This document shows, in pieces, positions 1-64,000 of a stretch of 64,000 bases of DNA. The notes beneath the pieces are model-generated. The model made no database searches. It saw only the letters and a program-made list of their open reading frames with translations, and had not been told where the DNA came from. Source of the stretch: an uncultured Bacteroidales bacterium. GTDB lineage: Bacteria; Bacteroidota; Bacteroidia; Bacteroidales; UBA932. Within the stretch, counting starts at the first letter, position 1. Each line of letters starts with the position of its first letter. Made by a program: the position numbers and the translations under genes. The stretch is from assembly GCA_944323775.1 (NCBI GenBank), contig CALUTT010000011.1:62001-126000 (forward strand). The letters are read 5' to 3'.

Positions 1-476
1 ACAAATCCGCCGCCTTCCCTTCTCTCCCTCGGAGGATCGCACAGGAGCACCTGCATGCCCAGCGCCCGTCCTGCCGCCGCCACCCGGCGCCCGACGTTCC
101 CGACGCCGACCACGCCGAGGACTGTCTCAGACAGATTGATGCCGTAACGCTCCGAAAGCACACACAGCACGGAACACACATACTGTTCCACAGATCCGGC
201 ATTGCACCCGGGAGCATTGGTCCACCTCACCCCGTGCTCACTGCACCATTCCGTGTCGATATGGTCATAACCGATTGTGGCAGACGTCACTATCCTGACC
301 CTCGTCCCTTCGAGCAGGGAAGAATCGCAACGGGTCCTCGTACGGGTCACAAGAGCGTCGGCGTCCATGACGTCGTCTCTGGTGACGGCGCTTCCCGGCA
401 GATACACTACATCAGCCCATGGTTCGAACACTCCCTTCAGGAACGGAATTTTGTCGTCACATACAATCTTTGGCAT
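1..476 (-). CDS. pdxB: Erythronate-4-phosphate dehydrogenase, 3' end outside window
   Basis: This is the N-terminal 158 residues of a D-isomer-specific 2-hydroxyacid dehydrogenase. The gene runs off the left edge. The start (MPKIVCDDKIPFLKG) reads as PdxB, as do the middle (TATIGYDHID-like segment, then APGCNAGSVEQY) and the nucleotide-binding start VLGVVGVGNVGRR followed by LLCDPPR. PdxB oxidises 4-phospho-D-erythronate in the DXP-independent branch of pyridoxal-phosphate synthesis, in the cytoplasm. The ATG at 474-476 is the first in frame and gives the usual N-terminus. The gene is divergent from nifJ across 141 bases. The NAD-binding half and the C-terminal PdxB dimerisation domain cannot be seen here, so the family call rests on the visible half. 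Confidence 0.85.
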   Translation of the reverse strand, partial: MPKIVCDDKIPFLKGVFEPWADVVYLPGSAVTRDDVMDADALVTRTRTRCDSSLLEGTRVRIVTSATIGYDHIDTEWCSEHGVRWTNAPGCNAGSVEQYVCSVLCVLSERYGINLSETVLGVVGVGNVGRRVAAAGRALGMQVLLCDPPRERREGGGF

Positions 477-527
477 AATAATGGTGTGTGTTTTCAGGAT
501 TTTAAATCAAAATTAGTCATTTTTGAC

Positions 528-535
528 TATATTTG
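528..535 (+). promoter_or_regulatory. Probable -7 promoter box for nifJ
   Basis: TATATTTG matches the Bacteroidetes housekeeping -7 consensus TAnnTTTG, 82 bases before the nifJ ATG. No clear TTTG sits at the expected -33 distance. The stretch around it is AT-rich, unlike the flanking coding DNA. Confidence 0.5.
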
Positions 536-617
536 TAATAATTATGTTTTATAATGGATTTTAATGGATAAAATCTTCGTCCAGACATATCAAACTAAAA
601 CCAAATAATTGCTAAAC

Positions 618-3600
618 ATGTCTAAAGAAAAGAAATTCATCACCTGTGACGGCAACCAGGCTGCATCGAACATAGCGTATCTGTTCAGCGAGCACGCCGC
701 CATCTACCCGATCACACCGTCATCGACCATGGCCGAGAATGTTGACGAGTGGGCCGCTCACGGAAAGAAGAATCTGTGGGGTGAAACCGTAAAGGTCACC
801 GAAATGCAGAGCGAGGCCGGAGCTGCCGGAGCAGTTCACGGATCACTGCAGGCAGGTGCGCTCACGACGACCTTCACGGCATCTCAGGGACTGCTCCTGA
901 TGATCCCCAACATGTACAAGATTGCCGGCGAGATGCTCCCTGCGGTATTCCATGTTTCCGCCCGCGCTCTCGCATCCCACGCCCTGTCCATCTTCGGTGA
1001 CCACCAGGATGTAATGGCCTGCAGGCAGACCGGCTTCGCCATGCTTGCTTCAGGGTCAGTCCAGGAGGCACAGGACCTGGCTGCGGTTGCACATCTCTCC
1101 GCAATCAAGGCTTCAGTGCCTTTCCTCCATTTCTTCGACGGATTCCGCACCTCTCACGAGATACAGAAAATCGAGGCGATAGACGAGGCCGACCTCAAGT
1201 CAATGGTAAGCGAGAAGGCTCTTGAGAACTTCAGGGCCCGCGCACTCAATCCCGAGGCGCCCGTGACAAGGGGTACCGCACAGAACGGAGACGTATACTT
1301 CCAGGCAGTCGAATCCCGCAACGGAGTATATGATGCTGTTCCCGACATCGTGGCCCGCTACATGGGAGAGATCGGGGAACTTACCGGACGCCAGTACCGC
1401 CCGTTCGAATACTATGGAGACAAGGACGCAGAATGCATCATCGTCGCCATGGGATCCGTCACCGAGACGATAAAGGAGACCGTCGACTACCTCTCCGAGC
1501 ACGGACGCAAATACGGCGTGATCACCGTTCACCTCTACCGTCCTTTCTCCGAGAAATATCTCCTCAAGGTTCTCCCCAAGAGCGTGCGCAAAATCGCAGT
1601 CCTCGACAGGACGAAGGAACCGGGAGCACTCGGAGAGCCTCTCTTCCTTGATGTCAAGGCTCTGTTCCAGGGCAAGGAGAACGCTCCCCTCGTAATCGGA
1701 GGACGCTACGGTCTTTCATCAAAGGACACCACCCCCGCCCAGATCATTGCGGTATTCGACAATCTCGAGCGCAAGGATCCCAAGGGAGACTTCACCATCG
1801 GCATACTCGATGACGTCACCTTCAAGAGCCTGCCCACCAAGGCTGAGGTTTCAATCGTGAAGAAGGGCACCACAGAATGCAAGTTCTACGGACTCGGTTC
1901 CGACGGAACCGTAGGTGCCAACAAGAACACCATCAAGATTATCGGAACCCACACTGACCTGTACAGCCAGGCATACTTCGACTACGACTCAAAGAAATCC
2001 GGCGGATACACCTGCTCTCACCTCAGGTTCGGCAAGGCTCCCATCAAGGCTCCTTACCTTGTCAACACACCGGACTTCGTGGCATGCCACGTCCCTTCAT
2101 ACCTCGAGAAGTATGACGTGCTCAAGGGCATAAAGGAAGGGGGCAGCTTCCTTCTGAACTCCCTCTGGAACGAGGAAGAGACAGTCAAGAGGCTTCCTGA
2201 CTTCGTAAAGGCCGTCATCGGACGCAAGAAGATCAGATTCTACATCATCAACGCCACAAAGATAGCCGCAGAGATAGGACTCGGTGGCCGCACCAACACA
2301 ATACTTCAGAGCGCATTCTTCCGCATCAGCGGAATAATCCCCGTTGACGACGCCGTCAAGTACATGAAGGACGCAGCACTCAAGTCATACGGCAAGAAGG
2401 GCGAGAACGTGGTCAACATGAACTACGCGGCAATCGACCGCGGCGGCGAATACGTCGAGGTCAAGGTTCCTGCCGAGTGGGCAAGCATCAACGCCAAGTT
2501 CATCAACCACAATGCAGGCCGGCTCGCCACTCCTTTTGTAAAGGAAATAGCCGACGTGGTCAACGCCCAGTGCGGAGACTCCCTTCCCGTCAGCGCATTC
2601 CTCCCCTACATGGACGGAACCATGCCTGCAGGAACTGCCGCATATGAAAAACGCGGCGTCGCAGTCAATGTACCCGTATGGGATCCCCAGAAATGTATAC
2701 AGTGCAACACCTGTGCTTTCGTCTGCCCTCATGCTGCAATCCGTCCGTTCCTGCTTACCGCAGAAGAGGCGGCTTCGGCTCCCAAGACCATCAAGCTTGC
2801 TGACGGCAAGGCAAACCTCAAGGACTACAAGTTTGCGATCTCGATATCCGTGGCAGACTGTACGGGCTGCGGCAACTGCGTCGACGTATGTCTCGCAAAG
2901 GACAAGGCACTGAGCCTCGCACCCTATATCGACAATACTGACGAACAGGCAAACTTCGACTACCTCAACGCCAAGGTCGGATACAAGACTCCGTTCGATC
3001 CCAAGTCCAACATGAAGAATTCACAGTTCGCCCAGCCGCTGTTCGAGTTCTCCGGAGCATGCGCCGGATGCGGCGAGACCCCTTACATCAAGAACATCAC
3101 CCAGCTGTTCGGCGACCACATGATGATTGCCAACGCGACGGGATGCTCTTCAATCTACGGAGCTTCGTTCCCTGCATCTCCCTACTGCACCGATGTTCAC
3201 GGACACGGCCCGAGCTGGCAGAACTCCCTGTTCGAGGACAATGCCGAATTCGGCCTCGGAATGCACGTCGGCTCCGACAGGATACGCCAGACTGTCGCTT
3301 CCCTGATGGAAAAGGCTTCCGGATGCGACAAGTGCACGGACGAGATGAAGGAACTCTTCGCCAAGTGGCTTGCCAACCGCAACGACTACGCAACGACACG
3401 CGAAGTCACCGACAAGCTCGTTCCTATGCTTGAAGGCAGTGACTGCGACTCATGCAAGGCCCTGCTCAAGCTCAAGCAGTACATCCCGGCCCGCAGCCAG
3501 TGGATATTCGGCGGAGACGGATGGGGCTACGACATCGGATACGGCGGACTCGACCATGTGCTTGCCTCCGGCGAGAACGTCAATGTGCTCGTGCTTGATA

Positions 3601-4145
3601 CCGAGGTGTACTCCAACACCGGCGGACAGTCATCCAAGTCCACACCTGCCGGAGCAATCGCCAAGTTCGCGGCTTCCGGCAAGAAGATCCGCAAGAAGGA
3701 TCTCGGAATGATGGCTATGAGCTACGGATACGTATATGTCGCACAGGTTGCGATGGGTGCAAGCCCTGTACAGTACCTGAACGCCATCAAGGAGGCCGAG
3801 GCATATGACGGTCCGTCACTGATCATCGCGTACTCTCCTTGCATCAACCATGGCCTCAAGGCTGGCATGGGACTCAGCCAGAAGGAAGAGAAACTGGCCG
3901 TAGAATGCGGTTACTGGCATCTCTACCGCTACAACCCCACTCTCGAGGAGCAGGGCAAGAACCCCTTCACACTCGACTCTAAGGAACCGGACTGGAGCAA
4001 GTTCCAGGACTTCCTGAAGGGCGAGGTCCGCTTTGCATCACTTTACAAGCTGTTCCCTGAAAACGCTGCAGAACTGCTCCAGAAGACGGAAGAGTTCGCC
4101 AAGCTCAGGCTTGAGACCTACAAGAAGCTCGCAGGGAAAGCATAA
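618..4145 (+). CDS. nifJ: Pyruvate:ferredoxin (flavodoxin) oxidoreductase
   Basis: Homodimeric PFOR of 1175 residues, the usual single-chain bacterial length. It converts pyruvate and CoA to acetyl-CoA, CO2 and reduced ferredoxin in anaerobic energy metabolism. The N-terminal pyrimidine-binding domain includes YPITPSSTMAE. A two-cluster ferredoxin insert has KCIQCNTCAFVCP near residue 694 and DCTGCGNCVDVC near 748. The C-terminal TPP-binding domain carries GDGWGYDIGYGG and the Mg-binding NTGGQSSKSTPAG (about 960-1010). A conserved CAGCGETPY cluster ligand precedes it. The ATG at 618 is preferred over a TTG nine bases upstream because MSKEKKFITCDGNQA matches family N-termini. A small ferredoxin at 9589-9762 is a possible electron acceptor. 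Confidence 0.97.
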   Translation: MSKEKKFITCDGNQAASNIAYLFSEHAAIYPITPSSTMAENVDEWAAHGKKNLWGETVKVTEMQSEAGAAGAVHGSLQAGALTTTFTASQGLLLMIPNMYKIAGEMLPAVFHVSARALASHALSIFGDHQDVMACRQTGFAMLASGSVQEAQDLAAVAHLSAIKASVPFLHFFDGFRTSHEIQKIEAIDEADLKSMVSEKALENFRARALNPEAPVTRGTAQNGDVYFQAVESRNGVYDAVPDIVARYMGEIGELTGRQYRPFEYYGDKDAECIIVAMGSVTETIKETVDYLSEHGRKYGVITVHLYRPFSEKYLLKVLPKSVRKIAVLDRTKEPGALGEPLFLDVKALFQGKENAPLVIGGRYGLSSKDTTPAQIIAVFDNLERKDPKGDFTIGILDDVTFKSLPTKAEVSIVKKGTTECKFYGLGSDGTVGANKNTIKIIGTHTDLYSQAYFDYDSKKSGGYTCSHLRFGKAPIKAPYLVNTPDFVACHVPSYLEKYDVLKGIKEGGSFLLNSLWNEEETVKRLPDFVKAVIGRKKIRFYIINATKIAAEIGLGGRTNTILQSAFFRISGIIPVDDAVKYMKDAALKSYGKKGENVVNMNYAAIDRGGEYVEVKVPAEWASINAKFINHNAGRLATPFVKEIADVVNAQCGDSLPVSAFLPYMDGTMPAGTAAYEKRGVAVNVPVWDPQKCIQCNTCAFVCPHAAIRPFLLTAEEAASAPKTIKLADGKANLKDYKFAISISVADCTGCGNCVDVCLAKDKALSLAPYIDNTDEQANFDYLNAKVGYKTPFDPKSNMKNSQFAQPLFEFSGACAGCGETPYIKNITQLFGDHMMIANATGCSSIYGASFPASPYCTDVHGHGPSWQNSLFEDNAEFGLGMHVGSDRIRQTVASLMEKASGCDKCTDEMKELFAKWLANRNDYATTREVTDKLVPMLEGSDCDSCKALLKLKQYIPARSQWIFGGDGWGYDIGYGGLDHVLASGENVNVLVLDTEVYSNTGGQSSKSTPAGAIAKFAASGKKIRKKDLGMMAMSYGYVYVAQVAMGASPVQYLNAIKEAEAYDGPSLIIAYSPCINHGLKAGMGLSQKEEKLAVECGYWHLYRYNPTLEEQGKNPFTLDSKEPDWSKFQDFLKGEVRFASLYKLFPENAAELLQKTEEFAKLRLETYKKLAGKA

Positions 4146-4158
4146 AACAGATATCTAA

Positions 4159-6978
4159 ATGAATATCAGGAAATTTCTTTTTGTGGCTGCGATGACTCTG
4201 TGCATCGCGGCCACGGCTGTTGCACAAGACATGCAGCTGCCGCAGCTGCCCAATGATCCCGAGACCCGAGTCGGAAAGCTCGACAACGGGATGACTTACT
4301 ATATCAGACACAACGCCAACCCTGAGAACAGGGCAGAATTCTATCTTGCGACCAACGTCGGAGCCCTTCAGGAAGAGCCGGACCAGGACGGACTTGCACA
4401 CTTCCTGGAGCACATGTGCTTCAACGGGACAAAGAACTTCCCGGACAAGGGAATACTGAACTGGCTCGAGAGTATCGGCGCCTCCTTCGGAGGGAACGTC
4501 AACGCTTCGACAGGAGTCGAGCAGACAATCTATCTGCTCAACAACATTCCCCTCGTGAGGCCTACGGTTGTTGACACCTGTCTGCTGATCATGCACGACT
4601 ACTCCCACTTCGTGACCTGCGATCCAGCCGAGATAGACAAGGAACGCGGGGTGATCATCGAAGAGAAGCGCTCGCGCAACGACGCCTCATGGAGAATCAA
4701 CGAAAAATCCAAGCCCTACATCTTCGGCGACACCAAGTATGCGACAACGACCCTCATAGGCACTGAAGAAAACCTCAGGAACTTCAAGCCGGAGAGCCTC
4801 GTGAACTTCTACCACACCTGGTACCGCCCGGACCTGCAGGCCCTTATCGTCGTCGGCGATGTTGACGTCGATGAGGTTGAGGCCAAGATAAAGAGCATCT
4901 TCGCCGACATCCCGGCCCAGGAGAATCCCAAGCCCAAGGCCGTGATACCCATTCCGGACAACGTGGAGCCCGTCATCGGAGTCGTTACCGACCCCGAGAC
5001 CAGCAGCATCGCCTACACGGCCTACTGGAAGAGCGAAGCCACTCCCGAGGAGCTCAACAGCACCTCTGTCGGATACATGACCCAGATTCTCAAGAGCATC
5101 ATCAGCATTGTCATGAACGAAAGGTTCACTGACCTTGCGGCAGACCCCAACGCCAACTTCGTGGCGGCGGGACTCGGACTCGGGAAGATATGCGAAACCT
5201 GCGAGGTGGTTATGGGACAGGTGAACTGCAAGGACACCGAGACCTCTCTGGAAGCATTCGAGACCATGATGACGGAAATCGAGAAGATGAAACGCTTCGG
5301 CTTCACCGACAGCGAGATCGAAAGGGCCAAAGCCCAGCTGCTCTCAAATGCCGAGGCTGCCGTCAAGAGTGCTGCCACCCGCAAGAACAGCGAGTTCGTA
5401 TATCCGCTCATATACAACTTCTTTGACAATGAGCCCTATATGGATCCCGAGACCGAATATGAGCTCATGAAGCAGCTCATGCCGGTTCTGACCACCGAGA
5501 TGATCAACCAGGTGCTCGCCCAGATCATTACTGACGAGAACCTCGTCGTGATCTACGAGGGACCGGACAAGGATGGCATGTCACACCCTACCGAGAGCCA
5601 GATACTCGAGGTCATCGACAAGGTAAGGCTTGCGGAACTCGAGCAGGACAATGCCGAGGATATTCCTGAAGAGCTTCTCGACCCCGCCGCGATCAAAGCG
5701 GGAAAGGTCAGGAAGACTGCCGAATCATATCTCGGGTCGACATACCTCAAACTCAGCAACGGAGTGAATGTCTACCTCTATCCTTCAGAACTGAACAAGG
5801 ACAGGATAGATATCCGCCTGTACAAGAAGGGAGGCATGAGCCTTATTTCTGACGAGGACATCGACTCGTTCGAGAGCAACATCTGGTCTCTGTTCCTTCA
5901 GAACAGCGGCGTTTCGGAATTCTCATCGACGACCATCAGCAAGATGCTCGCCGGAAAGAACGTCTCAGCATCTCCGTTCATCAACTCATACACCCACGGG
6001 GTAAGCGCCACGAGCACGGTAAAGGATGCCGAGACCGCCTTCCAGCTTACATACCTGCTCATCACTGATCCCCGCTTCGACCAGAACGAGTACGACCAGG
6101 GCATCAACCAGATAAAGGCCGTTCTGCCCAATCTCGTAGACCAGTCCAACTACAAGCTTCAGGAGCAGCTCTACAAAACCGCCTACAACGATAAGCGTCA
6201 CAACCTCATCAGCGACGAGGTGCTGCAGAAGGCCAGCCTTCAGACAATCGAGAAGAATTACCGCGCACTGCTCGGCGACGTGGCCGGCGCGACTGTAATC
6301 ATCTCCGGAGACTTCAAGGTCGAGGATATGATTCCTCTTGTCGAGAAGTACATAGCATCCCTGCCAAAGGGCAAGAAGGCAACCGAGTGGACATACAGGA
6401 ACGACGGTCTCGTCAAAGGAGAGGTAGTGAATGACTTCGAGGCAAAGATGGAGACGCCCATGGTCACGGTAGCTCAGGTCTACAACGTCGATACTCCCTA
6501 CAGCGAGCAGGCTGAAGTGAACTACGAGGCCCTCTCGTACATACTCAACATGATCTATACCGAGACGCTGCGTGAAGAAGAAGGCGGCACCTACGGAGCA
6601 AGCGCTTATGCCAACGTGCTCAGGGAGCCCCACGAGAATGCAGCACTGCAGGTTGTCTTCCAGACCAATATGGATCAGGCAGACCAGCTTCGCAAACTCG
6701 CACGTCAGGAATTCGAGAAAGTAGCCGCCGACGGCCCTACTGCCGAGATGTTCGACAAGGCAAAGAAGAACCTGGAGAAAACTCTCTCGGAGAGAAGACA
6801 GAATCTTTCATACTGGAATTCCGCCCTGACCTACAACTGCCTGTACGGCGACGACTATGACACGGAGTACGAAAAGGCCGTCAAAGCCCTTACTCCTGAC
6901 ATGGTGCGTGACGCTGCAAAGACTCTGGTAGAGTCAGGCAACTTCATCGAGCTCGTAATGAGGCCTGAAAGCGAGTAG
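4159..6978 (+). CDS. Secreted M16 family zinc metalloprotease (insulinase/PqqL-like)
   Basis: 939 residues with a signal peptide (residues 1 to about 22, ending AVAQ). It is a tandem M16 protease of the PqqL-like periplasmic type. The inverted zinc motif HFLEH is at residues 81-85, with the downstream glutamate in GVIIEEKRSR. The second, inactive M16 half (from about residue 500) contains the later-domain EEEGGTYGASAYANVL stretch. Such enzymes degrade peptides in a clamshell chamber, in Gram-negatives usually in the periplasm. It begins 13 bases after nifJ, so it is probably co-transcribed. A strong hairpin terminator follows. The natural substrate cannot be told from sequence. Confidence 0.93.
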   Translation: MNIRKFLFVAAMTLCIAATAVAQDMQLPQLPNDPETRVGKLDNGMTYYIRHNANPENRAEFYLATNVGALQEEPDQDGLAHFLEHMCFNGTKNFPDKGILNWLESIGASFGGNVNASTGVEQTIYLLNNIPLVRPTVVDTCLLIMHDYSHFVTCDPAEIDKERGVIIEEKRSRNDASWRINEKSKPYIFGDTKYATTTLIGTEENLRNFKPESLVNFYHTWYRPDLQALIVVGDVDVDEVEAKIKSIFADIPAQENPKPKAVIPIPDNVEPVIGVVTDPETSSIAYTAYWKSEATPEELNSTSVGYMTQILKSIISIVMNERFTDLAADPNANFVAAGLGLGKICETCEVVMGQVNCKDTETSLEAFETMMTEIEKMKRFGFTDSEIERAKAQLLSNAEAAVKSAATRKNSEFVYPLIYNFFDNEPYMDPETEYELMKQLMPVLTTEMINQVLAQIITDENLVVIYEGPDKDGMSHPTESQILEVIDKVRLAELEQDNAEDIPEELLDPAAIKAGKVRKTAESYLGSTYLKLSNGVNVYLYPSELNKDRIDIRLYKKGGMSLISDEDIDSFESNIWSLFLQNSGVSEFSSTTISKMLAGKNVSASPFINSYTHGVSATSTVKDAETAFQLTYLLITDPRFDQNEYDQGINQIKAVLPNLVDQSNYKLQEQLYKTAYNDKRHNLISDEVLQKASLQTIEKNYRALLGDVAGATVIISGDFKVEDMIPLVEKYIASLPKGKKATEWTYRNDGLVKGEVVNDFEAKMETPMVTVAQVYNVDTPYSEQAEVNYEALSYILNMIYTETLREEEGGTYGASAYANVLREPHENAALQVVFQTNMDQADQLRKLARQEFEKVAADGPTAEMFDKAKKNLEKTLSERRQNLSYWNSALTYNCLYGDDYDTEYEKAVKALTPDMVRDAAKTLVESGNFIELVMRPESE

Positions 6979-7005
6979 TCGTTTTCGCGGCTGACACATA
7001 ATCCA

Positions 7006-7051
7006 ATGAGGGTGGCATGGTTCCCGACGGACCTGCCACCCTCATCTTTTT
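7006..7051 (+). terminator. Rho-independent terminator after the M16 protease
   Basis: A 12-bp perfect stem (7006-7017 with 7034-7045; arms ATGAGGGTGGCA and TGCCACCCTCAT) closes a 16-base loop and is followed by CTTTTT. The T-run is only on the plus-strand side, so it should end the nifJ/M16 transcript and not the opposing gene. Confidence 0.85.
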
Positions 7052-7075
7052 CACTCGCACGCTGTGTACTGCGGT

Positions 7076-7990
7076 TCAGCAGGCGGAAGCCGCGGCTGAG
7101 TGCCTGTGAGGAGCGGCTACCATGAATACTACCGCACAGATACAAATCATTGCCCCAAGAATGATATTCGGGGTCAGAGGCTCGCCGAATACGACAGCAC
7201 CGATCAAAATTGCAGTCAAAGGTTCGAAGACGCCCAGTACCGATGTCTTGGTAGCTCCGATCCTGCGTGTGGACACGGAAAGGGTCAGCAGTGAAATCAT
7301 CGTAGGGACTATCGCAAGCCCTGCCATGTTGCTCCATACCTTGAAGCCGGAGAGCCCCTCAAGGATGGTCCCGCCGGCAGACAGCCTTATGGCAAGAAAG
7401 ATAACGGAACCGACTCCCAACGAATAGAAAGTCATGGTATGTGCCGATACGTCACTGATCTTCCGTGACTTGTTGATCACGATCAGATAAAGGGCATAGC
7501 TGAGGGCACTAGCCGCGGCGAGCACCATCCCCGTGACGTCGAGCCTGATGCCAGACGAGGGGAAACAGAGTATCACGACTCCGATGAAAGTCACGACTAT
7601 GCTGAGCCACACCTTCCAGTCCGGATATTCCTTGAGCAGCACCATCACAAGCGCCGTGAACACCGGATACAGGTACACCAGAGTCGTGGCAAGCCCGGAC
7701 GGGATATGCTCGTAGGACATGAACAGAAAAATACTGCTCATAGTGAACAGGGCCCCGAGAAGAATCATATAGGGGATCTGAGACTTCCTTATCCTGAAAG
7801 TCTCCCTCGTGGCAAGCATCAGCACCGCCATGAAACCCATGGCGATAAGATATCGGAAAAACAACATTGTCGGAACGGTTATCCCCATGTCCAGCAACGG
7901 CCTGGCAAAGAGAGGATTCGTCCCGTAAGAAATGCCGGCAACAATTCCGGCTCCATACCCGAACGCGGTGTTTCTGTTCTGTGCAGTCAT
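7076..7990 (-). CDS. EamA/DMT-family transporter
   Basis: 304-residue integral membrane protein with ten predicted helices arranged as two EamA repeats, typical of drug/metabolite transporters. The first repeat contains PTMLFFRYLIAMGF and the second contains RIGATKTSVLGVFEPLTAILIG, a standard EamA signature. It probably exports or imports a small metabolite across the inner membrane; the substrate is unknown. The ATG at 7988-7990 is preferred over a TTG six bases upstream. It lies 42 bases downstream of the LysR-amidohydrolase fusion on the same strand but has its own -7 box (8013-8020, minus), so it may be transcribed both alone and with that gene. The pairing hints at a nucleoside or purine-related substrate, which is inference only. 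Confidence 0.88.
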   Translation of the reverse strand: MTAQNRNTAFGYGAGIVAGISYGTNPLFARPLLDMGITVPTMLFFRYLIAMGFMAVLMLATRETFRIRKSQIPYMILLGALFTMSSIFLFMSYEHIPSGLATTLVYLYPVFTALVMVLLKEYPDWKVWLSIVVTFIGVVILCFPSSGIRLDVTGMVLAAASALSYALYLIVINKSRKISDVSAHTMTFYSLGVGSVIFLAIRLSAGGTILEGLSGFKVWSNMAGLAIVPTMISLLTLSVSTRRIGATKTSVLGVFEPLTAILIGAVVFGEPLTPNIILGAMICICAVVFMVAAPHRHSAAASAC

Positions 7991-8012
7991 TTCCAAATCT
8001 CAAAAATGGCTG

Positions 8013-8020
8013 CAAAAATA
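8013..8020 (-). promoter_or_regulatory. Probable -7 box for the EamA transporter
   Basis: On the minus strand this reads TATTTTTG followed by CAG, matching TAnnTTTG, 22 bases before the start codon. It lies in the 42-base gap after the amidohydrolase stop. Confidence 0.5.
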
Positions 8021-8032
8021 ATGAATTTTCCT

Positions 8033-9478
8033 TTACAACAAACCCCTGTTGAATATGAACCTTCCGCCACACAGCACGGCCTTTACGCATGAGCTGTCTG
8101 CAGAATACACCACATTGGAAATCAGATTGTGACAGGGCTTCATGCGCGGATTGGCGAGATCGAGCAGCACGGCATCTGCAAGCTTGCCCTTGGCAATGAC
8201 GCCGGCATCGATTCCGAACGCCTCGGCCCCGTTCCGGGTAGCCCAGCGGAATACTTCTTCAGCAGGGACGAGTGTGGTGTCACCCTGGACCTTGGCAAGC
8301 AGAGCCGCGAACTTCATCTCCTCGAGCATGTCGAGGTTGCTGTTGGAGGAAGCGCCGTCGGTGCCGATGGTTATCCGGCAGCCCGACTCCAGGGCCATCT
8401 CGTAGGGGAAGCGGCCGCTGCCGAGTTTCATGTTCGAACATGGACAGTGGGACACGGTGACCCCGCGGCGTGCGAGGATGTCCCATTCCTGGCGATCCAC
8501 ATGCACACAGTGGGCGGCAATCACGTCAGGCCCGAGAAAGCCTATCGAGTCAAGGTACCTGACCGGCGTCATTCCATGCTCACGCATGCAGTCACTGACC
8601 TCCTTTTCTGTTTCGGACAGGTGGATATGAAGTTTCAGACCTTTTTTCCGGGCGAATTCCGCACTCTTGCGCAGCTTCTTCTCTCCAACCGTATATATAG
8701 AATGGGGCGCCATGACCAGGCTGATACGTCCTCCGGTAGGATCGGTCCAGTTGCGCACGAAATCCATTTTCTGTTCCTCGACGGCTTTCGTATGGTTCTC
8801 CATTACGGTAATGCCTATGGCAGCGCGCATGCCGGACTGGTCGACACTCTCTATGGTCTGCTCTATGTCGAAATACATGTCAGAAAAGAATGTGCTGCCT
8901 GAAGCCAGCATCTCTTCCGTGGCTATGTCGCTGCCCCTCCGGATATCCTCCGGAGTCAGGGTATCCTCGTATGGCCAGACATGGTCTTCAAGCCACTGCT
9001 GAAGCGGCAGGTCATCGGCATACCCCCTCAAAAGGGTCATCGCGGCATGGGTATGGGTATTGAAGAACGACGGTATGATCGCCAGAGACGAGGCGTCGAT
9101 GCATCTGTCCGCCCTCGTGTCGTCCGGAGCGTCAAGATCGGCGAAACGGCCATCGGAGATCAGTATGTTGTTGCGGGATTTTCCGTCAAACACTCCCTTG
9201 AGCAGTATGCTGCCCGGGGCCATGAACTCCCGGTCCAGACACGCGTAGTCTTCCAGAATTGACTCGCATCGCACGAGGAGCCTCTTCCCGGTCGGGGTAA
9301 GATCCATCCTGCCGGCGCCGCGAAGGAACAGCCTGGTGCCGACATAATTCTCAAGATTGCATATGTTCTGGCTCACTGCCGGCTGTGAGATCCCGAGTTC
9401 CCTGGCGGCAGCAGTATAGCTCCCGAGCCTTGCGGCAGTCACGAACACCTTCAGTCTGAAATCCTCCATCATACCCAT
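8033..9478 (-). CDS. LysR-type HTH fused to MTA/SAH-deaminase-like amidohydrolase
   Basis: 481 residues in one open frame. Residues 1-65 are a LysR winged helix-turn-helix (MEDFRLKVFVTAARLGSYTA, then ELGISQPAVSQNICNLE and LTPTGKRLL). From about residue 90 it is a complete cytosine-deaminase-type amidohydrolase. Metal ligands are visible: HTHAAMTLLRGYADDLPL, LHIHLSETEKE, AHCVHVD and TIGTDGASSNSNLD. That set fits 5'-methylthioadenosine/S-adenosylhomocysteine deaminases, which deaminate the adenine ring. The LysR effector-binding domain is absent and the enzyme stands in its place. I chose the ATG at 9478; ATGs at 9472 and 9469 are also possible. The join shows no stop or frameshift. It lies between a ferredoxin and a permease gene. 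Deaminase specificity is inferred from motifs only. Confidence 0.9.
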   Translation of the reverse strand: MGMMEDFRLKVFVTAARLGSYTAAARELGISQPAVSQNICNLENYVGTRLFLRGAGRMDLTPTGKRLLVRCESILEDYACLDREFMAPGSILLKGVFDGKSRNNILISDGRFADLDAPDDTRADRCIDASSLAIIPSFFNTHTHAAMTLLRGYADDLPLQQWLEDHVWPYEDTLTPEDIRRGSDIATEEMLASGSTFFSDMYFDIEQTIESVDQSGMRAAIGITVMENHTKAVEEQKMDFVRNWTDPTGGRISLVMAPHSIYTVGEKKLRKSAEFARKKGLKLHIHLSETEKEVSDCMREHGMTPVRYLDSIGFLGPDVIAAHCVHVDRQEWDILARRGVTVSHCPCSNMKLGSGRFPYEMALESGCRITIGTDGASSNSNLDMLEEMKFAALLAKVQGDTTLVPAEEVFRWATRNGAEAFGIDAGVIAKGKLADAVLLDLANPRMKPCHNLISNVVYSADSSCVKAVLCGGRFIFNRGLL

Positions 9479-9588
9479 AGTCTTAATCAGTTGTATATAA
9501 CGTAAAAACAGAACACCTTCGGCCTCATGTCCGCGAAAGACGGAAATGCTGCCGAAGATGCGGTGTCCTTTCAGTTCGCGTCCGGCTA

Positions 9589-9762
9589 CTACTCGTCGGG
9601 AGAGATAGCCCCCATCGGGCAAGCGTCAGCGCATGCTCCGCAGCTGATGCACACGTTCGGGTCGATTGAATATACGTCTCCTTCCTTGATAGCCCCGGAA
9701 GGGCACTCACCCTGGCAGGTTCCACATGCCACACAGGTGTCCGGATTGATTTTGTATGCCAT
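9589..9762 (-). CDS. Small 2[4Fe-4S] ferredoxin
   Basis: 57-residue clostridial-type ferredoxin. It has two cluster-binding motifs, CVACGTCQGECPSGAI (from residue 10) and CISCGACADACPMGAI (from about residue 37). The open frame extends further upstream, but MAYKINPDTC at 9762 is the standard N-terminus. It is a soluble low-potential electron carrier and a likely partner of PFOR and other anaerobic oxidoreductases. It stands 110 bases upstream of the LysR-amidohydrolase gene on the same strand, and its 5' end faces the DUF1573 gene across 78 bases. Confidence 0.95.
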   Translation of the reverse strand: MAYKINPDTCVACGTCQGECPSGAIKEGDVYSIDPNVCISCGACADACPMGAISPDE

Positions 9763-9824
9763 AGAAAAGTTTTTATATAGTCCTGCAAATGTAAGCGACA
9801 AAAAGCAAATAGACAAATTTTTCG

Positions 9825-9833
9825 TATCTTTGC
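9825..9833 (+). promoter_or_regulatory. -7 promoter box of the DUF1573-parE operon
   Basis: TATCTTTGC is a perfect Bacteroidetes -7 box. Its conserved G (9832) is only eight bases from the ATG at 9841, so transcription should begin at or within a few bases of the start codon. No good -33 TTG is visible. Confidence 0.65.
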
Positions 9834-9840
9834 ACCTATC

Positions 9841-10218
9841 ATGAAAATTATAATCGCATTGTTTATGGCGGCTCTGCTCGCCGCCTCTGAACCGGTAAAG
9901 TTCGACAAGACAGTCCATGACTTCGGAGAGGTCAGCATGAGCGACGGTGAGCTCAGCTGCACATTCACGCTCACCAACGAGTCTGCCGACACCTTGGACA
10001 TATACGCGGTGGTATCCAGCTGCGGATGCACCAATGTCTCATGGACCAGAGAGCCTATCGCTCCGGGAGAGACCGGGACGGTAACCGCCACATACACGAA
10101 CGATGAAGGGCCATATCCTTTCGACAAGGCCCTGACTGTATATACATCAGCCCAGAAGAAGCCTGTCATCCTCCATCTCAAGGGAACCGTGAAGAAAGAG
10201 AGTGCGAGGAAAAGATGA
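9841..10218 (+). CDS. DUF1573 domain protein, exported
   Basis: 125-residue protein with a short hydrophobic signal peptide (residues 1-16) followed by one DUF1573 immunoglobulin-like domain. The domain is marked by FDKTVHDFGEVSMSDGELSC, FTLTNESADTLDIY and VVSSCGCTNVSW. DUF1573 proteins are abundant and exported in Bacteroidetes and have no settled function. The gene overlaps parE by four bases (ATGA), so translation is probably coupled. The -7 box nearly abuts the start codon. Confidence 0.88.
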   Translation: MKIIIALFMAALLAASEPVKFDKTVHDFGEVSMSDGELSCTFTLTNESADTLDIYAVVSSCGCTNVSWTREPIAPGETGTVTATYTNDEGPYPFDKALTVYTSAQKKPVILHLKGTVKKESARKR

Positions 10219-12116
10219 TGGCACAGAACAGCTACACTGACGACAACATAAAGACCCTCGTCGGACTCAAGCACATCCGCAGGCGTCCCGGCATGTATAT
10301 CGGGCGGCTGGGTGACGGCAGCAATCCAGGCGACGGCATCTACGTGCTTCTCAAGGAAATCGTCGACAACTCCATAGACGAGTTCTCGATGGGATTCGGC
10401 AAGGAAGTCAGGATCGGAATAGACGGGAACAAGGTTACCGTCAGGGATTTCGGCCGAGGCATCCCGCTGGATTCGGTAATCAAGGCGGTCAGCATTCCCA
10501 ATACCGGCGCGAAGTTCGACGACAAGGCCTTCAAGAAGGCTGTCGGGCTTAACGGTGTCGGAACCAAGGCCGTGAACGCGCTGTCTTCCGACTTCTATGT
10601 ATGTTCATACAGGGACGGAGAGAGTTCCTGGGCCAGTTTCTCAAGAGGCGAGCTCACCGGCAGCGGCAAGGAGCCTGCCAGGGAGAAGAACGGCACTCTG
10701 GTAGTCTTCACACCGGATACACTGATTTTCGGCGAGTACGCATACCATATGGAATACGTCGAGTCCATGATGAAGAACTACTCGTACCTCAAGAAGGGAC
10801 TCACGCTGACCTGCAACGGACAGAGTTACAAATCGGAGAACGGCCTTCTCGACCTTGTGAATGACAATCTCTCGGAGGCTCCGCTCTACCCTCCCATCCA
10901 CCTTGAGGGAGAGGACATCGAAGTGGTGCTGAGCCACTGCAACTCTTACGGGGAGAACATTGCCTCGTTCGTCAACGGACAGAACACCAGGGACGGCGGC
11001 ACCCACCTTGCAGCTTTCAGGGAGGCCATAGCCAAGACGCTCAAGGATTTCTTCAAGAAGAACTATGAGCCCTCGGACTGCAGGCAGGGCATAGTCGGCG
11101 CCATCAGCATACAGATCCAGGAACCCAACTTCGAAGGCCAGACCAAGACCAAGCTCGGCTCCAACTACATGTGGGAAAAGCAGGAGCCTGACCAGAACGG
11201 CGTCATGCATACGGAGGTCGGACCGACCATCAGGACCTATGTCAACGACTTCATCGCAAAGAACCTTGACAACTACCTGCGCATCCACAAGGAGATTGTA
11301 CCGGCTATCGAGGAGAAGATAAAGGCGTCGCAGCAGGAGAGGGAGGAAATCTCAGGCATCCAGAAGAAGACGCGCGAGCGCAACCGCAAGGCAAACGTCT
11401 ACAACCGCAAGCTGCGTGACTGCCGTTACCACTATAACGACAAGATTACCGAGAAAAACCAGGAAAGCGTCAAGAACTCATCCATCTTCATTACAGAGGG
11501 AGACTCCGCAAGCGGTACGATCACCAAAGCCAGGAATGCCGATTTCCAGGCTGTCTTCTCTCTGCGCGGCAAGCCTATAAACTGTTACAAGGAAAGCCGC
11601 AAGAAAGTGGCCGAAAATGACGAGCTCAACCTGCTCATATCGGCTCTGGGAGTAGAGGACGACCTCCAGAACCTGAGGTACAACAACATCATTATCGCGA
11701 CCGATGCCGATGATGACGGGATGCACATCAGGATGCTGGTCCTGACCTTTTTCCTGAAATACTATCCTGATCTTGTCCGCAGAGGCCACATCCATATTCT
11801 GCAGACTCCCCTCTTCAGAGTCAAGAGCAAAGACAGGAACATCTACTGCTACAGCATAGCCGAGAAGGAAAAGGCCGTCGTCAAATCAGGAAAAGGAGCA
11901 GAGATCACCCGCTTCAAGGGACTCGGAGAAATATCCACCGACGAATTCGTCAACTTCATCGGTCCGGACATGAGGCTCGATCTGGTCGAACTCGCCGACG
12001 AGGAATCGATCTCGGAACTGATGGAATTCTACATGGGTGACAACACGGCCGACAGGCAGCTGTTCACATGCCGGAACCTCAGGAGCGAGGCGGAGCTCGA
12101 GGACGTAAACATCTGA
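10215..12116 (+). CDS. parE: DNA topoisomerase IV subunit B
   Basis: 633-residue type IIA topoisomerase ATPase subunit. The GHKL ATPase domain has EIVDNSIDEF (Mg/ATP asparagine), VRDFGRGIPLD and LNGVGTKAVNALS. The Toprim domain has FITEGDSASGTITKARN and, further on, IIIATDADDDGMHIR. Its length and the KTRERNRKANVYNRKLRDC segment fit the ParE of Bacteroidetes more than GyrB. With ParC it decatenates daughter chromosomes. The usual parC neighbour is missing: the next gene is an acyltransferase seven bases downstream, so ParC must be encoded elsewhere. Confidence 0.92.
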   Translation: MMAQNSYTDDNIKTLVGLKHIRRRPGMYIGRLGDGSNPGDGIYVLLKEIVDNSIDEFSMGFGKEVRIGIDGNKVTVRDFGRGIPLDSVIKAVSIPNTGAKFDDKAFKKAVGLNGVGTKAVNALSSDFYVCSYRDGESSWASFSRGELTGSGKEPAREKNGTLVVFTPDTLIFGEYAYHMEYVESMMKNYSYLKKGLTLTCNGQSYKSENGLLDLVNDNLSEAPLYPPIHLEGEDIEVVLSHCNSYGENIASFVNGQNTRDGGTHLAAFREAIAKTLKDFFKKNYEPSDCRQGIVGAISIQIQEPNFEGQTKTKLGSNYMWEKQEPDQNGVMHTEVGPTIRTYVNDFIAKNLDNYLRIHKEIVPAIEEKIKASQQEREEISGIQKKTRERNRKANVYNRKLRDCRYHYNDKITEKNQESVKNSSIFITEGDSASGTITKARNADFQAVFSLRGKPINCYKESRKKVAENDELNLLISALGVEDDLQNLRYNNIIIATDADDDGMHIRMLVLTFFLKYYPDLVRRGHIHILQTPLFRVKSKDRNIYCYSIAEKEKAVVKSGKGAEITRFKGLGEISTDEFVNFIGPDMRLDLVELADEESISELMEFYMGDNTADRQLFTCRNLRSEAELEDVNI

Positions 12117-12122
12117 CAAGAC

Positions 12123-12677
12123 ATGAAGCCGTCATTCTACGCCAAGATAATGCATGCCCTGGGCTGGGTGGCCGACAGCGGAGCCGCACCCGAGCAGAAG
12201 TGCATAATACTGGGAGTCCCCCACACCAGCATCGCGGACTTCCTCGTGTCATACTTCTATTACAAGAGTCTCGGACACACAGCGCACGTCATGATAAAGA
12301 AGGAATTCTTCTTCTGGCCTCTGGGAGTGCTGCTGCGCAAGTTCGGCTGCATACCCGTCGACCGCTCGAACGGCGCAGCGGTCGTGCGCAGCGTGATCAG
12401 CGAAATGGAGAAATGCAAAGGTGAGTTCCACCTCTGCATCGCACCCGAAGGCACGCGCAAGCCGGTCAGGAAATGGAAGATGGGCTACCACTCGATAGCC
12501 AGGGCGCTTGACTGCCCGGTATACCTGGGGTACTTTGACTGGAGGACAAAGCACATCAGCATAGGCGAAAGGTTCATATGCAGCGAGAACGCACGGGCCG
12601 ACACTGACCTGATACAGAAAAAATACGAAGCCCTGCACCTGACCGGAAAGCACCCGGAGAACTATTGCACACATTGA
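12123..12677 (+). CDS. PlsC-like 1-acylglycerol-3-phosphate acyltransferase
   Basis: 184-residue lysophospholipid-acyltransferase-family protein. The acyltransferase motif I is HTSIADF (H-x4-D). A second block FFWPLGVLLRKFGCIPVDRS carries the glycerophosphate-binding segment, and APEGTRK matches block III (EGTR). It probably acylates a lysolipid at the inner membrane, but no strong transmembrane helix is obvious. It follows parE closely, so it should share the DUF1573-parE transcript. The transcript appears to end in the hairpin that overlaps the rpsF promoter. The exact acceptor lipid is not evident. Confidence 0.85.
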   Translation: MKPSFYAKIMHALGWVADSGAAPEQKCIILGVPHTSIADFLVSYFYYKSLGHTAHVMIKKEFFFWPLGVLLRKFGCIPVDRSNGAAVVRSVISEMEKCKGEFHLCIAPEGTRKPVRKWKMGYHSIARALDCPVYLGYFDWRTKHISIGERFICSENARADTDLIQKKYEALHLTGKHPENYCTH

Positions 12678-12695
12678 AAATTATCCGTATATTTG
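12665..12695 (+). promoter_or_regulatory. Promoter of the rpsF-rpsR-rplI operon
   Basis: TTG (12665-12667), a 20-base spacer and TATATTTG (12688-12695) form a textbook Bacteroidetes promoter. Its -33 box lies inside the last codons of the upstream acyltransferase gene. Transcription should start near 12701, giving a leader of about 43 bases. Confidence 0.8.
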
Positions 12696-12696
12696 C

Positions 12697-12722
12697 AGCC
12701 CCCGATTTTGGGGGCTTTATTT
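12697..12722 (+). terminator. Hairpin terminator overlapping the rpsF transcription start
   Basis: Arms AGCCCCC (12697-12703) and GGGGGCT (12710-12716) enclose a six-base loop and are followed by TTATTTAT. A transcript from parE/plsC would contain the whole stem and should stop here. A transcript from the rpsF promoter starts near 12701, inside the left arm, so it could not form the full stem. Confidence 0.6.
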
Positions 12723-12743
12723 ATCAAACAAAAAATCAACAAG

Positions 12744-13181
12744 ATGATCAAACAGTACGAAACCGTTTTCATTGCAACTCCCGTTTTGTCTGAGACCCAG
12801 ATGAAGGAAGCGGTTGCCAAGTACATCCAGCTCATCACCGACAACGGTGGAGAGGTGGTGTACCAGGAGGACTGGGGGCTGAAGCAGCTCGCCTACCCTA
12901 TCCAGCACAAGACCTCAGGATTCTATTACCTTATCGAGTTCAAGTCCGAGCCTGAATTCGTCTCTGTACTTGAGACCCAGTATCACCGTGACGAGCGCAT
13001 CATCCGCTATCTGACCGTAGCCCTTGACAAGGATGCAGTCGCATATGCCGAGCACCGCCGCCAGAACCGCGCAGCAAAGGCTGCCGCTCCGAAGGCAGAA
13101 GAGACCAAGGTCGCCGCACAGGCTGCAACCGAGGCAGAGCCCGAGGCCGAGAAGAATGAAGATACAAGTGTAGAGCAATAA
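12744..13181 (+). CDS. rpsF: 30S ribosomal protein S6
   Basis: 145-residue S6, a small-subunit protein that pairs with S18 in the platform. The core ends near residue 100 (YLTVALDKDAVAYAEHRR) and is followed by a low-complexity Ala/Glu/Lys tail, as often seen in Bacteroidetes S6. The start MIKQYETVFIATPVL at 12744 is the family start; the frame is open upstream, but that part covers the hairpin leader. It is the first gene of rpsF-rpsR-rplI. Confidence 0.97.
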   Translation: MIKQYETVFIATPVLSETQMKEAVAKYIQLITDNGGEVVYQEDWGLKQLAYPIQHKTSGFYYLIEFKSEPEFVSVLETQYHRDERIIRYLTVALDKDAVAYAEHRRQNRAAKAAAPKAEETKVAAQAATEAEPEAEKNEDTSVEQ

Positions 13182-13193
13182 GGAGGATCAATC

Positions 13194-13466
13194 ATGGCAA
13201 ACGCAACTAACAACGAAATCCGTTATCTGAACCCTCCTACCGTAGAGGTTCGCAAGAAAAAATACTGCCGTTTCAAGAAGGCAGGCATCAAATATGTCGA
13301 CTACAAGGATCCCGAGTTCCTCAAGAAGTTCCTCAACGAACAGGGAAAGATTCTGCCCAGAAGGATTACGGGAACCTCTCTGAAATTCCAGCGCAAGGTT
13401 GCACAGGCCGTAAAGCGCGCCCGCTCACTTGCTCTGCTTCCGTACGTAACTGACCTCCTTAAATAA
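13194..13466 (+). CDS. rpsR: 30S ribosomal protein S18
   Basis: 90-residue S18 with the conserved core [20 protein letters not shown] and [20 protein letters not shown]. It binds 16S rRNA next to S6. It lies 12 bases after rpsF. An AGGAGG-like stretch (aaggagg) just before the ATG is one of the few convincing Shine-Dalgarno sites in the window. Confidence 0.97.
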
Positions 13467-13478
13467 GATTGAAGCGTT

Positions 13479-13919
13479 ATGAAGATTATACTCAAGAAAG
13501 AAATTGCCAATCTCGGCGAGGCCGGAGAAGTGGTAGAAGTAAAGACCGGATACGCTCTCAATTATCTTGTCCCTCAGGGATTTGCAGTGGTAGGCACTCC
13601 CGCTGCCCTCAAGCAGCATGAAGAGACCCTCCGCCAGAGGGCACACAAGGAAGCCAAGCTCGTCGCCGATGCACAGGCACTTGCTGCAAAGATAGAGGCG
13701 GCATCAGTCGCACTCACGGCGAAGGTCGGAGAGAGCGGCAAGCTCTACGGAGCTGTTACCTCAAGCCAGGTTGCCGAGGCACTTGCAGCACAGGGAATCG
13801 ATGTTGACAAGAGGAATGTCACCCTCCCCGAGATCAAGGAAACCGGCGAATACGAAGGCAAGGTAAAATGCTACAAGGGTGTTTTCGCAACCGTAAAGGT
13901 TACAGTCACCGCTGAATAA
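13479..13919 (+). CDS. rplI: 50S ribosomal protein L9
   Basis: 146-residue L9 with the N-terminal domain (MKIILKKEIANLGEAGEVVEV and GYALNYLVPQGFA), the long connecting helix and the C-terminal domain (KLYGAVTSSQVAEALAAQG). It binds 23S rRNA near the L1 stalk. It is the last gene of the rpsF operon and is followed by a hairpin terminator. Confidence 0.97.
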   Translation: MKIILKKEIANLGEAGEVVEVKTGYALNYLVPQGFAVVGTPAALKQHEETLRQRAHKEAKLVADAQALAAKIEAASVALTAKVGESGKLYGAVTSSQVAEALAAQGIDVDKRNVTLPEIKETGEYEGKVKCYKGVFATVKVTVTAE

Positions 13920-13943
13920 TTTGCATTATAAGCCAGGATATTA

Positions 13944-13975
13944 CAGGCGACGCCCGCAAGGCGCCGCCTGTTTTG
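13944..13975 (+). terminator. Terminator of the rpsF-rpsR-rplI operon
   Basis: CAGGCGACGCC and GGCGCCGCCTG pair over 11 positions with one mismatch around the loop CGCAA, followed by TTTT. It lies 25 bases after the rplI stop. Confidence 0.8.
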
Positions 13976-14015
13976 ATTATCAGAGCAAAGACAAGGTTTT
14001 TCCACAGAAATGTGG

Positions 14016-14024
14016 TATTTTTGC
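14016..14024 (+). promoter_or_regulatory. -7 box of the fabK-fabF unit
   Basis: TATTTTTGC lies with its conserved G at 14023, four bases before the fabK ATG (14028). If used, the mRNA would be leaderless or begin just inside the start codon. No matching -33 element is obvious. Confidence 0.55.
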
Positions 14025-14027
14025 AGC

Positions 14028-14975
14028 ATGATAAAAAGCAGAATCTGTGAAATGCTCGGTATCCGCTACCCCCTGTTCCAGGGAGGCATGGCATGGATAG
14101 CCGACGCGCGCCTCGCCGCCGCCGTATCCGAAGCCGGCGGGCTTGGACTGATATCATCCATAAACTTCGGCACTGAAGCCGTCAGGAATGAGATAAGGAA
14201 GTGCAGGGAACTGACTGACAAGCCTTTCGGTGTGAACATAATGCTGCAGGCACCTAATGCCGGTGAGGTCGCGGACATGGTGATTGAGGAGGGGGTCAGG
14301 ATACTGACCACCGGAGCCGGATCCCCAGCCGTATACATGCCAAAATGGAAGGCGGCGGGCATCAAGGTCATTCCGGTCGTCGCATCCGTAGCGTATGCCC
14401 TCAAGATGCAGGAATGCGGAGCAGACGCCGTAATCGCCGAAGGCGCTGAATCAGGTGGCCATATCGGGAACAACCACACCATGGCGCTTGTCCCCCAGAT
14501 TGTCGATGCACTTGACATCCCGGTACTTGCTGCCGGGGGCATCTTTGACGGAAGAGGTGCGGCAGCGGCCTTCATGCTCGGAGCATGCGGAGTTCAGGTA
14601 GGCACGAGATTCCTGATTGCCGACGAATGCCATATCCACGACAACTACAAAGAGAAGCTGATCAAGGCAAGCGACGTGTCCACCATGGTCACGGGGAAAT
14701 CCATGGGCGATGCCGTAAGGTGCCTCAAGACACCTTTCTCCAAACAGTTCTTCAAGATGGAATATGACCCCGCCGTTCCCAGGGAAGAAGTCCTCAAGTT
14801 CGGGACCGGATCCCTCCGCAAGGCTGTTTTCGACGGTGACAACGCCGGCGGCAGTTTCCTTGCAGGAGAGGTGGCCGGAATGATCAAGTCACGCCAGACG
14901 GCCGCCGAGATAGTCAATGATATCATGCAAGGAGCCGAGAAGCTGCTTGCCGGAGCACCTCAACTGCTGGACTGA
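14028..14975 (+). CDS. fabK: FabK-like enoyl-ACP reductase II / nitronate monooxygenase family
   Basis: 315-residue FMN-dependent TIM-barrel protein of the 2-nitropropane dioxygenase family. FabK-type features are ICEMLGIRYPLFQGGMAW at the start, EGAESGGHIGNNHTMALVPQ in the middle and AAGGIFDGRGAAAAF followed by VGTRFL (phosphate binding). FabK reduces trans-2-enoyl-ACP with NAD(P)H in fatty-acid elongation. It is followed after 19 bases by a fabF-type synthase, which supports the fatty-acid role over a nitronate role. The start at 14028 fits the family. An upstream in-frame ATG at 14010 would place the -7 box inside the coding region. Confidence 0.85.
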   Translation: MIKSRICEMLGIRYPLFQGGMAWIADARLAAAVSEAGGLGLISSINFGTEAVRNEIRKCRELTDKPFGVNIMLQAPNAGEVADMVIEEGVRILTTGAGSPAVYMPKWKAAGIKVIPVVASVAYALKMQECGADAVIAEGAESGGHIGNNHTMALVPQIVDALDIPVLAAGGIFDGRGAAAAFMLGACGVQVGTRFLIADECHIHDNYKEKLIKASDVSTMVTGKSMGDAVRCLKTPFSKQFFKMEYDPAVPREEVLKFGTGSLRKAVFDGDNAGGSFLAGEVAGMIKSRQTAAEIVNDIMQGAEKLLAGAPQLLD

Positions 14976-14994
14976 CAATAAACCTGGACTGAAT

Positions 14995-16260
14995 ATGGAA
15001 CATAGAGTAGTCGTTACCGGGATGGGAGTGATTTCCCCGGTTGGCAATGATGTAAGCACATTCTGGAATTCGCTCGTTAAAGGAGTCAACGGAATAAGAC
15101 TGATAACAGATTTCCCGACGGACGGCCTTCCGGTGAAGATAGCCGGAATGGTCAGGGATTTCGACGGAGAGAAACTCGGCCTGGACCGCGCGTTCGTCAG
15201 AAAGCAGGACAAGTTTGTCCAGTACGGGATGGCCGCCGCCATACAGGCCGTTGCCCAGTCCGGACTGGTATCGGAGGGAGATGAGGCCAACATAGACCCC
15301 TTCAGATTCGGAGTATACGTAGGATCAGGCATCGGCGGGTTCGAGACACAATACAGGGAGACGGCCCATATGATCGAGGACCCGACAGGAAGGTGGGTAT
15401 CCCCCATGATGATACCTGCAATGATTTCCAACATGGCGGCAGGACAGATTGCCATACGTTTTCACGCGAACGGTCCCTGCATCGATGTCGTCACGGCCTG
15501 CGCCACATCGACCAATTCCATTGGAGAGGCTTTCCGTGCAATACGCCACGGCTATGCCGACGCAGTCATTGCCGGAGGATGCGAGCACATGGCAACGCCG
15601 CTCGGAATAGCCGCGTTCGCAAATGCAAAGGCACTGTCCAGGGCTGAGGACCCTGACTATGCGTCACTGCCTTTCAGCGCCGACAGAAAGGGCTTTGTCA
15701 TGGGAGACGGTGCGGCGGTCCTGATACTTGAGGAACTCGGACATGCGCTTGACCGCGGTGCGAGGATCTATGCCGAAATAGTCGGTTACGGGAACACCTG
15801 CGACGCCTATCACGCAACGGCCCCGCGTCCCGACGGAAAGACACAGGCCAGATGTATTTCCGATGCCTTGAAGCAGGCCGGATACGATGAATCGAAGGAT
15901 GTCCTGTACATCAACGCACACGGGACCGGAACGAGGCTGAACGACAGCGCCGAAACCCTCGCGTGCAAGACAGTCCTCGGCGATGCGGCATACAAGGCCC
16001 ATATCACCTCCATAAAGTCAATGACAGGGCATATGTTCGGGGCAGCCGGAGCTGCAGAAGCCATAGCAACAATCATGACGCTCAATGAAGGAATAATCAC
16101 CCCGACCATCAACCTTACGGCACCTGATCCGGAATGCGATCTGGACTACACGCCGAACAAGGCTGTAGAATGCGAAGCAAGCCTCGGGATATCCAACTCC
16201 TTCGGCTTCGGAGGGCACAACGCCTGCATAGCCTTCAGGAAGTTCCGGCCCGAGGCCTGA
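14995..16260 (+). CDS. fabF: 3-oxoacyl-ACP synthase II
   Basis: 421-residue condensing enzyme of the thiolase fold. The Cys-His-His triad is visible: VVTACATSTN (Cys169), NAHGTGTRLND and SMTGHMFGAAG. The C-terminus has the FabF glycine loop NSFGFGGHN. It condenses malonyl-ACP with acyl-ACP in fatty-acid elongation. The ATG at 14995 gives the standard MEHRVVVTGMGVISPVG; the longer open frame overlaps the end of fabK and is unlikely. It ends 21 bases from the convergent acyl-ligase gene, where a weak stem (16252-16273) without a T-run is seen. Confidence 0.95.
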   Translation: MEHRVVVTGMGVISPVGNDVSTFWNSLVKGVNGIRLITDFPTDGLPVKIAGMVRDFDGEKLGLDRAFVRKQDKFVQYGMAAAIQAVAQSGLVSEGDEANIDPFRFGVYVGSGIGGFETQYRETAHMIEDPTGRWVSPMMIPAMISNMAAGQIAIRFHANGPCIDVVTACATSTNSIGEAFRAIRHGYADAVIAGGCEHMATPLGIAAFANAKALSRAEDPDYASLPFSADRKGFVMGDGAAVLILEELGHALDRGARIYAEIVGYGNTCDAYHATAPRPDGKTQARCISDALKQAGYDESKDVLYINAHGTGTRLNDSAETLACKTVLGDAAYKAHITSIKSMTGHMFGAAGAAEAIATIMTLNEGIITPTINLTAPDPECDLDYTPNKAVECEASLGISNSFGFGGHNACIAFRKFRPEA

Positions 16261-16280
16261 CACATCAGGTCTCCCCTGCT

Positions 16281-17924
16281 CTAGCGGTGAAGCTGTCCAG
16301 TCTCGAAATCTGACAATACCTGCTCCCTGACAATGGCACGCTGCAGCTTGCCCGTGGGAGTGTGGGGAAGGTGGTCGCAGACTCTGTAGTACTTCGGACG
16401 CTTGTATGCCGCAAGCATCTGGTGTCCGTTCACGAAACGCATCAGATCCTTCAAAGAGAAATCCGAGCCGTCCCTCGGAACCACGTAAGCCACCACGACC
16501 TGCTCACGCAGCTGGTCATGCAGACCGACCACGCAGGCATCAGCGACATCCGGATATTCCATCAGCACACTCTCAACCTGGGCAGGGTAAATGTTCTCGC
16601 CGGAAGACACAATCATGTCATCCTTCCTGGCGACGAGAGTGATGAACGAATCCTTGTCCCACGTGGCAATGTCCCCGGTATAGAAGAAGCCGTTGCGGAA
16701 ACGCTTGTCAGTGAGTTCGTCATTCCCCATATAGTGGAGGCTCGACTTCGCCGGAGACGATATAATAATCTCTCCAGTCTCCACGCCGTCCTTTCTGACC
16801 ATGTCGTCCGGATCGGCGCATCTGTCAGGATAAACTCTGACGACGCGCACATCGTCATCAGTACATGCCCTGCCGCAGCTTCCGGCATGTTCCGGCAGAT
16901 CCTCGGGACGCAGGAAAGTATTCCAGAACGTCTCGGTTGTCCCGTAGCCGTTGAATATTCTGGGAGTCAGCACTTGCATGAAACGCGTACAGCTCTCCCT
17001 GTCAAGCGGAGCGCCCATAGTGACTATCCCCTTGAGACTGCCCAGGTCGGCCTTAGTCTGCTGCTGAACGCGGCACAGAAGACTAAGCACAGCCGGAACG
17101 CCTATCAGGAAACTGATACGGTGGTCCTGCGTATACTGGAGGGTCAGTCCGGCATTGAATTCCCTCATCACGACCACCTCGCCTCCGGCATACAGGGTAG
17201 GACAAGGTCCTCCAGAATGCAGGCCTCCCCTATGGAACCACGGAGTCATGTTCATGGTCCTGTCATTATGGCCGAGAGGGAAATGCATTATGACGTCATG
17301 AGCAGAGAGGACCTCGTTGACAGAGTAGAGAGGCACCCCCTTGGGCCGGCTGGTAGTGCCGGACGTATAAAGTCTGGTACACTCGTCATACATCCCGAGC
17401 TTCCATGAAAAGACGGGCTCCGTATCGGCTTCCCTGCCTATGAACTCGTCGAAGGAAACATGCCCTTCAGGAGCGCATCCTCCGACAGAGAGTATGACTG
17501 AAGGCTTGAAAGAACTGATTCCAAGCGCCGTATGCACCGTATCCGAAAACGAATTCTCATATACGAACACCTTAGGGCAGGAATCCTCGATGTTGAGGGC
17601 AAGCTCTCCAGCCGACAGATAGTAGTTCACAGGACAGTTCACGGCCCCTATCTTCTGAGGGGCAAGGTAGCAGATGACAAATTCTATGCTGTTGTGTAGC
17701 ATATACATCACCGTATCACCCTTGCCGAGTCCGCATCCAAGCAGGGCATTCGCAAGCTGGTTGACCGCAGAATTCAGTTCCGAATATGACAATTCCATGC
17801 CCCGGGCAGGAGAAAATACTGCCGGACAGTCGCCGTATCGGCGGACATTGCGCATGAAGCCGTTGATATAGGTAAAATCGGCCTCGAAGGTCTCCTTGAA
17901 AAAATCTTTACGGTCCATATTCAT
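16281..17924 (-). CDS. AMP-dependent acyl-CoA/acyl-ACP ligase
   Basis: 547-residue class I adenylate-forming enzyme. The phosphate-binding loop is LYTSGTTSRPKG, then NGYGTTETFW (A5), YTGDIATWD (A7), DDMIVSSGENIYPAQVE (A8) and the catalytic lysine motif PTGKLQRA (A10). It activates a carboxylic acid as the acyl-adenylate and passes it to CoA or a carrier protein. Its ATG overlaps the TGA of the upstream ketosynthase by four bases (ATGA), so the two are translationally coupled. The coupling suggests that the activated acid feeds that synthase. There are no membrane segments. The natural acid is unknown. Confidence 0.9.
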   Translation of the reverse strand: MNMDRKDFFKETFEADFTYINGFMRNVRRYGDCPAVFSPARGMELSYSELNSAVNQLANALLGCGLGKGDTVMYMLHNSIEFVICYLAPQKIGAVNCPVNYYLSAGELALNIEDSCPKVFVYENSFSDTVHTALGISSFKPSVILSVGGCAPEGHVSFDEFIGREADTEPVFSWKLGMYDECTRLYTSGTTSRPKGVPLYSVNEVLSAHDVIMHFPLGHNDRTMNMTPWFHRGGLHSGGPCPTLYAGGEVVVMREFNAGLTLQYTQDHRISFLIGVPAVLSLLCRVQQQTKADLGSLKGIVTMGAPLDRESCTRFMQVLTPRIFNGYGTTETFWNTFLRPEDLPEHAGSCGRACTDDDVRVVRVYPDRCADPDDMVRKDGVETGEIIISSPAKSSLHYMGNDELTDKRFRNGFFYTGDIATWDKDSFITLVARKDDMIVSSGENIYPAQVESVLMEYPDVADACVVGLHDQLREQVVVAYVVPRDGSDFSLKDLMRFVNGHQMLAAYKRPKYYRVCDHLPHTPTGKLQRAIVREQVLSDFETGQLHR

Positions 17925-19144
17925 TCTGCCGATACTATTACACTTGAATTCTGCCCTCCGAATCCGAAGGCATTGGACATGGCAAACTTAATGTCGCTTT
18001 TCCGGGCCTCACACGTAACCACGTCAGCGCCCTCACATGCGGGGTCAAGCTGACTGGTATGGACTGTCGGCGGGATTACACCGTCCCTGCATGCCAGGAC
18101 GCATGCCATGAGTTCCGTGATTCCGCCTGCGCCCATCATGTGGCCTGTCGCCGCCTTTGTGGAGCTGACTGCAGGGGAAAAGCCCCCGAAAACTTCCTTG
18201 ATCGCCCGAACCTCGATACTGTCGCCGACAGGCGTGGACGTACCGTGGGCATTCACATAGCCGATGTCGCAAGGAGCCAGTCCGGCCTGCCTCAGGGCTT
18301 CCCTCATGCAGGCCACGGCCCCGTGCCCGTCAGGGGCAGGAGACGTCACATGGTATGCGTCATTGTTATTGGCCGCGGCAAGTACATAGCCGAGAATTGC
18401 GGCTCCTCTGGAAATGGCGTGGCTTTCTGTCTCAAGGACTAAGGCACCGCCACCCTCGCCCATCACAAAGCCGTTGCGCCTGACATCGAAAGGACAGCAG
18501 GCAAGCGCAGGATCGCTTTCCCTGCTCAGAGCCTTGGCCATCGACAGAGATGACGTCACTACCGGACAGATAATGCTCTCTGCCCCGACTGCCAGCATCA
18601 CGTCAGCCTCTCCTGACTCAAGGAGCATCATCGCAAGCTTGACAGAATCACCTCCGGACGAACATGCCGTGCTGACGGTAATGCTCGGACCGGTCAGGCC
18701 GTACTCTATAGCTATCTGTGCTGCCGCAATATTGCCGAGAATCCTGGGGACGAACCTGGGACTCACCTTACTCTCGCCGCTGCGGGTCATCTCGTCCTGG
18801 GTCACTGCAATGTCTGCGACGCCGCTCATGGCCGTCCCCATAGTCACACCTATCCTGCCGGGCTCATCGCCTGGCCTGATTCCACTCTGTTCCAGGGCCT
18901 CCCTGGCAGCGGCGAACGCAAACTGAGAAAAAAGGGACGAATCCTTCGCGAGACGCCGGGGCATGAAATCCTGGGCATTGAAACCGCGGACCTGTGCTGC
19001 AACGCTTACCGGAATATCCGGGACAGAGAACCTGTCCAGCTCCCCTATTCCGGAGCGGCCTGCGACAAGGTTCTTCCAGAATTCGGCAACACTCAGTCCG
19101 ACAGGTGTAATTGCCCCCATGCCGGTTATTGCAATTCTATTCAT
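17921..19144 (-). CDS. Second beta-ketoacyl-ACP synthase (KAS I/II family)
   Basis: 407-residue ketosynthase distinct from the fabF at 14995. The active-site set is complete: VSTACSSGGDS (Cys about residue 163), NAHGTSTPVGDS, KAATGHMMGAGG and NAFGFGGQNSS. It is preceded by a Bacteroidetes promoter and coupled to the downstream acyl ligase. A duplicated synthase paired with a ligase suggests a dedicated acyl product (a specialised lipid or pigment-type chain) rather than housekeeping elongation, but no carrier protein, ketoreductase or dehydratase lies beside it. The product is therefore open. Confidence 0.93.
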   Translation of the reverse strand: MNRIAITGMGAITPVGLSVAEFWKNLVAGRSGIGELDRFSVPDIPVSVAAQVRGFNAQDFMPRRLAKDSSLFSQFAFAAAREALEQSGIRPGDEPGRIGVTMGTAMSGVADIAVTQDEMTRSGESKVSPRFVPRILGNIAAAQIAIEYGLTGPSITVSTACSSGGDSVKLAMMLLESGEADVMLAVGAESIICPVVTSSLSMAKALSRESDPALACCPFDVRRNGFVMGEGGGALVLETESHAISRGAAILGYVLAAANNNDAYHVTSPAPDGHGAVACMREALRQAGLAPCDIGYVNAHGTSTPVGDSIEVRAIKEVFGGFSPAVSSTKAATGHMMGAGGITELMACVLACRDGVIPPTVHTSQLDPACEGADVVTCEARKSDIKFAMSNAFGFGGQNSSVIVSAE

Positions 19145-19171
19145 ATTTAAGTTCCAGTTTTAATCAACTTC

Positions 19172-19200
19172 CAAAGGTACGAAAAATTCGTCTTTTACAA
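19172..19200 (-). promoter_or_regulatory. Promoter of the ketosynthase-acyl ligase pair
   Basis: On the minus strand, TTG (19198-19200), an 18-base spacer and TACCTTTG (19172-19179) fit the Bacteroidetes consensus. The leader to the ketosynthase ATG is about 22 bases. Confidence 0.6.
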
Positions 19201-19237
19201 GAACATGCCAAAAACGATTTTTCTCAAGGACGGAATT

Positions 19238-19627
19238 TCACCGTAATGACAGCACTCCTGCAAGGACCGATACTTCAACAAGGAATATCAGCGAACCTAT
19301 CCACAGCGAGGTCGAAGGTCGAGGGACAGGCAGCTTCTCCGACGGTATAAGTGCACAAACTGCAATGTACACTATGCCGGACACATAGAGCATTGGACAG
19401 GAGCGGACGACACCCACCTCGAAAAGACACGACGGGAGAAACGCGAGCGAGTACGATATGCAGGCCTTTCCAGGCCCGAGACGCCACACTCCGCGCTGGA
19501 CAAGAGACAGCACAAGCGATATCCCTATCGAAAGCCACAAGCCATACTGCGCCGACTCTGCCAGCAGAATGGCAGAACCGACGCAGAAAAACAGCGAAGT
19601 GAGAATATGGAACAGTCTTATCCTCAA
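19238..19627 (-). CDS. Small four-helix membrane protein, function unknown
   Basis: 129 residues made almost entirely of about four hydrophobic helices, for example LFHILTSLFFCVGSAILLA and SLWIGSLIFLVEVSVLAGVL at the C-terminus. I do not recognise a family. It starts with TTG overlapping the stop of the POT transporter (TTGA), and no in-frame ATG exists before the third helix. Overlap and strand indicate translation coupled to the transporter. It could be an accessory protein or a YccF/DUF-type inner-membrane protein. Hydrophobicity and position are the only evidence that it is real. Confidence 0.55.
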   Translation of the reverse strand: MRIRLFHILTSLFFCVGSAILLAESAQYGLWLSIGISLVLSLVQRGVWRLGPGKACISYSLAFLPSCLFEVGVVRSCPMLYVSGIVYIAVCALIPSEKLPVPRPSTSLWIGSLIFLVEVSVLAGVLSLR

Positions 19628-21327
19628 GCCTTGTCAGAGGTAGCAGCCTCGATTTTGCCGAGCAGAGCGAACATGATGGTGCCGGCGATGAAGCAGAGAG
19701 CCATCAGAATAGCCCAGTTCGCCCAGAGCGGAACCTCTCTCCAGAGCAGGCCGGGGATAGAACTCAGGTAGTTGCCGACTGCCGTGGCAGCAAACCAAAG
19801 TCCCATCATCAGTCCCTTGAACTTGGGAGGAGCTACTTTGGAAACGAACGAGATGCCCATGGGCGAAAGCAGCAGCTCGGCGAAGGTCAGCACTAGATAG
19901 GTGCTGATCAGATATGTAGGCACAACGGGATCCGGAGAAGCCGTACCCTGAAGCTCGGCAGGTGACGCCTGCCCGAGTGATGCGAATATCATGATCAGGT
20001 ATCCAAGCGCAGCCACGAACATGCCTATGCCTATCTTCTTGGGCGCCGAGGGCTCCATACCGTACGGATGAGCCGGGCTCTTCCTGGAAGCGAGCGCGCT
20101 GAAGATTGCGATCGAGATCGGAGTCAGGAAGATTACAAAGAAAGGATTGAACTGCTGGAAGAGCTGGGGCTGGATCTCGAGAGTCTCCGGCATTCCGGAA
20201 TAGATCCAGTAGGCTCCACCCCACAGGAGGGCCGTGGCGATGCCGCTGGTCAGTTTTCCCCTTGAATTTTCAGACTGGAAGGTCCCGAACAGAGTATAGA
20301 TAGATACGGCCAGCAGGGCAAGAATCCAGATATTGAAGCCCATCTTGGGAAGTCCGGTCGCGTAGTCAAGGGTGTAGTCCCTGGCAAACCATGTCAGTGA
20401 CTGGCCATTCTGGTGGAACGCCATCCAGAAGAAGATAACGACAGCGAACACAAGGCAGAGGGCGACGATACGGTCCTTGGTCTGCTTGGGGGTAAGTTCG
20501 TCAACCTTGGCATTTCCTGATGCGGCTGCCTGTTTGGCATTGACATCAGCATGCTTGAACCAGCTCCTGCAACTGAAATAGATCAGCAGCGAAACCACAA
20601 GCGATACACAGGCGATCGCGAAGCCCATGTTATAGGCCTGGGAAAGATTGTCGATATAGTACTGGCTGAACTCCGCGGGAGACATCGCCGTCACATCGGC
20701 AGAGGGCATGACAGCCTGAAGGTCCGCAAGGCGGGAAGCGTTTGAGGCGGTAATCGTTCCGTCAAGAGTCTGGTGAGCATATGCCGGGATATCAGCCTTG
20801 TAGATCAGGCCTGCCTTGCCGAGGAAGGCATTGCTCATGGCCGTTGCTGCGGACGGCGCAAACATTGCACCGATATTGATCGCGACATAGAAAAGGCTGA
20901 AGGCGGAATCCCTGCGTGAAGCATACTTCGGATCGTCATAGAGATTTCCGACCATTACCTGGAGATTGCCCTTGAAAAGTCCCGTGCCGACTGAAATGAG
21001 CAGCAGGGCACCGATCATCAGCGCGACGCCGAATCCGTTGGCGGCCGTAGGGATCGAAAGGGCCAGATATCCCAGGAACATAACGATTACACCGGTAACC
21101 ACGCATTTTCCGAAACCGATCCTGTCAGCAAGCCATCCGCCTATTACAGGCATGAAATAAACGGCCGCCAGGAAAATCGAATAAATCTGGCTTGAGACCG
21201 CTTCATCCCAGCCGAACTTGGCCTGAAGGAACAGCATGAAGATGGCCAGCATCGTGTAATACCCGAAACGCTCGCCGGTATTCGCGAGGGCCAGGGCAAA
21301 AAGGCCTTTAGGTTGTCCTTTAAACAT
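19624..21327 (-). CDS. Proton-dependent oligopeptide transporter (POT/PTR2)
   Basis: 567-residue MFS-type POT transporter with about 14 helices. It begins GLFALALANTGERFGYYTMLAIF, the ExxER-type proton-coupling motif of helix 1 (here NTGERFGYY). PTR2 signatures follow at PVIGGWLADRIGFGK and GTGLFKGNLQVMVGNLYDD. A long periplasmic loop between helices 5 and 6 (about residues 175-215) is common in Bacteroidetes members. It imports di- and tripeptides with protons. A peptidase-rich operon lies shortly downstream on the other strand (pepD onward), consistent with peptide use as an energy source. Confidence 0.95.
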   Translation of the reverse strand: MFKGQPKGLFALALANTGERFGYYTMLAIFMLFLQAKFGWDEAVSSQIYSIFLAAVYFMPVIGGWLADRIGFGKCVVTGVIVMFLGYLALSIPTAANGFGVALMIGALLLISVGTGLFKGNLQVMVGNLYDDPKYASRRDSAFSLFYVAINIGAMFAPSAATAMSNAFLGKAGLIYKADIPAYAHQTLDGTITASNASRLADLQAVMPSADVTAMSPAEFSQYYIDNLSQAYNMGFAIACVSLVVSLLIYFSCRSWFKHADVNAKQAAASGNAKVDELTPKQTKDRIVALCLVFAVVIFFWMAFHQNGQSLTWFARDYTLDYATGLPKMGFNIWILALLAVSIYTLFGTFQSENSRGKLTSGIATALLWGGAYWIYSGMPETLEIQPQLFQQFNPFFVIFLTPISIAIFSALASRKSPAHPYGMEPSAPKKIGIGMFVAALGYLIMIFASLGQASPAELQGTASPDPVVPTYLISTYLVLTFAELLLSPMGISFVSKVAPPKFKGLMMGLWFAATAVGNYLSSIPGLLWREVPLWANWAILMALCFIAGTIMFALLGKIEAATSDKA

Positions 21328-21499
21328 AATATAGACTTTAAAATTTAGATTTCAGCCTGCTGCAGCACACACCGAAAAGACGGCAAGAGACAAAAATGCC
21401 GCTGCCGGAGAAATCGGGGCATACGCGCCACGGGGGTCATACCGCCGTCGTAGCAGAGCCAAATATACGAAAAACCTCAGTGCCGAGCAAATGTTATTT

Positions 21500-22096
21500 T
21501 CAGAAACAGTAGCGGAGTCCGCCTGAGACCAGGCCCTGGCAGCCGCCGCCCAGTTCAATGAAGCCCCTGAGGGTGTCTCCTCCGAAGTCCACGCACACGA
21601 GCCCCGCCTGGAACGCGAAAACCGGCTTGGCGGAGCCGTTTCCGACCGAGAGCATGATTCCGGCCGCAGCCCGGGAATACATTCCCACGCGCCTGAAACT
21701 GAACCACCTCAACGTAGCCGAAGGCATCAGCGTCAGGAACGAGTACCGCCCTGTTCCCGGCCCGTCGGAACCTGCGGTCTTGAAGCGGAGAGTGCAGCCT
21801 TCATATCCCATGGCAACACCAAGCGCCAGGCTGCGCAGGACGTTCCGCTTGTATTCAACGAAGAAAACGCCGGCGGATGACAGCTCTTCAAGTTGAGCCG
21901 CACCAAGCGTGAACGCGACGCCAAGAGCCCCGGTGACGGCAAGCCCCAGTTCGGCATAGGACCCCCTGCCGTAACCCACCGACAGTTCATTGCCAGCAAG
22001 GACACGGCCTTGTCTGGAGACAAGGTCCCCGGCCGTCAGGCAAGGCGCTCCGGCAGACAACAGAACCAGCAGCGACAACAACACTCTTCTGATCAT
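21500..22096 (-). CDS. Small exported outer-membrane beta-barrel-like protein
   Basis: 198 residues from the ATG at 22094-22096, with a clear signal peptide (MIRRVLLSLLVLLSAGAPCLTAG). The rest consists of alternating hydrophobic/polar strands rich in Gly, Tyr and Phe, ending LRYCF with a C-terminal aromatic residue. That is the pattern of a small outer-membrane barrel, but no family is recognised. An in-frame ATG at 22123 is possible. A 90-bp dispersed repeat (22125-22214) ends directly upstream of the gene and supplies the nearest -7-like box. Confidence 0.6.
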   Translation of the reverse strand: MIRRVLLSLLVLLSAGAPCLTAGDLVSRQGRVLAGNELSVGYGRGSYAELGLAVTGALGVAFTLGAAQLEELSSAGVFFVEYKRNVLRSLALGVAMGYEGCTLRFKTAGSDGPGTGRYSFLTLMPSATLRWFSFRRVGMYSRAAAGIMLSVGNGSAKPVFAFQAGLVCVDFGGDTLRGFIELGGGCQGLVSGGLRYCF

Positions 22097-22124
22097 AGGC
22101 AATCGGACATACTGACATGTCATG

Positions 22125-22214
22125 CCAAATATAGCGATTAAGCGAGAACAAAGGAAAAAAACTTTACTTTGCCGAACAGCAGCTATAAATGCGAACGCAG
22201 TGAGCAAATATAGC
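22125..22214 (-). repeat. 90-bp dispersed intergenic element, copy A
   Basis: Read on the minus strand this begins GCTATATTTGCTCACTGCG and ends TCGCTTAATCGCTATATTTGG. It matches 34346-34435 at 82 of 90 positions with no gaps. The first 35 bases can fold into a hairpin (GCTATATTTGC with GCATTTATAGC). Both ends carry a direct copy of GCTATATTT, each a potential -7 box pointing to the downstream gene. It lies just 5' of the small outer-membrane protein gene. Confidence 0.85.
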
Positions 22215-22223
22215 CAAATTTGA

Positions 22224-22255
22224 TTTGTTACACATTAAGCTTTTCACTATATTTG
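22224..22255 (+). promoter_or_regulatory. Promoter of the LpxL-like acyltransferase
   Basis: TTTG (22224-22227), exactly 20 bases, then TATATTTG (22248-22255) is the best match to the Bacteroidetes consensus in the window. The leader is about 18 bases to the ATG at 22280. It lies outside the adjacent 90-bp repeat. Confidence 0.85.
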
Positions 22256-22279
22256 TATCTATCACTGAAACCTCGGCTG

Positions 22280-23200
22280 ATGAGCAACAGAACTGGAAAG
22301 ATCGGAGGAACCATATTACGCGGCCTGATCCGGCCGTTTTCACTCCTGCCGCTTGGCGTCCACCGCGCCTGCGGAAGGGCAGTCGGACGGTTTTTGGGCA
22401 ATATCCTCAGATACCGCAGGGACGTTGTGATGATCAATCTTGCCAAATCATTCCCGGAGAAGAAATACGATGAGCTGATGGCAATCCGCAGGAGATTCTA
22501 TGAGCATCTGGGCACCGTTGCCTGCGAGGCAGTCTGGTTCGGCGGATGCACTTCTCCCGAAAGGCTCAGGCGCTCCCACATTGCCGAAATAGAGAACACC
22601 AGTCTCCTCAACCGGTATTATGACGAAGGCAAGAGCGTATTCGTGATGTACTCCCACAGCGGGAACTGGGAACTTATCGGCGGATATGTCAGCTATGCCT
22701 ACGCGGAACCCATGAAATTCTCCGAGAAGGACATATGCGTGGTATACCGCCGGCTGGCAAGTCCCGCATGGAACCACTTCATCGGGGAAAACCGCAAGGC
22801 CCCTCTGGACGACAGAAAGCACTATGAAGGCATGATTGAATCCTACAGCGCCCTGCGCTACATTCTCCGTCACAGAAACGAGAGGAAGATGTACAACTTC
22901 ATAGCCGACCAGTTTCCCTACACTTCTTCATCGTGCGTGGATGTCGGCACCTTCCTGTCCCAGCACACCCTCTCGATGGACGGAGCCGCAGCCATGGCAC
23001 GGAAATTGGCAATGCCGCTGCTGTACATGGGTATGACACTCAAGGAAGACGGCAACTACAGGATATACTACCGAACAATCGCCGAAGACGCCTCGCAGTT
23101 CAGCGTAAGGGAACTGCTCACAAGGTACTATTCCATGCTTGAGGAGGACATACGCCTCCAGCCATGGAACTACCTGTGGACACACAAGAGATGGAAATAG
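22280..23200 (+). CDS. LpxL/HtrB-family lipid A acyltransferase
   Basis: 306-residue lysophospholipid acyltransferase of the LpxL/LpxM family, which adds secondary acyl chains to Kdo-lipid A at the inner membrane. The catalytic motif H-x4-E is in HSGNWELIGGY; the later FIADQFPY and GAAAMARKLAMPLLYMGM blocks also fit the family. The ATG at 22280 follows the promoter. The longer open frame to 22220 would translate the promoter itself. It is 21 bases from pepD, so co-transcription is likely. Confidence 0.88.
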   Translation: MSNRTGKIGGTILRGLIRPFSLLPLGVHRACGRAVGRFLGNILRYRRDVVMINLAKSFPEKKYDELMAIRRRFYEHLGTVACEAVWFGGCTSPERLRRSHIAEIENTSLLNRYYDEGKSVFVMYSHSGNWELIGGYVSYAYAEPMKFSEKDICVVYRRLASPAWNHFIGENRKAPLDDRKHYEGMIESYSALRYILRHRNERKMYNFIADQFPYTSSSCVDVGTFLSQHTLSMDGAAAMARKLAMPLLYMGMTLKEDGNYRIYYRTIAEDASQFSVRELLTRYYSMLEEDIRLQPWNYLWTHKRWK

Positions 23201-23221
23201 TCAAACAACACCATACTGAAT

Positions 23222-24679
23222 ATGACAATAAAAGATTTGCAACCAGCAGTTGTCTGGAACAACTTCTACGGACTGACACGCTGTCCGAGACCTTCTAAGC
23301 ACGAGGAGATCGTGCGCAAGCACATACTCGACTGGGCGGCCGTGAAGGGTATCGAGGCCTTCGCCGACGAGACCGGAAACGTGATCATGCGTGTCCCGGC
23401 TACCCCGGGATTCGAAAACCGCAAAGGAATAATCCTCCAGGGCCACATGGACATGGTACCTCAGAAAACCGGAGACACCCAGCACGACTTCCTGAAAGAC
23501 CCGATAGAGACCTGGGTTGACGGCGAGTGGGTCAAGGCCAAGGGGACCACTCTTGGGGCCGACAACGGAATGGGAGTCGCAATGGCGATGTCAGTACTCG
23601 AAGACAGCAGCGTCAAGCACGGCCCCATCGAAGTCCTGGTTACGTACGACGAAGAGACCGGAATGACAGGAGCGGAATCGCTTAAGCCCGGTGTACTTAA
23701 TGGTGATATCCTTCTCAACCTCGACTCCGAGGATGAGGACGAGCTCTGCATCGGCTGTGCAGGCGGCCTTGACGCCATTGCCGAATTCAGGTACAGGACA
23801 CTCCCCGCTCCGGCAGGATACGAGCCCTACACACTCACCGTAAAGGGACTTTCCGGAGGACACTCAGGCATGGACATCTCCCTTTACAGGGCCAATGCCA
23901 ACAAGGTGGTAGTCAACGCACTGATTCCCGTGATGGAGAAATACGGCGTAAAGCTCAGCGGCATCAACGGAGGAAGCCTTCGCAACGCAATACCGTTCGA
24001 GGCGAAGGCCGATATCCTGGTGCCCGAAGCGAAGGCTTCGGCGGTGCTGCGCGCTGTGAAAAAGTATTTCAAGCAGGTATGCCTCCGCTACAAGGAGAGC
24101 GATCCAGCCATGGAATGCAGCATTGAAAAAGCCGGCGGCAAGCCAGGCAAGTACATTCAGGATGACATAGCACTGAATGCACTCAAGGCGATTTCCGCCT
24201 GCCCGTCCAACGTGATAAGGATGAGCCAGAGCATGCCGGGCCTGACGGAAACTTCCGTAAACCTCGCCATAGTCAGAAGCGGCAACGGCAAGATTGTCGT
24301 GTCGGCCCTTCTGCGCAGCGCCCTCGACGAATCCAAACAGGAGCTCGCCGACAGGATGAGATACATCTTCGAGGCAGCCGGAGCGAAGATCAAGTTCACC
24401 GGAGGGTACTGCGGATGGGTTCCCAAGCCCGACACTCCGATGATATCCCTGCTCAACGAACTCCACACCAAGCTGTTCGGCAAGCCCATGAACGTTCTCG
24501 CCACCCACGGAGGACTTGAGTGCGCACTGCTCGGAGGAAAATACCCGAACTGGGAGATGGTATCCATAGGACCCACCATCCTCTTCCCCCACTCTCCCGA
24601 CGAGAAGGTCAGCATTCCTTCCGTACAGAAGACCTGGGACTTCCTCAAGCTTATCCTTGAGTCCGTTCCGGAGAAATAG
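23222..24679 (+). CDS. pepD: Aminoacyl-histidine dipeptidase (PepD, M20 family)
   Basis: 485-residue cytosolic dipeptidase (beta-Ala-His dipeptidase family). Zinc ligands are visible in ILQGHMDMVPQK (H-x-D), GADNGMGVAM, TYDEETGMTGA (catalytic and ligand Glu) and LLNLDSEDED. A C-terminal histidine lies in LATHGGLECALL. It hydrolyses Xaa-His and other dipeptides, fitting the nearby POT transporter. It is the first of five closely packed plus-strand genes and ends two bases before the next ATG. Confidence 0.95.
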   Translation: MTIKDLQPAVVWNNFYGLTRCPRPSKHEEIVRKHILDWAAVKGIEAFADETGNVIMRVPATPGFENRKGIILQGHMDMVPQKTGDTQHDFLKDPIETWVDGEWVKAKGTTLGADNGMGVAMAMSVLEDSSVKHGPIEVLVTYDEETGMTGAESLKPGVLNGDILLNLDSEDEDELCIGCAGGLDAIAEFRYRTLPAPAGYEPYTLTVKGLSGGHSGMDISLYRANANKVVVNALIPVMEKYGVKLSGINGGSLRNAIPFEAKADILVPEAKASAVLRAVKKYFKQVCLRYKESDPAMECSIEKAGGKPGKYIQDDIALNALKAISACPSNVIRMSQSMPGLTETSVNLAIVRSGNGKIVVSALLRSALDESKQELADRMRYIFEAAGAKIKFTGGYCGWVPKPDTPMISLLNELHTKLFGKPMNVLATHGGLECALLGGKYPNWEMVSIGPTILFPHSPDEKVSIPSVQKTWDFLKLILESVPEK

Positions 24680-24681
24680 AG

Positions 24682-25371
24682 ATGACAGCCGAACTTGAGG
24701 CCAAACTTAAAGACTGGGCCGAGAAATACAACGACCCAGTCTTTTTTGATACTGACCCTATAATCTTCCCCAAAGAGTTTGCTCGGCGCGGTGCAGGCCT
24801 GATGGACATTGAGATAGCGGCCGTATTCGCGGCTCATTTCGCATGGGGAAGAAGAGCCATGATAGTGCGCGACTGCGAGAGGTTCTTCGACTACATGGAA
24901 TGGCGGCCGGCGGACTATGTGATGTCCGGATGCTGGAGAGACGACCAGACAAGTATCCACCGCACCGTGAAGTGGTCGGACACGGCACGCATATGCGCAA
25001 GGCTCAAGGACTACTACACATGCCACGGCTCGCTGGAAAGCCTGGACAGCAAGCAGATCAGGGAGACAGTATACGGGCAGAAGCCCGACCCCAGGGCTCC
25101 CGACAAGAAAATAAACATGATGCGAAGATGGATGGTGCGCCGGGACGGCAGAGTCGACCTCGGCCTTTGGAGGGAAACGTCACCCTCTTCCCTGGTCATT
25201 CCTCTGGACGTACACGTCTACAGCCAGGCCTCGGCACTCGGACTGACTTCGCGCAGGCAGAAAGACCTTCTGACTGCAATGCAGATAACTGATGCGTTCA
25301 GGGAGATATTTCCCGACGACCCTGTCAAGGGAGACTTCGCCCTGTTCGGATACGGAATAGACCATGCCTAA
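24682..25371 (+). CDS. TIGR02757 (DUF2400) family protein
   Basis: 229 residues of a family widespread in Bacteroidetes and some Proteobacteria, without an assigned function. Recognisable parts are DTDPIIFPKEFARRG near the start, FAAHFAWGRRAMIVRD, and NMMRRWMVRRDGRVDLGLW with PSSLVIPLDVHVYSQA towards the end. The helical pattern and the RRD..DLGLW element suggest a helix-hairpin-helix DNA-glycosylase-like relation, which is inference. It overlaps the zeta-like kinase gene by eight bases. Confidence 0.85.
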   Translation: MTAELEAKLKDWAEKYNDPVFFDTDPIIFPKEFARRGAGLMDIEIAAVFAAHFAWGRRAMIVRDCERFFDYMEWRPADYVMSGCWRDDQTSIHRTVKWSDTARICARLKDYYTCHGSLESLDSKQIRETVYGQKPDPRAPDKKINMMRRWMVRRDGRVDLGLWRETSPSSLVIPLDVHVYSQASALGLTSRRQKDLLTAMQITDAFREIFPDDPVKGDFALFGYGIDHA

Positions 25372-25948
25372 CTTGTACATAATATCCGGATGCAACGGTT
25401 CAGGAAAGACGACGGCGTCATATACCCTGCTTCCGGACATACTTGACTGCAGGCAGTTCGTCAACTCCGACGAGTTCGCCAAAAGTCTCTCGCCGTTCGA
25501 CCCGTCGGCAGCATCCGTGACCGCCAGCAAGTTCATGCTGATGAGAATTCACTACCTCCTCGGCAGATATGAGGATTTCAGCGTAGAGACAACGCTCGCC
25601 ACACGCTCGCTGCTCAACATTATCGCGGAAGCCCACAGCGTAGGCTATGAAGTGACGATACTTTATTTCTGGCTGAACTCTCCCGAGCTCGCGATACGCA
25701 GAGTCAGGGAAAGGGTGGCGTCGGGAGGGCACAACATCCCGGACAGCGTCGTGAGAAGACGCTACATAATGGGGCTGAACTACCTGTTCAACACATACAT
25801 ACCTGTCTGCGACAGGTGGATACTCGCCGACAACTCCAAGTCTCCGTTCACCATAGTGGCGGAAGGGACAAAACACCTGACCAGAATCAACGACAACGAA
25901 AAATACAGACTTATTAGAAGCATAATATACCCTGATGAAGAATACTGA
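25364..25948 (+). CDS. Zeta-toxin-like P-loop kinase
   Basis: 194-residue P-loop protein of the zeta toxin/UDP-GlcNAc-kinase-like family. Walker A is GCNGSGKT (residues 9-16). It is followed by NSDEFAK (acceptor-binding Asp), FSVETTLATRSLL, and the lid RVRERVASGGHNIPDSVVRRRY, a very typical zeta-like segment. Classic zeta toxins phosphorylate UDP-N-acetyl sugars and pair with an epsilon antitoxin. No epsilon-like gene is present: the neighbours overlap it on both sides (8 and 14 bases). A metabolic or repair kinase role inside the operon therefore seems more likely than a toxin-antitoxin system. Confidence 0.85.
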   Translation: MPNLYIISGCNGSGKTTASYTLLPDILDCRQFVNSDEFAKSLSPFDPSAASVTASKFMLMRIHYLLGRYEDFSVETTLATRSLLNIIAEAHSVGYEVTILYFWLNSPELAIRRVRERVASGGHNIPDSVVRRRYIMGLNYLFNTYIPVCDRWILADNSKSPFTIVAEGTKHLTRINDNEKYRLIRSIIYPDEEY

Positions 25949-27356
25949 AATATTCTCCGTCGACGAAGCCATGCTCAGGCACATAGTGTCGAAGGCGCTC
26001 TGCGACGGAGGTGACTGGTGTGACCTATATTTCGAGGACAGCAGCTATTTCGACCTGCTGCTCAGGGACGGAGAGGTAAGTTCCGGAGGCCACCATATTG
26101 ACTACGGATGCGGAATCCGGGTGCTGAAAGGAGAAAAGACCGGATATGCATATGCCGAGAGCACAGACATCAACGCGCTGACTGACGCGGCAGCGGCAGC
26201 GGCCGCAATAGCTTCCTCAGGGAACGGCAGACGTCTCGACTTCGGGAGACAGACCCCTTCCAGGAAGGCTCCCGCCGAAGGTTTCTACCCTTCCATGCTG
26301 GAATGGAGTGACTGTCCTGTCTCGCAGTTCGTGCCTTTCCTTAAGAAAATCGACTCCGAGATCCGCCGCCGCGAGCCGCGCACATGCAAGGTGATTGCAG
26401 TCCTGTCCTACTGCATCAGCAACATCCTGATGTACAATTCCCTCGGAGAATTGACCTCGGACAGGCGCCCGATAGGCAGCATCTCTGTCCAGGCGATATT
26501 CACAAGAAACGGAGAGTCCTGCACGAACAATGTGTCGAGAAGCCTCAGGTGCGGTGCCGAGATGATATGTGACGATGTCCTTGAAGACCTTGTAGGCAGA
26601 GCCATAAGCGGCCTGGACGCGCAGTTTGACGCAAGAAGGCCCAAAGGCGGGAAGATGCCCGTCGTAATGGGGGCCGGAGCCTCCGGCATACTCCTTCATG
26701 AAGCGATGGGACATGCGTTCGAGGCGGATTTCATACGCAAGGGACAGTCCGTCTTCACCGGGAGGCTCGGGCAGAGAGTCTGCCCGAAAGGAATAAACAT
26801 AGTGGATGACGGAACAATAGCGAAAAACCGCGGGGCATGCAATTTCGATGACGAGGGAGTTCCGGGACAGAAGACATACATGGTCACCGACGGAATACTG
26901 ACTTCCTTCCTGCATGACAGGATAAGCGCAGCGTACTTCGGGGTGGAGCCGACCGGAAACGGCCGCAGGGAATCCTTCAGATACAACCCGATTCCGAGGA
27001 TGAGGGCGACATACATGGAAAGCGGCAGCGACGGAAGCCTCGAAGACCTGGTAGCTTCCGTACGTAAAGGCATATACGTAGACCAGTTCTCCAACGGACA
27101 GGTCAAGATAGGCGAAGGAGACTTCACTTTCTATGTCAAGAGCGGACGGCTTATAGAGAACGGCAGGCTGACCTCGCCGGTCAAGGACATAAACATAATC
27201 GGGAACGGGCCCGAGGCACTGGCAGATATCCGCGGTGTGGCGTCGGACCTCAGGATAGATGAAAGCACATGGACATGCGGCAAGGAGCAGAGTGTTCCGG
27301 TGTCATGCGGCATCCCTTCCATACTGGTCGGGAGCCTAACCGTAGGAGGAGAATGA
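25935..27356 (+). CDS. tldD: TldD family metalloprotease subunit
   Basis: 473-residue TldD/PmbA-family protein. The zinc motif HExxxH is at residues 255-260 (HEAMGH), in the context ILLHEAMGHAFEAD, which marks it as the catalytic TldD-type subunit. The C-terminus has GGFCTYCGK-like replacement CGKEQSVPVSCGIPSILVG, normal for the family. With TldE it forms a heterodimeric protease that cleaves unfolded peptides within its cavity and matures some RiPPs in other bacteria. No precursor peptide gene is seen nearby. It overlaps the kinase gene by 14 bases and ends one base before tldE. Confidence 0.93.
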   Translation: MKNTEIFSVDEAMLRHIVSKALCDGGDWCDLYFEDSSYFDLLLRDGEVSSGGHHIDYGCGIRVLKGEKTGYAYAESTDINALTDAAAAAAAIASSGNGRRLDFGRQTPSRKAPAEGFYPSMLEWSDCPVSQFVPFLKKIDSEIRRREPRTCKVIAVLSYCISNILMYNSLGELTSDRRPIGSISVQAIFTRNGESCTNNVSRSLRCGAEMICDDVLEDLVGRAISGLDAQFDARRPKGGKMPVVMGAGASGILLHEAMGHAFEADFIRKGQSVFTGRLGQRVCPKGINIVDDGTIAKNRGACNFDDEGVPGQKTYMVTDGILTSFLHDRISAAYFGVEPTGNGRRESFRYNPIPRMRATYMESGSDGSLEDLVASVRKGIYVDQFSNGQVKIGEGDFTFYVKSGRLIENGRLTSPVKDINIIGNGPEALADIRGVASDLRIDESTWTCGKEQSVPVSCGIPSILVGSLTVGGE

Positions 27357-27357
27357 A

Positions 27358-28695
27358 ATGACAGACTCACAAGACCTGGCACTGGCCAGAGAAGCGCTGC
27401 AGATAGCGCTTGAATCAGGGGCCGACAAGGCCCGTGCAACTTTCTCGAAGAGCGAGGAGGACCTGGTAGCCACCCTCAATGGCGAAATAGACAAGGTCAC
27501 CCACTGCTCCGACAGATCATTGTGCATGGCGCTGTTCGTAGACGGCAGATACGGCACTTTTTCCACCAACAAGCTTGACATACAATCGCTCAGGAAGTTC
27601 ATCGGCGAATCCGCCGACATCGTCAGGATGCTGGCACCCGACCCATGCAGAGACCTGCCCGCACCAGGCAGGTGCTGCCACGATGCCACAGGCGGCAACG
27701 AACTTGGACTCAACGACGGGACCAGAGAACATGTCACCCCGAAGATGCGCGGCGATTCCGCCCTGAAAGCAAGTGTGTTCGGCACCCGCCTGCCATCGCA
27801 TGCCCCGTACAGGATCGTTTCAGAAGAGGGAGAATATTCCGACAGCGTGTATGATACGATACTTGCCGATACTAACGGCACGGTATGCCTGCACACTGAA
27901 TGCAGCTATGACTACGGAGTCGAAATAACAATCGAGTCTGAAGGCGAGAGGTACAGCGGATACTGGTGGGATTCGTCCATACGCAGAGATGCGCTGGACC
28001 CGCTCTCATGCGGGGAAAAAGCCCTGTTCAAAGCTGCCGGGCTCATAGGTTCCCGCCCGGTTGAAAGCGGCAGGTACGACATGGTGGTCGACACGGAAGT
28101 CGCTTCAAAGTTCGTCTCTCCCCTGCTGAGGGCCCTGAATGCATCGGCGATCCAGCAGAACAACTCTTTCCTGATGGACAGCCTCGGGCGGAAACTGTTC
28201 CCGGAATGGATGAACCTCGCGGACCGTCCGAGAATTCCGGGCCAGATATGCTCAAAATACTTCGATTCGGAAGGAGTCGCTACAAGGGACAGCACGATAA
28301 TCGGGAACGGGGTGGTCAGCGAATACTTCGTAAATACTTACATGGCCGGAAAACTCGGGATGGAACCTACCATTGAAGACGCTACCAGACCGGTGCTCCT
28401 CCCCACAATGAAAGGCTGCGGACGGGATGCGCTTCTTGAAAAATGCGGACGCGGAATTCTCGTAACCGACTTCAACGGAGGCAACAGCAACCCCGTGACC
28501 GGTGATTTCTCCTACGGTATAGAAGGCTATCTGTTCGAGAACGGGAAGCCTGTCCACCCGGTAAGCGGGATGCTGGTGACGGGCAACTTCCTTGACCTGT
28601 GGAGCAGATTCGTGGCATCGGCTGACGATGCGAGGACCTGCATGTCAAAACTTATTCCTACCTTAGCGTTTTCAAACGTGGATTTCAGCGGATAA
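27358..28695 (+). CDS. tldE: TldE/PmbA family protein (non-catalytic partner)
   Basis: 445-residue TldE/PmbA homologue. It shares the fold (VVDTEVASKFVSPLLRALNASAIQ and DRPRIPGQICSKYFDSEG) but has no HExxxH at the position equivalent to TldD, as expected for the partner subunit. It is separated from tldD by a single base, so expression of the pair should be matched. It is the last gene of the pepD run. Confidence 0.92.
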   Translation: MTDSQDLALAREALQIALESGADKARATFSKSEEDLVATLNGEIDKVTHCSDRSLCMALFVDGRYGTFSTNKLDIQSLRKFIGESADIVRMLAPDPCRDLPAPGRCCHDATGGNELGLNDGTREHVTPKMRGDSALKASVFGTRLPSHAPYRIVSEEGEYSDSVYDTILADTNGTVCLHTECSYDYGVEITIESEGERYSGYWWDSSIRRDALDPLSCGEKALFKAAGLIGSRPVESGRYDMVVDTEVASKFVSPLLRALNASAIQQNNSFLMDSLGRKLFPEWMNLADRPRIPGQICSKYFDSEGVATRDSTIIGNGVVSEYFVNTYMAGKLGMEPTIEDATRPVLLPTMKGCGRDALLEKCGRGILVTDFNGGNSNPVTGDFSYGIEGYLFENGKPVHPVSGMLVTGNFLDLWSRFVASADDARTCMSKLIPTLAFSNVDFSG

Positions 28696-28736
28696 CGGAT
28701 AGAAACTTATAGATTAAATATAAAAACGAATCAGAC

Positions 28737-29360
28737 ATGAATGTTGCAAAGAACAAGGTCGTGGCAGTGAGCTACGAACTGGAAGTCGAAGGCAAGACAG
28801 CCGACAGGGCCGGATCGGACGCCCCTCTCGAATACATACACGGGACAGGAATGCTGCTCCCGAAATTCGAGGCTTCGCTTGAAGGCAAACAGGCCGGGGA
28901 TTCATTCGAGTTTACTCTCTCTCCCGAGGAGGGGTACGGGAACTATGACGAGGCTTACCTTGTCGACGTACCCAAGAGCGCTTTCGAGATTGACGGCAAG
29001 GTACGGGAGGATCTTCTGGTCAAGGGATACACCATACCAATGTTCAATTCGGAAGGACAGGTAGTCCAGGGAGTGGTCGTAGAAGTCGGCACTGACAGTG
29101 TGAAGATGGACTTCAACCATCCCATGGCAGGAAAGACCCTTCATTTCACCGGGAAGGTGGAAGCTGTAAGGGATGCCACGGACAAGGAGCTGCTCGAAGG
29201 ACTGCATGGCGAGTACCTCCCCAAGGAAGGCTGCCACTGCGGAAAGGGAGGATGTCACGGTGAAGGAAACTGCTCGCACGAGGACGGGGATTGCTGCTCG
29301 CACGGTGACGAGGATTGCTGCTCGCACGGTGACGGAGGCTGCTGCTGCGGAAAAGACTGA
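28737..29360 (+). CDS. slyD: SlyD-type FKBP peptidyl-prolyl isomerase with Cys/His-rich tail
   Basis: 207 residues. The FKBP domain (residues 1-70, with the IF chaperone flap inserted after GYGNYDEAY) and the following MDFNHPMAGKTLHF are standard SlyD. The last 45 residues are a metal-binding tail with 11 Cys and 5 His, partly made by the repeated unit DCCSHGDE. SlyD is a cytosolic prolyl isomerase/chaperone that binds Ni(II) and other metals through such tails. The DNA of the tail contains a 24-bp tandem repeat (29288-29311 and 29312-29335). The next gene starts six bases later. Confidence 0.93.
   Translation: MNVAKNKVVAVSYELEVEGKTADRAGSDAPLEYIHGTGMLLPKFEASLEGKQAGDSFEFTLSPEEGYGNYDEAYLVDVPKSAFEIDGKVREDLLVKGYTIPMFNSEGQVVQGVVVEVGTDSVKMDFNHPMAGKTLHFTGKVEAVRDATDKELLEGLHGEYLPKEGCHCGKGGCHGEGNCSHEDGDCCSHGDEDCCSHGDGGCCCGKD
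29288..29335 (+). repeat. 24-bp tandem repeat in the slyD metal-binding tail
   Basis: Two head-to-tail 24-bp units differ at one base. Each encodes eight residues of the form DCCSHGD(E/G). The unit length is a multiple of three, so changes in copy number would lengthen or shorten the metal-binding tail without a frameshift. Confidence 0.8.
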
Positions 29361-29366
29361 CGAGCC

Positions 29367-30452
29367 GTGAAAGTCTCCGTCGTCATACTGAACTGGAATA
29401 CCGCAGGCTATCTCAGACAGTTCCTGCCCTCTCTGCTCGACAGCACGAGGGGGCTGGATGCACAGGTTGTGGTAGCTGACAATGCGAGTTCCGACGGATC
29501 TCCCGAAATGCTGCTCGATGAATTCCCCTCCGTCAAGGTCCTGCGCCTTGACCGGAACTACGGATTCACCGGCGGCTACGACAGAGCAGTCGACATGTTG
29601 TGCTCAGACGGAGACGCACCACAGTACATAGTACTCCTGAATTCTGACGTGGAGGTGACTCCGACATGGCTTGAACCGCTGATCGGATTCATGGACACGC
29701 ACCCTGACTGCGGCGTATGCGGGCCGAAACTGCTCGCTCTTGCAGCTGAAGACGGAAAATACCGCAGGCTGGACACATTCGAATATGCCGGTGCGGCAGG
29801 CGGCATGCTGGACCGCTATGGCTTCCCCTTCTGCAGGGGAAGGGTTCTCGGCAGACTTGAACGCGACAACGGCCAGTATGACACCACTGCGCAAGTCATG
29901 TGGATTTCGGGGGCATGCATGATGACGAGGACTTCGCTCTGGAAAGAACTTGGCGGGCTGGACAGGCGCTTTTTCGCCCACATGGAAGAGATAGACTATT
30001 GCTGGAGAGCACAGTTGCTCGGGTACAGCGTCTATACGGTACCCCAGAGCTGCGTATACCATATCGGAGGCGGCACCCTTCCGAACGGATCGGCCACAAA
30101 GCTAAAGCTCAACTACCGCAACTCCCTGCTGATGCTCTACAACAACCTGCCGGCCACGATAGGTCCGGCAAAGGCCAAGTGCAGAATTGCCTCCAGACGC
30201 ATGGCAGACCGGGTTGCAGCACTTGCCTACCTGCTCTCCGGAGACAGGGATTCGTTCCATGCCGTCAGGCTCGCCCACAGGGAAGCCGGAGAACTGAGGT
30301 TCGCGGCCTCCGGGACACCTCCTCCACAGAGGTCCGGGAAACGGATATGCGGGTACACCGGCTTCAGCATAGTGGTCAAGTCTCTATTGCACGGTAAGAA
30401 CATTTTCAATTATTTGAGACGATATGAGGATAGTCATAGAGGGTGCAGGTGA
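29367..30452 (+). CDS. Family 2 glycosyltransferase (rhamnosyltransferase-like)
   Basis: 361-residue GT2 enzyme with the WbbL-like layout. It opens VSVVILNWNTAGYLRQFLPS and has the nucleotide-binding ADNASSDGSPE, LDRNYGFTGGYDRA and the metal-binding acidic motif LLNSDVEVTP (DxD-like). HMEEIDYCWRAQLLGYSVYTVP is the acceptor/ED-type region. It probably transfers a nucleotide-activated sugar to a cell-surface glycan at the inner face of the membrane. It starts with GTG at 29367, where the family N-terminus begins. Its 3' end overlaps trkA by 29 bases. Confidence 0.9.
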   Translation: MKVSVVILNWNTAGYLRQFLPSLLDSTRGLDAQVVVADNASSDGSPEMLLDEFPSVKVLRLDRNYGFTGGYDRAVDMLCSDGDAPQYIVLLNSDVEVTPTWLEPLIGFMDTHPDCGVCGPKLLALAAEDGKYRRLDTFEYAGAAGGMLDRYGFPFCRGRVLGRLERDNGQYDTTAQVMWISGACMMTRTSLWKELGGLDRRFFAHMEEIDYCWRAQLLGYSVYTVPQSCVYHIGGGTLPNGSATKLKLNYRNSLLMLYNNLPATIGPAKAKCRIASRRMADRVAALAYLLSGDRDSFHAVRLAHREAGELRFAASGTPPPQRSGKRICGYTGFSIVVKSLLHGKNIFNYLRRYEDSHRGCR

Positions 30453-31785
30453 AGTAGGCTCCCACCTGGCCAGCATGCTGAAAAGAGAGGCCAACGACGT
30501 CACCGTCATTGACGACAACACGCAGCGCATCGAGGCTCTGCGCGAATATGCTGACGTGGAGACCGTTACGGGCAACCCGTCGTCGATCAGCGTATTGCGT
30601 GAAGCCAACGTAGCCAGCGCAGACCTTTTCATCGCCGTATACCCGTTCGCGCCACAGGAGATCAACATCGTTGGAGCACTGCTGGCCAAGAGGCTCGGGG
30701 CACGCAAGGTCATTGCCCGCATCAGCGACGAGGACTATCTGTCGGCGGAGAACAAGGTCCTTTTCAAGGAAATGGGAATCGAGCTGCTGTTCTATCCGGA
30801 GAGGTCTGCCGCAGACGAGATAATGGATTTTCTACGGCACAATTCCACGGCAGAGACAATGGAATTCGCCAGAGGAAAGCTGCAGATAGCCGTATACAAG
30901 CTGAACGAGGACTCCTCAATGCTCGACCTCAAGCTGTCAGAATTCATAAAACCTGTAGATCCCGAAGCACTCAAGCAGTTCAGGATCATTGCAATCACGC
31001 GTGACGAGAACACCATTATCCCCGGGCCGGGCACAAAATTCCAGTACGGAGACCTGGTATTCGTTGTGAGCAAACGCGAGGTGGTAGGCGTGCTCAACTC
31101 GCTGTTCGGAAAGAGCAACATCAACATCGCCAGCGCATTCATCATCGGAGGCAACTCGATTGCAGAAATGCTGGCACGCTCGCTCGACAGGGCCGGTGTC
31201 AGCGTAAAACTCGTGGAAAAAGACAAGAACCGCTGCGTGGAACTCGCAGAAAGGCTGCCTGACAGGGTGGAAGTCGTCATTGGAGACGGAAGGAATTCAG
31301 ACCTGCTGTTCCAGGAAGGCATACAGCGCTACGACGCTTTCATCGCCCTTACGGGAAGCGACGAGAGCAATGTCCTCTCATGTGTGGTGGCCAAGAAGTT
31401 CGGGGTCGCAAGGACGGTGGCTGAAGTCGAGAACATGGAATACATAAAGCTCGCAGAAGAGATGGGTGTCGACAATGTCATCAACAAGAAACTGCTGACT
31501 GCGGGAAGGATATTCCGGCTGACACTGTCCGGCAAGGCCAGGTTCGTTCATTACATGACAGGCACAGACGCTGAAGTCATAGAGTACACGGTCGTGCCCG
31601 GGTCGGCAATCACCAAGGCCCCGATCAAGGACATCGAATTCCCCAGGAACGCTATCATAGGAGGTGTGATACGCCGCAACGAGGCCATTATCGCCGTAGG
31701 CGAGACAGTCATAGAAGCCTACGACAGAGTTGCCGTTTTCGCTCTCCCCGAGTCGATACGTGAAATAGACAGACTCTTCAGGTAG
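30424..31785 (+). CDS. trkA: Trk potassium uptake regulator TrkA
   Basis: 453 residues in two RCK_N/RCK_C repeats. The first NAD-binding Rossmann start is MRIVIEGAGEVGSHLASML; the second begins near residue 230 (FIIGGNSIAEMLARSLDRAG). Each repeat ends in a TrkA-C beta domain. It is a cytosolic ring that gates the TrkH/G potassium channel in response to nucleotides. trkH is often adjacent in related genomes but is not here. The start lies inside the GT2 gene, implying coupled translation. Confidence 0.94.
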   Translation: MRIVIEGAGEVGSHLASMLKREANDVTVIDDNTQRIEALREYADVETVTGNPSSISVLREANVASADLFIAVYPFAPQEINIVGALLAKRLGARKVIARISDEDYLSAENKVLFKEMGIELLFYPERSAADEIMDFLRHNSTAETMEFARGKLQIAVYKLNEDSSMLDLKLSEFIKPVDPEALKQFRIIAITRDENTIIPGPGTKFQYGDLVFVVSKREVVGVLNSLFGKSNINIASAFIIGGNSIAEMLARSLDRAGVSVKLVEKDKNRCVELAERLPDRVEVVIGDGRNSDLLFQEGIQRYDAFIALTGSDESNVLSCVVAKKFGVARTVAEVENMEYIKLAEEMGVDNVINKKLLTAGRIFRLTLSGKARFVHYMTGTDAEVIEYTVVPGSAITKAPIKDIEFPRNAIIGGVIRRNEAIIAVGETVIEAYDRVAVFALPESIREIDRLFR

Positions 31786-31858
31786 TGCATTTTTGACATA
31801 TTGTCACTGGCAGGCCTTTTGAAAGTAAGGCGGATGTTTCGTTTTATCAAAGAAAGTT

Positions 31859-32491
31859 ATGGAAGAGAACAAAGATATCAACAGCAAAGGTACTGCTTCA
31901 CAGGAAAGTCAGCCCGAGGTCGAGACCGTGAAGGCCGGGACATCCACTCCGGAAAGCGAAAAGGCATCCGGAACTGAAAACCAGGCGAAAGGCAGGAAAA
32001 ACCGCAGGGAAGAGCGGGAACGCAAGGAGGAGGACGAACTGAAAAAGCAGCTGGAGGAGCTTTCTGACAAATTGGCGAAAGAGAAAGACGACTACCTCAG
32101 ACTAATGGCTGAGTTCGAGACTTTCAGACGCCGTTCGTCCGAGGAAAAGCTGAACATCGTCTCGACGGCGGCCGCCGACACGATAAAGGGCCTGCTCCCC
32201 GTTCTCGATGACTGCGAGAGAGCCATGGAAATACTTGAGAAATCGTCCGACGATGCTGCAAAGGAAGGCACATCCCTTATCTACAGCAAACTGATGGACT
32301 ATCTCAAGACAAAAGGTCTGGCAAGAATCGAGGCCAAGGGCGAGATATTCGACACAGACTTCCACGAAGCCGTAACCCAGTTCCCGGCACCTTCCGAGGA
32401 CATGAAAGGCAAGGTTATCGATGTGGTGCAGACAGGCTATACCCTCAACGGTAAGGTGCTGCGCTATGCTAAAGTAGTAGTAGGAGCATAA
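31859..32491 (+). CDS. grpE: Co-chaperone GrpE
   Basis: 210-residue nucleotide-exchange factor for DnaK. An acidic, disordered N-terminus (1 to about 60) leads into a long coiled coil (EDELKKQLEELSDKLAKEK). The GrpE core has LAEFETFRRRSSEEK-like and LLPVLDDCERAME, with the beta-wing VTQFPAPSEDMKGKVIDVVQTGY. It precedes dnaJ by four bases. The 73-base gap upstream has no clear consensus promoter. Confidence 0.95.
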   Translation: MEENKDINSKGTASQESQPEVETVKAGTSTPESEKASGTENQAKGRKNRREERERKEEDELKKQLEELSDKLAKEKDDYLRLMAEFETFRRRSSEEKLNIVSTAAADTIKGLLPVLDDCERAMEILEKSSDDAAKEGTSLIYSKLMDYLKTKGLARIEAKGEIFDTDFHEAVTQFPAPSEDMKGKVIDVVQTGYTLNGKVLRYAKVVVGA

Positions 32492-32495
32492 GAAA

Positions 32496-33677
32496 ATGGC
32501 AGAGAAGAGAGACTATTATGAGGTGCTTGGCCTCAACAAGGGGGCAAGCGCTGACGAGATAAAGAGTGCGTACCGCAAGGCCGCACTCAAATGGCATCCG
32601 GACAGGTGGGTTTCCGGTACGGATGCCGAGAAGAAGACCGCCGAGGAGAAATTCAAGGAAGCCTCGGAGGCGTATTCGGTATTGAGTGACCCCGACAAGA
32701 AAGCGAAATACGACCAGTACGGATTCGCAGGAGTCGACGGAGCGGCAAGCCAGGACTGGAGCCAGGGCTTCGGCAGCCTGAACGATCTGCTGAACAACCT
32801 GTTCAGAGGGTTCGGGGGCGGCTTCAGCGATTTTGAAGGCTTCGGAGGCTTTTCAGGCTCGTCATCCCGCAGAGGCACATCACGCGCATCAAGAGGAAAC
32901 GACGTGTATGTCACTGTCCGTCTGACGCTTGAAGAAATCAACAGCGGCTGCACCAAGGATGTGACCGTCGAGAGAATGAGGCCCTGCTCCGTCTGCGGAG
33001 GCAAGGGAACGCTGAATCCCTCTGACGTGAAAGTCTGCCCTACATGCAACGGCAGCGGCCAGGTACAGCACGTAAGCAACTTCCTGTTCACAAGGTCCGT
33101 ATCATATTCGCGCTGCCCTAACTGCAACGGTACAGGAAAGGTGGTGAACAATCCGTGCAGCAGCTGCCATGGCACCGGCGTCGTAAAGCAGACTCAGACA
33201 ATCAAGGTGAACATACCGGCCGGAGTACAGCAGGACACCCAGCTGACCATGAGAGGTGAAGGCGATTCAGGAGTGAACGGAGGAGCTAACGGAGACCTCT
33301 ACATACTTATAGAGGAAATCCCCCACTCAAGATTCAAGAGGGAGGACGCCAACCTGTTCTACACCAGAGTCATCAGTGTCACGGACGCAATGCTCGGATG
33401 CCAGATAGACATACCGTGCCTGGACGGAACCCAGACCTTGAAGCTGCCTGCCGGCACCCAGTCAGGCACCGTGGAGCGGCTCAGGGGGAAGGGACTTCCT
33501 TCACTCAACGGTTACGGCAAGGGTGACCTGTATGTCAAGATCCTTGTCTGGATACCCCACAAGCTCAGCCGCAGCGAAAAAGATGCGATCGAAGGAATGA
33601 GGGACAGTTCCAGCTTCAAGCCTGACCCCACAAGGGAAGACAGGGCACTTTTTGAAAAAGAGAGCAAATTTTTCTGA
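32496..33677 (+). CDS. dnaJ: Chaperone DnaJ
   Basis: 393-residue type I DnaJ. The J domain has the HPD loop (KWHPDRW), a Gly/Phe-rich region (about 85-125) and four zinc-finger repeats CSVCGGKG, CPTCNGSG, CPNCNGTG and CSSCHGTG. Then come two C-terminal substrate-binding domains. Dimerisation and the PAGVQ region are intact. It works with DnaK and GrpE in protein folding. The J-domain insertion VSGTDAEKKTAEEKF after HPDR is common in Bacteroidetes. It forms an operon with grpE. Confidence 0.97.
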   Translation: MAEKRDYYEVLGLNKGASADEIKSAYRKAALKWHPDRWVSGTDAEKKTAEEKFKEASEAYSVLSDPDKKAKYDQYGFAGVDGAASQDWSQGFGSLNDLLNNLFRGFGGGFSDFEGFGGFSGSSSRRGTSRASRGNDVYVTVRLTLEEINSGCTKDVTVERMRPCSVCGGKGTLNPSDVKVCPTCNGSGQVQHVSNFLFTRSVSYSRCPNCNGTGKVVNNPCSSCHGTGVVKQTQTIKVNIPAGVQQDTQLTMRGEGDSGVNGGANGDLYILIEEIPHSRFKREDANLFYTRVISVTDAMLGCQIDIPCLDGTQTLKLPAGTQSGTVERLRGKGLPSLNGYGKGDLYVKILVWIPHKLSRSEKDAIEGMRDSSSFKPDPTREDRALFEKESKFF

Positions 33678-33682
33678 AAAAG

Positions 33683-33714
33683 TTGCCGGGATTGAAAAAT
33701 AATTCATATATTTG
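33683..33714 (+). promoter_or_regulatory. Promoter of rplS
   Basis: TTG (33683-33685), 21 bases, then TATATTTG (33707-33714). The leader to the rplS ATG is about 65 bases. It lies between the dnaJ stop and rplS. Confidence 0.75.
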
Positions 33715-33782
33715 CAGTCCCAAAAAGCCCAGCCTCTCTTCAGACGGTTTGATGACGCTGCGCAGTTTATACATAAGAAATT

Positions 33783-34163
33783 ATGGATTTAATCAAGCTA
33801 GTTGAGCAGTCCTTCTCACAGAACAAGGCTGCATCATACCCTCAGTTCAAGGCCGGTGACACAATCACCGTGACCTACAAGATCAAGGAAGGTGACAAGT
33901 TCAGGCTGCAGAGTTTCCGCGGCGTTGTTATCCAGATATGCGGCTCTACGCCTTATACCAGGACTTTCACCATCCGCAAGATTTCCAACGGTATCGGAGT
34001 CGAGAGGATTTTCCCCTTTGAGTCTCCCGCCATTGAAAAGATCGAGCTCAACAAGGTAGGTAAGGTTCGCCGCGCACGTATCTTCTACATCCGCGACCTC
34101 GCAGGCAAGAAGGCCAGGATCAAGGAAGCGAAGCGCAATGTAGCCAAGGCCTCTGAGGAATAA
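33783..34163 (+). CDS. rplS: 50S ribosomal protein L19
   Basis: 126-residue L19 with the typical core FKAGDTITVTYKIKEGDKFR, FRGVVIQICG and TFTIRKISNGIGVERIFPFESP. It sits at the 30S-50S interface. Here it is a single ribosomal gene with its own promoter. tRNA-Arg follows 35 bases later without a convincing terminator between them, so the two may be transcribed together. Confidence 0.97.
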   Translation: MDLIKLVEQSFSQNKAASYPQFKAGDTITVTYKIKEGDKFRLQSFRGVVIQICGSTPYTRTFTIRKISNGIGVERIFPFESPAIEKIELNKVGKVRRARIFYIRDLAGKKARIKEAKRNVAKASEE

Positions 34164-34198
34164 CAGATTGACATTTCCGGCGGATGCCGGATTGAAAC

Positions 34199-34272
34199 GG
34201 CGCCTTAGCTCAGCTGAATAGAGCATTTGACTACGGATCAAAAGGTCGCAGGTTTGAATCCTGCAGGCGTCA
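34199..34272 (+). tRNA. tRNA-Arg (anticodon ACG)
   Basis: A complete cloverleaf can be drawn. The acceptor is GGCGCCT with AGGCGTC (one G-T pair), and the D stem is GCTC with GAGC. The anticodon stem TTTGA with TCAAA encloses the loop CTACGGA (anticodon ACG, read as ICG). The T arm is GCAGG TTTGAAT CCTGC, with discriminator A at 34272. CCA is not encoded and would be added after transcription. Confidence 0.96.
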
Positions 34273-34274
34273 CG

Positions 34275-34311
34275 AAAGGATGCAGCTGATATCAGCTGCA
34301 TCCTTTTTCTT
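34275..34311 (+). terminator. Terminator after tRNA-Arg
   Basis: Positions 34275-34306 form a perfect 32-bp palindrome (AAAGGATGCAGCTGAT and its complement), ending in a run of five T then CTTTC. The stem follows the tRNA 3' end by two bases. It is nearly symmetric, so it can also act on the other strand. Confidence 0.9.
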
Positions 34312-34345
34312 TCTTCATTCCTCCATAAACAGGATCAGTTTTTTC

Positions 34346-34435
34346 GCTATATTTGCTCACTGCGTTCGCATTTATAGCTGCCGCTCGGCAAAGTTAAATT
34401 TATTTTCTTTGCTCTCGCTTAATCGCTATATTTAG
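34346..34435 (+). repeat. 90-bp dispersed intergenic element, copy B
   Basis: Begins GCTATATTTGCTCACTGCG and ends TCGCTTAATCGCTATATTTAG; 82 of 90 bases match copy A at 22125-22214 without gaps. It has the same 5' hairpin, plus a second small inverted pair GCAAAG/CTTTGC around an AT-rich loop. It ends 27 bases before the metallo-hydrolase ATG, in the same orientation relative to its gene as copy A, and its 3' TATATTTAG may act as a -7 box. Confidence 0.85.
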
Positions 34436-34462
34436 CGGACATAACAATATCACTGTTTCCCG

Positions 34463-35428
34463 ATGAAAAAGGCAATAATACTCGCGGTTCTCGCATCGAT
34501 GTTCTGCGCATGCAGACAGGAAGAAGGCACAGTCCCCTACACAGTCACGAAAATTGATGACAACGCTTACAGAATCGAAGACAGCAACGCCTCGAATCCT
34601 GCAGGCGAGTTCTTTGACGACAGCGGCAACAAGACACACTTCAACAACTGTTCGGACATGTACCTTGTCCTCGGAGACGGGAAGGCGCTTCTGATTGACC
34701 TTTCAAACAAAATCCAGTGGGCCGACAATGCCGATGCCGCGCTGAGGAAACTCGTATACGACCTTACCGGAGACAGACAGCTCACCGTAACGTTCACCCA
34801 CAACCATGGAGACCACACCGGTATGCTTGACGCTTTCATCGATGAACCCGGAGTTTTCTTCGCGCTGCCCAGGACTGATTTCGAACAGCTGGTATCACGT
34901 TTCCCGGACGGAAGGAGCTACCTCTATGACGAAGAGCATGAATTCGATCTCGGCGGAGGGACCATCGTCGAGAGCATTCCGGTTCCGGGACACACCAAAG
35001 GTTCGGTGGTGTTCTTTCTCAGCGGAAAGGATATTCTCTTCTCCGGAGATGCCATCGGCTCCGGACATGGAGTATGGATTTTCGACAAGCCGGGATTCGA
35101 GAACTACATCCAGGGCATCAACAATCTCAATGCATACATTGACAACTCCGGGATTGACAAGAGCAAGCTGCGGATATACGGAGGACATTTCTGGCAGAAG
35201 GACTGGTTCCCTGAACTCGTCGACGGCACGCTCGGCATCAAGTATATAAACGACATGACCGTTCTCGTCTCGCAGATATGCTCCGGAGAAGCCTACAGGG
35301 AACCTTCAGGGCTCGACAATCCGGTTCTCGACACATACTTCCGCAACGGAAGCGCCATAGTCGTATGGAATTCGCAGATGGCCGATGAAATGTTCGGCGG
35401 CAGCCGCATAGCAACTATTTCAAGGTAA
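34463..35428 (+). CDS. Metallo-beta-lactamase-fold hydrolase, exported (probable lipoprotein)
   Basis: 321 residues. The N-terminus is a signal sequence with a cysteine at its end (ASMFCACRQEE), so a lipoprotein is likely although the lipobox is not ideal. The MBL-fold zinc motif is FTHNHGDHTGM (H-x-H-x-D-H form), followed by VPGHTKGS and FSGDAIGSG. Substrate is unknown; such proteins hydrolyse esters, lactones or phosphoesters. The 3' end overlaps the convergent MATE gene by 14 bases. The only upstream promoter-like sequence lies in repeat copy B. Confidence 0.85.
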   Translation: MKKAIILAVLASMFCACRQEEGTVPYTVTKIDDNAYRIEDSNASNPAGEFFDDSGNKTHFNNCSDMYLVLGDGKALLIDLSNKIQWADNADAALRKLVYDLTGDRQLTVTFTHNHGDHTGMLDAFIDEPGVFFALPRTDFEQLVSRFPDGRSYLYDEEHEFDLGGGTIVESIPVPGHTKGSVVFFLSGKDILFSGDAIGSGHGVWIFDKPGFENYIQGINNLNAYIDNSGIDKSKLRIYGGHFWQKDWFPELVDGTLGIKYINDMTVLVSQICSGEAYREPSGLDNPVLDTYFRNGSAIVVWNSQMADEMFGGSRIATISR

Positions 35429-36755
35429 ACTGCTTCCCCGCCCATTTCATGCTGTTCCAGCGGTGGATGAAAACCACGCCGCGCACGTCCTCGTCCAGCA
35501 TGAACGCAACCCACATCGCGACAAGGCCCCACCCCATGTGTATCCCGAGCAGCCAGCTCCCGAACACTGCGCACGACCACATCACGACTATACCGACAGA
35601 CACCGGGAAGTAGATATCCCCGGCGGACCTCAATGCATTGACGGCGAACAGGTTTACTGCACGTCCGGCCTCCAGAAGCACGTCGATCCACAGGACGGTG
35701 GCGCCCGTGGCGATTATCCACGGATTGTCAGTGAGCAGCGCCAGAATATGCTTTCCGGCCAATGCCGTAAGAAGCGACAGCGAAAACGAAGCCCCTACGG
35801 AGAGTCTCATCACCCTCTTTCCCAGAGTGTAGGCCGCCCTGAACTTGCCGCGCCCTACAAGATGGCCAATGCTGATGGCACCTCCCTGAGCCATCGCTAT
35901 CGAAAAGAGGTATGTGAACATGACAATGTTGACGCAATATGTCCTCGTGGCAAGCGCGTCATTGCCTATCATGTTTATGAAATACGATATCACTACCTGG
36001 GAAAGACTGTACGAGAGCTGCTCGCCCGCAGACGGAATGCCTATGTTCAGCAGCTTGCGCAGCTCCCGCCACGGGAAAGGGGCGAACAGCCTGCGCGGGA
36101 AGGACGGAATATGCTTGCGCAGCAGTATCACGAAAAGCAGGACGGCAGAGACCCCGCGGCAGAAACAGGTCGATATGGCGGCACCCTGCACCCCGAGTTC
36201 CGGAAAGCCGAACTTGCCGAAAATCAAAGTATAGTTGCCCACTATGTTGATCACGTTTACAACAATCGCGACATACATCGGATATTTCGCCTTGTCGGCA
36301 CTGCGCAGCGAGGCCGACAGGGCCATGGATATGGCCTGCAGGAACGCGAATCCGCCGACAGTCCTCATGTAGGCCAGCCCGTCAGGCAGTATGTCCGGCC
36401 GCATGCCCATCATAAGCAGTATCCTGTCGGCAAAGAGATACAGACAGGAGCTGATGACAAGGCCGGAGAATGCGTTGAAAAGCAGGGACACCCCGACAAC
36501 CTGCACTACCTTGTCCTTCATACCGGCACCCAGATACTGGGAGCAGAGAATCGAGGTACCGAGTGAGATCACCTCGAAAACAATGAATACAAGATTCAGC
36601 AACTGGTTGACAAGGCCGACTGCAGCCACGCTGCTGTCAGAATGACGGCTCAGCATGAAGGTGTCGACCGCGCCGAGCATCATTACAAGCAGGGTCTCGA
36701 TGAAAATGGGCCCCGCCAAAGTCGCAAGCTGCCTGCTTAATGTTCCGTACCGCAT
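35415..36755 (-). CDS. MATE family efflux transporter
   Basis: 446 residues and 12 predicted helices in two six-helix halves. The first half opens LATLAGPIFIETLLVMMLGAVDTFMLSRHSDSSVAAVGL, a standard MATE N-terminus; the second half begins near residue 230. MATE proteins export cationic drugs or metabolites using Na+ or H+. The ATG at 36755 is chosen because the upstream in-frame ATG would place the -7 box inside the coding sequence. It is convergent with the MBL-fold gene. Confidence 0.93.
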   Translation of the reverse strand: MRYGTLSRQLATLAGPIFIETLLVMMLGAVDTFMLSRHSDSSVAAVGLVNQLLNLVFIVFEVISLGTSILCSQYLGAGMKDKVVQVVGVSLLFNAFSGLVISSCLYLFADRILLMMGMRPDILPDGLAYMRTVGGFAFLQAISMALSASLRSADKAKYPMYVAIVVNVINIVGNYTLIFGKFGFPELGVQGAAISTCFCRGVSAVLLFVILLRKHIPSFPRRLFAPFPWRELRKLLNIGIPSAGEQLSYSLSQVVISYFINMIGNDALATRTYCVNIVMFTYLFSIAMAQGGAISIGHLVGRGKFRAAYTLGKRVMRLSVGASFSLSLLTALAGKHILALLTDNPWIIATGATVLWIDVLLEAGRAVNLFAVNALRSAGDIYFPVSVGIVVMWSCAVFGSWLLGIHMGWGLVAMWVAFMLDEDVRGVVFIHRWNSMKWAGKQFTLK

Positions 36756-36765
36756 AAACGAGGCG

Positions 36766-36773
36766 CAAAAGTA
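36766..36773 (-). promoter_or_regulatory. -7 box of the MATE gene
   Basis: The minus strand reads TACTTTTG, then CGC. Its G is 11 bases before the start codon, so the leader would be only a few bases. No -33 TTG is clear. Confidence 0.55.
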
Positions 36774-36795
36774 GCACATTTCGGTTAAAAATGAT

Positions 36796-36803
36796 TACCT
36801 TTA
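36796..36803 (+). promoter_or_regulatory. Possible -7 box of the sialate O-acetylesterase
   Basis: TACCTTTA is one base from TAnnTTTG, 39 bases before the ATG at 36843. It lies back-to-back with the MATE promoter in an AT-rich 87-base gap. Confidence 0.4.
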
Positions 36804-36842
36804 ACGATAAAATACCATATAATCAATAATCTGACACCCGGT

Positions 36843-38723
36843 ATGAACAACAAGTTACTTTCATCGCTGCTGATACTGTCAGGGCTGGCCTGCATGTTCT
36901 CCGCAGCCTCCGAAGCCAAGGTCAGGCTTCCGGAAATCATCTCGGACTGCATGGTTCTCCAGAGAGACTCCGAACTCAAGATATGGGGGTGGGCCGACCC
37001 TTACGAGAAGATTACCGTGCGCTTTGACGGCAGCCATTATTTCACGGAAGCCGACGGCAGCGGCAACTGGTCAGTATGCATGCCGCCACATGAGGCGGGA
37101 GGGCCATATCTGCTCGAAGTGAACGAAACTGCGATAAGGGACGTGCTGGTCGGAGACGTCTGGCTTTGTTCAGGACAGTCAAACCAGGAAACTCCGATAG
37201 AAAGGCTTCTGGACAAGTATCCTGAAATAAATTTCTCCAACAACCATATGGTCAGGATGTACAAGGTGCCCACACAGGAAACTCCAGGAGAACTTCAGGA
37301 AGACATCCCTGCAGGAGAAAGGTGGCATTCGGCTGTAGCCTCAGACGTCCTCAACTGGAAGGCTCTTGCATACTGGTATGCGATGCTTGCCTATGAGCAG
37401 ACAGGCATACCGCAGGGCATGCTCGTCTCAAGCCTCGGAGGCTCGGCGATTGAAAGCTGGATGCCAGAGGAGAGGCTCCTCAAGTTCGAGAACCAGGCCG
37501 GCATGAAGGCAGCCGCCGACAGCGCCAGAATCGCCTCCACCGACCAGGGAACGGGCAAATGGCATCTTGAAGACTACGATGACTCGTCATGGCAGACAAT
37601 AGTCAATCCCTGCTATCTTGAAGATGCAGGAATAGCTACCGGAGTGGTAATATGGTACCGCAAGACCATACAGGTGCCCGAATCGATGGCCGGCCGGCAT
37701 GCCAAGCTTTACATGGGCAGGCTCGTGGACGGTGACGAAGTGTATGTGAACGGCACTCTCGTCGGAAGCACAGGATATTTCGGACCTCCGCGCAAATATG
37801 ATGTTCCTGCAGGAATACTGCACGAGGGCAGCAACGTAATAGCCGTAAGGCTCACCGCCAACGCCGCGGATGCCGGATTCGTGCCGGACAAGCCGTACAT
37901 GCTCGCCGGAGATGAAGATACGGTTGACCTGACCGGAGAATGGAAATACAGGATAGGACTCAGAAACTCTTCGCAGGGCCCTCTCATGTTCAGAAGAAGG
38001 ACAAACTTTACCGGAGCAGGACTGTACAACGGAATGATATACCCGCTGAGGAACTACAGCGTCGCAGGGGTCATCTGGTACCAGGGAGAGAGCAACGCCG
38101 GAGGGGCAGACATCTATGACGACTATCTGAAGGAACTCATCTACGGCTGGAGAGAGACCTTCGGCAAGCAGGACCTTCCGTTCGTCATATGCCAGCTTCC
38201 GAACTACATGGAAGCATACGACTATCCCGTGGACGAATCCTGGGCCAGGCTCAGGGAAGCTCAGCTGAAGGTATACCTGGATGTCCCGGACACATACCTT
38301 GCCACAAGCTACGACACCGGCGAATGGAACGACATACACCCCCTCAACAAGAAGGACATGGCTGCCACCATACTCCTTGGTACACGCAAACTTTACGGTG
38401 GCGAGGACATAGCGGCCATGGGCCCCGTATACAGCCACATGAAGGTTGACGGGAACAGAATAGTTCTCTACTTCGACGAGGCGGATAAGGGACTGGCGAC
38501 AAAGGACGGGAAACCGCTCAGGCATTTCGCCATTGCCGGAGAGGACGGCAAGTTCGTGTGGGCCGATGCCGTAATCAAAGGCAAAACCATAGTCGTCAGC
38601 TCACCGGACATCGAACATCCTGTTGCAGTAAGGTACGCCTGGGCCAACAACCCCCAGGGAGCCAACCTCTGCGGCAAGAACGGTGTACTCGCCTCTCCGT
38701 TCCGGACCGACGATTGGGATTAG
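36843..38723 (+). CDS. Sialate O-acetylesterase-type SGNH esterase
   Basis: 626 residues with a signal peptide (cleaved near SAASEA). SGNH-hydrolase blocks are DVWLCSGQSNQE (catalytic Ser), GVIWYQGESNAGG (block III) and WNDIHPLNKKDMA (Asp-x-x-His). A beta-sandwich domain is inserted at about residues 235-370 (YDDSSWQTIV to LTANAADAG), as usual in the 9-O-acetylesterase family. The enzyme removes acetyl groups from sialic acid or other glycans in the periplasm. No sialidase or neuraminate genes lie here, so a plant-glycan acetyl ester is equally possible. It ends at a bidirectional terminator. Confidence 0.9.
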   Translation: MNNKLLSSLLILSGLACMFSAASEAKVRLPEIISDCMVLQRDSELKIWGWADPYEKITVRFDGSHYFTEADGSGNWSVCMPPHEAGGPYLLEVNETAIRDVLVGDVWLCSGQSNQETPIERLLDKYPEINFSNNHMVRMYKVPTQETPGELQEDIPAGERWHSAVASDVLNWKALAYWYAMLAYEQTGIPQGMLVSSLGGSAIESWMPEERLLKFENQAGMKAAADSARIASTDQGTGKWHLEDYDDSSWQTIVNPCYLEDAGIATGVVIWYRKTIQVPESMAGRHAKLYMGRLVDGDEVYVNGTLVGSTGYFGPPRKYDVPAGILHEGSNVIAVRLTANAADAGFVPDKPYMLAGDEDTVDLTGEWKYRIGLRNSSQGPLMFRRRTNFTGAGLYNGMIYPLRNYSVAGVIWYQGESNAGGADIYDDYLKELIYGWRETFGKQDLPFVICQLPNYMEAYDYPVDESWARLREAQLKVYLDVPDTYLATSYDTGEWNDIHPLNKKDMAATILLGTRKLYGGEDIAAMGPVYSHMKVDGNRIVLYFDEADKGLATKDGKPLRHFAIAGEDGKFVWADAVIKGKTIVVSSPDIEHPVAVRYAWANNPQGANLCGKNGVLASPFRTDDWD

Positions 38724-38740
38724 AACCATACGGAATCAAA

Positions 38741-38777
38741 AAAAGAGGGTGCGGCTCCATGAGCCGCGCCCTCTTTT
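38741..38777. terminator. Bidirectional terminator
   Basis: A 17-bp arm (38741-38757, AAAAGAGGGTGCGGCTC) pairs with 38761-38777 around the loop CAT, with one mismatch. A-run on one side and T-run on the other let it end both the acetylesterase (plus) and the carboxylesterase (minus) transcripts. Confidence 0.9.
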
Positions 38778-38803
38778 GTCATAATGATACTTCCAGGTCC
38801 AGC

Positions 38804-40255
38804 CTACGGAACTATCGGATCTCCCATCTCGGAGTTCTCGTTGTCCTGTGCATCCAGTTTGAACAGCATGAACTCGGGAGTAGCTGACGTGTATGGAGTC
38901 CAAACGCCTCCATCCGGTCCGTTAGGATCGCTGTACTTTGCAAAGTTGGTCCATGCAGTCAGCATCTTCTCGGAAAGATCCCAGTCGCCCTCAGTCCAAG
39001 GCCTCCAGCAGTGCTGCAGAGACTTGAACACGAACCACAGGTCTGAAGAGTGGAACGCACCCTTGAGACGGGCGGTAACCTCGGGATGAGAGCCGTCATC
39101 AGGGAGAGGCCTTGCGAATTCATAGGCCCAGCACTTGGCGCCCTTCTGCTCCCTGTCAAGCGCAAAGGCAGCTATTCCGGGAGACATGTTGCCCATATCG
39201 TTCAGAGTATAGCCTATCATGTACGGCACATCAGCCAGGCTGCCGTCAACTGCGGCATCGTCAAAGCTCTCCAGGCTGACATAACCGTCTACGATGGGGG
39301 CGGAAGTCATATACTCACGGGTTCCGTTCACAGCATTGTACATGTTGCCGACAGTGTAGAGCATTTCAGTGGAAGCTGCCCTCATCTTGGCGAGGTCGGT
39401 CAGGCCGGCCCAGTCGAGAATTTTCTTGGTGTTCTTCTCGGAATCCCTGAGAGTCGCGGCAGGCCTTGACGAACGTGTCTGGGCAGAAGAATTCTGGACC
39501 GCATTGATTCCGCCGGCACTCATGATGATAGCCTTGTGGAACTTGCCCCTTGCAAGAGGAGACTCGCAAAGCGTCTTCACGCTGCCGCCGCCGGCACTCT
39601 GTCCGAAGATGGTGACATTGTCCGGATCTCCGCCGAACTGCTCGATGTTCTTCTGTATCCAGTTCAGGGCCTCGATCTGGTCAAGAATACCGTAGTTGCC
39701 GGATACGCCCTGAGGATTCTCTGCAGAGAGTTCAGGGTGGGTAAGGAAGCCGAATACGCCGAGTCTGTAGTTGATGCTGACAAGAACCACGTCCTTGTCT
39801 GCCCATTCCTGACCGTCAAATTCAGGTTCGGAGCCCCATCCCTCGCGATATCCGCCGCCATGGATCCACAGCGCGACAGGAAGTTTCTTGTCCACCTGGC
39901 CAGGAGCCTTGGTCCATACATTCAGATACAGGCAATCCTCGCTGTAGGGAGCCTCGTCACCGTAACCCCACTCGGTCGTGTAGCCTCCGGGATAGTGGAC
40001 AGCCTGGTAAGAAGGGTGGCCGAAACTGTCAGCCACGAGCACGCCCTCCCAGGGAACGACAGGCTGCGGAGCCTTCCATCTGAGATCTCCAAGCGGTGGA
40101 GCGGCATATGGAATGCCACGGTAGACATAGACACCGGGAATGTCGGCGAGGACACCCTGGACTTTTCCGCCTTCAATCGAAAGTACTGGATTTTCAGGCG
40201 CCGTACTGCAGGCCGCGAGGGCCAGTACAGAGAGAATCAATAAGCTTTTTTTCAT
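38804..40255 (-). CDS. Type B carboxylesterase, lipoprotein
   Basis: 483 residues from MKKSLLILSVLALAACSTAPE, a clear lipoprotein signal (LAAC). The carboxylesterase/lipase type B fold is shown by GVYVYRGIPYAAPPLGDLRW, EDCLYLNVW, the oxyanion HGGGYREG and the nucleophile elbow TIFGQSAGGGS. The acid and His lie in the C-terminal third. It hydrolyses carboxylic esters at the periplasm or cell surface; the substrate is unknown. The longer open frame to 40354 lies in the AT-rich gap and lacks a signal peptide. It is 55 bases downstream of the choloylglycine-hydrolase-like gene, and they may share a transcript. Confidence 0.9.
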   Translation of the reverse strand: MKKSLLILSVLALAACSTAPENPVLSIEGGKVQGVLADIPGVYVYRGIPYAAPPLGDLRWKAPQPVVPWEGVLVADSFGHPSYQAVHYPGGYTTEWGYGDEAPYSEDCLYLNVWTKAPGQVDKKLPVALWIHGGGYREGWGSEPEFDGQEWADKDVVLVSINYRLGVFGFLTHPELSAENPQGVSGNYGILDQIEALNWIQKNIEQFGGDPDNVTIFGQSAGGGSVKTLCESPLARGKFHKAIIMSAGGINAVQNSSAQTRSSRPAATLRDSEKNTKKILDWAGLTDLAKMRAASTEMLYTVGNMYNAVNGTREYMTSAPIVDGYVSLESFDDAAVDGSLADVPYMIGYTLNDMGNMSPGIAAFALDREQKGAKCWAYEFARPLPDDGSHPEVTARLKGAFHSSDLWFVFKSLQHCWRPWTEGDWDLSEKMLTAWTNFAKYSDPNGPDGGVWTPYTSATPEFMLFKLDAQDNENSEMGDPIVP

Positions 40256-40310
40256 TTGGAAATTATGAATTGGTGTGTAGTTCCGGCAGAAAGACCGTTC
40301 ATTATGACGG

Positions 40311-41390
40311 TTAGATCTTGATATTTTCGATAGGTTCGGCCTGGACAGGGTCAACCCTTTCGCTGATGTACTTCATCTTCTTGAGGTCCGCATTGCCAAG
40401 ATCCAGGCAGCGGATCGTGGAGTTGTTCATTGTCCTGAAGAAGACACGTCTTCCGGACAGATCCGTCACTATGGTGATCTGTGTCGCGCTCTGGACACCG
40501 GCGGGAGACTCCCCTTCACCGTTGTCTATTCCCACGGGGATGTCGAAATTGTTCATTATATGGAACGCCAGCACGGCGGCGTCAGTCGTGTTGTCCATCA
40601 CCGGAGCCGTACTCTGGAAGAATGCCGCGCGCACGAACCTCGAAGGAGGGGTCACGTCACCGGGAAGGCCGAGACCCGCACTGCCCGCACCGAAGGATGT
40701 CATCTTGAGACGGTCAATTGTCTTGGACGGAACCGTGCCAGGGGCCAGGTTCACGTAATTGTTAAGGTTAGTCATCTGCCAGTCGAATGAAGGAGAGTTG
40801 GTGAGGACTCCGAGCTCATTCTCGTAGAAAATGCATTTGCCTCCGATAATCTCAAGCACTATCTGGCGTCCGCTCTGTTCGGTGAACCTCCAGTGGACCG
40901 TCGAAGCCCTGGGATCGATTCCGTGCACATGTGTGGAAAGGACCATGTCCTTGACCTCGTCCACGGTTGCGCAGCTCCCGAGAATATAGCTTACAAGCTG
41001 GAAATCGGAAATGCTGTTCGATTTAGTCTGGTCGGTAAGGGCCTCGTATCCTCCGTAGTTCGGGAAGTAGAAGAGTCCTGCGCCAAGTCCTTTCTCGTTC
41101 ACACCCTCCATCACGAACTCAGGCTGCTCCACCGAAAGGCCGACATAGGAATACTTTGCGGTAAAAGCCATTCCCTGGGCTCCGCCAGGAAGCATGCTGT
41201 ACTGTGTTTTACCGGCAGGCACCGCCACATAGTACTTGGCAAGGTCCGACGCTCCCCACTCTATTGTCCTTGCGGTGACGGTACATCCTCCTGATGTCTT
41301 GAGAGTTATGCCTGTACAGGCATCGAGTCTCTGGCCAAAAGCCACGGCAATCGCTGCGACTGCCAGCATGGCAAGATAAATCCTTTTCAT
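40311..41390 (-). CDS. Choloylglycine hydrolase-family Ntn hydrolase, secreted
   Basis: 359 residues with a signal peptide whose cleavage before Cys would expose the nucleophile of the mature enzyme (DACTGITLKT). The conserved Arg (TARTIEWG) and NNFDIPVGI segment are those of the bile salt hydrolase / penicillin V acylase family. Members cleave linear amides such as conjugated bile acids or acyl-homoserine lactones. Specificity cannot be assigned. The gene is divergent from the HTCS-like regulator across 71 AT-rich bases. The ATG at 41390 gives a good signal peptide. Confidence 0.88.
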   Translation of the reverse strand: MKRIYLAMLAVAAIAVAFGQRLDACTGITLKTSGGCTVTARTIEWGASDLAKYYVAVPAGKTQYSMLPGGAQGMAFTAKYSYVGLSVEQPEFVMEGVNEKGLGAGLFYFPNYGGYEALTDQTKSNSISDFQLVSYILGSCATVDEVKDMVLSTHVHGIDPRASTVHWRFTEQSGRQIVLEIIGGKCIFYENELGVLTNSPSFDWQMTNLNNYVNLAPGTVPSKTIDRLKMTSFGAGSAGLGLPGDVTPPSRFVRAAFFQSTAPVMDNTTDAAVLAFHIMNNFDIPVGIDNGEGESPAGVQSATQITIVTDLSGRRVFFRTMNNSTIRCLDLGNADLKKMKYISERVDPVQAEPIENIKI

Positions 41391-41448
41391 AAGCTGTAAG
41401 TAAGAATACACCTATTTTCCGTAAATTTAATAATATAATAATTAATTG

Positions 41449-41457
41449 TATCTTTAC
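41449..41457 (+). promoter_or_regulatory. -7 box of the HTCS-like regulator
   Basis: TATCTTTAC is one base from consensus and ends five bases before the ATG at 41462, predicting a leaderless or nearly leaderless mRNA. Confidence 0.5.
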
Positions 41458-41461
41458 CTGC

Positions 41462-44400
41462 ATGAAAAAGTTCGTCATTCTTCTGCTTCTCGCCATCTCC
41501 GCCCTTCTGCCTTCCCACGCTCAAAGGGCGAGGATGTATACCCCGGCGGAAGGATTGCCGAACAGCAGGATAAACAGCATCATGCAGGACAGGACCGGAT
41601 TCGTGTGGATATCCTCCGGGAACGGCCTGACAAGATTCGACGGAAGGGAGTTCCGGCACTTCCACTCGGACAGAGAGGGGGCATGGCAGCTGGCCGGCGA
41701 TCTTGTCCTGAAGACATTCCAGGACAGCCGCGGAAGGATTTGGGTGGCAACGGCCACGGGACTTCAGACTTACAACCCTTCCGACGGGACGTTCTCAACG
41801 CTCATCCTTGACGACCGCGCTCCATTTGCCAGCACCTCATATCACATCACGGACCTGATCGAGGTCAACACACAGAGCGGGAACCAGGAAATCTGGGCGG
41901 CGACATACAAGAACGGACTGTTCATAATCGACGCCGGCTCCGGTACCATTCTCACTGACAGGAGCACGGCAGTGAACGCAAGGCTGGACCAGCGGTCCGT
42001 TGACAGACTTTTCGCAGACTCCAACGGGCAGGTATGGATCGCATACGGCGAAGGCGGACTCAGCGTGCTGAGCGCCGAGGACCTTGACATCCAGAGCGGA
42101 ATCCGCATCGACATGCCAGAGGCTGTCAACATAAGAGAGGTCACGGTCAGTCAGTTCATTGAGGACAGGGCCAGCGGCAACGTGATAATATGTTCTCCAA
42201 ACTTCGGGATACTTGTCTATGACAGCGCGACGAGAAGCATCTCCCGCTCGAGGGACAGCAGGGCCAGAAACTGCCGGGCCATGTCCATCATAGCCGACAA
42301 CCTGCTCATGCCGAGCGGAAGCAGCTACCTCGTCGGTACCGAGAACCACGGCCTGTGGAGCTATAACATACTCACCGACAGGATGGCTGCACTCCCTGAC
42401 GGCGCCATTCCATATGATGCCTCCAACTGGAAGATACACAGCCTGATGACAGACAGTCAGGGAAACATCTGGATCGGAGTCTATGAAAGGGGAATACTCG
42501 TCATCCCCAATCCTATGTACGGTTTCGAATATACCGGAGTGACATCGCCTTTCATCGACAAGGATTTTCCTGAAGGTTGTGTGACTGCGATCCTCAGAGA
42601 CCCCGCAGACAGGTCTATGTGGATCGGGACTGACGGATACGGGCTGATGAACATACGGCAGGACGGATCCAGAAAGTTCTATGACACCGGCAACTCCAGG
42701 ATGACAGACAACACGGTAATGTCTCTGGCGGCCGACCGGCACGGCAAGATCTGGATAGCCACATTCAGCGGAGGACTCTATGTAATCTCGGCAGGCACGG
42801 GGCCGAGGCTGTTCAGCGACTCCAAGAAACTCGGGACCATGAAGACCGTAGACCTGGCTTACGACGCGATCGACGACGTGATGTATGTCGGCACACACAG
42901 CGACGGACTTGCCGTGATAGATCCGGCCACGGAAAAGATCACCTCCAGCATTTGCGATGACGCATGCAAGTGGATAAGCTGCCTGTATACAGACCGCGAC
43001 GGAATGCTCTGGGTAGGCACATACAACGGGCCGATGGTCTACAACGACAGGATGAACAGGATCATCCGGTACAATCTCGCTGACAAAAGCATGAATGCAA
43101 GAATCCACTGTTTCCTTCAGGCCGATGACGGGACAATGTGGATGGGCACGGGCGACGGACTCTATGCCTTTGACCGCACAAACGGAGAAGAAAGAAGGTA
43201 TTCCGAGAAAGACGGCCTGAGCAGCAACGTGATTTACGAGCTCCTCCAGAGTTCCGACGGTGACATATGGATAGCCACGGCCTTCGGCCTTTCCAAGCTG
43301 GATACCAAAAGCGGCTCGGCCATGCGGTATTACGCTTCTGACGGGCTGCAGGAGAACGAATTCCATCAGAGAGCCGCAATGGCCGACAGCGACGGGAAAC
43401 TCCACTTCGGCGGGATAAACGGAATCACATCATTCTACCCGCATTCGGTCGAGCGCAAGCCTCATTCAGTTCCGGCAGTGATGTTCACCGGAATAAGCGG
43501 GACGGACTGCATCCCCGCCGACATGTCCTCCCTCCAGGACAACGGGGTCACACTCCCCTGCAGCGGGAACAGCATTTCCGTGAAGTTCACATCTCTCGAG
43601 TTCTCGAATCCGGACAAACTGCGGTACGCCTACATGATGGACAGAGTGGACAGACAATGGAAAACGGCGGATGCATCGTCAAGCGCGACATACACCAACC
43701 TCGCGCCGGGAAAATACACGCTGAGGGTCAAGGCCTATTTCGAGAACAGCCCTGATGACTTTTCCTCTTCCGAACTACGTGTTACCGTAAATCCGCCATG
43801 GTACTTCTCATCCTGGGCGATAGCCGGGTACTGCCTTGCACTCGCTCTCGGGACCGTGGTGTTCCTGTTCGGCCTGCAGAGACACCTTCGTAACAGAAAA
43901 AGAATCATGCAGGCAGAAAGGGATCAGGACAGGCTGCAGGCCATATCGGACATATCCCGGGTGATATGCACTCCCCTGAACCTTGTTGTGACTCCCCTGA
44001 AGGAACTTGCCGACTCTGAAAAAGATACACACAGGAAAGGGATCATGGACCTGATGTACAGGAACTGCCTGCGCGTGCAGAGTCTCGTTGAACAGATGGC
44101 CGGTACCGCATCCACAGAGTCCACGGCTGAAGACCGGAAGACAGACAGCCCCGCCCAGGGAGTTACTCAGGATCCAGATGCCGTGCAACGGACATCCAAG
44201 GCAAGGAAGAACATAGTCGTCGTCGACGATGATCCCGAGACAAGGAAGTTCATGGCCATGGAACTCGGCAGCCAATACAACGTCAGAGCCCTGGAGGGCG
44301 GCAGGGACGCATGGGATCTGATATCTTCTTCTGTCCCCGACGCCGTCCTGACCGAAGTGATTTCCGACGGGATGAGCGGATATGAACTGTGTTCAAGGAT

Positions 44401-45046
44401 CAGACACAACCTCCTGACCAGCCACATCCTTGTAATTATACTCACATCGGTGCACGACCAGGAAAGTGTTCGGAAGGGAAACGAATGCGGAGCCGATCTG
44501 TATCTTACCAAGCCGGTACCGATGGATATACTCAAGAGCAGCATTGCAAACCTGATTTCTACAAGAGAGACTCTGCGCAGGAAATTTGCCATGGACGCCG
44601 GCATCAACTACGGGAAGAATGCCGGTGACACCGGTCCGAACAACGGGGAGGAAGATTTCAAGGACAAGGCCGTAAGGATAATAACCGAACGCATGAAAGA
44701 CCCCGGATTCGGAGTCGAGGCATTGAGCAGAGAGCTGGGGATAAGCCGTGTGCACCTGAACAGGAAGCTCAGGGAAGTAACCGGGACGTCCCCGGGGGCG
44801 CTCATACGCACCATCAGACTCCGACAGGCGGCATTCCTGATGGTCAAGACCGGCATGAACATATCGGAAGCAGCATCGAAGACGGGGTTCGCCACCGCAT
44901 CGTATTTCTCAAGCTGTTTCCATGACAATTTCGGCATGTCCCCCAAGGAATTCATGAGGAAATGCCGGGACAAGGAGGAACTCGCATCGCTGAAAAACAT
45001 TTTCGGAGAATCCTTTATCAATGAAATTGCCACATATGAAAAATAA
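41462..45046 (+). CDS. HTCS-like sensor-regulator lacking a functional kinase
   Basis: 1194 residues. Order: signal peptide (1-20), two-component propeller repeats (about 22-670; e.g. INSIMQDRTGFVWISSGNGL), Y_Y_Y domain (about 705-765), one membrane helix (about 780-805), a short DHp-like helical region (about 815-880), a receiver (918-1035) and an AraC-type HTH (about 1075-1185). In ordinary HTCS proteins a His kinase with an HATPase domain of more than 100 residues sits between helix and receiver. Here the segment aligned with SHEFRTPL reads SRVICTPL (Arg833 for His), and the ATPase boxes are absent, replaced by a 35-residue polar linker. The receiver keeps the acidic cluster D922-D924 and the TKP lysine but has Glu965 in place of the phospho-accepting Asp. 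The frame is open throughout. It probably controls the adjacent symporter/GH43 genes. Confidence 0.93.
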   Translation: MKKFVILLLLAISALLPSHAQRARMYTPAEGLPNSRINSIMQDRTGFVWISSGNGLTRFDGREFRHFHSDREGAWQLAGDLVLKTFQDSRGRIWVATATGLQTYNPSDGTFSTLILDDRAPFASTSYHITDLIEVNTQSGNQEIWAATYKNGLFIIDAGSGTILTDRSTAVNARLDQRSVDRLFADSNGQVWIAYGEGGLSVLSAEDLDIQSGIRIDMPEAVNIREVTVSQFIEDRASGNVIICSPNFGILVYDSATRSISRSRDSRARNCRAMSIIADNLLMPSGSSYLVGTENHGLWSYNILTDRMAALPDGAIPYDASNWKIHSLMTDSQGNIWIGVYERGILVIPNPMYGFEYTGVTSPFIDKDFPEGCVTAILRDPADRSMWIGTDGYGLMNIRQDGSRKFYDTGNSRMTDNTVMSLAADRHGKIWIATFSGGLYVISAGTGPRLFSDSKKLGTMKTVDLAYDAIDDVMYVGTHSDGLAVIDPATEKITSSICDDACKWISCLYTDRDGMLWVGTYNGPMVYNDRMNRIIRYNLADKSMNARIHCFLQADDGTMWMGTGDGLYAFDRTNGEERRYSEKDGLSSNVIYELLQSSDGDIWIATAFGLSKLDTKSGSAMRYYASDGLQENEFHQRAAMADSDGKLHFGGINGITSFYPHSVERKPHSVPAVMFTGISGTDCIPADMSSLQDNGVTLPCSGNSISVKFTSLEFSNPDKLRYAYMMDRVDRQWKTADASSSATYTNLAPGKYTLRVKAYFENSPDDFSSSELRVTVNPPWYFSSWAIAGYCLALALGTVVFLFGLQRHLRNRKRIMQAERDQDRLQAISDISRVICTPLNLVVTPLKELADSEKDTHRKGIMDLMYRNCLRVQSLVEQMAGTASTESTAEDRKTDSPAQGVTQDPDAVQRTSKARKNIVVVDDDPETRKFMAMELGSQYNVRALEGGRDAWDLISSSVPDAVLTEVISDGMSGYELCSRIRHNLLTSHILVIILTSVHDQESVRKGNECGADLYLTKPVPMDILKSSIANLISTRETLRRKFAMDAGINYGKNAGDTGPNNGEEDFKDKAVRIITERMKDPGFGVEALSRELGISRVHLNRKLREVTGTSPGALIRTIRLRQAAFLMVKTGMNISEAASKTGFATASYFSSCFHDNFGMSPKEFMRKCRDKEELASLKNIFGESFINEIATYEK

Positions 45047-45058
45047 TTGGTAACTTTG
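45027..45058 (+). promoter_or_regulatory. Promoter of the GPH symporter-GH43 operon
   Basis: TTG (45027-45029), 21 bases, then TAACTTTG (45051-45058). It overlaps the stop codon of the HTCS-like gene, so that regulator may be separately transcribed from its neighbours. A regulator site could not be picked out. Confidence 0.65.
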
Positions 45059-45095
45059 CTCCGATTTACCCGAACTAAAGATAATCTCAATAATT

Positions 45096-46520
45096 ATGGC
45101 ACTAAAGAATTCTGAGGCCAATGGCTTCTTCAAGCTAAACTGGGTTCAACGTATAGGATTCGGGTCAGGAGACCTGGCGCAGAACCTTATCTATCAGACG
45201 ATCAGCATGTATCTGCTGTTCTTCTACACGAATGTCTTCGGACTCGATCCAGCAGCCGCCGCACTGATGTTCCTGGTAGTTAGAATCGTGGACGTAATCT
45301 GGGATCCGATTGTGGGAGCTTTCGTAGACAAGCGCAACCCCAAGCTCGGAAAGTATCGTTCGTACCTGGTGCTGGGCGGCATTCCCCTAACGGCATTTGC
45401 AATACTCTGCTTCTGGAACGGCTTTTCCGGCTCACTGCTCTATGCCTATGTAACCTACGTGGGAATGTCAATGTGCTACACCCTAGTGAACGTGCCATAC
45501 GGAGCCCTGAATTCATCCCTGACGCGTGACACAGACGAAATCACAATACTTACCTCTACCAGAATGTTCATGGCCAACATCGGCGGACTCGCGGTATCCA
45601 TGGGTATTCCTGCCATGGTGAAGCTGTTCTCCGACGGATCCGCCGTTGCAGGAGAGGAAGCTCTCCCGGCTGACGGAAGCGCATGGTTCATGACTATGTT
45701 CATATACTCCGTTGTCGGACTGGCTCTGCTTGTTTTCTGCTTCAGCCAGACCAAGGAGAAGGTAGTGATGGACGAGAAGGAGACAGCCAACGTGAAGGTC
45801 TCCGACCTGTGGACCGAGTTCGGGCGCAACAAGCCGCTCAGAGTCCTCGCTTTCTTCTTCATCACGGCTTTCGCCATGATGTCAATAAGCAACGCATCCG
45901 GCTCATACTACATGACATACAACATACACTCGACCACGGCCGAGATGTCAATATTCATGGGACTGGGATCAATCCCTGCATTCATATTCATGCCGATGGT
46001 TCCGGCCATCAAGAAGAAGATAGGCAAGAAGGGAATGTTCTTCCTCTTCCTTACTGTGGCTGTCATCGGAATGGTGATGCTGTATCTCGTATCCGTAATC
46101 GACGCGCTCAAATCCCAGATGTGGATAGTTTATGCCGCCCAGTTCATCAAGTCTACCGGCATCATCGTCGCCACCGGATACATGTGGGTACTTGTTCCTG
46201 AGGTCGTATCGTACGGAGAATACACCAGCGGGCGCCGCATCGCGGGAATAGTCAATGCCCTCACAGGCATCTTCTTCAAGGCAGGCATGGCTCTCGGAGG
46301 CGTCGTTCCCGGACTCGTGCTCTCGATAGTGAACTTCAACGCCAAGGAGACTTTCCAGACTCCGGCCGCCGAGCAGGGAATACTCTGGCTCGTATGCGTA
46401 CTGCCCATGCTGCTCGTTTTCCTCGCCATGTTCATCATCAGCAAGTATGACCTCAGCGACGAGAAGATGGACGAGATCAACCACGCCATAGAGCAGAGAC
46501 TGAGCAAATCCGAAAACTGA
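45096..46520 (+). CDS. GPH-family sugar:cation symporter (MFS)
   Basis: 474-residue 12-helix transporter of the glycoside-pentoside-hexuronide family. Recognisable parts are GSGDLAQNLIYQTISMYLLFFYT, the loop DVIWDPIVGAFVDKRNPKLGKYRSYLV, which is diagnostic of GPH carriers, and VNVPYGALNSSLTRD. It imports short glycosides with Na+ or H+. With the GH43 28 bases downstream, xylo- or arabino-oligosaccharides are the likely cargo. Confidence 0.93.
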   Translation: MALKNSEANGFFKLNWVQRIGFGSGDLAQNLIYQTISMYLLFFYTNVFGLDPAAAALMFLVVRIVDVIWDPIVGAFVDKRNPKLGKYRSYLVLGGIPLTAFAILCFWNGFSGSLLYAYVTYVGMSMCYTLVNVPYGALNSSLTRDTDEITILTSTRMFMANIGGLAVSMGIPAMVKLFSDGSAVAGEEALPADGSAWFMTMFIYSVVGLALLVFCFSQTKEKVVMDEKETANVKVSDLWTEFGRNKPLRVLAFFFITAFAMMSISNASGSYYMTYNIHSTTAEMSIFMGLGSIPAFIFMPMVPAIKKKIGKKGMFFLFLTVAVIGMVMLYLVSVIDALKSQMWIVYAAQFIKSTGIIVATGYMWVLVPEVVSYGEYTSGRRIAGIVNALTGIFFKAGMALGGVVPGLVLSIVNFNAKETFQTPAAEQGILWLVCVLPMLLVFLAMFIISKYDLSDEKMDEINHAIEQRLSKSEN

Positions 46521-46547
46521 AGACATAATTAAATACACCGACATATC

Positions 46548-47531
46548 ATGAAAACCAAGAAAAGGTATCTTTGGCCCTCTGACTACATGGCCGACCCTTC
46601 CGTTCATGTCTTTGACGGAAAACTCTACATCTATCCCTCCCATGACTGGGAGTCAGGCATTCCGGATGACGATTTCGGAAGCGAATATGACATGAAAGAC
46701 TATCATGTGCTTTCTCTGGAAGGCGATGATCCCATGACCTCTCCCGTAAAGGACAACGGAGTTGCGCTTAAACGTGAGGACGTCAAGTGGGCCGGACGCC
46801 AGATGTGGGACTGCGATATCGCCCGCAAGGACGGGAAATACTACCTGTACTTCCCGATGAAGGACAAAAACGACATATTCCGCATCGGAGTGGCCGTAGG
46901 TGACAGACCCGAAGGACCTTTCGTCCCCGAACCCGATCCGATGAGAGGCAGCTACTCGATCGACGTCTGCGTCTTTGAGGAGAACGGCGAATACTATCTT
47001 TATTTCGGAGGAATATGGGGAGGACAGCTTCAGAGATACCGTGACAACAAGGCACTCGACACAGGCTCGACTCTTCCGGAAGACGACCAGCCGGCGCTCA
47101 CAGCAATGGTGGCAAAGCTCTCTGACGACATGCTGCAGTTCGCCGAAGCTCCCAGGCCTGTCGTCATCCTCGACGAGAACGGAAAGCCTCTGACGGCAGG
47201 AGACAACTCACGCAGATTCTTCGAAGCCGGATGGCTCCACAAGTACAACGGCAAATATTACTTCAGCTACTCCACCGGAGACACCCACCTGCTCTGCTAC
47301 GCAATAGGCGACAACCCTTACGGGCCCTTCACCTACAAGGGACAGATCCTGACTCCCGTAATAGGATGGACCACCCACCACAGCATAGTCGAGTTCAACG
47401 GAAAATGGTGGCTGTTCTTCCATGACAGCGGCCTGTCAAAAGGCGTGAACTGCCTTCGCAGCCTCAAGGTATGCGAGCTCACATACCGCGAAGACGGCAC
47501 GATCGAGACCATAGACGGCATGGACGAATAA
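46548..47531 (+). CDS. Glycoside hydrolase family 43, cytoplasmic
   Basis: 327-residue single-domain GH43. Five-blade propeller features are SDYMADPSVHVFDGKLYIYPSHD (catalytic base Asp), WDCDIARKDGKYYLYFP (middle acidic residue) and FFEAGWLHKYNGKYYFSYS (general acid Glu), then TTHHSIVEFNGKWWLFFHDS. GH43 members are beta-xylosidases, alpha-L-arabinofuranosidases or related. There is no signal peptide, so it acts on imported oligosaccharides; the adjacent symporter supports this. It ends before a strong terminator. Confidence 0.93.
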   Translation: MKTKKRYLWPSDYMADPSVHVFDGKLYIYPSHDWESGIPDDDFGSEYDMKDYHVLSLEGDDPMTSPVKDNGVALKREDVKWAGRQMWDCDIARKDGKYYLYFPMKDKNDIFRIGVAVGDRPEGPFVPEPDPMRGSYSIDVCVFEENGEYYLYFGGIWGGQLQRYRDNKALDTGSTLPEDDQPALTAMVAKLSDDMLQFAEAPRPVVILDENGKPLTAGDNSRRFFEAGWLHKYNGKYYFSYSTGDTHLLCYAIGDNPYGPFTYKGQILTPVIGWTTHHSIVEFNGKWWLFFHDSGLSKGVNCLRSLKVCELTYREDGTIETIDGMDE

Positions 47532-47559
47532 CAGTTTCGTGCTGTATGAAAAATACGAA

Positions 47560-47596
47560 AGAAGCGGCAGGGATTCTCTCCTGCCGCTTCTCTCAT
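47560..47596. terminator. Terminator between GH43 and GH95
   Basis: AGAAGCGGCAGG (47560-47571) pairs perfectly with CCTGCCGCTTCT (47580-47591) around an eight-base loop. T-rich flanks are present on both sides, so it can serve the two convergent transcripts. Confidence 0.85.
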
Positions 47597-47616
47597 ATTA
47601 TGCAGACCGGCGCCGT

Positions 47617-49965
47617 CTACTTCCAGTCATACTCATAGACTTCCCTGCCGTCAGCACAGGCTATCACTCGCTCGTCTGAAAGCCGGCCTGAATCCAGTTT
47701 CTCAAAAGAGCGAACCTTGCATGCAGGACCCTTTATGTCAAATGAAGTTATCCGGCCGTCCTTCCACTCGATGTCCACGGTATTGCCTCCACGGGCACGG
47801 AAACCGCGCAGGCTTCCTTCAGACCACGTATCCGGCAATGCGGGAAGAAGGAAGATCGCCCCGTCATGGCTCTGCACAAGCATCTCTGCGATACCGGCAG
47901 CGACACCGAAATTGCCATCGATCTGGAACGGCGGATGCGCATCGAAAAGATTGGGATATGTCCTTCCGTTGCTCCTCTGGGGACCCCACAACGGACCGTC
48001 GGCAGGAAGCAGGGTAAGCATGTTGGAAATGATCTTGAATGCATGGTTGCCGTCAAGCATCCTCGCCCAGAAATTGACTTTCCAGCCAAGGCTCCATCCG
48101 GTCGCCATGTCACCTCTCTGCTCGAGGGTCACCCGCGCAGCATTGAAAAGTTCCGGCGTAGAGAACGGACTGATCTGATTTGACGGATACAGCCCGTAGA
48201 GATGGGAGATGTGCCTGTGTTCGTCGTTGGGATCATCGGCGTCGTCCATCCACTCCTGAAGCTGTCCGTAACGTCCTACCTGCATGGGAGGGAGCTTGGC
48301 CATCGCAGCCGATAGAGTGTCGCGGTAGTCCTCGTCCACACCAAGAATTCTGGAGGCCTCTATGACACTGTTGAACGTATCATGGACGATCTGGTTGTCC
48401 ATCGTGCAGCCTGCTGTAATAGGCGTCGGTTTTCCGAACGGGCCGTGCTCCGGACTCACGGACGGCACCATCACGAGGTAGCCGCGGTAAGGCTGAAGGT
48501 AGTCGAGGCAGAACTGGGAGGCACCCTTCATTACAGGATACCACTCTCTGAGGAAATCCTTGTCGAGAGTGAACAGATAGTGCTCCCAAAGATGAGTGGC
48601 AAGCCAGGCCCCTCCGCAGGGATACATGCCCCAGAAAGACCCGTCGACTATTCCGCTGATACGCCATATGTCGGTGTTGTGGTGGGCGACCCATCCCCTG
48701 CACCCGTACATCTCGGCAGCAGTGACGGAACCGGTCTCGCTAAGATCGCGTATCATTGAGAACAGCGGTTCCAGCGTCTCTTCCAGCCCTGACACTTCCG
48801 CCGGCCAGTAGTTCATCTCGGCGTTGATGTTGATGGTGTACTTGCTGTCCCAGGGAGCGAAAAGTTCATCGTTCCACACACCCTGGAGGTTTGCAGGCTG
48901 CCCTCCCGGCTGCGAAGAGCTGATAAGCAGATAACGTCCGTAGTTGAACATCAGTGCAACCATCGACATGTCGTCACTTCCTGAGAAAGAATCGAGCCTC
49001 AGGTCGGTAGGGAGCATCGAATTCGCTCCGTCGGCAAGTTTCAGACTTACCCTGTCATACTGTTGCTCATATGCCTTGCAGTGGTCGGCGAGGAGCTTGC
49101 GGTATGGCTTGCCGAGAGCATTCTCCAGTATGGCGGCATTCTTTGCAGCCGCATCGCCGCTGACATCGTGGTAGTTGACAAAATTGGTGGATGCGGTGAC
49201 GATAATGGTCGCGCTGCCAGCTCCGCTGACCCTCAGGGAATCCCCCTCGGGCCGGATGGTGCCGTCGGTAATGACCTCGGTCCTGCATTCCGCCGCAAGG
49301 GCGGCAGGTATACCTTCCTGCTCGACACCTTTCACGACCGTGGTGAGTCCTGAAGGTCCGGCCACCGTACTTGATTCCAGAGGACTCTCGACGCCAAGCG
49401 TAAAGTCAAGGGCACCCTTGCGGTCAGCTTCGATCCGGTAGACCACTACCTTGTCAGGCAGTGACGCGAACGCGGTCTTTGTATATCTGACTCCGTCTGA
49501 GGTAAAGGTACTCGTGGCCACTGCCCTGGAAATGTCCAGATCCCTTCTGTAGTCGGAATAATCAGACAGGCCGTCAAAGCGGAGATCAAGACTGCACATG
49601 GGCAGATATCTCATGCCGTGAGGACCCACGACAAAGTCCTTGTCCATGATTTCAGCAGCCTTGTCCTCCTTTCCGGCATAGATCAGTTCCCGGACTTCAT
49701 CCAGACGGGCAAGCGCCCTGGGACTGTTGTTGTTATAGGGGCCTCCGCTCCAGAAAGTCTCCTCGTTGAGCTGGAGCTCGTCATTCTCCACGCCTGAGAA
49801 AACCATGGCACCGAGCTTGGAGTTTCCTATAGGAAGAGCCTCAAGCCAGTAGCGTGCAGGCTCATCGTACCACAGGACTGAAGAATTGTCCGCAGGTTTT
49901 TCGCTTGAGCACGAAAGCAGTCCGGCACACAATGCCGCGGCTGCAAACAGTTTTGATAGATTCAT
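47617..49965 (-). CDS. Glycoside hydrolase family 95 lipoprotein (alpha-L-fucosidase/galactosidase type)
   Basis: 782 residues with a lipoprotein signal ([11 protein letters not shown]). The GH95 start [27 protein letters not shown] is followed by [18 protein letters not shown]. The (alpha/alpha)6 barrel region contains [16 protein letters not shown] and HHNTDIWR, with the catalytic region near TWSLGWK-like [20 protein letters not shown] and the C-terminal [14 protein letters not shown]. Members remove alpha-1,2-linked L-fucose or alpha-L-galactose from xyloglucan or host-type glycans. It probably sits at the outer membrane or periplasm. It is the last gene of a five-gene minus-strand operon. 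Confidence 0.93.
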
Positions 49966-49981
49966 ATCTGACTAGCATTGA

Positions 49982-51973
49982 TTATCTGAACAGCATCTGG
50001 GCAAAGTTGTACAGAGACTTCCTCCATACCTGCCATTCGTGGTCGCCCGGATAACTTTCAAAAACGAGCTCAACTCCAGCCTCGCGCATACGTTCGACGG
50101 CTTCCCTGGTAGGTTCTATTCTCGGATCCTGCTCTCCGCAGCTCACAAAATAGACATCGAAATCGCGGTTGAACTTCTCAGTGTCCGAAATCATTCCGGG
50201 CACCTCCTTCTCGAAATCCATTGGCTTGGAACCGCTGATTCCGCCAAAGATGCCGGATGAGAAATGACCTACGTTGGCAAAGACCTCCGGCTCGTTCAGT
50301 CCTATGTAGAAAGCCTGGCCTCCGCCCATCGAAAGACCGCAGAGTGCTCTGTTGTGAGGGCCTTTCTTGACCCTGTAGTTCTTTTCCACGAACGGAATGA
50401 TGTTCTCGAGAAGTTCCAGACGGAAGGGCTGCATGCCCTCACGGCTGTAGCCCCCGGCCATACCCGGTATTCCGAGATTGCTGTTGGCAGAAACGACTAT
50501 CATCGGGACTGCCTTTCCTTCGGCGATAAGGTTGTCCATAATGTTGGCCGTAAGCCCCTGCTGCATCCATCCACGATGGTCCTCTCCTCCTCCGTGCTGT
50601 ATGTACACCACAGGATATTTCCTGTTTCCCTTGTCATATCCTGCGGGAACATATATGTACAGAGGCCTCCATTCCTTGCACAGGTCGGAGTAATAGTTGA
50701 CCAGCCTGACCTCTCCGTGAGGCACATCCTGCACCTGAAGATATGGTGTATCCTGCTCCGGAATGTCGACTGCGCTGGCCATGGTCCCGCATCCGTAGAA
50801 CATCTCGCTCGCGGGATCAGATATCCTTGCCCCGTCGATCTCCAGGAAATAATAGTGGAAACCGGGCACAAGGGGTGCCGTAGTCACACTCCATATCCCG
50901 TCGCTGCCCTGCTTCATCTGGTATTTTACCGAGCATACGTCAGCGATCACGTTTCTCGCTCCGTCGGCCCTGATTTCAAGAGTCACGCTGCCGTCAGGAT
51001 TGATTTCCCTGTGTGCCGCGGCCGGACGGCGTTTCATCTTGTCCGCCCTGGCATCATTGAGGAAAGCTACCATCATGCCGAGATTCTCGTCTGAATACAT
51101 GTTGAATCCGTGCCCGCCGCCTTCGACAAGATGAAGTTCGGTCTTGACTCCGGCTCCGTCGAGCGCCTCATAGAATTCAACGCCCTGACAGCACGGGACG
51201 ACATTGTCCTCGGTTCCGTGGAAGATGATCACCGGAGGATCTTCAGGATCAATGTAGCTGATCGGAGAGAGAGTCCTGAACGCTGCCTCCGTCTCAGGAG
51301 TCTTGTCCATACGCATCAGAACCTCTTCAGGTGTGTTGTCACCCTGCTTGACTCCGTTGCACTCCATGTTCAGGAGGTCGATCGGGCCTGACCAGTCACA
51401 TGCCGCATCTACGGCACTGCTGAACTGGAGGTTGCCGCCGACGCTGCCTTCAAGGTCCTCCACGCCGGCAGAAGTGGCGAGCAGCGAGGCCAGATGCCCT
51501 CCGGAAGAGAAACCGGAAGCCGCAATGAACGAAGGATCAAGTCCATACTGGGCTGCATTGGCCCTGATGAAGCGTACGACAGCCTTAATGTCATTTATCT
51601 GGGCAGGGAACGCCGCGTCACCGCTTGACCTGTGGTTAGGTGTCACGACGGCATATCCCGCATCCAGCAGAGCCTGGCATATGGTCCCGAGATCCGCCAT
51701 GGACTTGGAATTGTTGCTGAACCAGGCACTTCCATACACATGAATGACTACAGGGTAGGAAGACTTGTCCCCTTCCGGCAGGTAAATGTCCATCTTGTGG
51801 TACACGTTGCCGTCTGAAGCATAGTCGACATCGGAATACTTGACGGAGTAGTCCATCTTCACCTCCGGAAGCTGGAATCCGCCGAAACCGGGAGAGCCGG
51901 AATCCTGTGCATGAAGGCACATGGACCCCGCAAGCGCGAACAGTGTTAACGGAAGAAATAATCTCATAAGCAT
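49982..51973 (-). CDS. Two-domain secreted esterase (alpha/beta hydrolase plus CE1-like esterase)
   Basis: 663 residues with a signal peptide ending near HAQDS. Residues about 40-310 form an alpha/beta hydrolase of the BD-FAE/acetylxylan-esterase kind (Ser156 in GFSSGGH, Asp256 in HGTEDN, His288 in GGGHGF). A small beta-sandwich (about 325-400) of the E-set/CBM48 type follows. Residues about 410-663 are a second hydrolase of the enterochelin-esterase/feruloyl-esterase (CE1) kind (IQHGGGEDHRGW and Ser548 in GLSMGGG, with GDHEWQVWR near the end). It could remove both acetyl and hydroxycinnamoyl groups from hemicellulose. It lies eight bases after sdaA and 16 before GH95. Confidence 0.9.
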   Translation of the reverse strand: MLMRLFLPLTLFALAGSMCLHAQDSGSPGFGGFQLPEVKMDYSVKYSDVDYASDGNVYHKMDIYLPEGDKSSYPVVIHVYGSAWFSNNSKSMADLGTICQALLDAGYAVVTPNHRSSGDAAFPAQINDIKAVVRFIRANAAQYGLDPSFIAASGFSSGGHLASLLATSAGVEDLEGSVGGNLQFSSAVDAACDWSGPIDLLNMECNGVKQGDNTPEEVLMRMDKTPETEAAFRTLSPISYIDPEDPPVIIFHGTEDNVVPCCQGVEFYEALDGAGVKTELHLVEGGGHGFNMYSDENLGMMVAFLNDARADKMKRRPAAAHREINPDGSVTLEIRADGARNVIADVCSVKYQMKQGSDGIWSVTTAPLVPGFHYYFLEIDGARISDPASEMFYGCGTMASAVDIPEQDTPYLQVQDVPHGEVRLVNYYSDLCKEWRPLYIYVPAGYDKGNRKYPVVYIQHGGGEDHRGWMQQGLTANIMDNLIAEGKAVPMIVVSANSNLGIPGMAGGYSREGMQPFRLELLENIIPFVEKNYRVKKGPHNRALCGLSMGGGQAFYIGLNEPEVFANVGHFSSGIFGGISGSKPMDFEKEVPGMISDTEKFNRDFDVYFVSCGEQDPRIEPTREAVERMREAGVELVFESYPGDHEWQVWRKSLYNFAQMLFR

Positions 51974-51981
51974 TGTCTGAA

Positions 51982-53199
51982 TTATAATTTCATCTTGAGG
52001 TATCTTTCTGCAAGCCCGCCGGCGCCGGTCTCCTTGTACAGAGACGGCAGGTCATGGCCGGTCTGCTTCATGACCTCTACGACCTCGTCGAACGATACTC
52101 TGTGGTATCCGTCGGAAAACGAGGCATACAGGTTCGCGTCAAGCGCACGGGCAGCCGCCATCGCATTGCGCTCGATACAGGGGATCTGGACCAGTCCGTA
52201 TACCGGGTCGCACGTCATTCCCAGATGGTGCTCCAGTCCCATTTCGGCAGCATATTCAACCTGGGACGGAGTGCCGCCGAACAGCTGGCACGTCGCCGCC
52301 GAAGCCATGGCGCATGCGACTCCGACCTCTCCCTGGCACCCTACCTCGGCACCCGATATGGAAGCGTTCTGCTTCACGACATTTCCAAAAAGACCTCCGG
52401 TCGCAAGCGCGTGCAGTATTCGCTTCTCGGAAAACGAATGCCCCTTGGAGATATGATAGAGCACAGCCGGGAGCACTCCCGCCGAACCGCAGGTAGGCGC
52501 CGTCACGACAGTACCTCCCGATGCATTCTCCTCGCTGACAGCGAGAGCATAAGAGAACACGAGCCCTCTGGTCTGCAGGTTCTTGCGGTAGCCGGACACC
52601 TTGATATAGTAGGTCGCAGCCTTTCTTGACAGGTGCAGGGGCCCGGGAAGCACGCCCTCGTTGTTGAGTCCGCGCTCCACAGTCTCCTTCATAGTATGCC
52701 ATACGGTCCTCAGATAGTCCCATATGTCAGGATCTTCGCATTCTTCAGTATACTCCCAGAAATTCTTTCCGGTATCCTTGCACCAGCGGATTATCTCTCC
52801 GATTGTGTTGAGTCCGTACACATCGGCCCCTTCGTCCAGCATCGAGCCTTCACCCTCCGAAAGGGAGCCTCCTCCTATGCTGTATACGGTCCATTCGTCA
52901 GTGGTGCGGCCCTCGGTGTCCAGCGCAGTGAATTTCATTCCGTTGGGATGGTACGGAAGGACAACATCGCTTTTCCACACGATGTTTACGGACGCACCTC
53001 TGGCCCCCAGGGCATCCTTGACCGCGACATCTGTAAGGTGGCCCTTCCCCGTAGCGGCCAGGCTGCCGTACAGAGTGACCTCAAATGCCGGAGAATCCGG
53101 ATGCCGCTCCAGAAACATGCCCGCGGCCCTGTGAGGTCCCATGGTATGGCTGCTCGAAGGGCCGCGTCCTATCTTGTAAAGTTCCTTGAGAGACTTCAT
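51982..53199 (-). CDS. sdaA: L-serine ammonia-lyase, iron-sulphur dependent
   Basis: 405-residue single-chain L-serine dehydratase. The beta-type N-terminus carries GRGPSSSHTMGPHRAA. The alpha-type half has VVTAPTCGSAGVLPAVLYH, EVGCQGEVGVACAMA and CDPVYGLVQIPCIERNAM, which supply the cysteines of the [4Fe-4S] cluster. It converts serine to pyruvate and ammonia, feeding pyruvate to PFOR. The ATG at 53199 overlaps the rfbD stop (ATGA); the frame continues upstream only as a shadow of rfbD. Its place in an operon with polysaccharide enzymes is unusual. Confidence 0.95.
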   Translation of the reverse strand: MKSLKELYKIGRGPSSSHTMGPHRAAGMFLERHPDSPAFEVTLYGSLAATGKGHLTDVAVKDALGARGASVNIVWKSDVVLPYHPNGMKFTALDTEGRTTDEWTVYSIGGGSLSEGEGSMLDEGADVYGLNTIGEIIRWCKDTGKNFWEYTEECEDPDIWDYLRTVWHTMKETVERGLNNEGVLPGPLHLSRKAATYYIKVSGYRKNLQTRGLVFSYALAVSEENASGGTVVTAPTCGSAGVLPAVLYHISKGHSFSEKRILHALATGGLFGNVVKQNASISGAEVGCQGEVGVACAMASAATCQLFGGTPSQVEYAAEMGLEHHLGMTCDPVYGLVQIPCIERNAMAAARALDANLYASFSDGYHRVSFDEVVEVMKQTGHDLPSLYKETGAGGLAERYLKMKL

Positions 53200-54122
53200 A
53201 GGTTGGAAATGCACTTCCTGACACTGTCCATCCAGTAAGGGATACTCAGGCCGAATGTCTTCTTTATCTTTGTCTTGTCCAGAACGGAATATGCCGGACG
53301 TATGACCTTGCTGGGAAACTCGTCCGAATGGCACGGCCGTATGTCACAGTTGTCATGCCCTGCACATCTGGCGATGAACTTTGTAAAGTCATACCAGCTG
53401 CATACACCTTCGTCCGAATAATGATAGATTCCCTCGCGGCCTTCGTATGCACGCGATGAAATGACTGCAAGTATCGCCCGTGCAAGATCCATGGCATATG
53501 TAGGCGTCCCGGTCTGGTCGAAAACCACGTTGAGCGACGGACGGCTCGCCGTAAGGTTCAGCATGGTCTTGAGAAAGTTCTTCCCGAACTCGCTGTACAG
53601 CCATGCCGTACGGATTATGACATACCTGCATCCGCTTGAAGCGATCATCTGCTCCCCGTGCAGCTTTGTCAGCCCGTATACGCCCGTGGGCCTTCCGGTC
53701 TGATCCTCCCGGCAAGGCGTATTGTACGGGTCGGCACCGAACACATAGTCAGTGCTGATATGGAAAAGAGTCCCCCCGACCTCGGCCATCGCCGAGGCAA
53801 GGTTGCCCGGAGCCTGCGCATTAAGCAGCTCGGCAAGTTCTTTCCTGTCTTCAGCTCCCTCAACGTCAGTAAACGCCGCGCAGTTCACCACGGCGGAAAT
53901 CTTCCAGTCACGGACGAATGCGCGGATGGCGCCTGCATCAGTGATGTCCAGCCTGTGTGTCGAGACGTCAACTGCATCAGAACCCAGCTTGCGGAGCATG
54001 GCAATCTGCTCTTCACCCAACTCGCTGACATCCGTAAAAACGTACCGGTCCGCAGATCCTGCGGACACAATCCTCATTCCGCTACCCAACTGTCCGTTGG
54101 CACCGGTTACCAAAATATTCAT
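53196..54122 (-). CDS. rfbD: dTDP-4-dehydrorhamnose reductase
   Basis: 308-residue short-chain dehydrogenase of the RmlD/RfbD type: Rossmann start MNILVTGANGQLGSGM, then VVNCAAFTDVEGAED, ISTDYVFG and the catalytic YGLTKLHGE (Y-x3-K). It makes dTDP-L-rhamnose, a donor for surface glycans. rfbA, rfbB and rfbC are not in the window. It overlaps sdaA by four bases and follows the rubredoxin-like gene by 11 bases. Confidence 0.93.
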   Translation of the reverse strand: MNILVTGANGQLGSGMRIVSAGSADRYVFTDVSELGEEQIAMLRKLGSDAVDVSTHRLDITDAGAIRAFVRDWKISAVVNCAAFTDVEGAEDRKELAELLNAQAPGNLASAMAEVGGTLFHISTDYVFGADPYNTPCREDQTGRPTGVYGLTKLHGEQMIASSGCRYVIIRTAWLYSEFGKNFLKTMLNLTASRPSLNVVFDQTGTPTYAMDLARAILAVISSRAYEGREGIYHYSDEGVCSWYDFTKFIARCAGHDNCDIRPCHSDEFPSKVIRPAYSVLDKTKIKKTFGLSIPYWMDSVRKCISNL

Positions 54123-54133
54123 GTCGTATATGT

Positions 54134-54277
54134 CTAATAGTCAGATCTCGGTTCAGTTCCGGCCTCGTCGAAATATTCCCTCTTCGCATGGCACACCGGA
54201 CACTCCCTGGGAGGTTCAGGTCCGACATGCTTGTATCCGCATACAGAGCAGATCCACTCTTTGTTCTCCTTTGCCAT
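54134..54277 (-). CDS. Rubredoxin-like zinc-ribbon/iron protein
   Basis: A 47-residue protein, MAKENKEWICSVCGYKHVGP at the start, with a second CxxC in RECPVCHAKREYF. Two CxxC knuckles spaced 13 residues apart fit the short rubredoxin domain found at the C-terminus of rubrerythrins, probably binding one iron. It is likely a small electron carrier or oxidative-stress protein. It begins the minus-strand operon rfbD-sdaA-esterase-GH95, with a good -7 box 39 bases upstream. Confidence 0.85.
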   Translation of the reverse strand: MAKENKEWICSVCGYKHVGPEPPRECPVCHAKREYFDEAGTEPRSDY

Positions 54278-54315
54278 AATTGAAAATGATTGGTTGTACC
54301 TGAATTAACTTCATG

Positions 54316-54344
54316 CAAAAATAACAATTATTTCCATATGACAA
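54316..54344 (-). promoter_or_regulatory. Promoter of the rubredoxin-rfbD-sdaA-esterase-GH95 operon
   Basis: On the minus strand: TTG (54342-54344), 18 bases, then TATTTTTG (54316-54323). It is the only good promoter found before five closely packed genes. Confidence 0.6.
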
Positions 54345-54372
54345 TAGGCAGGGAAGGGCAGGAGGCACCGCC

Positions 54373-56082
54373 TCAGTCGTCCCAGGCCGAAGATGTCCCG
54401 GGGAGACCTTTCCGCCATCCCATGATAGCCTGGGAGATGTTGATAATGAAGTCTCCCATCTTCTCGAGCTCCTCTATCAGGCTGAGGTAGTACATGCTCT
54501 CGAAATACTGCTCCCCGTCATTCTCCACCCTGGAGATCTCCTTCTCCCTGAGAGAGTCTCTCTTCATGTTGATGTCGACTTCCGCAGACACCGCATTGTC
54601 GATATTCTTTATCGACACGGCGTTCTCAGAATTGTAGATCATCGCGTCGTACGCCCTTGCCACGAGAGAGATCATTTCCCCGACGCATTTCTTGTGGTCG
54701 GCAGACAGAGTACGGCCACGCTCGAGGGCACGTCCTATCAGACGGCTGATTGCCTCTCCGCTGTCTCCCAGAGACTCCATCTCACCCACTATCCTGTAAA
54801 TAGACTTGATGCGCAGAGAGGATTCGTCTCCAAGGCCCTCGCGGTTTATCTTGTTGAGGAAGTTGATGACTTCATACTCGATCCTGTCGGATATCTCCTC
54901 ATACTTCACGAGCTTGTCCCGCCATGGAGCGAATGAAGCCTGCGAATCCGAGGCGGTAACGGCTTCCTGGATATAGCCCAGGTCCCGCTGCATGATTGTC
55001 CCGAAATGCACGACCTCCTTCTCAGCCTCGGAAATCGCAAGTTCCGGGGTAGGGATAAGTCCTGCGTTGATATAGACCAGTTTCTCGACAGAGTCCCCGC
55101 TGGGCTTGTCCTTGATCACCCTCGACACGAACTTCTCTATCGCCGGGATGAACCAGATCAGAAGGCCCGTATTTATAAGGTTGAACACAGTATGCAGCAT
55201 GGACACGCTGTAGAGCGGCGTCTGAGGGCTGTCCCCGAGTCCGAGGGCTGAGATGATAGTCTGGATCAGAGACAGGAAGGGATTGAACAGAGCCACTGCC
55301 CAGACGACTCCGAACACATTGAAGACCGTATGGGACAAGGCCGCGCGCTTGGCATTGGTATTGCCGACAGAAGCCGCGATGTTCGCCGTTATCGTAGTTC
55401 CTATGTTCTCGCCGAGCACCATGGCCGCAGCCATGTCAAACTTGATCCATCCCATGTTCAGCACGATCAGGGTAAGAGCCACCGTCGCGCTGGAAGACTG
55501 TAGCACGAGAGTCATCACGGTTCCGATAAGGACAAAGATGAGTACGGAGAAGACTCCGTGTCCCGACCAGTGGCTGATAAACGAAAGGACTTCAGGATTA
55601 GACTCGAGATCCGGGACAGACTCTTTCATGAAAGAAAGGCCGAGGAACAACAGGCTGAAACCGACAAGAATCTCGCTGATGTCTCTTGCCCTGCCTTTCT
55701 TGGACATGCTCATTATGAACCCTACTGCCATCAGCGGCACGGCAAGGACGGATATGTCGGCCGAGAAACCGAAGACGGCAATTATCCAGGCAGTCAGGGT
55801 CGTCCCTATGTTAGCGCCCATGATAACACCTATCGCCTGCCTGAGAGTGAGCAGCCCGGCGTTCACGAAACCGACGACCATAACGGTAGTCGCACTGGAA
55901 GACTGGATTATTCCCGTCACGCCGAGACCCGTGACGACACCTTTCAAGGGATTCGATGTAATCGATGCGAGAAATCTCCTAAGCCCGGAACCGGCCGCTT
56001 TCTGCAGACCGGAACTCATCATGTTCATTCCATACAGGAACATGCCGAGTGCGCCGAGCAGAGTCAGGATGCTTAGAACCAT
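54373..56082 (-). CDS. Na/Pi cotransporter family protein with PhoU domain
   Basis: 569 residues. The membrane half (1 to about 310) has two Na/Pi-cotransporter II repeats, each with the QSSSA motif (GIIQSSSATTVMVVGF and LVLQSSSATVALTLIV). The C-terminal part (about 340-560) is a PhoU-like helical bundle. Such proteins take up phosphate with Na+, and the PhoU part may link it to phosphate signalling. It is divergent from the response-regulator/kinase pair across 138 bases, which suggests that the pair is a phosphate-responsive system (inference). Confidence 0.93.
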   Translation of the reverse strand: MVLSILTLLGALGMFLYGMNMMSSGLQKAAGSGLRRFLASITSNPLKGVVTGLGVTGIIQSSSATTVMVVGFVNAGLLTLRQAIGVIMGANIGTTLTAWIIAVFGFSADISVLAVPLMAVGFIMSMSKKGRARDISEILVGFSLLFLGLSFMKESVPDLESNPEVLSFISHWSGHGVFSVLIFVLIGTVMTLVLQSSSATVALTLIVLNMGWIKFDMAAAMVLGENIGTTITANIAASVGNTNAKRAALSHTVFNVFGVVWAVALFNPFLSLIQTIISALGLGDSPQTPLYSVSMLHTVFNLINTGLLIWFIPAIEKFVSRVIKDKPSGDSVEKLVYINAGLIPTPELAISEAEKEVVHFGTIMQRDLGYIQEAVTASDSQASFAPWRDKLVKYEEISDRIEYEVINFLNKINREGLGDESSLRIKSIYRIVGEMESLGDSGEAISRLIGRALERGRTLSADHKKCVGEMISLVARAYDAMIYNSENAVSIKNIDNAVSAEVDINMKRDSLREKEISRVENDGEQYFESMYYLSLIEELEKMGDFIINISQAIMGWRKGLPGTSSAWDD

Positions 56083-56171
56083 TTAAAGCTGATTTTATTC
56101 CACAAATTTCGCAAAAAAGACGCATTTGTCAAAATTGTGACATAAATTTAACAAAATACATGGTTTTGAGA

Positions 56172-56202
56172 TTGCCAAAGACTGGCTTTAATCCTACCTT
56201 TG
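56172..56202 (+). promoter_or_regulatory. Promoter of the response regulator-kinase operon
   Basis: TTG (56172-56174), 20 bases, then TACCTTTG (56195-56202), with an 18-base gap to the ATG at 56221. The 138-base divergent gap is AT-rich and could also hold regulator sites, but no direct repeats are clear. Confidence 0.75.
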
Positions 56203-56220
56203 CACTATTGAAAAGGTTTG

Positions 56221-56913
56221 ATGATGACTCAGATTCTGATAATCGAAGACGAGGCGGACATCAGGGAAATCCTCGGCTTCAACATCGAGGATGCGGGATA
56301 CAAGGTCCTGCTTGCCGAAAGTGCCGAGCAGGGACTCGAGATGCTGACCTCCGACGTGTCCCTGATTCTTCTGGATGTCATGCTGCCGGGGATGTCAGGC
56401 TATCAGTTCGCCAAAAAGATACGGACCGACCTGCACAACACCGCCCCCGTCATATTTCTCACCGCCAGGAATACCGAGAATGACGTTCTGACCGGATTCT
56501 CGGCCGGAGGGGACGACTACATCGCGAAGCCGTTCTCGATCAACGAAGTGCTCGCACGCATCAAGGCAGTGTTGCGCCGAACTGCCGACAGTTCGTCCCA
56601 GCCCGACACAATAGAATTCGGAGAACTCAGGATAGACTTCAGGAACGAAACCGCGACCTTCTCCGGCAGCCAGCTTCCGCTCTCCAGAAGGGAGTTCGAC
56701 CTGCTGGCACTGCTGGCCAGACAGCCGGACACGTACTTTTCCCGCGCGACCATAATATCCGAACTGTGGAGAGATGCTCCATACGTTCTTGACAGGACCA
56801 TTGATGTCCACATCGCCCGTATCAGGGCTAAACTCGGAGACTACCATGACCTGATCAAGAACAAGACCGGATTCGGCTACTACATCGATTCGGACTATGC
56901 TTCCAAAGAATAG
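56221..56913 (+). CDS. OmpR/PhoB-type response regulator
   Basis: 230 residues. The receiver domain (LIIEDEADIREIL acidic pair; Asp in LILLDVMLPGMSG; Lys in DDYIAKPFS) is followed by a winged-helix DNA-binding domain (LSRREFDLLALLARQ, FSRATIISELWRDAPYVLDRTIDVHIARIRAKLG). It acts as a phosphorylation-controlled transcription factor. A TTG three bases before the first ATG is also in frame but unlikely. It overlaps the kinase gene by 17 bases. The closest named relatives are RprY and PhoP/PhoB; I cannot choose between them. Confidence 0.93.
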   Translation: MMTQILIIEDEADIREILGFNIEDAGYKVLLAESAEQGLEMLTSDVSLILLDVMLPGMSGYQFAKKIRTDLHNTAPVIFLTARNTENDVLTGFSAGGDDYIAKPFSINEVLARIKAVLRRTADSSSQPDTIEFGELRIDFRNETATFSGSQLPLSRREFDLLALLARQPDTYFSRATIISELWRDAPYVLDRTIDVHIARIRAKLGDYHDLIKNKTGFGYYIDSDYASKE

Positions 56914-58141
56914 ACAGATACTCACGATAAGCGGGATATTCGTGTTTTTCGCGATTCTCTCGGTTCTCATCGGAACTGTCAGCGAGCGCAACTACAAGCA
57001 GGCCGTACTGTCTTCCAAGCTTGAGGCGTTCTGTGACGTGATTGCCGTAACGGGACCGACAGACACCCTGGCGAAAGCCCTCCCTGGCGGGATGCGGGTA
57101 AGCATATTCGACCTTCAGGGCAACGTGGAATACGATTCTTTCCATGACGCACAGACCATGGACAACCACCTCACGCGGCCAGAGGTACAGTCATGTCTGA
57201 AGAACGGCAAGGGGCATTCGATAAGAGTGTCGGACACGTCGGAAGAGAAATTCTTCTACTTCGCAAAGGCATATCCCGGCAAAATCATACGCTGTGCCCA
57301 GTCCTACCAGATGCACCGCGAAAGCTTCCCGGGCAGTGACCGCATGCTTCTGCTGAGCATCTTCCTCCTCCTGGTCATAGCGCTTCTTGTAATCTTCCGC
57401 GTCAGCGAAATGTACAATCGCAGGGAAAACGAGGAAGCGGACAGGGAAAGACGAAGGCTCAAGCACGAACTTACCGGGAACATTTCCCATGAACTCAAGA
57501 CCCCGGTCAGCAGCATCCAGGGATATCTCGAGACCATAGTGAACCACCCCGAGATGGATGAGCAGAAACGGCAGCTGTTCATCGAGCGCTCATACCTCCA
57601 GGCGCTCCGCCTCACAGACCTTATCACGGACATCTCCCTGATAACCAAGCTCGAAGAAGTCCCGGAACAGTTCAAGATAGAACCGGTAAACATCAAGATA
57701 GTCTTCTCCGAAGTGTGCGACGAGATGTCAGAGAGGCTTGAAAGTGCAGGAATCACCACAATAAACGAGTTGCCTCCTATTTGCATAAGAGGCAACTACA
57801 ATCTGATATATTCCATTTTCCGCAATCTCGTGGAAAACACCGTCAAGTATTCCGGGGGGAACTGCACGGCAGTCATAATGTGTACCGAGGATTCACAGAA
57901 AGGCCACTGCTTCACCTACATGGACACCGGCAAGGGCGTCAGGGAAGAGGAGCTCGAGAAAATATTCGAGCGCTTCTACCGTCTTGGCACAGACCGGAAC
58001 AACCCGCAGGGCGGTTCCGGTCTCGGCCTGTCAATCGTAAGGAACGCAGTGCACTTCCACCATGGCAGCATCAAGGCTTACGTGATACCGGGCGGCGGGC
58101 TCGGGTTCCGCTTCAACTTGCTTGACCTCAAGACTACCTGA
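56897..58141 (+). CDS. Sensor histidine kinase (PhoR-like)
   Basis: 414 residues. Two membrane helices (about 8-28 and 150-172) flank a periplasmic domain of about 120 residues. HisKA has NISHELKTPVSSIQGYLE, and the ATPase domain has N-box FRNLVENTVKYS, G1 MDTGKGV, F-box FERFYRLG and G2 GGSGLGLSIV. All catalytic motifs are intact, in contrast to the HTCS-like gene at 41462. It is co-transcribed with the response regulator. Its 3' end overlaps convergent htpG by eight bases. Confidence 0.94.
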   Translation: MLPKNRQILTISGIFVFFAILSVLIGTVSERNYKQAVLSSKLEAFCDVIAVTGPTDTLAKALPGGMRVSIFDLQGNVEYDSFHDAQTMDNHLTRPEVQSCLKNGKGHSIRVSDTSEEKFFYFAKAYPGKIIRCAQSYQMHRESFPGSDRMLLLSIFLLLVIALLVIFRVSEMYNRRENEEADRERRRLKHELTGNISHELKTPVSSIQGYLETIVNHPEMDEQKRQLFIERSYLQALRLTDLITDISLITKLEEVPEQFKIEPVNIKIVFSEVCDEMSERLESAGITTINELPPICIRGNYNLIYSIFRNLVENTVKYSGGNCTAVIMCTEDSQKGHCFTYMDTGKGVREEELEKIFERFYRLGTDRNNPQGGSGLGLSIVRNAVHFHHGSIKAYVIPGGGLGFRFNLLDLKTT

Positions 58142-60002
58142 GCAGTTTCTCGCTCCTTGCGACAAACTCCGCAAGATCCTTGCCTTTCAGCATACCGTTG
58201 CTCAGAAGAGCCAGGTCCACCACCTGATGCAGAAGGTCCTTGCATTCATCCCCTCCCCTGGCTTCCCAGATACGGGAGATCACAGGATTCTGCATGTTTA
58301 CGATGATGTTGTATGCCTGGGGCATTGAACCGTAGAAATTCATTCCGCCGCCAAGCGAACTCATCTCACGGTAACGGCGCAGGAACTCACTCTGGGTAAT
58401 GAGCACCGGAGCTGCATTCTCACCGAGGTTCCTTGCCTCGACCACATACTCGTTTCCCTGAGGAAGAGCAGCCTTGAAGAGTTCGTCAAGAGCCTTCTTG
58501 TCGTCATCGCTCAGCTGCGGTTCGGCAGAGTCTCCCTTGCTGACAAGCTTGTCGACAGAGTCGCTGTCCACCCTCGCAAACCTCGTATGCTCAATCTTGC
58601 TCTCAAGCATGTTGACAAAATGACTGTCAAGTTCGCAGTCCATAAGGAGGACGTCATAGCCCATGTTCCTAGCTCCCTCGATGAAGCTGTACTGCTCGTC
58701 CGCGTTCGTCGCATAGAGGTAGACCACATTGCCGTCCTTGTCAGTCTGGGAGGACTCGATGGCCTTGCGGTATTCGTCAAGGCTGAAATATTTGCCCTCG
58801 GTGTTCTTCAGCAGTGCAAAGTTCATGGCACGCTCACGGAATTTCTCGTCGCTGAGCATTCCGTACTCGATGAACAGTTTAATATTGTCCCACTTCTGCT
58901 CGAACTGGTCCCTCTGCTCCTTGAATATTTCCTCGAGACGGTCCGCCACCTTCTTCGTAATGTAGGTGCTTATCTTCTTGACGTTGGAATCGCTCTGAAG
59001 GTAGCTCCTGCTGACGTTCAGCGGGATGTCCGGAGAGTCGATCACGCCGTGAAGCAGTGTCAGGAAATCCGGCACGATGTTGTCGACATGGTCAGTGACG
59101 AACATCTGGTTGCAGTAGAGCTGTATCTTGTTCTTCTCGATGGCCATGCGCTCCTTGATCTTGGGGAAGTAAAGGACGCCTGTCAGCGTGAAGGGATAAT
59201 CGACATTGAGGTGAATCCAGAACATAGGGTCCTCCTCCATCGGGTAGAGCTCGCGGTAGAACTTCAGATAATCCTCGTCCTTGAGGTCAGCCGGTGCCTT
59301 GGTCCAGATGGGCTCGATATTGTTGATAACGTTATCCTCGTCCGTCTCGACGCTCTTGCCGTCCTTCCACTCGGTCTTCTTTCCGAAGACTACCGGGACA
59401 GGCATGAACTTGCAGTACTTTCCGAGGAGCTGTTCAATCTTGCCCTTCGCGGCATATTCTTCGGAGTCCTTGTCAAGCTGAAGGGTGATCACGGTACCGC
59501 GGTCGGCCTTGTCACTCTCTTCCATGGTATACTCCGGAGAGCCGTCGCAGGTCCACCTGACAGCCTTCGCACCGTCTTTCCAGCTGAGAGTGTCGATGGT
59601 CACCTTGGACGCAACCATGAATGCCGAATAGAAGCCAAGTCCGAAATGTCCGATTATAGAACCGATCTGGTCCTTGTACTTCTCGAGGAATTCTCCGGCA
59701 GACGAGAACGCTATCTGGTTGATGTACTTGTCAACCTCTTCCTCGGTCATTCCGATACCGTGGTCGATGATGCGCAGCACCTTGGCATTCTCGTCAAGCT
59801 CGACGCTCACCTTGAGGTCACCGACCTCCCCCTTGAAGTCACCGCTGGCGGCAAGAGCCTTCATTTTCTGAGTGGCATCCACCGCGTTGGCAATGAGTTC
59901 CCTGAGAAAGATCTCATGATCCGAATAGAGGAACTGTTTGATCACCGGGAAGATGTTCTCGGTGGTCACTCCTATTTTTCCGTTCAAAGTCTTTGTAGCC
60001 AT
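58134..60002 (-). CDS. htpG: Molecular chaperone HtpG (Hsp90)
   Basis: 622-residue bacterial Hsp90. The N-terminal GHKL ATPase has LRELIANAVDA, IIDHGIGMT and GHFGLGFYSAFMVA. The middle domain has NVSRSYLQ and LLMDCELD with the following segment. The C-terminal dimerisation domain ends the protein. The ATG at 60002 (MATKTLNGKIGV) is preferred to an earlier in-frame ATG at 60023. It is convergent with the kinase gene. Confidence 0.96.
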   Translation of the reverse strand: MATKTLNGKIGVTTENIFPVIKQFLYSDHEIFLRELIANAVDATQKMKALAASGDFKGEVGDLKVSVELDENAKVLRIIDHGIGMTEEEVDKYINQIAFSSAGEFLEKYKDQIGSIIGHFGLGFYSAFMVASKVTIDTLSWKDGAKAVRWTCDGSPEYTMEESDKADRGTVITLQLDKDSEEYAAKGKIEQLLGKYCKFMPVPVVFGKKTEWKDGKSVETDEDNVINNIEPIWTKAPADLKDEDYLKFYRELYPMEEDPMFWIHLNVDYPFTLTGVLYFPKIKERMAIEKNKIQLYCNQMFVTDHVDNIVPDFLTLLHGVIDSPDIPLNVSRSYLQSDSNVKKISTYITKKVADRLEEIFKEQRDQFEQKWDNIKLFIEYGMLSDEKFRERAMNFALLKNTEGKYFSLDEYRKAIESSQTDKDGNVVYLYATNADEQYSFIEGARNMGYDVLLMDCELDSHFVNMLESKIEHTRFARVDSDSVDKLVSKGDSAEPQLSDDDKKALDELFKAALPQGNEYVVEARNLGENAAPVLITQSEFLRRYREMSSLGGGMNFYGSMPQAYNIIVNMQNPVISRIWEARGGDECKDLLHQVVDLALLSNGMLKGKDLAEFVARSEKLLR

Positions 60003-60032
60003 ATTGTTTCGTATTTCAAGCAATTCAACATA

Positions 60033-60058
60033 AAAGAGCCGGCTTTTCCGGCCGGCTC
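60033..60058 (-). terminator. Terminator after the lipoprotein gene
   Basis: On the minus strand GAGCCGGC, a seven-base loop, then GCCGGCTC and TTTT (arms 60051-60058 and 60036-60043). It ends the acyl-CoA ligase operon just upstream of htpG. Confidence 0.75.
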
Positions 60059-60091
60059 CAGATGTTCAAAATACATTCCAGTGACAAATTG

Positions 60092-60649
60092 TCACATGCC
60101 CTGGCTGGTACGGTACCTGACCGTCCCGTCGACATATACCATTTCACACCAGTCAAGCACCTGGCCGTCTCGCATGAACTCCGAGCGGTACGCCCCGTTC
60201 TGGACAAGCCTGTAGTATGAATTGGGCACACCGTACTCCCACGACCAGTCGAAACTTATCGTCCCCTCAGCCTCGATCTCGACCTTATAGGCTTCGCCGT
60301 CACGGTAAGTACATCTGAAACCGGTACATGTCCAGTTGCTGAAACCATCGATATCATCCGGGACACGGATTGCCCTGAATGAGAATTCCATACGGTCAGA
60401 AACTGACTTGACGATCCAGGCGTCAGGACCGTCCGGAGTGATGTCCATCGTCTCCATCGACGCGTCGCTGGATCCGGAAGCCATACGGTCGAGAGCCTCG
60501 ACCGAAGAGACTATGCTCATGTCGACTATTTCACCGGTAAGGTTCGCGATATTCCTGGATGTGCGCATATAGCCGGAAGAATCCCTGACCACGCAGGATG
60601 TCATGGTCATAATCACGGTAAGCGCTGCAACAAACAATTTCCTTGTCAT
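60092..60649 (-). CDS. Lipoprotein of unknown function
   Basis: 185 residues with a lipoprotein signal (VIMTMTSCVV). The mature part is rich in aromatic beta-strand-like segments (FSNWTCTGFRCTYRDGEAYK, TISFDWSWEYGVP) and ends in YVDGTVRYRTSQGM. I recognise no domain. It is the third gene of the operon acyl-CoA ligase, outer-membrane protein, lipoprotein, 12 bases after the second gene, and is followed by a terminator. It could be a partner of the barrel protein. Confidence 0.75.
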   Translation of the reverse strand: MTRKLFVAALTVIMTMTSCVVRDSSGYMRTSRNIANLTGEIVDMSIVSSVEALDRMASGSSDASMETMDITPDGPDAWIVKSVSDRMEFSFRAIRVPDDIDGFSNWTCTGFRCTYRDGEAYKVEIEAEGTISFDWSWEYGVPNSYYRLVQNGAYRSEFMRDGQVLDWCEMVYVDGTVRYRTSQGM

Positions 60650-60661
60650 GACCTGCGCTGA

Positions 60662-61330
60662 TTAAAATCTGTAACCAATTCCTCCGCGGACACCAGTATA
60701 CTCGTTGCCGACGCCCGTCTCGAAGAAACCGAAAATGCGCCGCCCGAACTCGACTCCTATGGGCACGAACTGCAAGGCACCCCTCAGGCTATAGTCCCAG
60801 AACTCACGGGTACCGGAATACGGGTCAACATCTGCCCCCTTGAGCTTGTCGTATCCGAAGTATTTTGCGACTCCCATCCCTATGAAGCCGTAGAGGCGCC
60901 AAGAAGGTCTGTCGACATAGTATACGCGGAACTTGGGGACAAGCATCAGCGAGACACCGGTCCCGACGCCTTTAGACGAATCATCCACGGCACTGAAGCG
61001 TTCGTTCCACAGGAAGCCAAGGTCAAGGTCGGCCCCAAGCGACAGCCATCTGTTGAACTTGTAGGAGACGCCGGCTGAAAAGGTACCTGCCGACAGCGTC
61101 AGGCCATGATAATCGGAATAGATGTCATGGACGTCCAGGCCGTAGTATCGGTAATTACCGACATGACCGTTTACGAACAGGTCGGCGGACAAGTCTGAAG
61201 GCGTCGCCCATGATGCATGGACGGACCATCCGGTATGCGTGCCGAAATGCCTGCACACTGATCGCGCCTGCATGGACGCCGGCGCTATGGCAAGCACGGC
61301 CATCAAAACTATCAGTCTTCTCGGGGACAT
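60662..61330 (-). CDS. Outer-membrane beta-barrel protein, porin-like
   Basis: 222 residues with a signal peptide (MSPRRLIVLMAVLAIAPASMQA). Alternating strands with many Gly and Tyr follow (FSAGVSYKFNRWLSLGADLDL, FRVYYVDRPSWRLYGFIGMG), ending GIGYRF with a C-terminal Phe, which is the usual barrel-assembly signal. It probably has eight to ten strands. The ATG at 61330 is preferred over a GTG six bases upstream. It lies eight bases after the acyl-CoA ligase gene, so it is presumably co-expressed. A role in lipid uptake is a guess from that link. Confidence 0.75.
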   Translation of the reverse strand: MSPRRLIVLMAVLAIAPASMQARSVCRHFGTHTGWSVHASWATPSDLSADLFVNGHVGNYRYYGLDVHDIYSDYHGLTLSAGTFSAGVSYKFNRWLSLGADLDLGFLWNERFSAVDDSSKGVGTGVSLMLVPKFRVYYVDRPSWRLYGFIGMGVAKYFGYDKLKGADVDPYSGTREFWDYSLRGALQFVPIGVEFGRRIFGFFETGVGNEYTGVRGGIGYRF

Positions 61331-61338
61331 GGGCACTG

Positions 61339-62982
61339 TTATTTGTACAGGAAACGCTTGATACTCATCTTGGGAGTCTTCTCGAAAGGAAGCGGAACCA
61401 CCTCCACCTTCGCTATCTGGCTGTATCCGGGAAGCTGCCTGTTGGAGGCGAGGCGGACCTTCTCGGGAAGGTCAGAGACCGCCTCCTCGTCAAGCCCGTC
61501 CTTGCGTATGGCCTCTGAATCAAAGTAGACCAGCGCGACAATCTTTCCGGCCCTGTCGACAACGACAGATTCAGCCACATATTTCTGATTGTTCACTATA
61601 GCTTCAAGTTCCTCGGGATATATGTTCTGGCCGTTGGAGGACAGGATCATGTTCTTGAGCCTTCCCCTGATGAAAATGTTGCCCTCCTCATCCATGATGC
61701 CGAGATCCCCGGTACGCAGATATCCGTCATCGGTAAAGGCGGCTCTGGTCGCCTCGGGGTTCTTGAAATATCCTACCGTGATGTTCGATCCCTTGGCCTG
61801 GATTTCCCCCGCGATGTGCTGGGGGTCGTCGGAGTCAATCCTGACATTGACGTAGGAGATGGGCTTGCCGCAAGAGCCGGGCTTGTAGCGTCTCCAGTCC
61901 TCGTAGGCAAGCAGCGGAGCAGCCTCCGTCATGCCGTATCCTACGGTATAGTGCAGACCCATGCGCTTGAAGCATCTCTCGACCTCAGGGTTGAGAGCCG
62001 CACCGCCCATAATGTAGTTACGGACCTTTCCGCCGAACGCGGCGTCGATCTTTTCCCTGATCTTGCTGAAAATTACATTGCTGATTCCGGGCAGAGAGGT
62101 AAGCAGCTTCATGTACCACTTGTCCAGCACCGGCTTGATGGAAGACTTGTAAACCTTCTCCATCACCAGAGGCACCGTGCAGACCATGTATGGTTTAACG
62201 TCCCTCATAGCCTTCAGCAGCAGAGACGGAGCCGGCGTCTTGCCCAGGAAATATATCGTGCATCCGCCTGAGACAGGATACAGGAATTCATACGCCATAC
62301 CGTAGATGTGGGCCATCGGCAGCATGGACACGAGATTGTCATCGGGGTATATCGGGATGTTCTCGTGGCCGAAGGAGATCGAGCTGCTCAGGTTGCCGAA
62401 CGTAAGCATGACACCCTTGGGGTCGCTGGTGGTGCCGGACGTGTAGTTGATCACGGCAAGGTCCGAAAGGTTGTCGACAGGGAGGGTGAAGTCCTCCGGG
62501 CTTATGCCGTGAGGATACTTTGCCTCAAAGGCCGCGTCCATTCCTTCAAACGCCTCGCGGTACTTTTTGTCGGCGGCGTAGATCAGCGAGAAGTCGTCCA
62601 CGTTGACCGCCATCTTCAGACCGGGCATTCCCTTCGGGTCAAGCCTGTTCCAGATGTCCCTGTCGGTAAAGAGCACTATGCTTTCTGAATGGTCCACGAG
62701 ATGAGTTATGCTGTCAGGGTGGAAATCCGCAAGGATCGTGACTCCGACAGCCTCATAAGCATTGACGGCAAGGAAACTCACTCCCCACCTGGCAGTGTTC
62801 TTTGCACAGACGGCAATCTTGTCCCCTTTCCTTATTCCGGCGGCCGAGAACATCATGCCGAACTTCACGATATAGTTTGCAAGTTCTTCATTGGTTATCG
62901 TCTCGCCCTGATAGTTGCACAGAGCAGGCTCCTTCCAGAGGGAAACCATGCTCCTCCTCAAAGTTGATAAATAGTGTTCCAT
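61339..62982 (-). CDS. Long-chain acyl-CoA synthetase (AMP-dependent)
   Basis: 547-residue adenylate-forming ligase with motifs INYTSGTTSDPKGVM (phosphate loop), YGMTEAAPLLAYED, YLRTGDLGIMDEEG, LKNMILSSNGQNIYPEELE and the terminal lysine motif KTPKMSIKRFLYK. The length and the MYELL-like MAYEFLYPV segment fit bacterial FadD/LACS. It activates fatty acids to acyl-CoA at the inner face of the membrane. It heads a three-gene operon with two envelope proteins, and a palindrome covers its -7 box. Confidence 0.9.
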   Translation of the reverse strand: MEHYLSTLRRSMVSLWKEPALCNYQGETITNEELANYIVKFGMMFSAAGIRKGDKIAVCAKNTARWGVSFLAVNAYEAVGVTILADFHPDSITHLVDHSESIVLFTDRDIWNRLDPKGMPGLKMAVNVDDFSLIYAADKKYREAFEGMDAAFEAKYPHGISPEDFTLPVDNLSDLAVINYTSGTTSDPKGVMLTFGNLSSSISFGHENIPIYPDDNLVSMLPMAHIYGMAYEFLYPVSGGCTIYFLGKTPAPSLLLKAMRDVKPYMVCTVPLVMEKVYKSSIKPVLDKWYMKLLTSLPGISNVIFSKIREKIDAAFGGKVRNYIMGGAALNPEVERCFKRMGLHYTVGYGMTEAAPLLAYEDWRRYKPGSCGKPISYVNVRIDSDDPQHIAGEIQAKGSNITVGYFKNPEATRAAFTDDGYLRTGDLGIMDEEGNIFIRGRLKNMILSSNGQNIYPEELEAIVNNQKYVAESVVVDRAGKIVALVYFDSEAIRKDGLDEEAVSDLPEKVRLASNRQLPGYSQIAKVEVVPLPFEKTPKMSIKRFLYK

Positions 62983-62995
62983 AAAGGTCTTCGTC

Positions 62996-63048
62996 TACAT
63001 TTGTACAAATGTAAACTTATCTGCGCTCAATGTCAAATGTACACATTG
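62996..63048 (-). promoter_or_regulatory. Promoter and probable operator of the acyl-CoA synthetase operon
   Basis: On the minus strand TTTG (63034-63037), exactly 20 bases, then TACATTTG (63006-63013). The -7 box is one half of a perfect 18-bp palindrome, TACATTTGTACAAATGTA (62996-63013). A related imperfect palindrome, CAAATGTACACATTG (63034-63048), covers the -33 box. A dimeric repressor bound at one or both sites would block the promoter. Confidence 0.65.
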
Positions 63049-63063
63049 CTTTCTGCCAATTAA

Positions 63064-63081
63064 TTGCCATATTTGTGGCAA
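63064..63081 (+). promoter_or_regulatory. Inverted repeat in front of the HAD phosphatase gene
   Basis: TTGCCA, six bases (TATTTG), TGGCAA. The central bases resemble part of a -7 box (CATATTTG, one mismatch to TAnnTTTG). It may be an operator or an mRNA hairpin, 27 bases before the ATG at 63108. Confidence 0.4.
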
Positions 63082-63107
63082 AACCGTATTATCTGTGGTG
63101 AGTTGGT

Positions 63108-63938
63108 ATGGAAAGAAGACCGATTATAGCGTTGATATATGACTTTGACGGGACACTCTCTCCCGGGAACATGCAGGAATTCGGATTCATCCAGGCTGTA
63201 GGCAAGACAAAGGAGGAGTTCTGGAAGATGAGCGACAGCATCGCCATCGGGCAGGACGCCTCGAATGTCCTCGCATACATGAAACTCATGTTCGACGAAG
63301 CACGCAGCTGCGGTATCGGTCTGAGACGCGAGGAGTTCCGGCGGTTCGGCAAGGACATAGAACTTTACGACGGAGTGCTGCAGTGGTTCAGGTCCGTGAA
63401 CGAATACGGCAGGAGCAAGGGTGTGCGTGTCGAGCATTACATCAATTCATCCGGCCTGAAGGAAATAATCGAAGGCAGCCCCATAGCCGGGGAATTCAAG
63501 CACATTTTCGCCGGATCCTTCATCTACGACGAAAACGGAGAGGCCGTATGGCCAGGCGTGGCCGTAGACTACACGGCAAAGACACAGTTCCTGTTCAAGA
63601 TAAACAAGGGGATATTCAGCGCCCGTGACAACAAGAAGGTGAACGCGTCCGTCGCCGACGACAAGAAAAGGGTCCCTTTCTCGAACATGATATACTTCGG
63701 AGACGGAGACACTGACGTTCCCTGCATGAAGATAGTCGGCATGTTCGGCGGACACTCCATAGCAGTATACGATCCCTCCGACCACAAGAAAAAGGCATCA
63801 GCCCTCAAGCTCAAGCGGCAGGGGCGTGTAGCTTTCGCCCTTCCGGCTGACTACACTTCGGACTCTCTGGCGTTCCGCGTCGTGAAGGCAATCATTGACA
63901 AGATCAAGGCTGACTGCACGCTGGCCTCCATGCAATAG
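63108..63938 (+). CDS. HAD-family phosphatase
   Basis: 276-residue haloacid-dehalogenase-superfamily hydrolase. Motif I is YDFDGTLSPG (nucleophile and acid Asp), motif II is INSSGLKE, motif III is a Lys in AKTQFLFKINKG, and motif IV is YFGDGDTDVPCMK. A helical cap lies after motif I (about 15-100). It resembles the phosphoserine-phosphatase-like branch, but the substrate is unknown. It is a soluble cytoplasmic protein. It is divergent from the acyl-CoA ligase operon. Another gene begins 18 bases after it. Confidence 0.88.
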   Translation: MERRPIIALIYDFDGTLSPGNMQEFGFIQAVGKTKEEFWKMSDSIAIGQDASNVLAYMKLMFDEARSCGIGLRREEFRRFGKDIELYDGVLQWFRSVNEYGRSKGVRVEHYINSSGLKEIIEGSPIAGEFKHIFAGSFIYDENGEAVWPGVAVDYTAKTQFLFKINKGIFSARDNKKVNASVADDKKRVPFSNMIYFGDGDTDVPCMKIVGMFGGHSIAVYDPSDHKKKASALKLKRQGRVAFALPADYTSDSLAFRVVKAIIDKIKADCTLASMQ

Positions 63939-63956
63939 ACGCTCCAAAGACCAATC

Positions 63957-64000
63957 ATGGAATACAGGACACTTTCACAGGAAGAATACAGAGACCTCGA
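63957..64000 (+). CDS. Start of an unidentified gene, runs off the right edge
   Basis: An ATG 18 bases after the HAD gene opens a frame of 14 complete codons (MEYRTLSQEEYRDL). Spacing and strand fit the next gene of an operon, but too little is visible to name it. Confidence 0.45.
   Translation, partial: MEYRTLSQEEYRDL

Follow-up and report, generated by a model that had tools for sequence, protein, structure and literature searches.

The stretch of DNA analyzed here, called the window below, is 64,000 nucleotides long and comes from an uncultured Bacteroidales bacterium of the gut. On its forward strand, positions 41462–45046 carry a single open frame of 1194 amino acids with no internal stop, which we describe from its frame and Pfam domains as a kinase-less regulator with the layout of a hybrid two-component system (HTCS). 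After a signal-peptide-like start comes a periplasmic beta-propeller sensor with Reg_prop repeats (41525–43501, limits approximate), which phmmer matches to the solved sensors 3v9f and 4a2l. Next come a Y_Y_Y domain (residues 714–776; 43601–43789), a probable membrane helix following the motif PPWY (43814–43879, read from the sequence with limits by eye) and a two-helix DHp remnant in which the catalytic His is replaced (helices 809–852 and 856–886 in an AlphaFold2 model; 43886–44119). A linker modelled as disordered (residues 885–912; 44114–44197) occupies the site of the HATPase_c domain of relatives, and the chain ends with a receiver domain (Response_reg, residues 918–1028; 44213–44545) and an AraC-type DNA-binding domain (HTH_18, residues 1088–1166; 44723–44959), both, like Y_Y_Y, assigned by Pfam matches.

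Two likely target genes follow on the same strand: an MFS_2 sugar transporter (45096–46520; Pfam MFS_2, 365 bits), which we take to be of the GPH type, and a GH43 glycosidase (46548–47531; assigned by Pfam), which adjoins or lies near the transporter in relatives. The transporter lies within 15 kb of an HTCS in 24 of the 31 genomes compared, by distances for which most HTCS 3' ends were approximated. Just 5' of the transporter gene, TAACTTTG (45051–45058, forward strand) matches the Bacteroidetes -7 box, consensus TAnnTTTG. The substrate of the locus is probably xylo-oligosaccharide, and we infer xylan. A common operator was considered and rejected: for a box that is conserved ahead of the transporter genes in the ruminant genomes, the window contains a single match with two mismatches, at another place, where 1.2 such matches are expected by chance. 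A histidine kinase paired with a response regulator, separate from the HTCS, is found at 56218–58141 of the window.

In a Pfam profile scan of the full protein, neither HisKA nor HATPase_c was listed at E<=10, a threshold at which the HMMER filters already discard most hits with E values beyond about 0.1. As a positive control, a canonical relative was scanned at E<=1 and gave 73 bits for HATPase_c and 47 bits for HisKA. A hidden kinase domain is rejected, HATPase_c being unlisted at E<=10. Among 45 aligned relatives, 35 are canonical, and all 35 have the phospho-His, the N-box Asn and the three G2 glycines, together with the receiver DD2, Asp, Thr and Lys. At the positions where phospho-His and phospho-Asp are invariant in these 35, the alignment places Arg833 (CGG, 43958–43960) in the motif SRVICTPL, which starts at residue 832, and Glu965 (GAA, 44354–44356) in the motif LTEVISDG, which starts at residue 963, whereas D922–D924 and K1017 of the receiver are retained. 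The receiver fold without its acceptor Asp makes this an aspartate-less receiver. The His codon is CAY in all 16 genes examined, and the change to CGG needs two base changes, with the H+1 and H+3 residues (Val and Cys) altered too, so that the motif does not come from a single read error. An assembly or read error is unlikely, several codons being altered within one motif. The sequence-only reading had described an unbroken frame of about 3.6 kb, retained HTCS domains, an absent kinase, and Arg and Glu at the two phosphorylation sites, and each of these points was borne out, the membrane helix by eye. Its polar linker of about 35 residues in place of the ATPase domain was confirmed in kind, although only 28 residues (885–912) are modelled as disordered. 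These comparisons support the view that the protein is without what a His–Asp relay needs.

The HTCS ancestry of the protein is visible in its 35–45% identity to HTCSs over the sensor and DHp and in a matching gene neighbourhood. Of the HTCS features it has the Reg_prop/Y_Y_Y sensor, the membrane helix (by eye) and the AraC-type output, as well as the receiver domain itself; it has no HisKA with His, HATPase_c or phospho-Asp. In the AlphaFold2 model, the DHp hairpin is kept (pLDDT blocks of 82–91), pLDDT is about 90 for the receiver and about 86 for AraC, and the predicted receiver fold matches solved receivers; the arrangement of the domains is not readable from this model because its pTM is 0.39. 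The alignment also locates the HTCS receiver lock motif, S/CHIP (PMC11253607), as SHIL at 44420–44431 (forward strand); the His is kept and only Pro is changed, to Leu. The D of the longer S/CHIP-DK lock is unusable as a marker, since it is inconsistently placed in this subfamily, canonical members included.

A relative that bears on the history of this lineage is G327, which the transporter tree places as sister to the window (support 100/95). Its frame of 1373 amino acids is open, and Arg occupies the His site with the identical codon CGG. The ATPase domain has decayed and gives no HATPase_c match at E<=1, and the metal site of the receiver is broken (DD2 to Ala); the acceptor Asp is retained and HIP in the lock is intact. 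Given the Arg, the decay of the ATPase domain and the broken metal site in G327, the relay was probably dead already when the ATPase domain was lost: the His to Arg change and decay of the ATPase domain would have come first, as in G327, and deletion of the domain with the Asp to Glu change later, as in the window. Since G327 keeps the Asp and has lost a metal-binding Asp, Glu is not the common denominator of relay-dead forms. The proposed link between the two proteins draws on the transporter tree and the common Arg. Among the regulator trees, the sensor-only tree does not fix the placement of the window protein, the receiver–AraC tree joins it to G067, G060 and G016 with weak support (75/77) on a long branch (1.31), and only the joined-column tree groups it with G327 and G371 (97). 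The regulator tree does not require window and G327 to form an exclusive pair, nor does it reject such a pair (p 0.27). Three proteins cut by a frame or contig end (G251, G138 and G379) were left out of trees and counts, and ownC4, G087 and G334 also out of the joined-column tree and its AU tests.

Contrary to the earlier impression that no family of this kind is known, the window protein is neither isolated nor part of one family, and kinase-deleted HTCSs occur in two families of the order Bacteroidales. Four ruminant metagenome-assembled genomes encode orthologues in which the ATPase domain alone is deleted and His and Asp are kept; for the two closer pairs, dN/dS is 0.02 and 0.09 in the DHp and 0.03 and 0.09 in the receiver, values which show that these orthologues are under strong purifying selection. 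Their lock motif is SLIP or NLVP, with Leu for the lock His in all four, whereas this His is kept in 34 of the 35 canonical proteins (the exception being G087). A distant family (f111) contains three further kinase-deleted HTCSs, and since all seven others found keep the receiver Asp, the window protein is the extreme case. The transporter tree rejects a single origin of the window and ruminant forms (p 3.7e-9), on the assumption that transporter and regulator travelled together; the regulator tree disfavours it without rejecting it (AU p 0.08). A carboxylesterase neighbour in common with G117 was dismissed as a sign of common origin, as G117 and other genomes have several paralogues. Four candidates, L108, which looked kinase-less by match span, and L139, L133 and L141, proved to be canonical, a fifth, L135, yielded no frame that could be read, and a pattern scan for relatives on viral contigs found none. 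The motif table covers 45 proteins, and loci cover 30 of the 62 match rows of one genome search; 2, 3, 6 or up to 48 candidates were scored per genome depending on the search, so that frequencies of kinase-deleted forms are not derivable. The best reading of these sequences is that Bacteroidales HTCSs have lost their kinase several times and that the window regulator is one such case.

We consider it rather likely that this protein is a phosphorylation-independent, membrane-tethered regulator, descended from an HTCS, that controls the sugar-transporter/GH43 (probably xylo-oligosaccharide) locus. Because the relay parts are gone, the gene is intact and the same kind of sugar-use genes adjoins it, the sensor probably signals by shape change alone. 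We infer the following switching mode. A propeller dimer would bind the oligosaccharide. By way of Y_Y_Y, the membrane helix and the helical bundle of the DHp, the change would reach the tethered receiver and AraC domain and move them, thereby allowing or preventing the pairing of two AraC domains on DNA. The receiver would act as spacer and lock rather than as a phosphorylation switch, and the altered lock, SHIL in the window protein and SLIP or NLVP in the four orthologues without an ATPase domain, may reduce the phosphate requirement; in BT4124, replacement of the Cys–His pair at the lock gives DNA binding without phosphorylation, as reported in PMC11253607. A wider proposal, which we hold tentatively and at a little under even chances, is that Bacteroidales HTCSs have repeatedly turned into kinase-free, membrane-tethered regulators in which the receiver still works as a mechanical lock. 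On this view, the lineage of the window protein and G327 would be relay-dead, conversion would have happened independently in the ruminant clade and in f111, and lock changes would permit sensor-controlled DNA binding without phosphate.

The reading just given has to be weighed against gene decay in a small genome, in which regulation of the locus is relaxed and kinase, His and Asp disappear as the gene turns into a pseudogene. The 1.7 Mb genome, the long branch and raised AraC divergence would agree with it: the AraC-to-propeller identity ratio is 1.30, below all 35 canonical proteins (1.41–1.74), and this low ratio and the long receiver–AraC branch also fit some relaxation. Identity to canonical DHps averages 41%, against 68–81% among the 35 canonical proteins. 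Whole-gene drift as long as that of the DHp should, however, have produced about 22 stops (minimum 10 in 200 simulations with point mutations only and a start-to-end DHp identity ratio set by choice at 0.55, from 41/75), and none is seen. Third-position GC is 0.64–0.72 in most domains, like the neighbouring genes, and lower in the linker alone (0.57). Because stops are absent and G327, another species, has a relay-dead state in an open frame, the gene as a whole is unlikely to be simply decaying, and we regard this rival as improbable. The earlier claim of selected function rather than decay thus holds in part, against whole-gene decay; among the genomes searched there is no close relative, the nearest being 45% identical over residues 1–882.

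It might also be that Glu965 and the altered lock leave AraC always competent, output being set by expression or other regulators and the sensor being vestigial. The Pro to Leu change suits this idea. So do two observations given in PMC4395418 and PMC12632262: where a receiver has lost its Asp, Glu stands in its place more often than any other residue (26% of aspartate-less receivers), and in some proteins this Glu can act as a phosphate mimic. We nevertheless think it unlikely, given that the sensor is open over about 780 residues with a propeller identity of 39%, inside the canonical range of 34–50%, and that G327, relay-dead by sequence, has Asp and an intact HIP. Just as poorly placed as decay is the notion of a heterodimer partner or dominant negative whose DHp pairs with another cellular HTCS and modulates its relay. 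The hairpin is kept in the model and contig C4 of the same genome carries a canonical HTCS, but the DHp is far diverged from orthologous DHps, the C4 protein is merely 29–33% identical to that of the window, and the search of the window turned up no second HTCS.

Pseudo-histidine kinases such as Caulobacter DivL are likewise kinase descendants without ordinary phosphotransfer; DivL differs in keeping an ATPase-like domain and acting through partner proteins. Like Bacteroidetes HTCSs, the window protein has a sensor, membrane helix, DHp fold, receiver, AraC and transporter/GH43 neighbours; it differs in having no ATPase domain, phospho-His or phospho-Asp. Examples of such HTCSs with Reg_prop/Y_Y_Y sensors are the xylan regulators XynR and BACOVA_03437, which PMC8002723 names. 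An HTCS without phospho-His is already on record: BT4236 of B. thetaiotaomicron has Gln at that site and a CSIP-EK lock, and its authors suggested phosphorylation-independent HTCS action; unlike BT4236 as described in that part of PMC11253607, the window protein has also lost the ATPase domain and replaced the receiver Asp. In having a receiver fold whose acceptor residue is Glu, the window protein resembles the aspartate-less or pseudo-receivers of PMC4395418 and PMC12632262, among which the sections concerned cite no HTCS; it differs from them in that sensor, DHp remnant and receiver belong to a single membrane protein. The switching mechanisms of bacterial pseudo-receivers were still called a mystery in a 2025 review (PMC12632262). 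Here sensor, dead relay and DNA-binding domain lie in one chain, and canonical, half-dead and fully dead relatives occupy like loci, which makes the steps from relay to direct signalling testable; annotation as an HTCS is no proof of phosphorylation. New in this analysis are the relay-dead sister G327, the ruminant ATPase-only deletions and the three kinase-deleted HTCSs of the distant family.

By sequence, the window protein has the sensor and DNA-binding output of a one-component system in a single chain. The same genome encodes propeller–membrane helix–AraC proteins with frames of 997 and 937 amino acids and, by sequence match and eye, no kinase or receiver. Like the propeller–Y_Y_Y–AraC proteins C1 and C23 of this genome, the window protein joins a membrane sensor to an AraC output with no relay; unlike them (no receiver, no DHp), it keeps both parts as remnants, which makes a secondary one-component form likely.

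The frame at 41462-45046 on the plus strand encodes 1194 residues, in which Pfam recognises nine Reg_prop stretches, Y_Y_Y, Response_reg and HTH_18; the closest solved structures are the sensors of hybrid two-component system (HTCS) type 3v9f and 4a2l, and the receiver-AraC part is matched by the 12aw chain, named a hybrid two-component system protein. The sequence-only reading had proposed that this regulator has lost its kinase, and the profile search bears this out: neither HisKA nor HATPase_c is listed by Pfam for the full protein at E ≤ 10, with a canonical relative as control giving 47 bits and 73 bits, respectively. The same reading had placed Arg833 at the phospho-His site and Glu965 at the phospho-Asp site, and it was right on both (codons CGG and GAA), the matched positions being invariant His and Asp in the canonical relatives. 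The alignment comprised 45 proteins, namely 35 canonical ones, five without the ATPase domain, the relative G327, a distant HTCS of the same genome, and three cut proteins that were uncounted. The His, the N-box Asn, the G2 glycines, and the receiver metal-site Asp (DD2), Asp, Thr, and Lys are kept in 35/35 canonicals.

Within the genus, 60 of 400 genomes gave a match (62 rows in all at E ≤ 1e-150, with scoring limited to two candidates in each genome). The match is unbroken from sensor to AraC domain in five rows, the window and the ruminant genomes G170, G117, G081, and G191; the remaining rows that reach the DHp end at residues 880-883, which is what an ATPase domain placed next would produce. 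No close relative of the window protein was found in the genome searches made. The losses take three forms. The window protein lacks the His, the ATPase domain, and the Asp. G327 (1373 aa) has Arg for His and Tyr for the N-box Asn, with unrecognisable G1 and F boxes, and its receiver has Ala at DD2 and Ser for Thr and retains the Asp; Pfam gives HisKA at 38 bits and no HATPase_c match at E ≤ 1. The four ruminant MAGs have lost the ATPase domain and retain both His and Asp, and in the G081 protein Pfam finds HisKA (34 bits) and no HATPase_c. In a second collection, two of these MAGs are RGIG8007 (water-buffalo rumen) and RGIG6008 (sheep omasum), and the others are RUG470 and RUG13108, presumably rumen assemblies, judging by name. 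In a fifth MAG, UBA1237, a short contig that ends before the DHp encodes a 100% match to the N-terminal half of the protein from G081. All four ruminant receivers (L021, L041, L042, L043) carry one extra residue just past the phospho-Asp (TDxxTxGxMDG).

In the regulator tree built from joined sensor and receiver-AraC columns, the window protein groups with G327 and G371 (SH-aLRT 97) on a long branch; the sensor-only tree does not resolve its position, and in the tree of receiver-AraC columns it sits, with weak support (75/77), beside G067, G060, and G016. Forcing all five ATPase-less forms together is 16.9 log units worse and is not rejected (AU p 0.08), and an enforced pairing of the window with G327 loses 1.1 log units (p 0.27). 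The tree of the neighbouring transporter gives a clearer picture: G327 is the sister of the window (100/95), and a grouping of the window with the four ruminant genomes is rejected (p 3.7e-9). The Arg codon is CGG in both the window and G327, and the His codon is CAY in 16/16 genes inspected (13 canonical, three ATPase-less). On the assumption that the regulator and its transporter share one line of descent, the simplest history is that His changed to Arg in a common ancestor of the two while the kinase was decaying, that the window line later deleted the domain, and that the ruminant clade deleted it independently.

Across the order, a cytoplasmic profile gave 46 match rows in 295 genomes (E ≤ 1e-65, with scoring of up to six candidates in each), and in two of these rows the match continues past the DHp motif into the receiver, namely the window itself and G934 from another family. 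The G934 protein (1151 aa) keeps His, Asp, and HisKA, has Ala at the receiver DD2 by eye, and gives no HATPase_c match at E ≤ 1. A search of 15 genomes of its family revealed two more kinase-deleted HTCSs in G943, L163 and L162, both with the receiver Asp and neither with HATPase_c at E ≤ 1. L163 has lost the ATPase domain (HisKA 23 bits, below cut-off), and L162 (682-4074, minus strand) has lost both DHp and ATPase domain, with no HisKA; its coil past the membrane helix leads straight into the receiver. In a full-length search of the window's own family (398 genomes, E ≤ 1e-180), the window and G081 alone gave unbroken matches, and the three matches outside the genus had canonical lengths. 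Kinase loss in Bacteroidales HTCSs therefore recurs. No paper on an HTCS with a deleted kinase domain was found among the matches listed in the open-access literature searched; pseudo-receivers and pseudo-histidine kinases are already known, from passages of PMC4395418 and PMC12632262. Contigs C1 and C23 of the window's genome carry frames of 997 aa (L093, minus strand) and 937 aa (L094, plus strand), respectively, that read, by match and eye, as propeller, Y_Y_Y-like domain, membrane helix, and AraC without kinase or receiver, so this genome also has simpler one-component sensors. At the same kind of locus in G251 (L090, minus strand), the HTCS is split in two, with 1036 aa in one frame and the receiver-AraC part in another, which could reflect gene damage or a fault in the assembly.

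Are these proteins maintained? The dN/dS values, which are rough because dS is mostly above 1, are for G081/G170 0.02 (DHp), 0.03 (receiver), 0.008 (AraC), and 0.12 (linker); for G117/G191 0.09, 0.09, 0.05, and 0.18; and for the wider pair G081/G117 0.15, 0.10, and 0.06 (linker saturated). The DHp of the ruminant proteins is therefore still constrained without a kinase. The window DHp has 41% mean identity to the canonicals, against 68-81% among the canonicals themselves, and the means for propeller, receiver, and AraC are 39%, 47%, and 51%. When whole-gene drift was simulated to this DHp drop, 22 stops were expected (minimum 10 in 200 runs), and none is observed. Counting against constraint are the AraC-to-propeller ratio of 1.30, under all canonicals (1.41-1.74), and the long receiver-AraC branch.

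According to Gao et al. (2024, PMC11253607), HTCS receivers keep the AraC domain off DNA through an S/CHIP-DK contact, substitutions of the Cys-His pair permit DNA binding without phosphorylation, and BT4236, with Gln replacing His, may work phosphorylation-free. The lock His is retained in 34/35 canonicals, the window, and G327, and is Leu in 4/4 ruminant ATPase-less proteins; the lock Pro is Leu in the window. When the cytoplasmic part was modelled with AlphaFold2 from 20 sequences (pTM 0.39), the DHp came out as two helices (pLDDT 82-91), the linker as disordered (~33), and the receiver and AraC domain at ~90 and ~86. Foldseek matches the modelled receiver to many solved receivers, including activated ones, which is no evidence for activation. 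Sensor movement through the DHp bundle could set the spacing of the AraC domains, locked or unlocked.

Downstream of the regulator, Pfam identifies an MFS_2 transporter and a GH43, with a SASA esterase, a carboxylesterase, GH95, and a BD-FAE esterase around them. A transporter relative was found in 31/34 genomes, and in 24 of these 31 no more than 15 kb separates it from the HTCS; GH43 adjoins it in the four ruminant genomes and in G327, G251, and G371, and is one gene apart in G587. Xylulokinase-like, xylose-isomerase-like, and SusC/D-like genes near the relatives were recognised from sequence starts, without a profile, so that xylan is a putative substrate. In the four ruminant genomes (L081, L082, L083, L084), a box like CAAAGGATTTGCT..ATTGAAG lies between the HTCS stop and the transporter start and is a possible operator; in the window it is not above chance. 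A choloylglycine-hydrolase-family protein (Pfam CBAH; 40311-41411, minus strand) adjoins the regulator and is unexpected for a hemicellulose locus. A response regulator paired with a histidine kinase, separate from the HTCS, is encoded ~11 kb from it (56218-58141, plus strand), and a small protein at 25364-25948 (plus strand), whose N-terminal region contains the P-loop GCNGSGKTT, looks zeta-toxin-like or kinase-like by eye.
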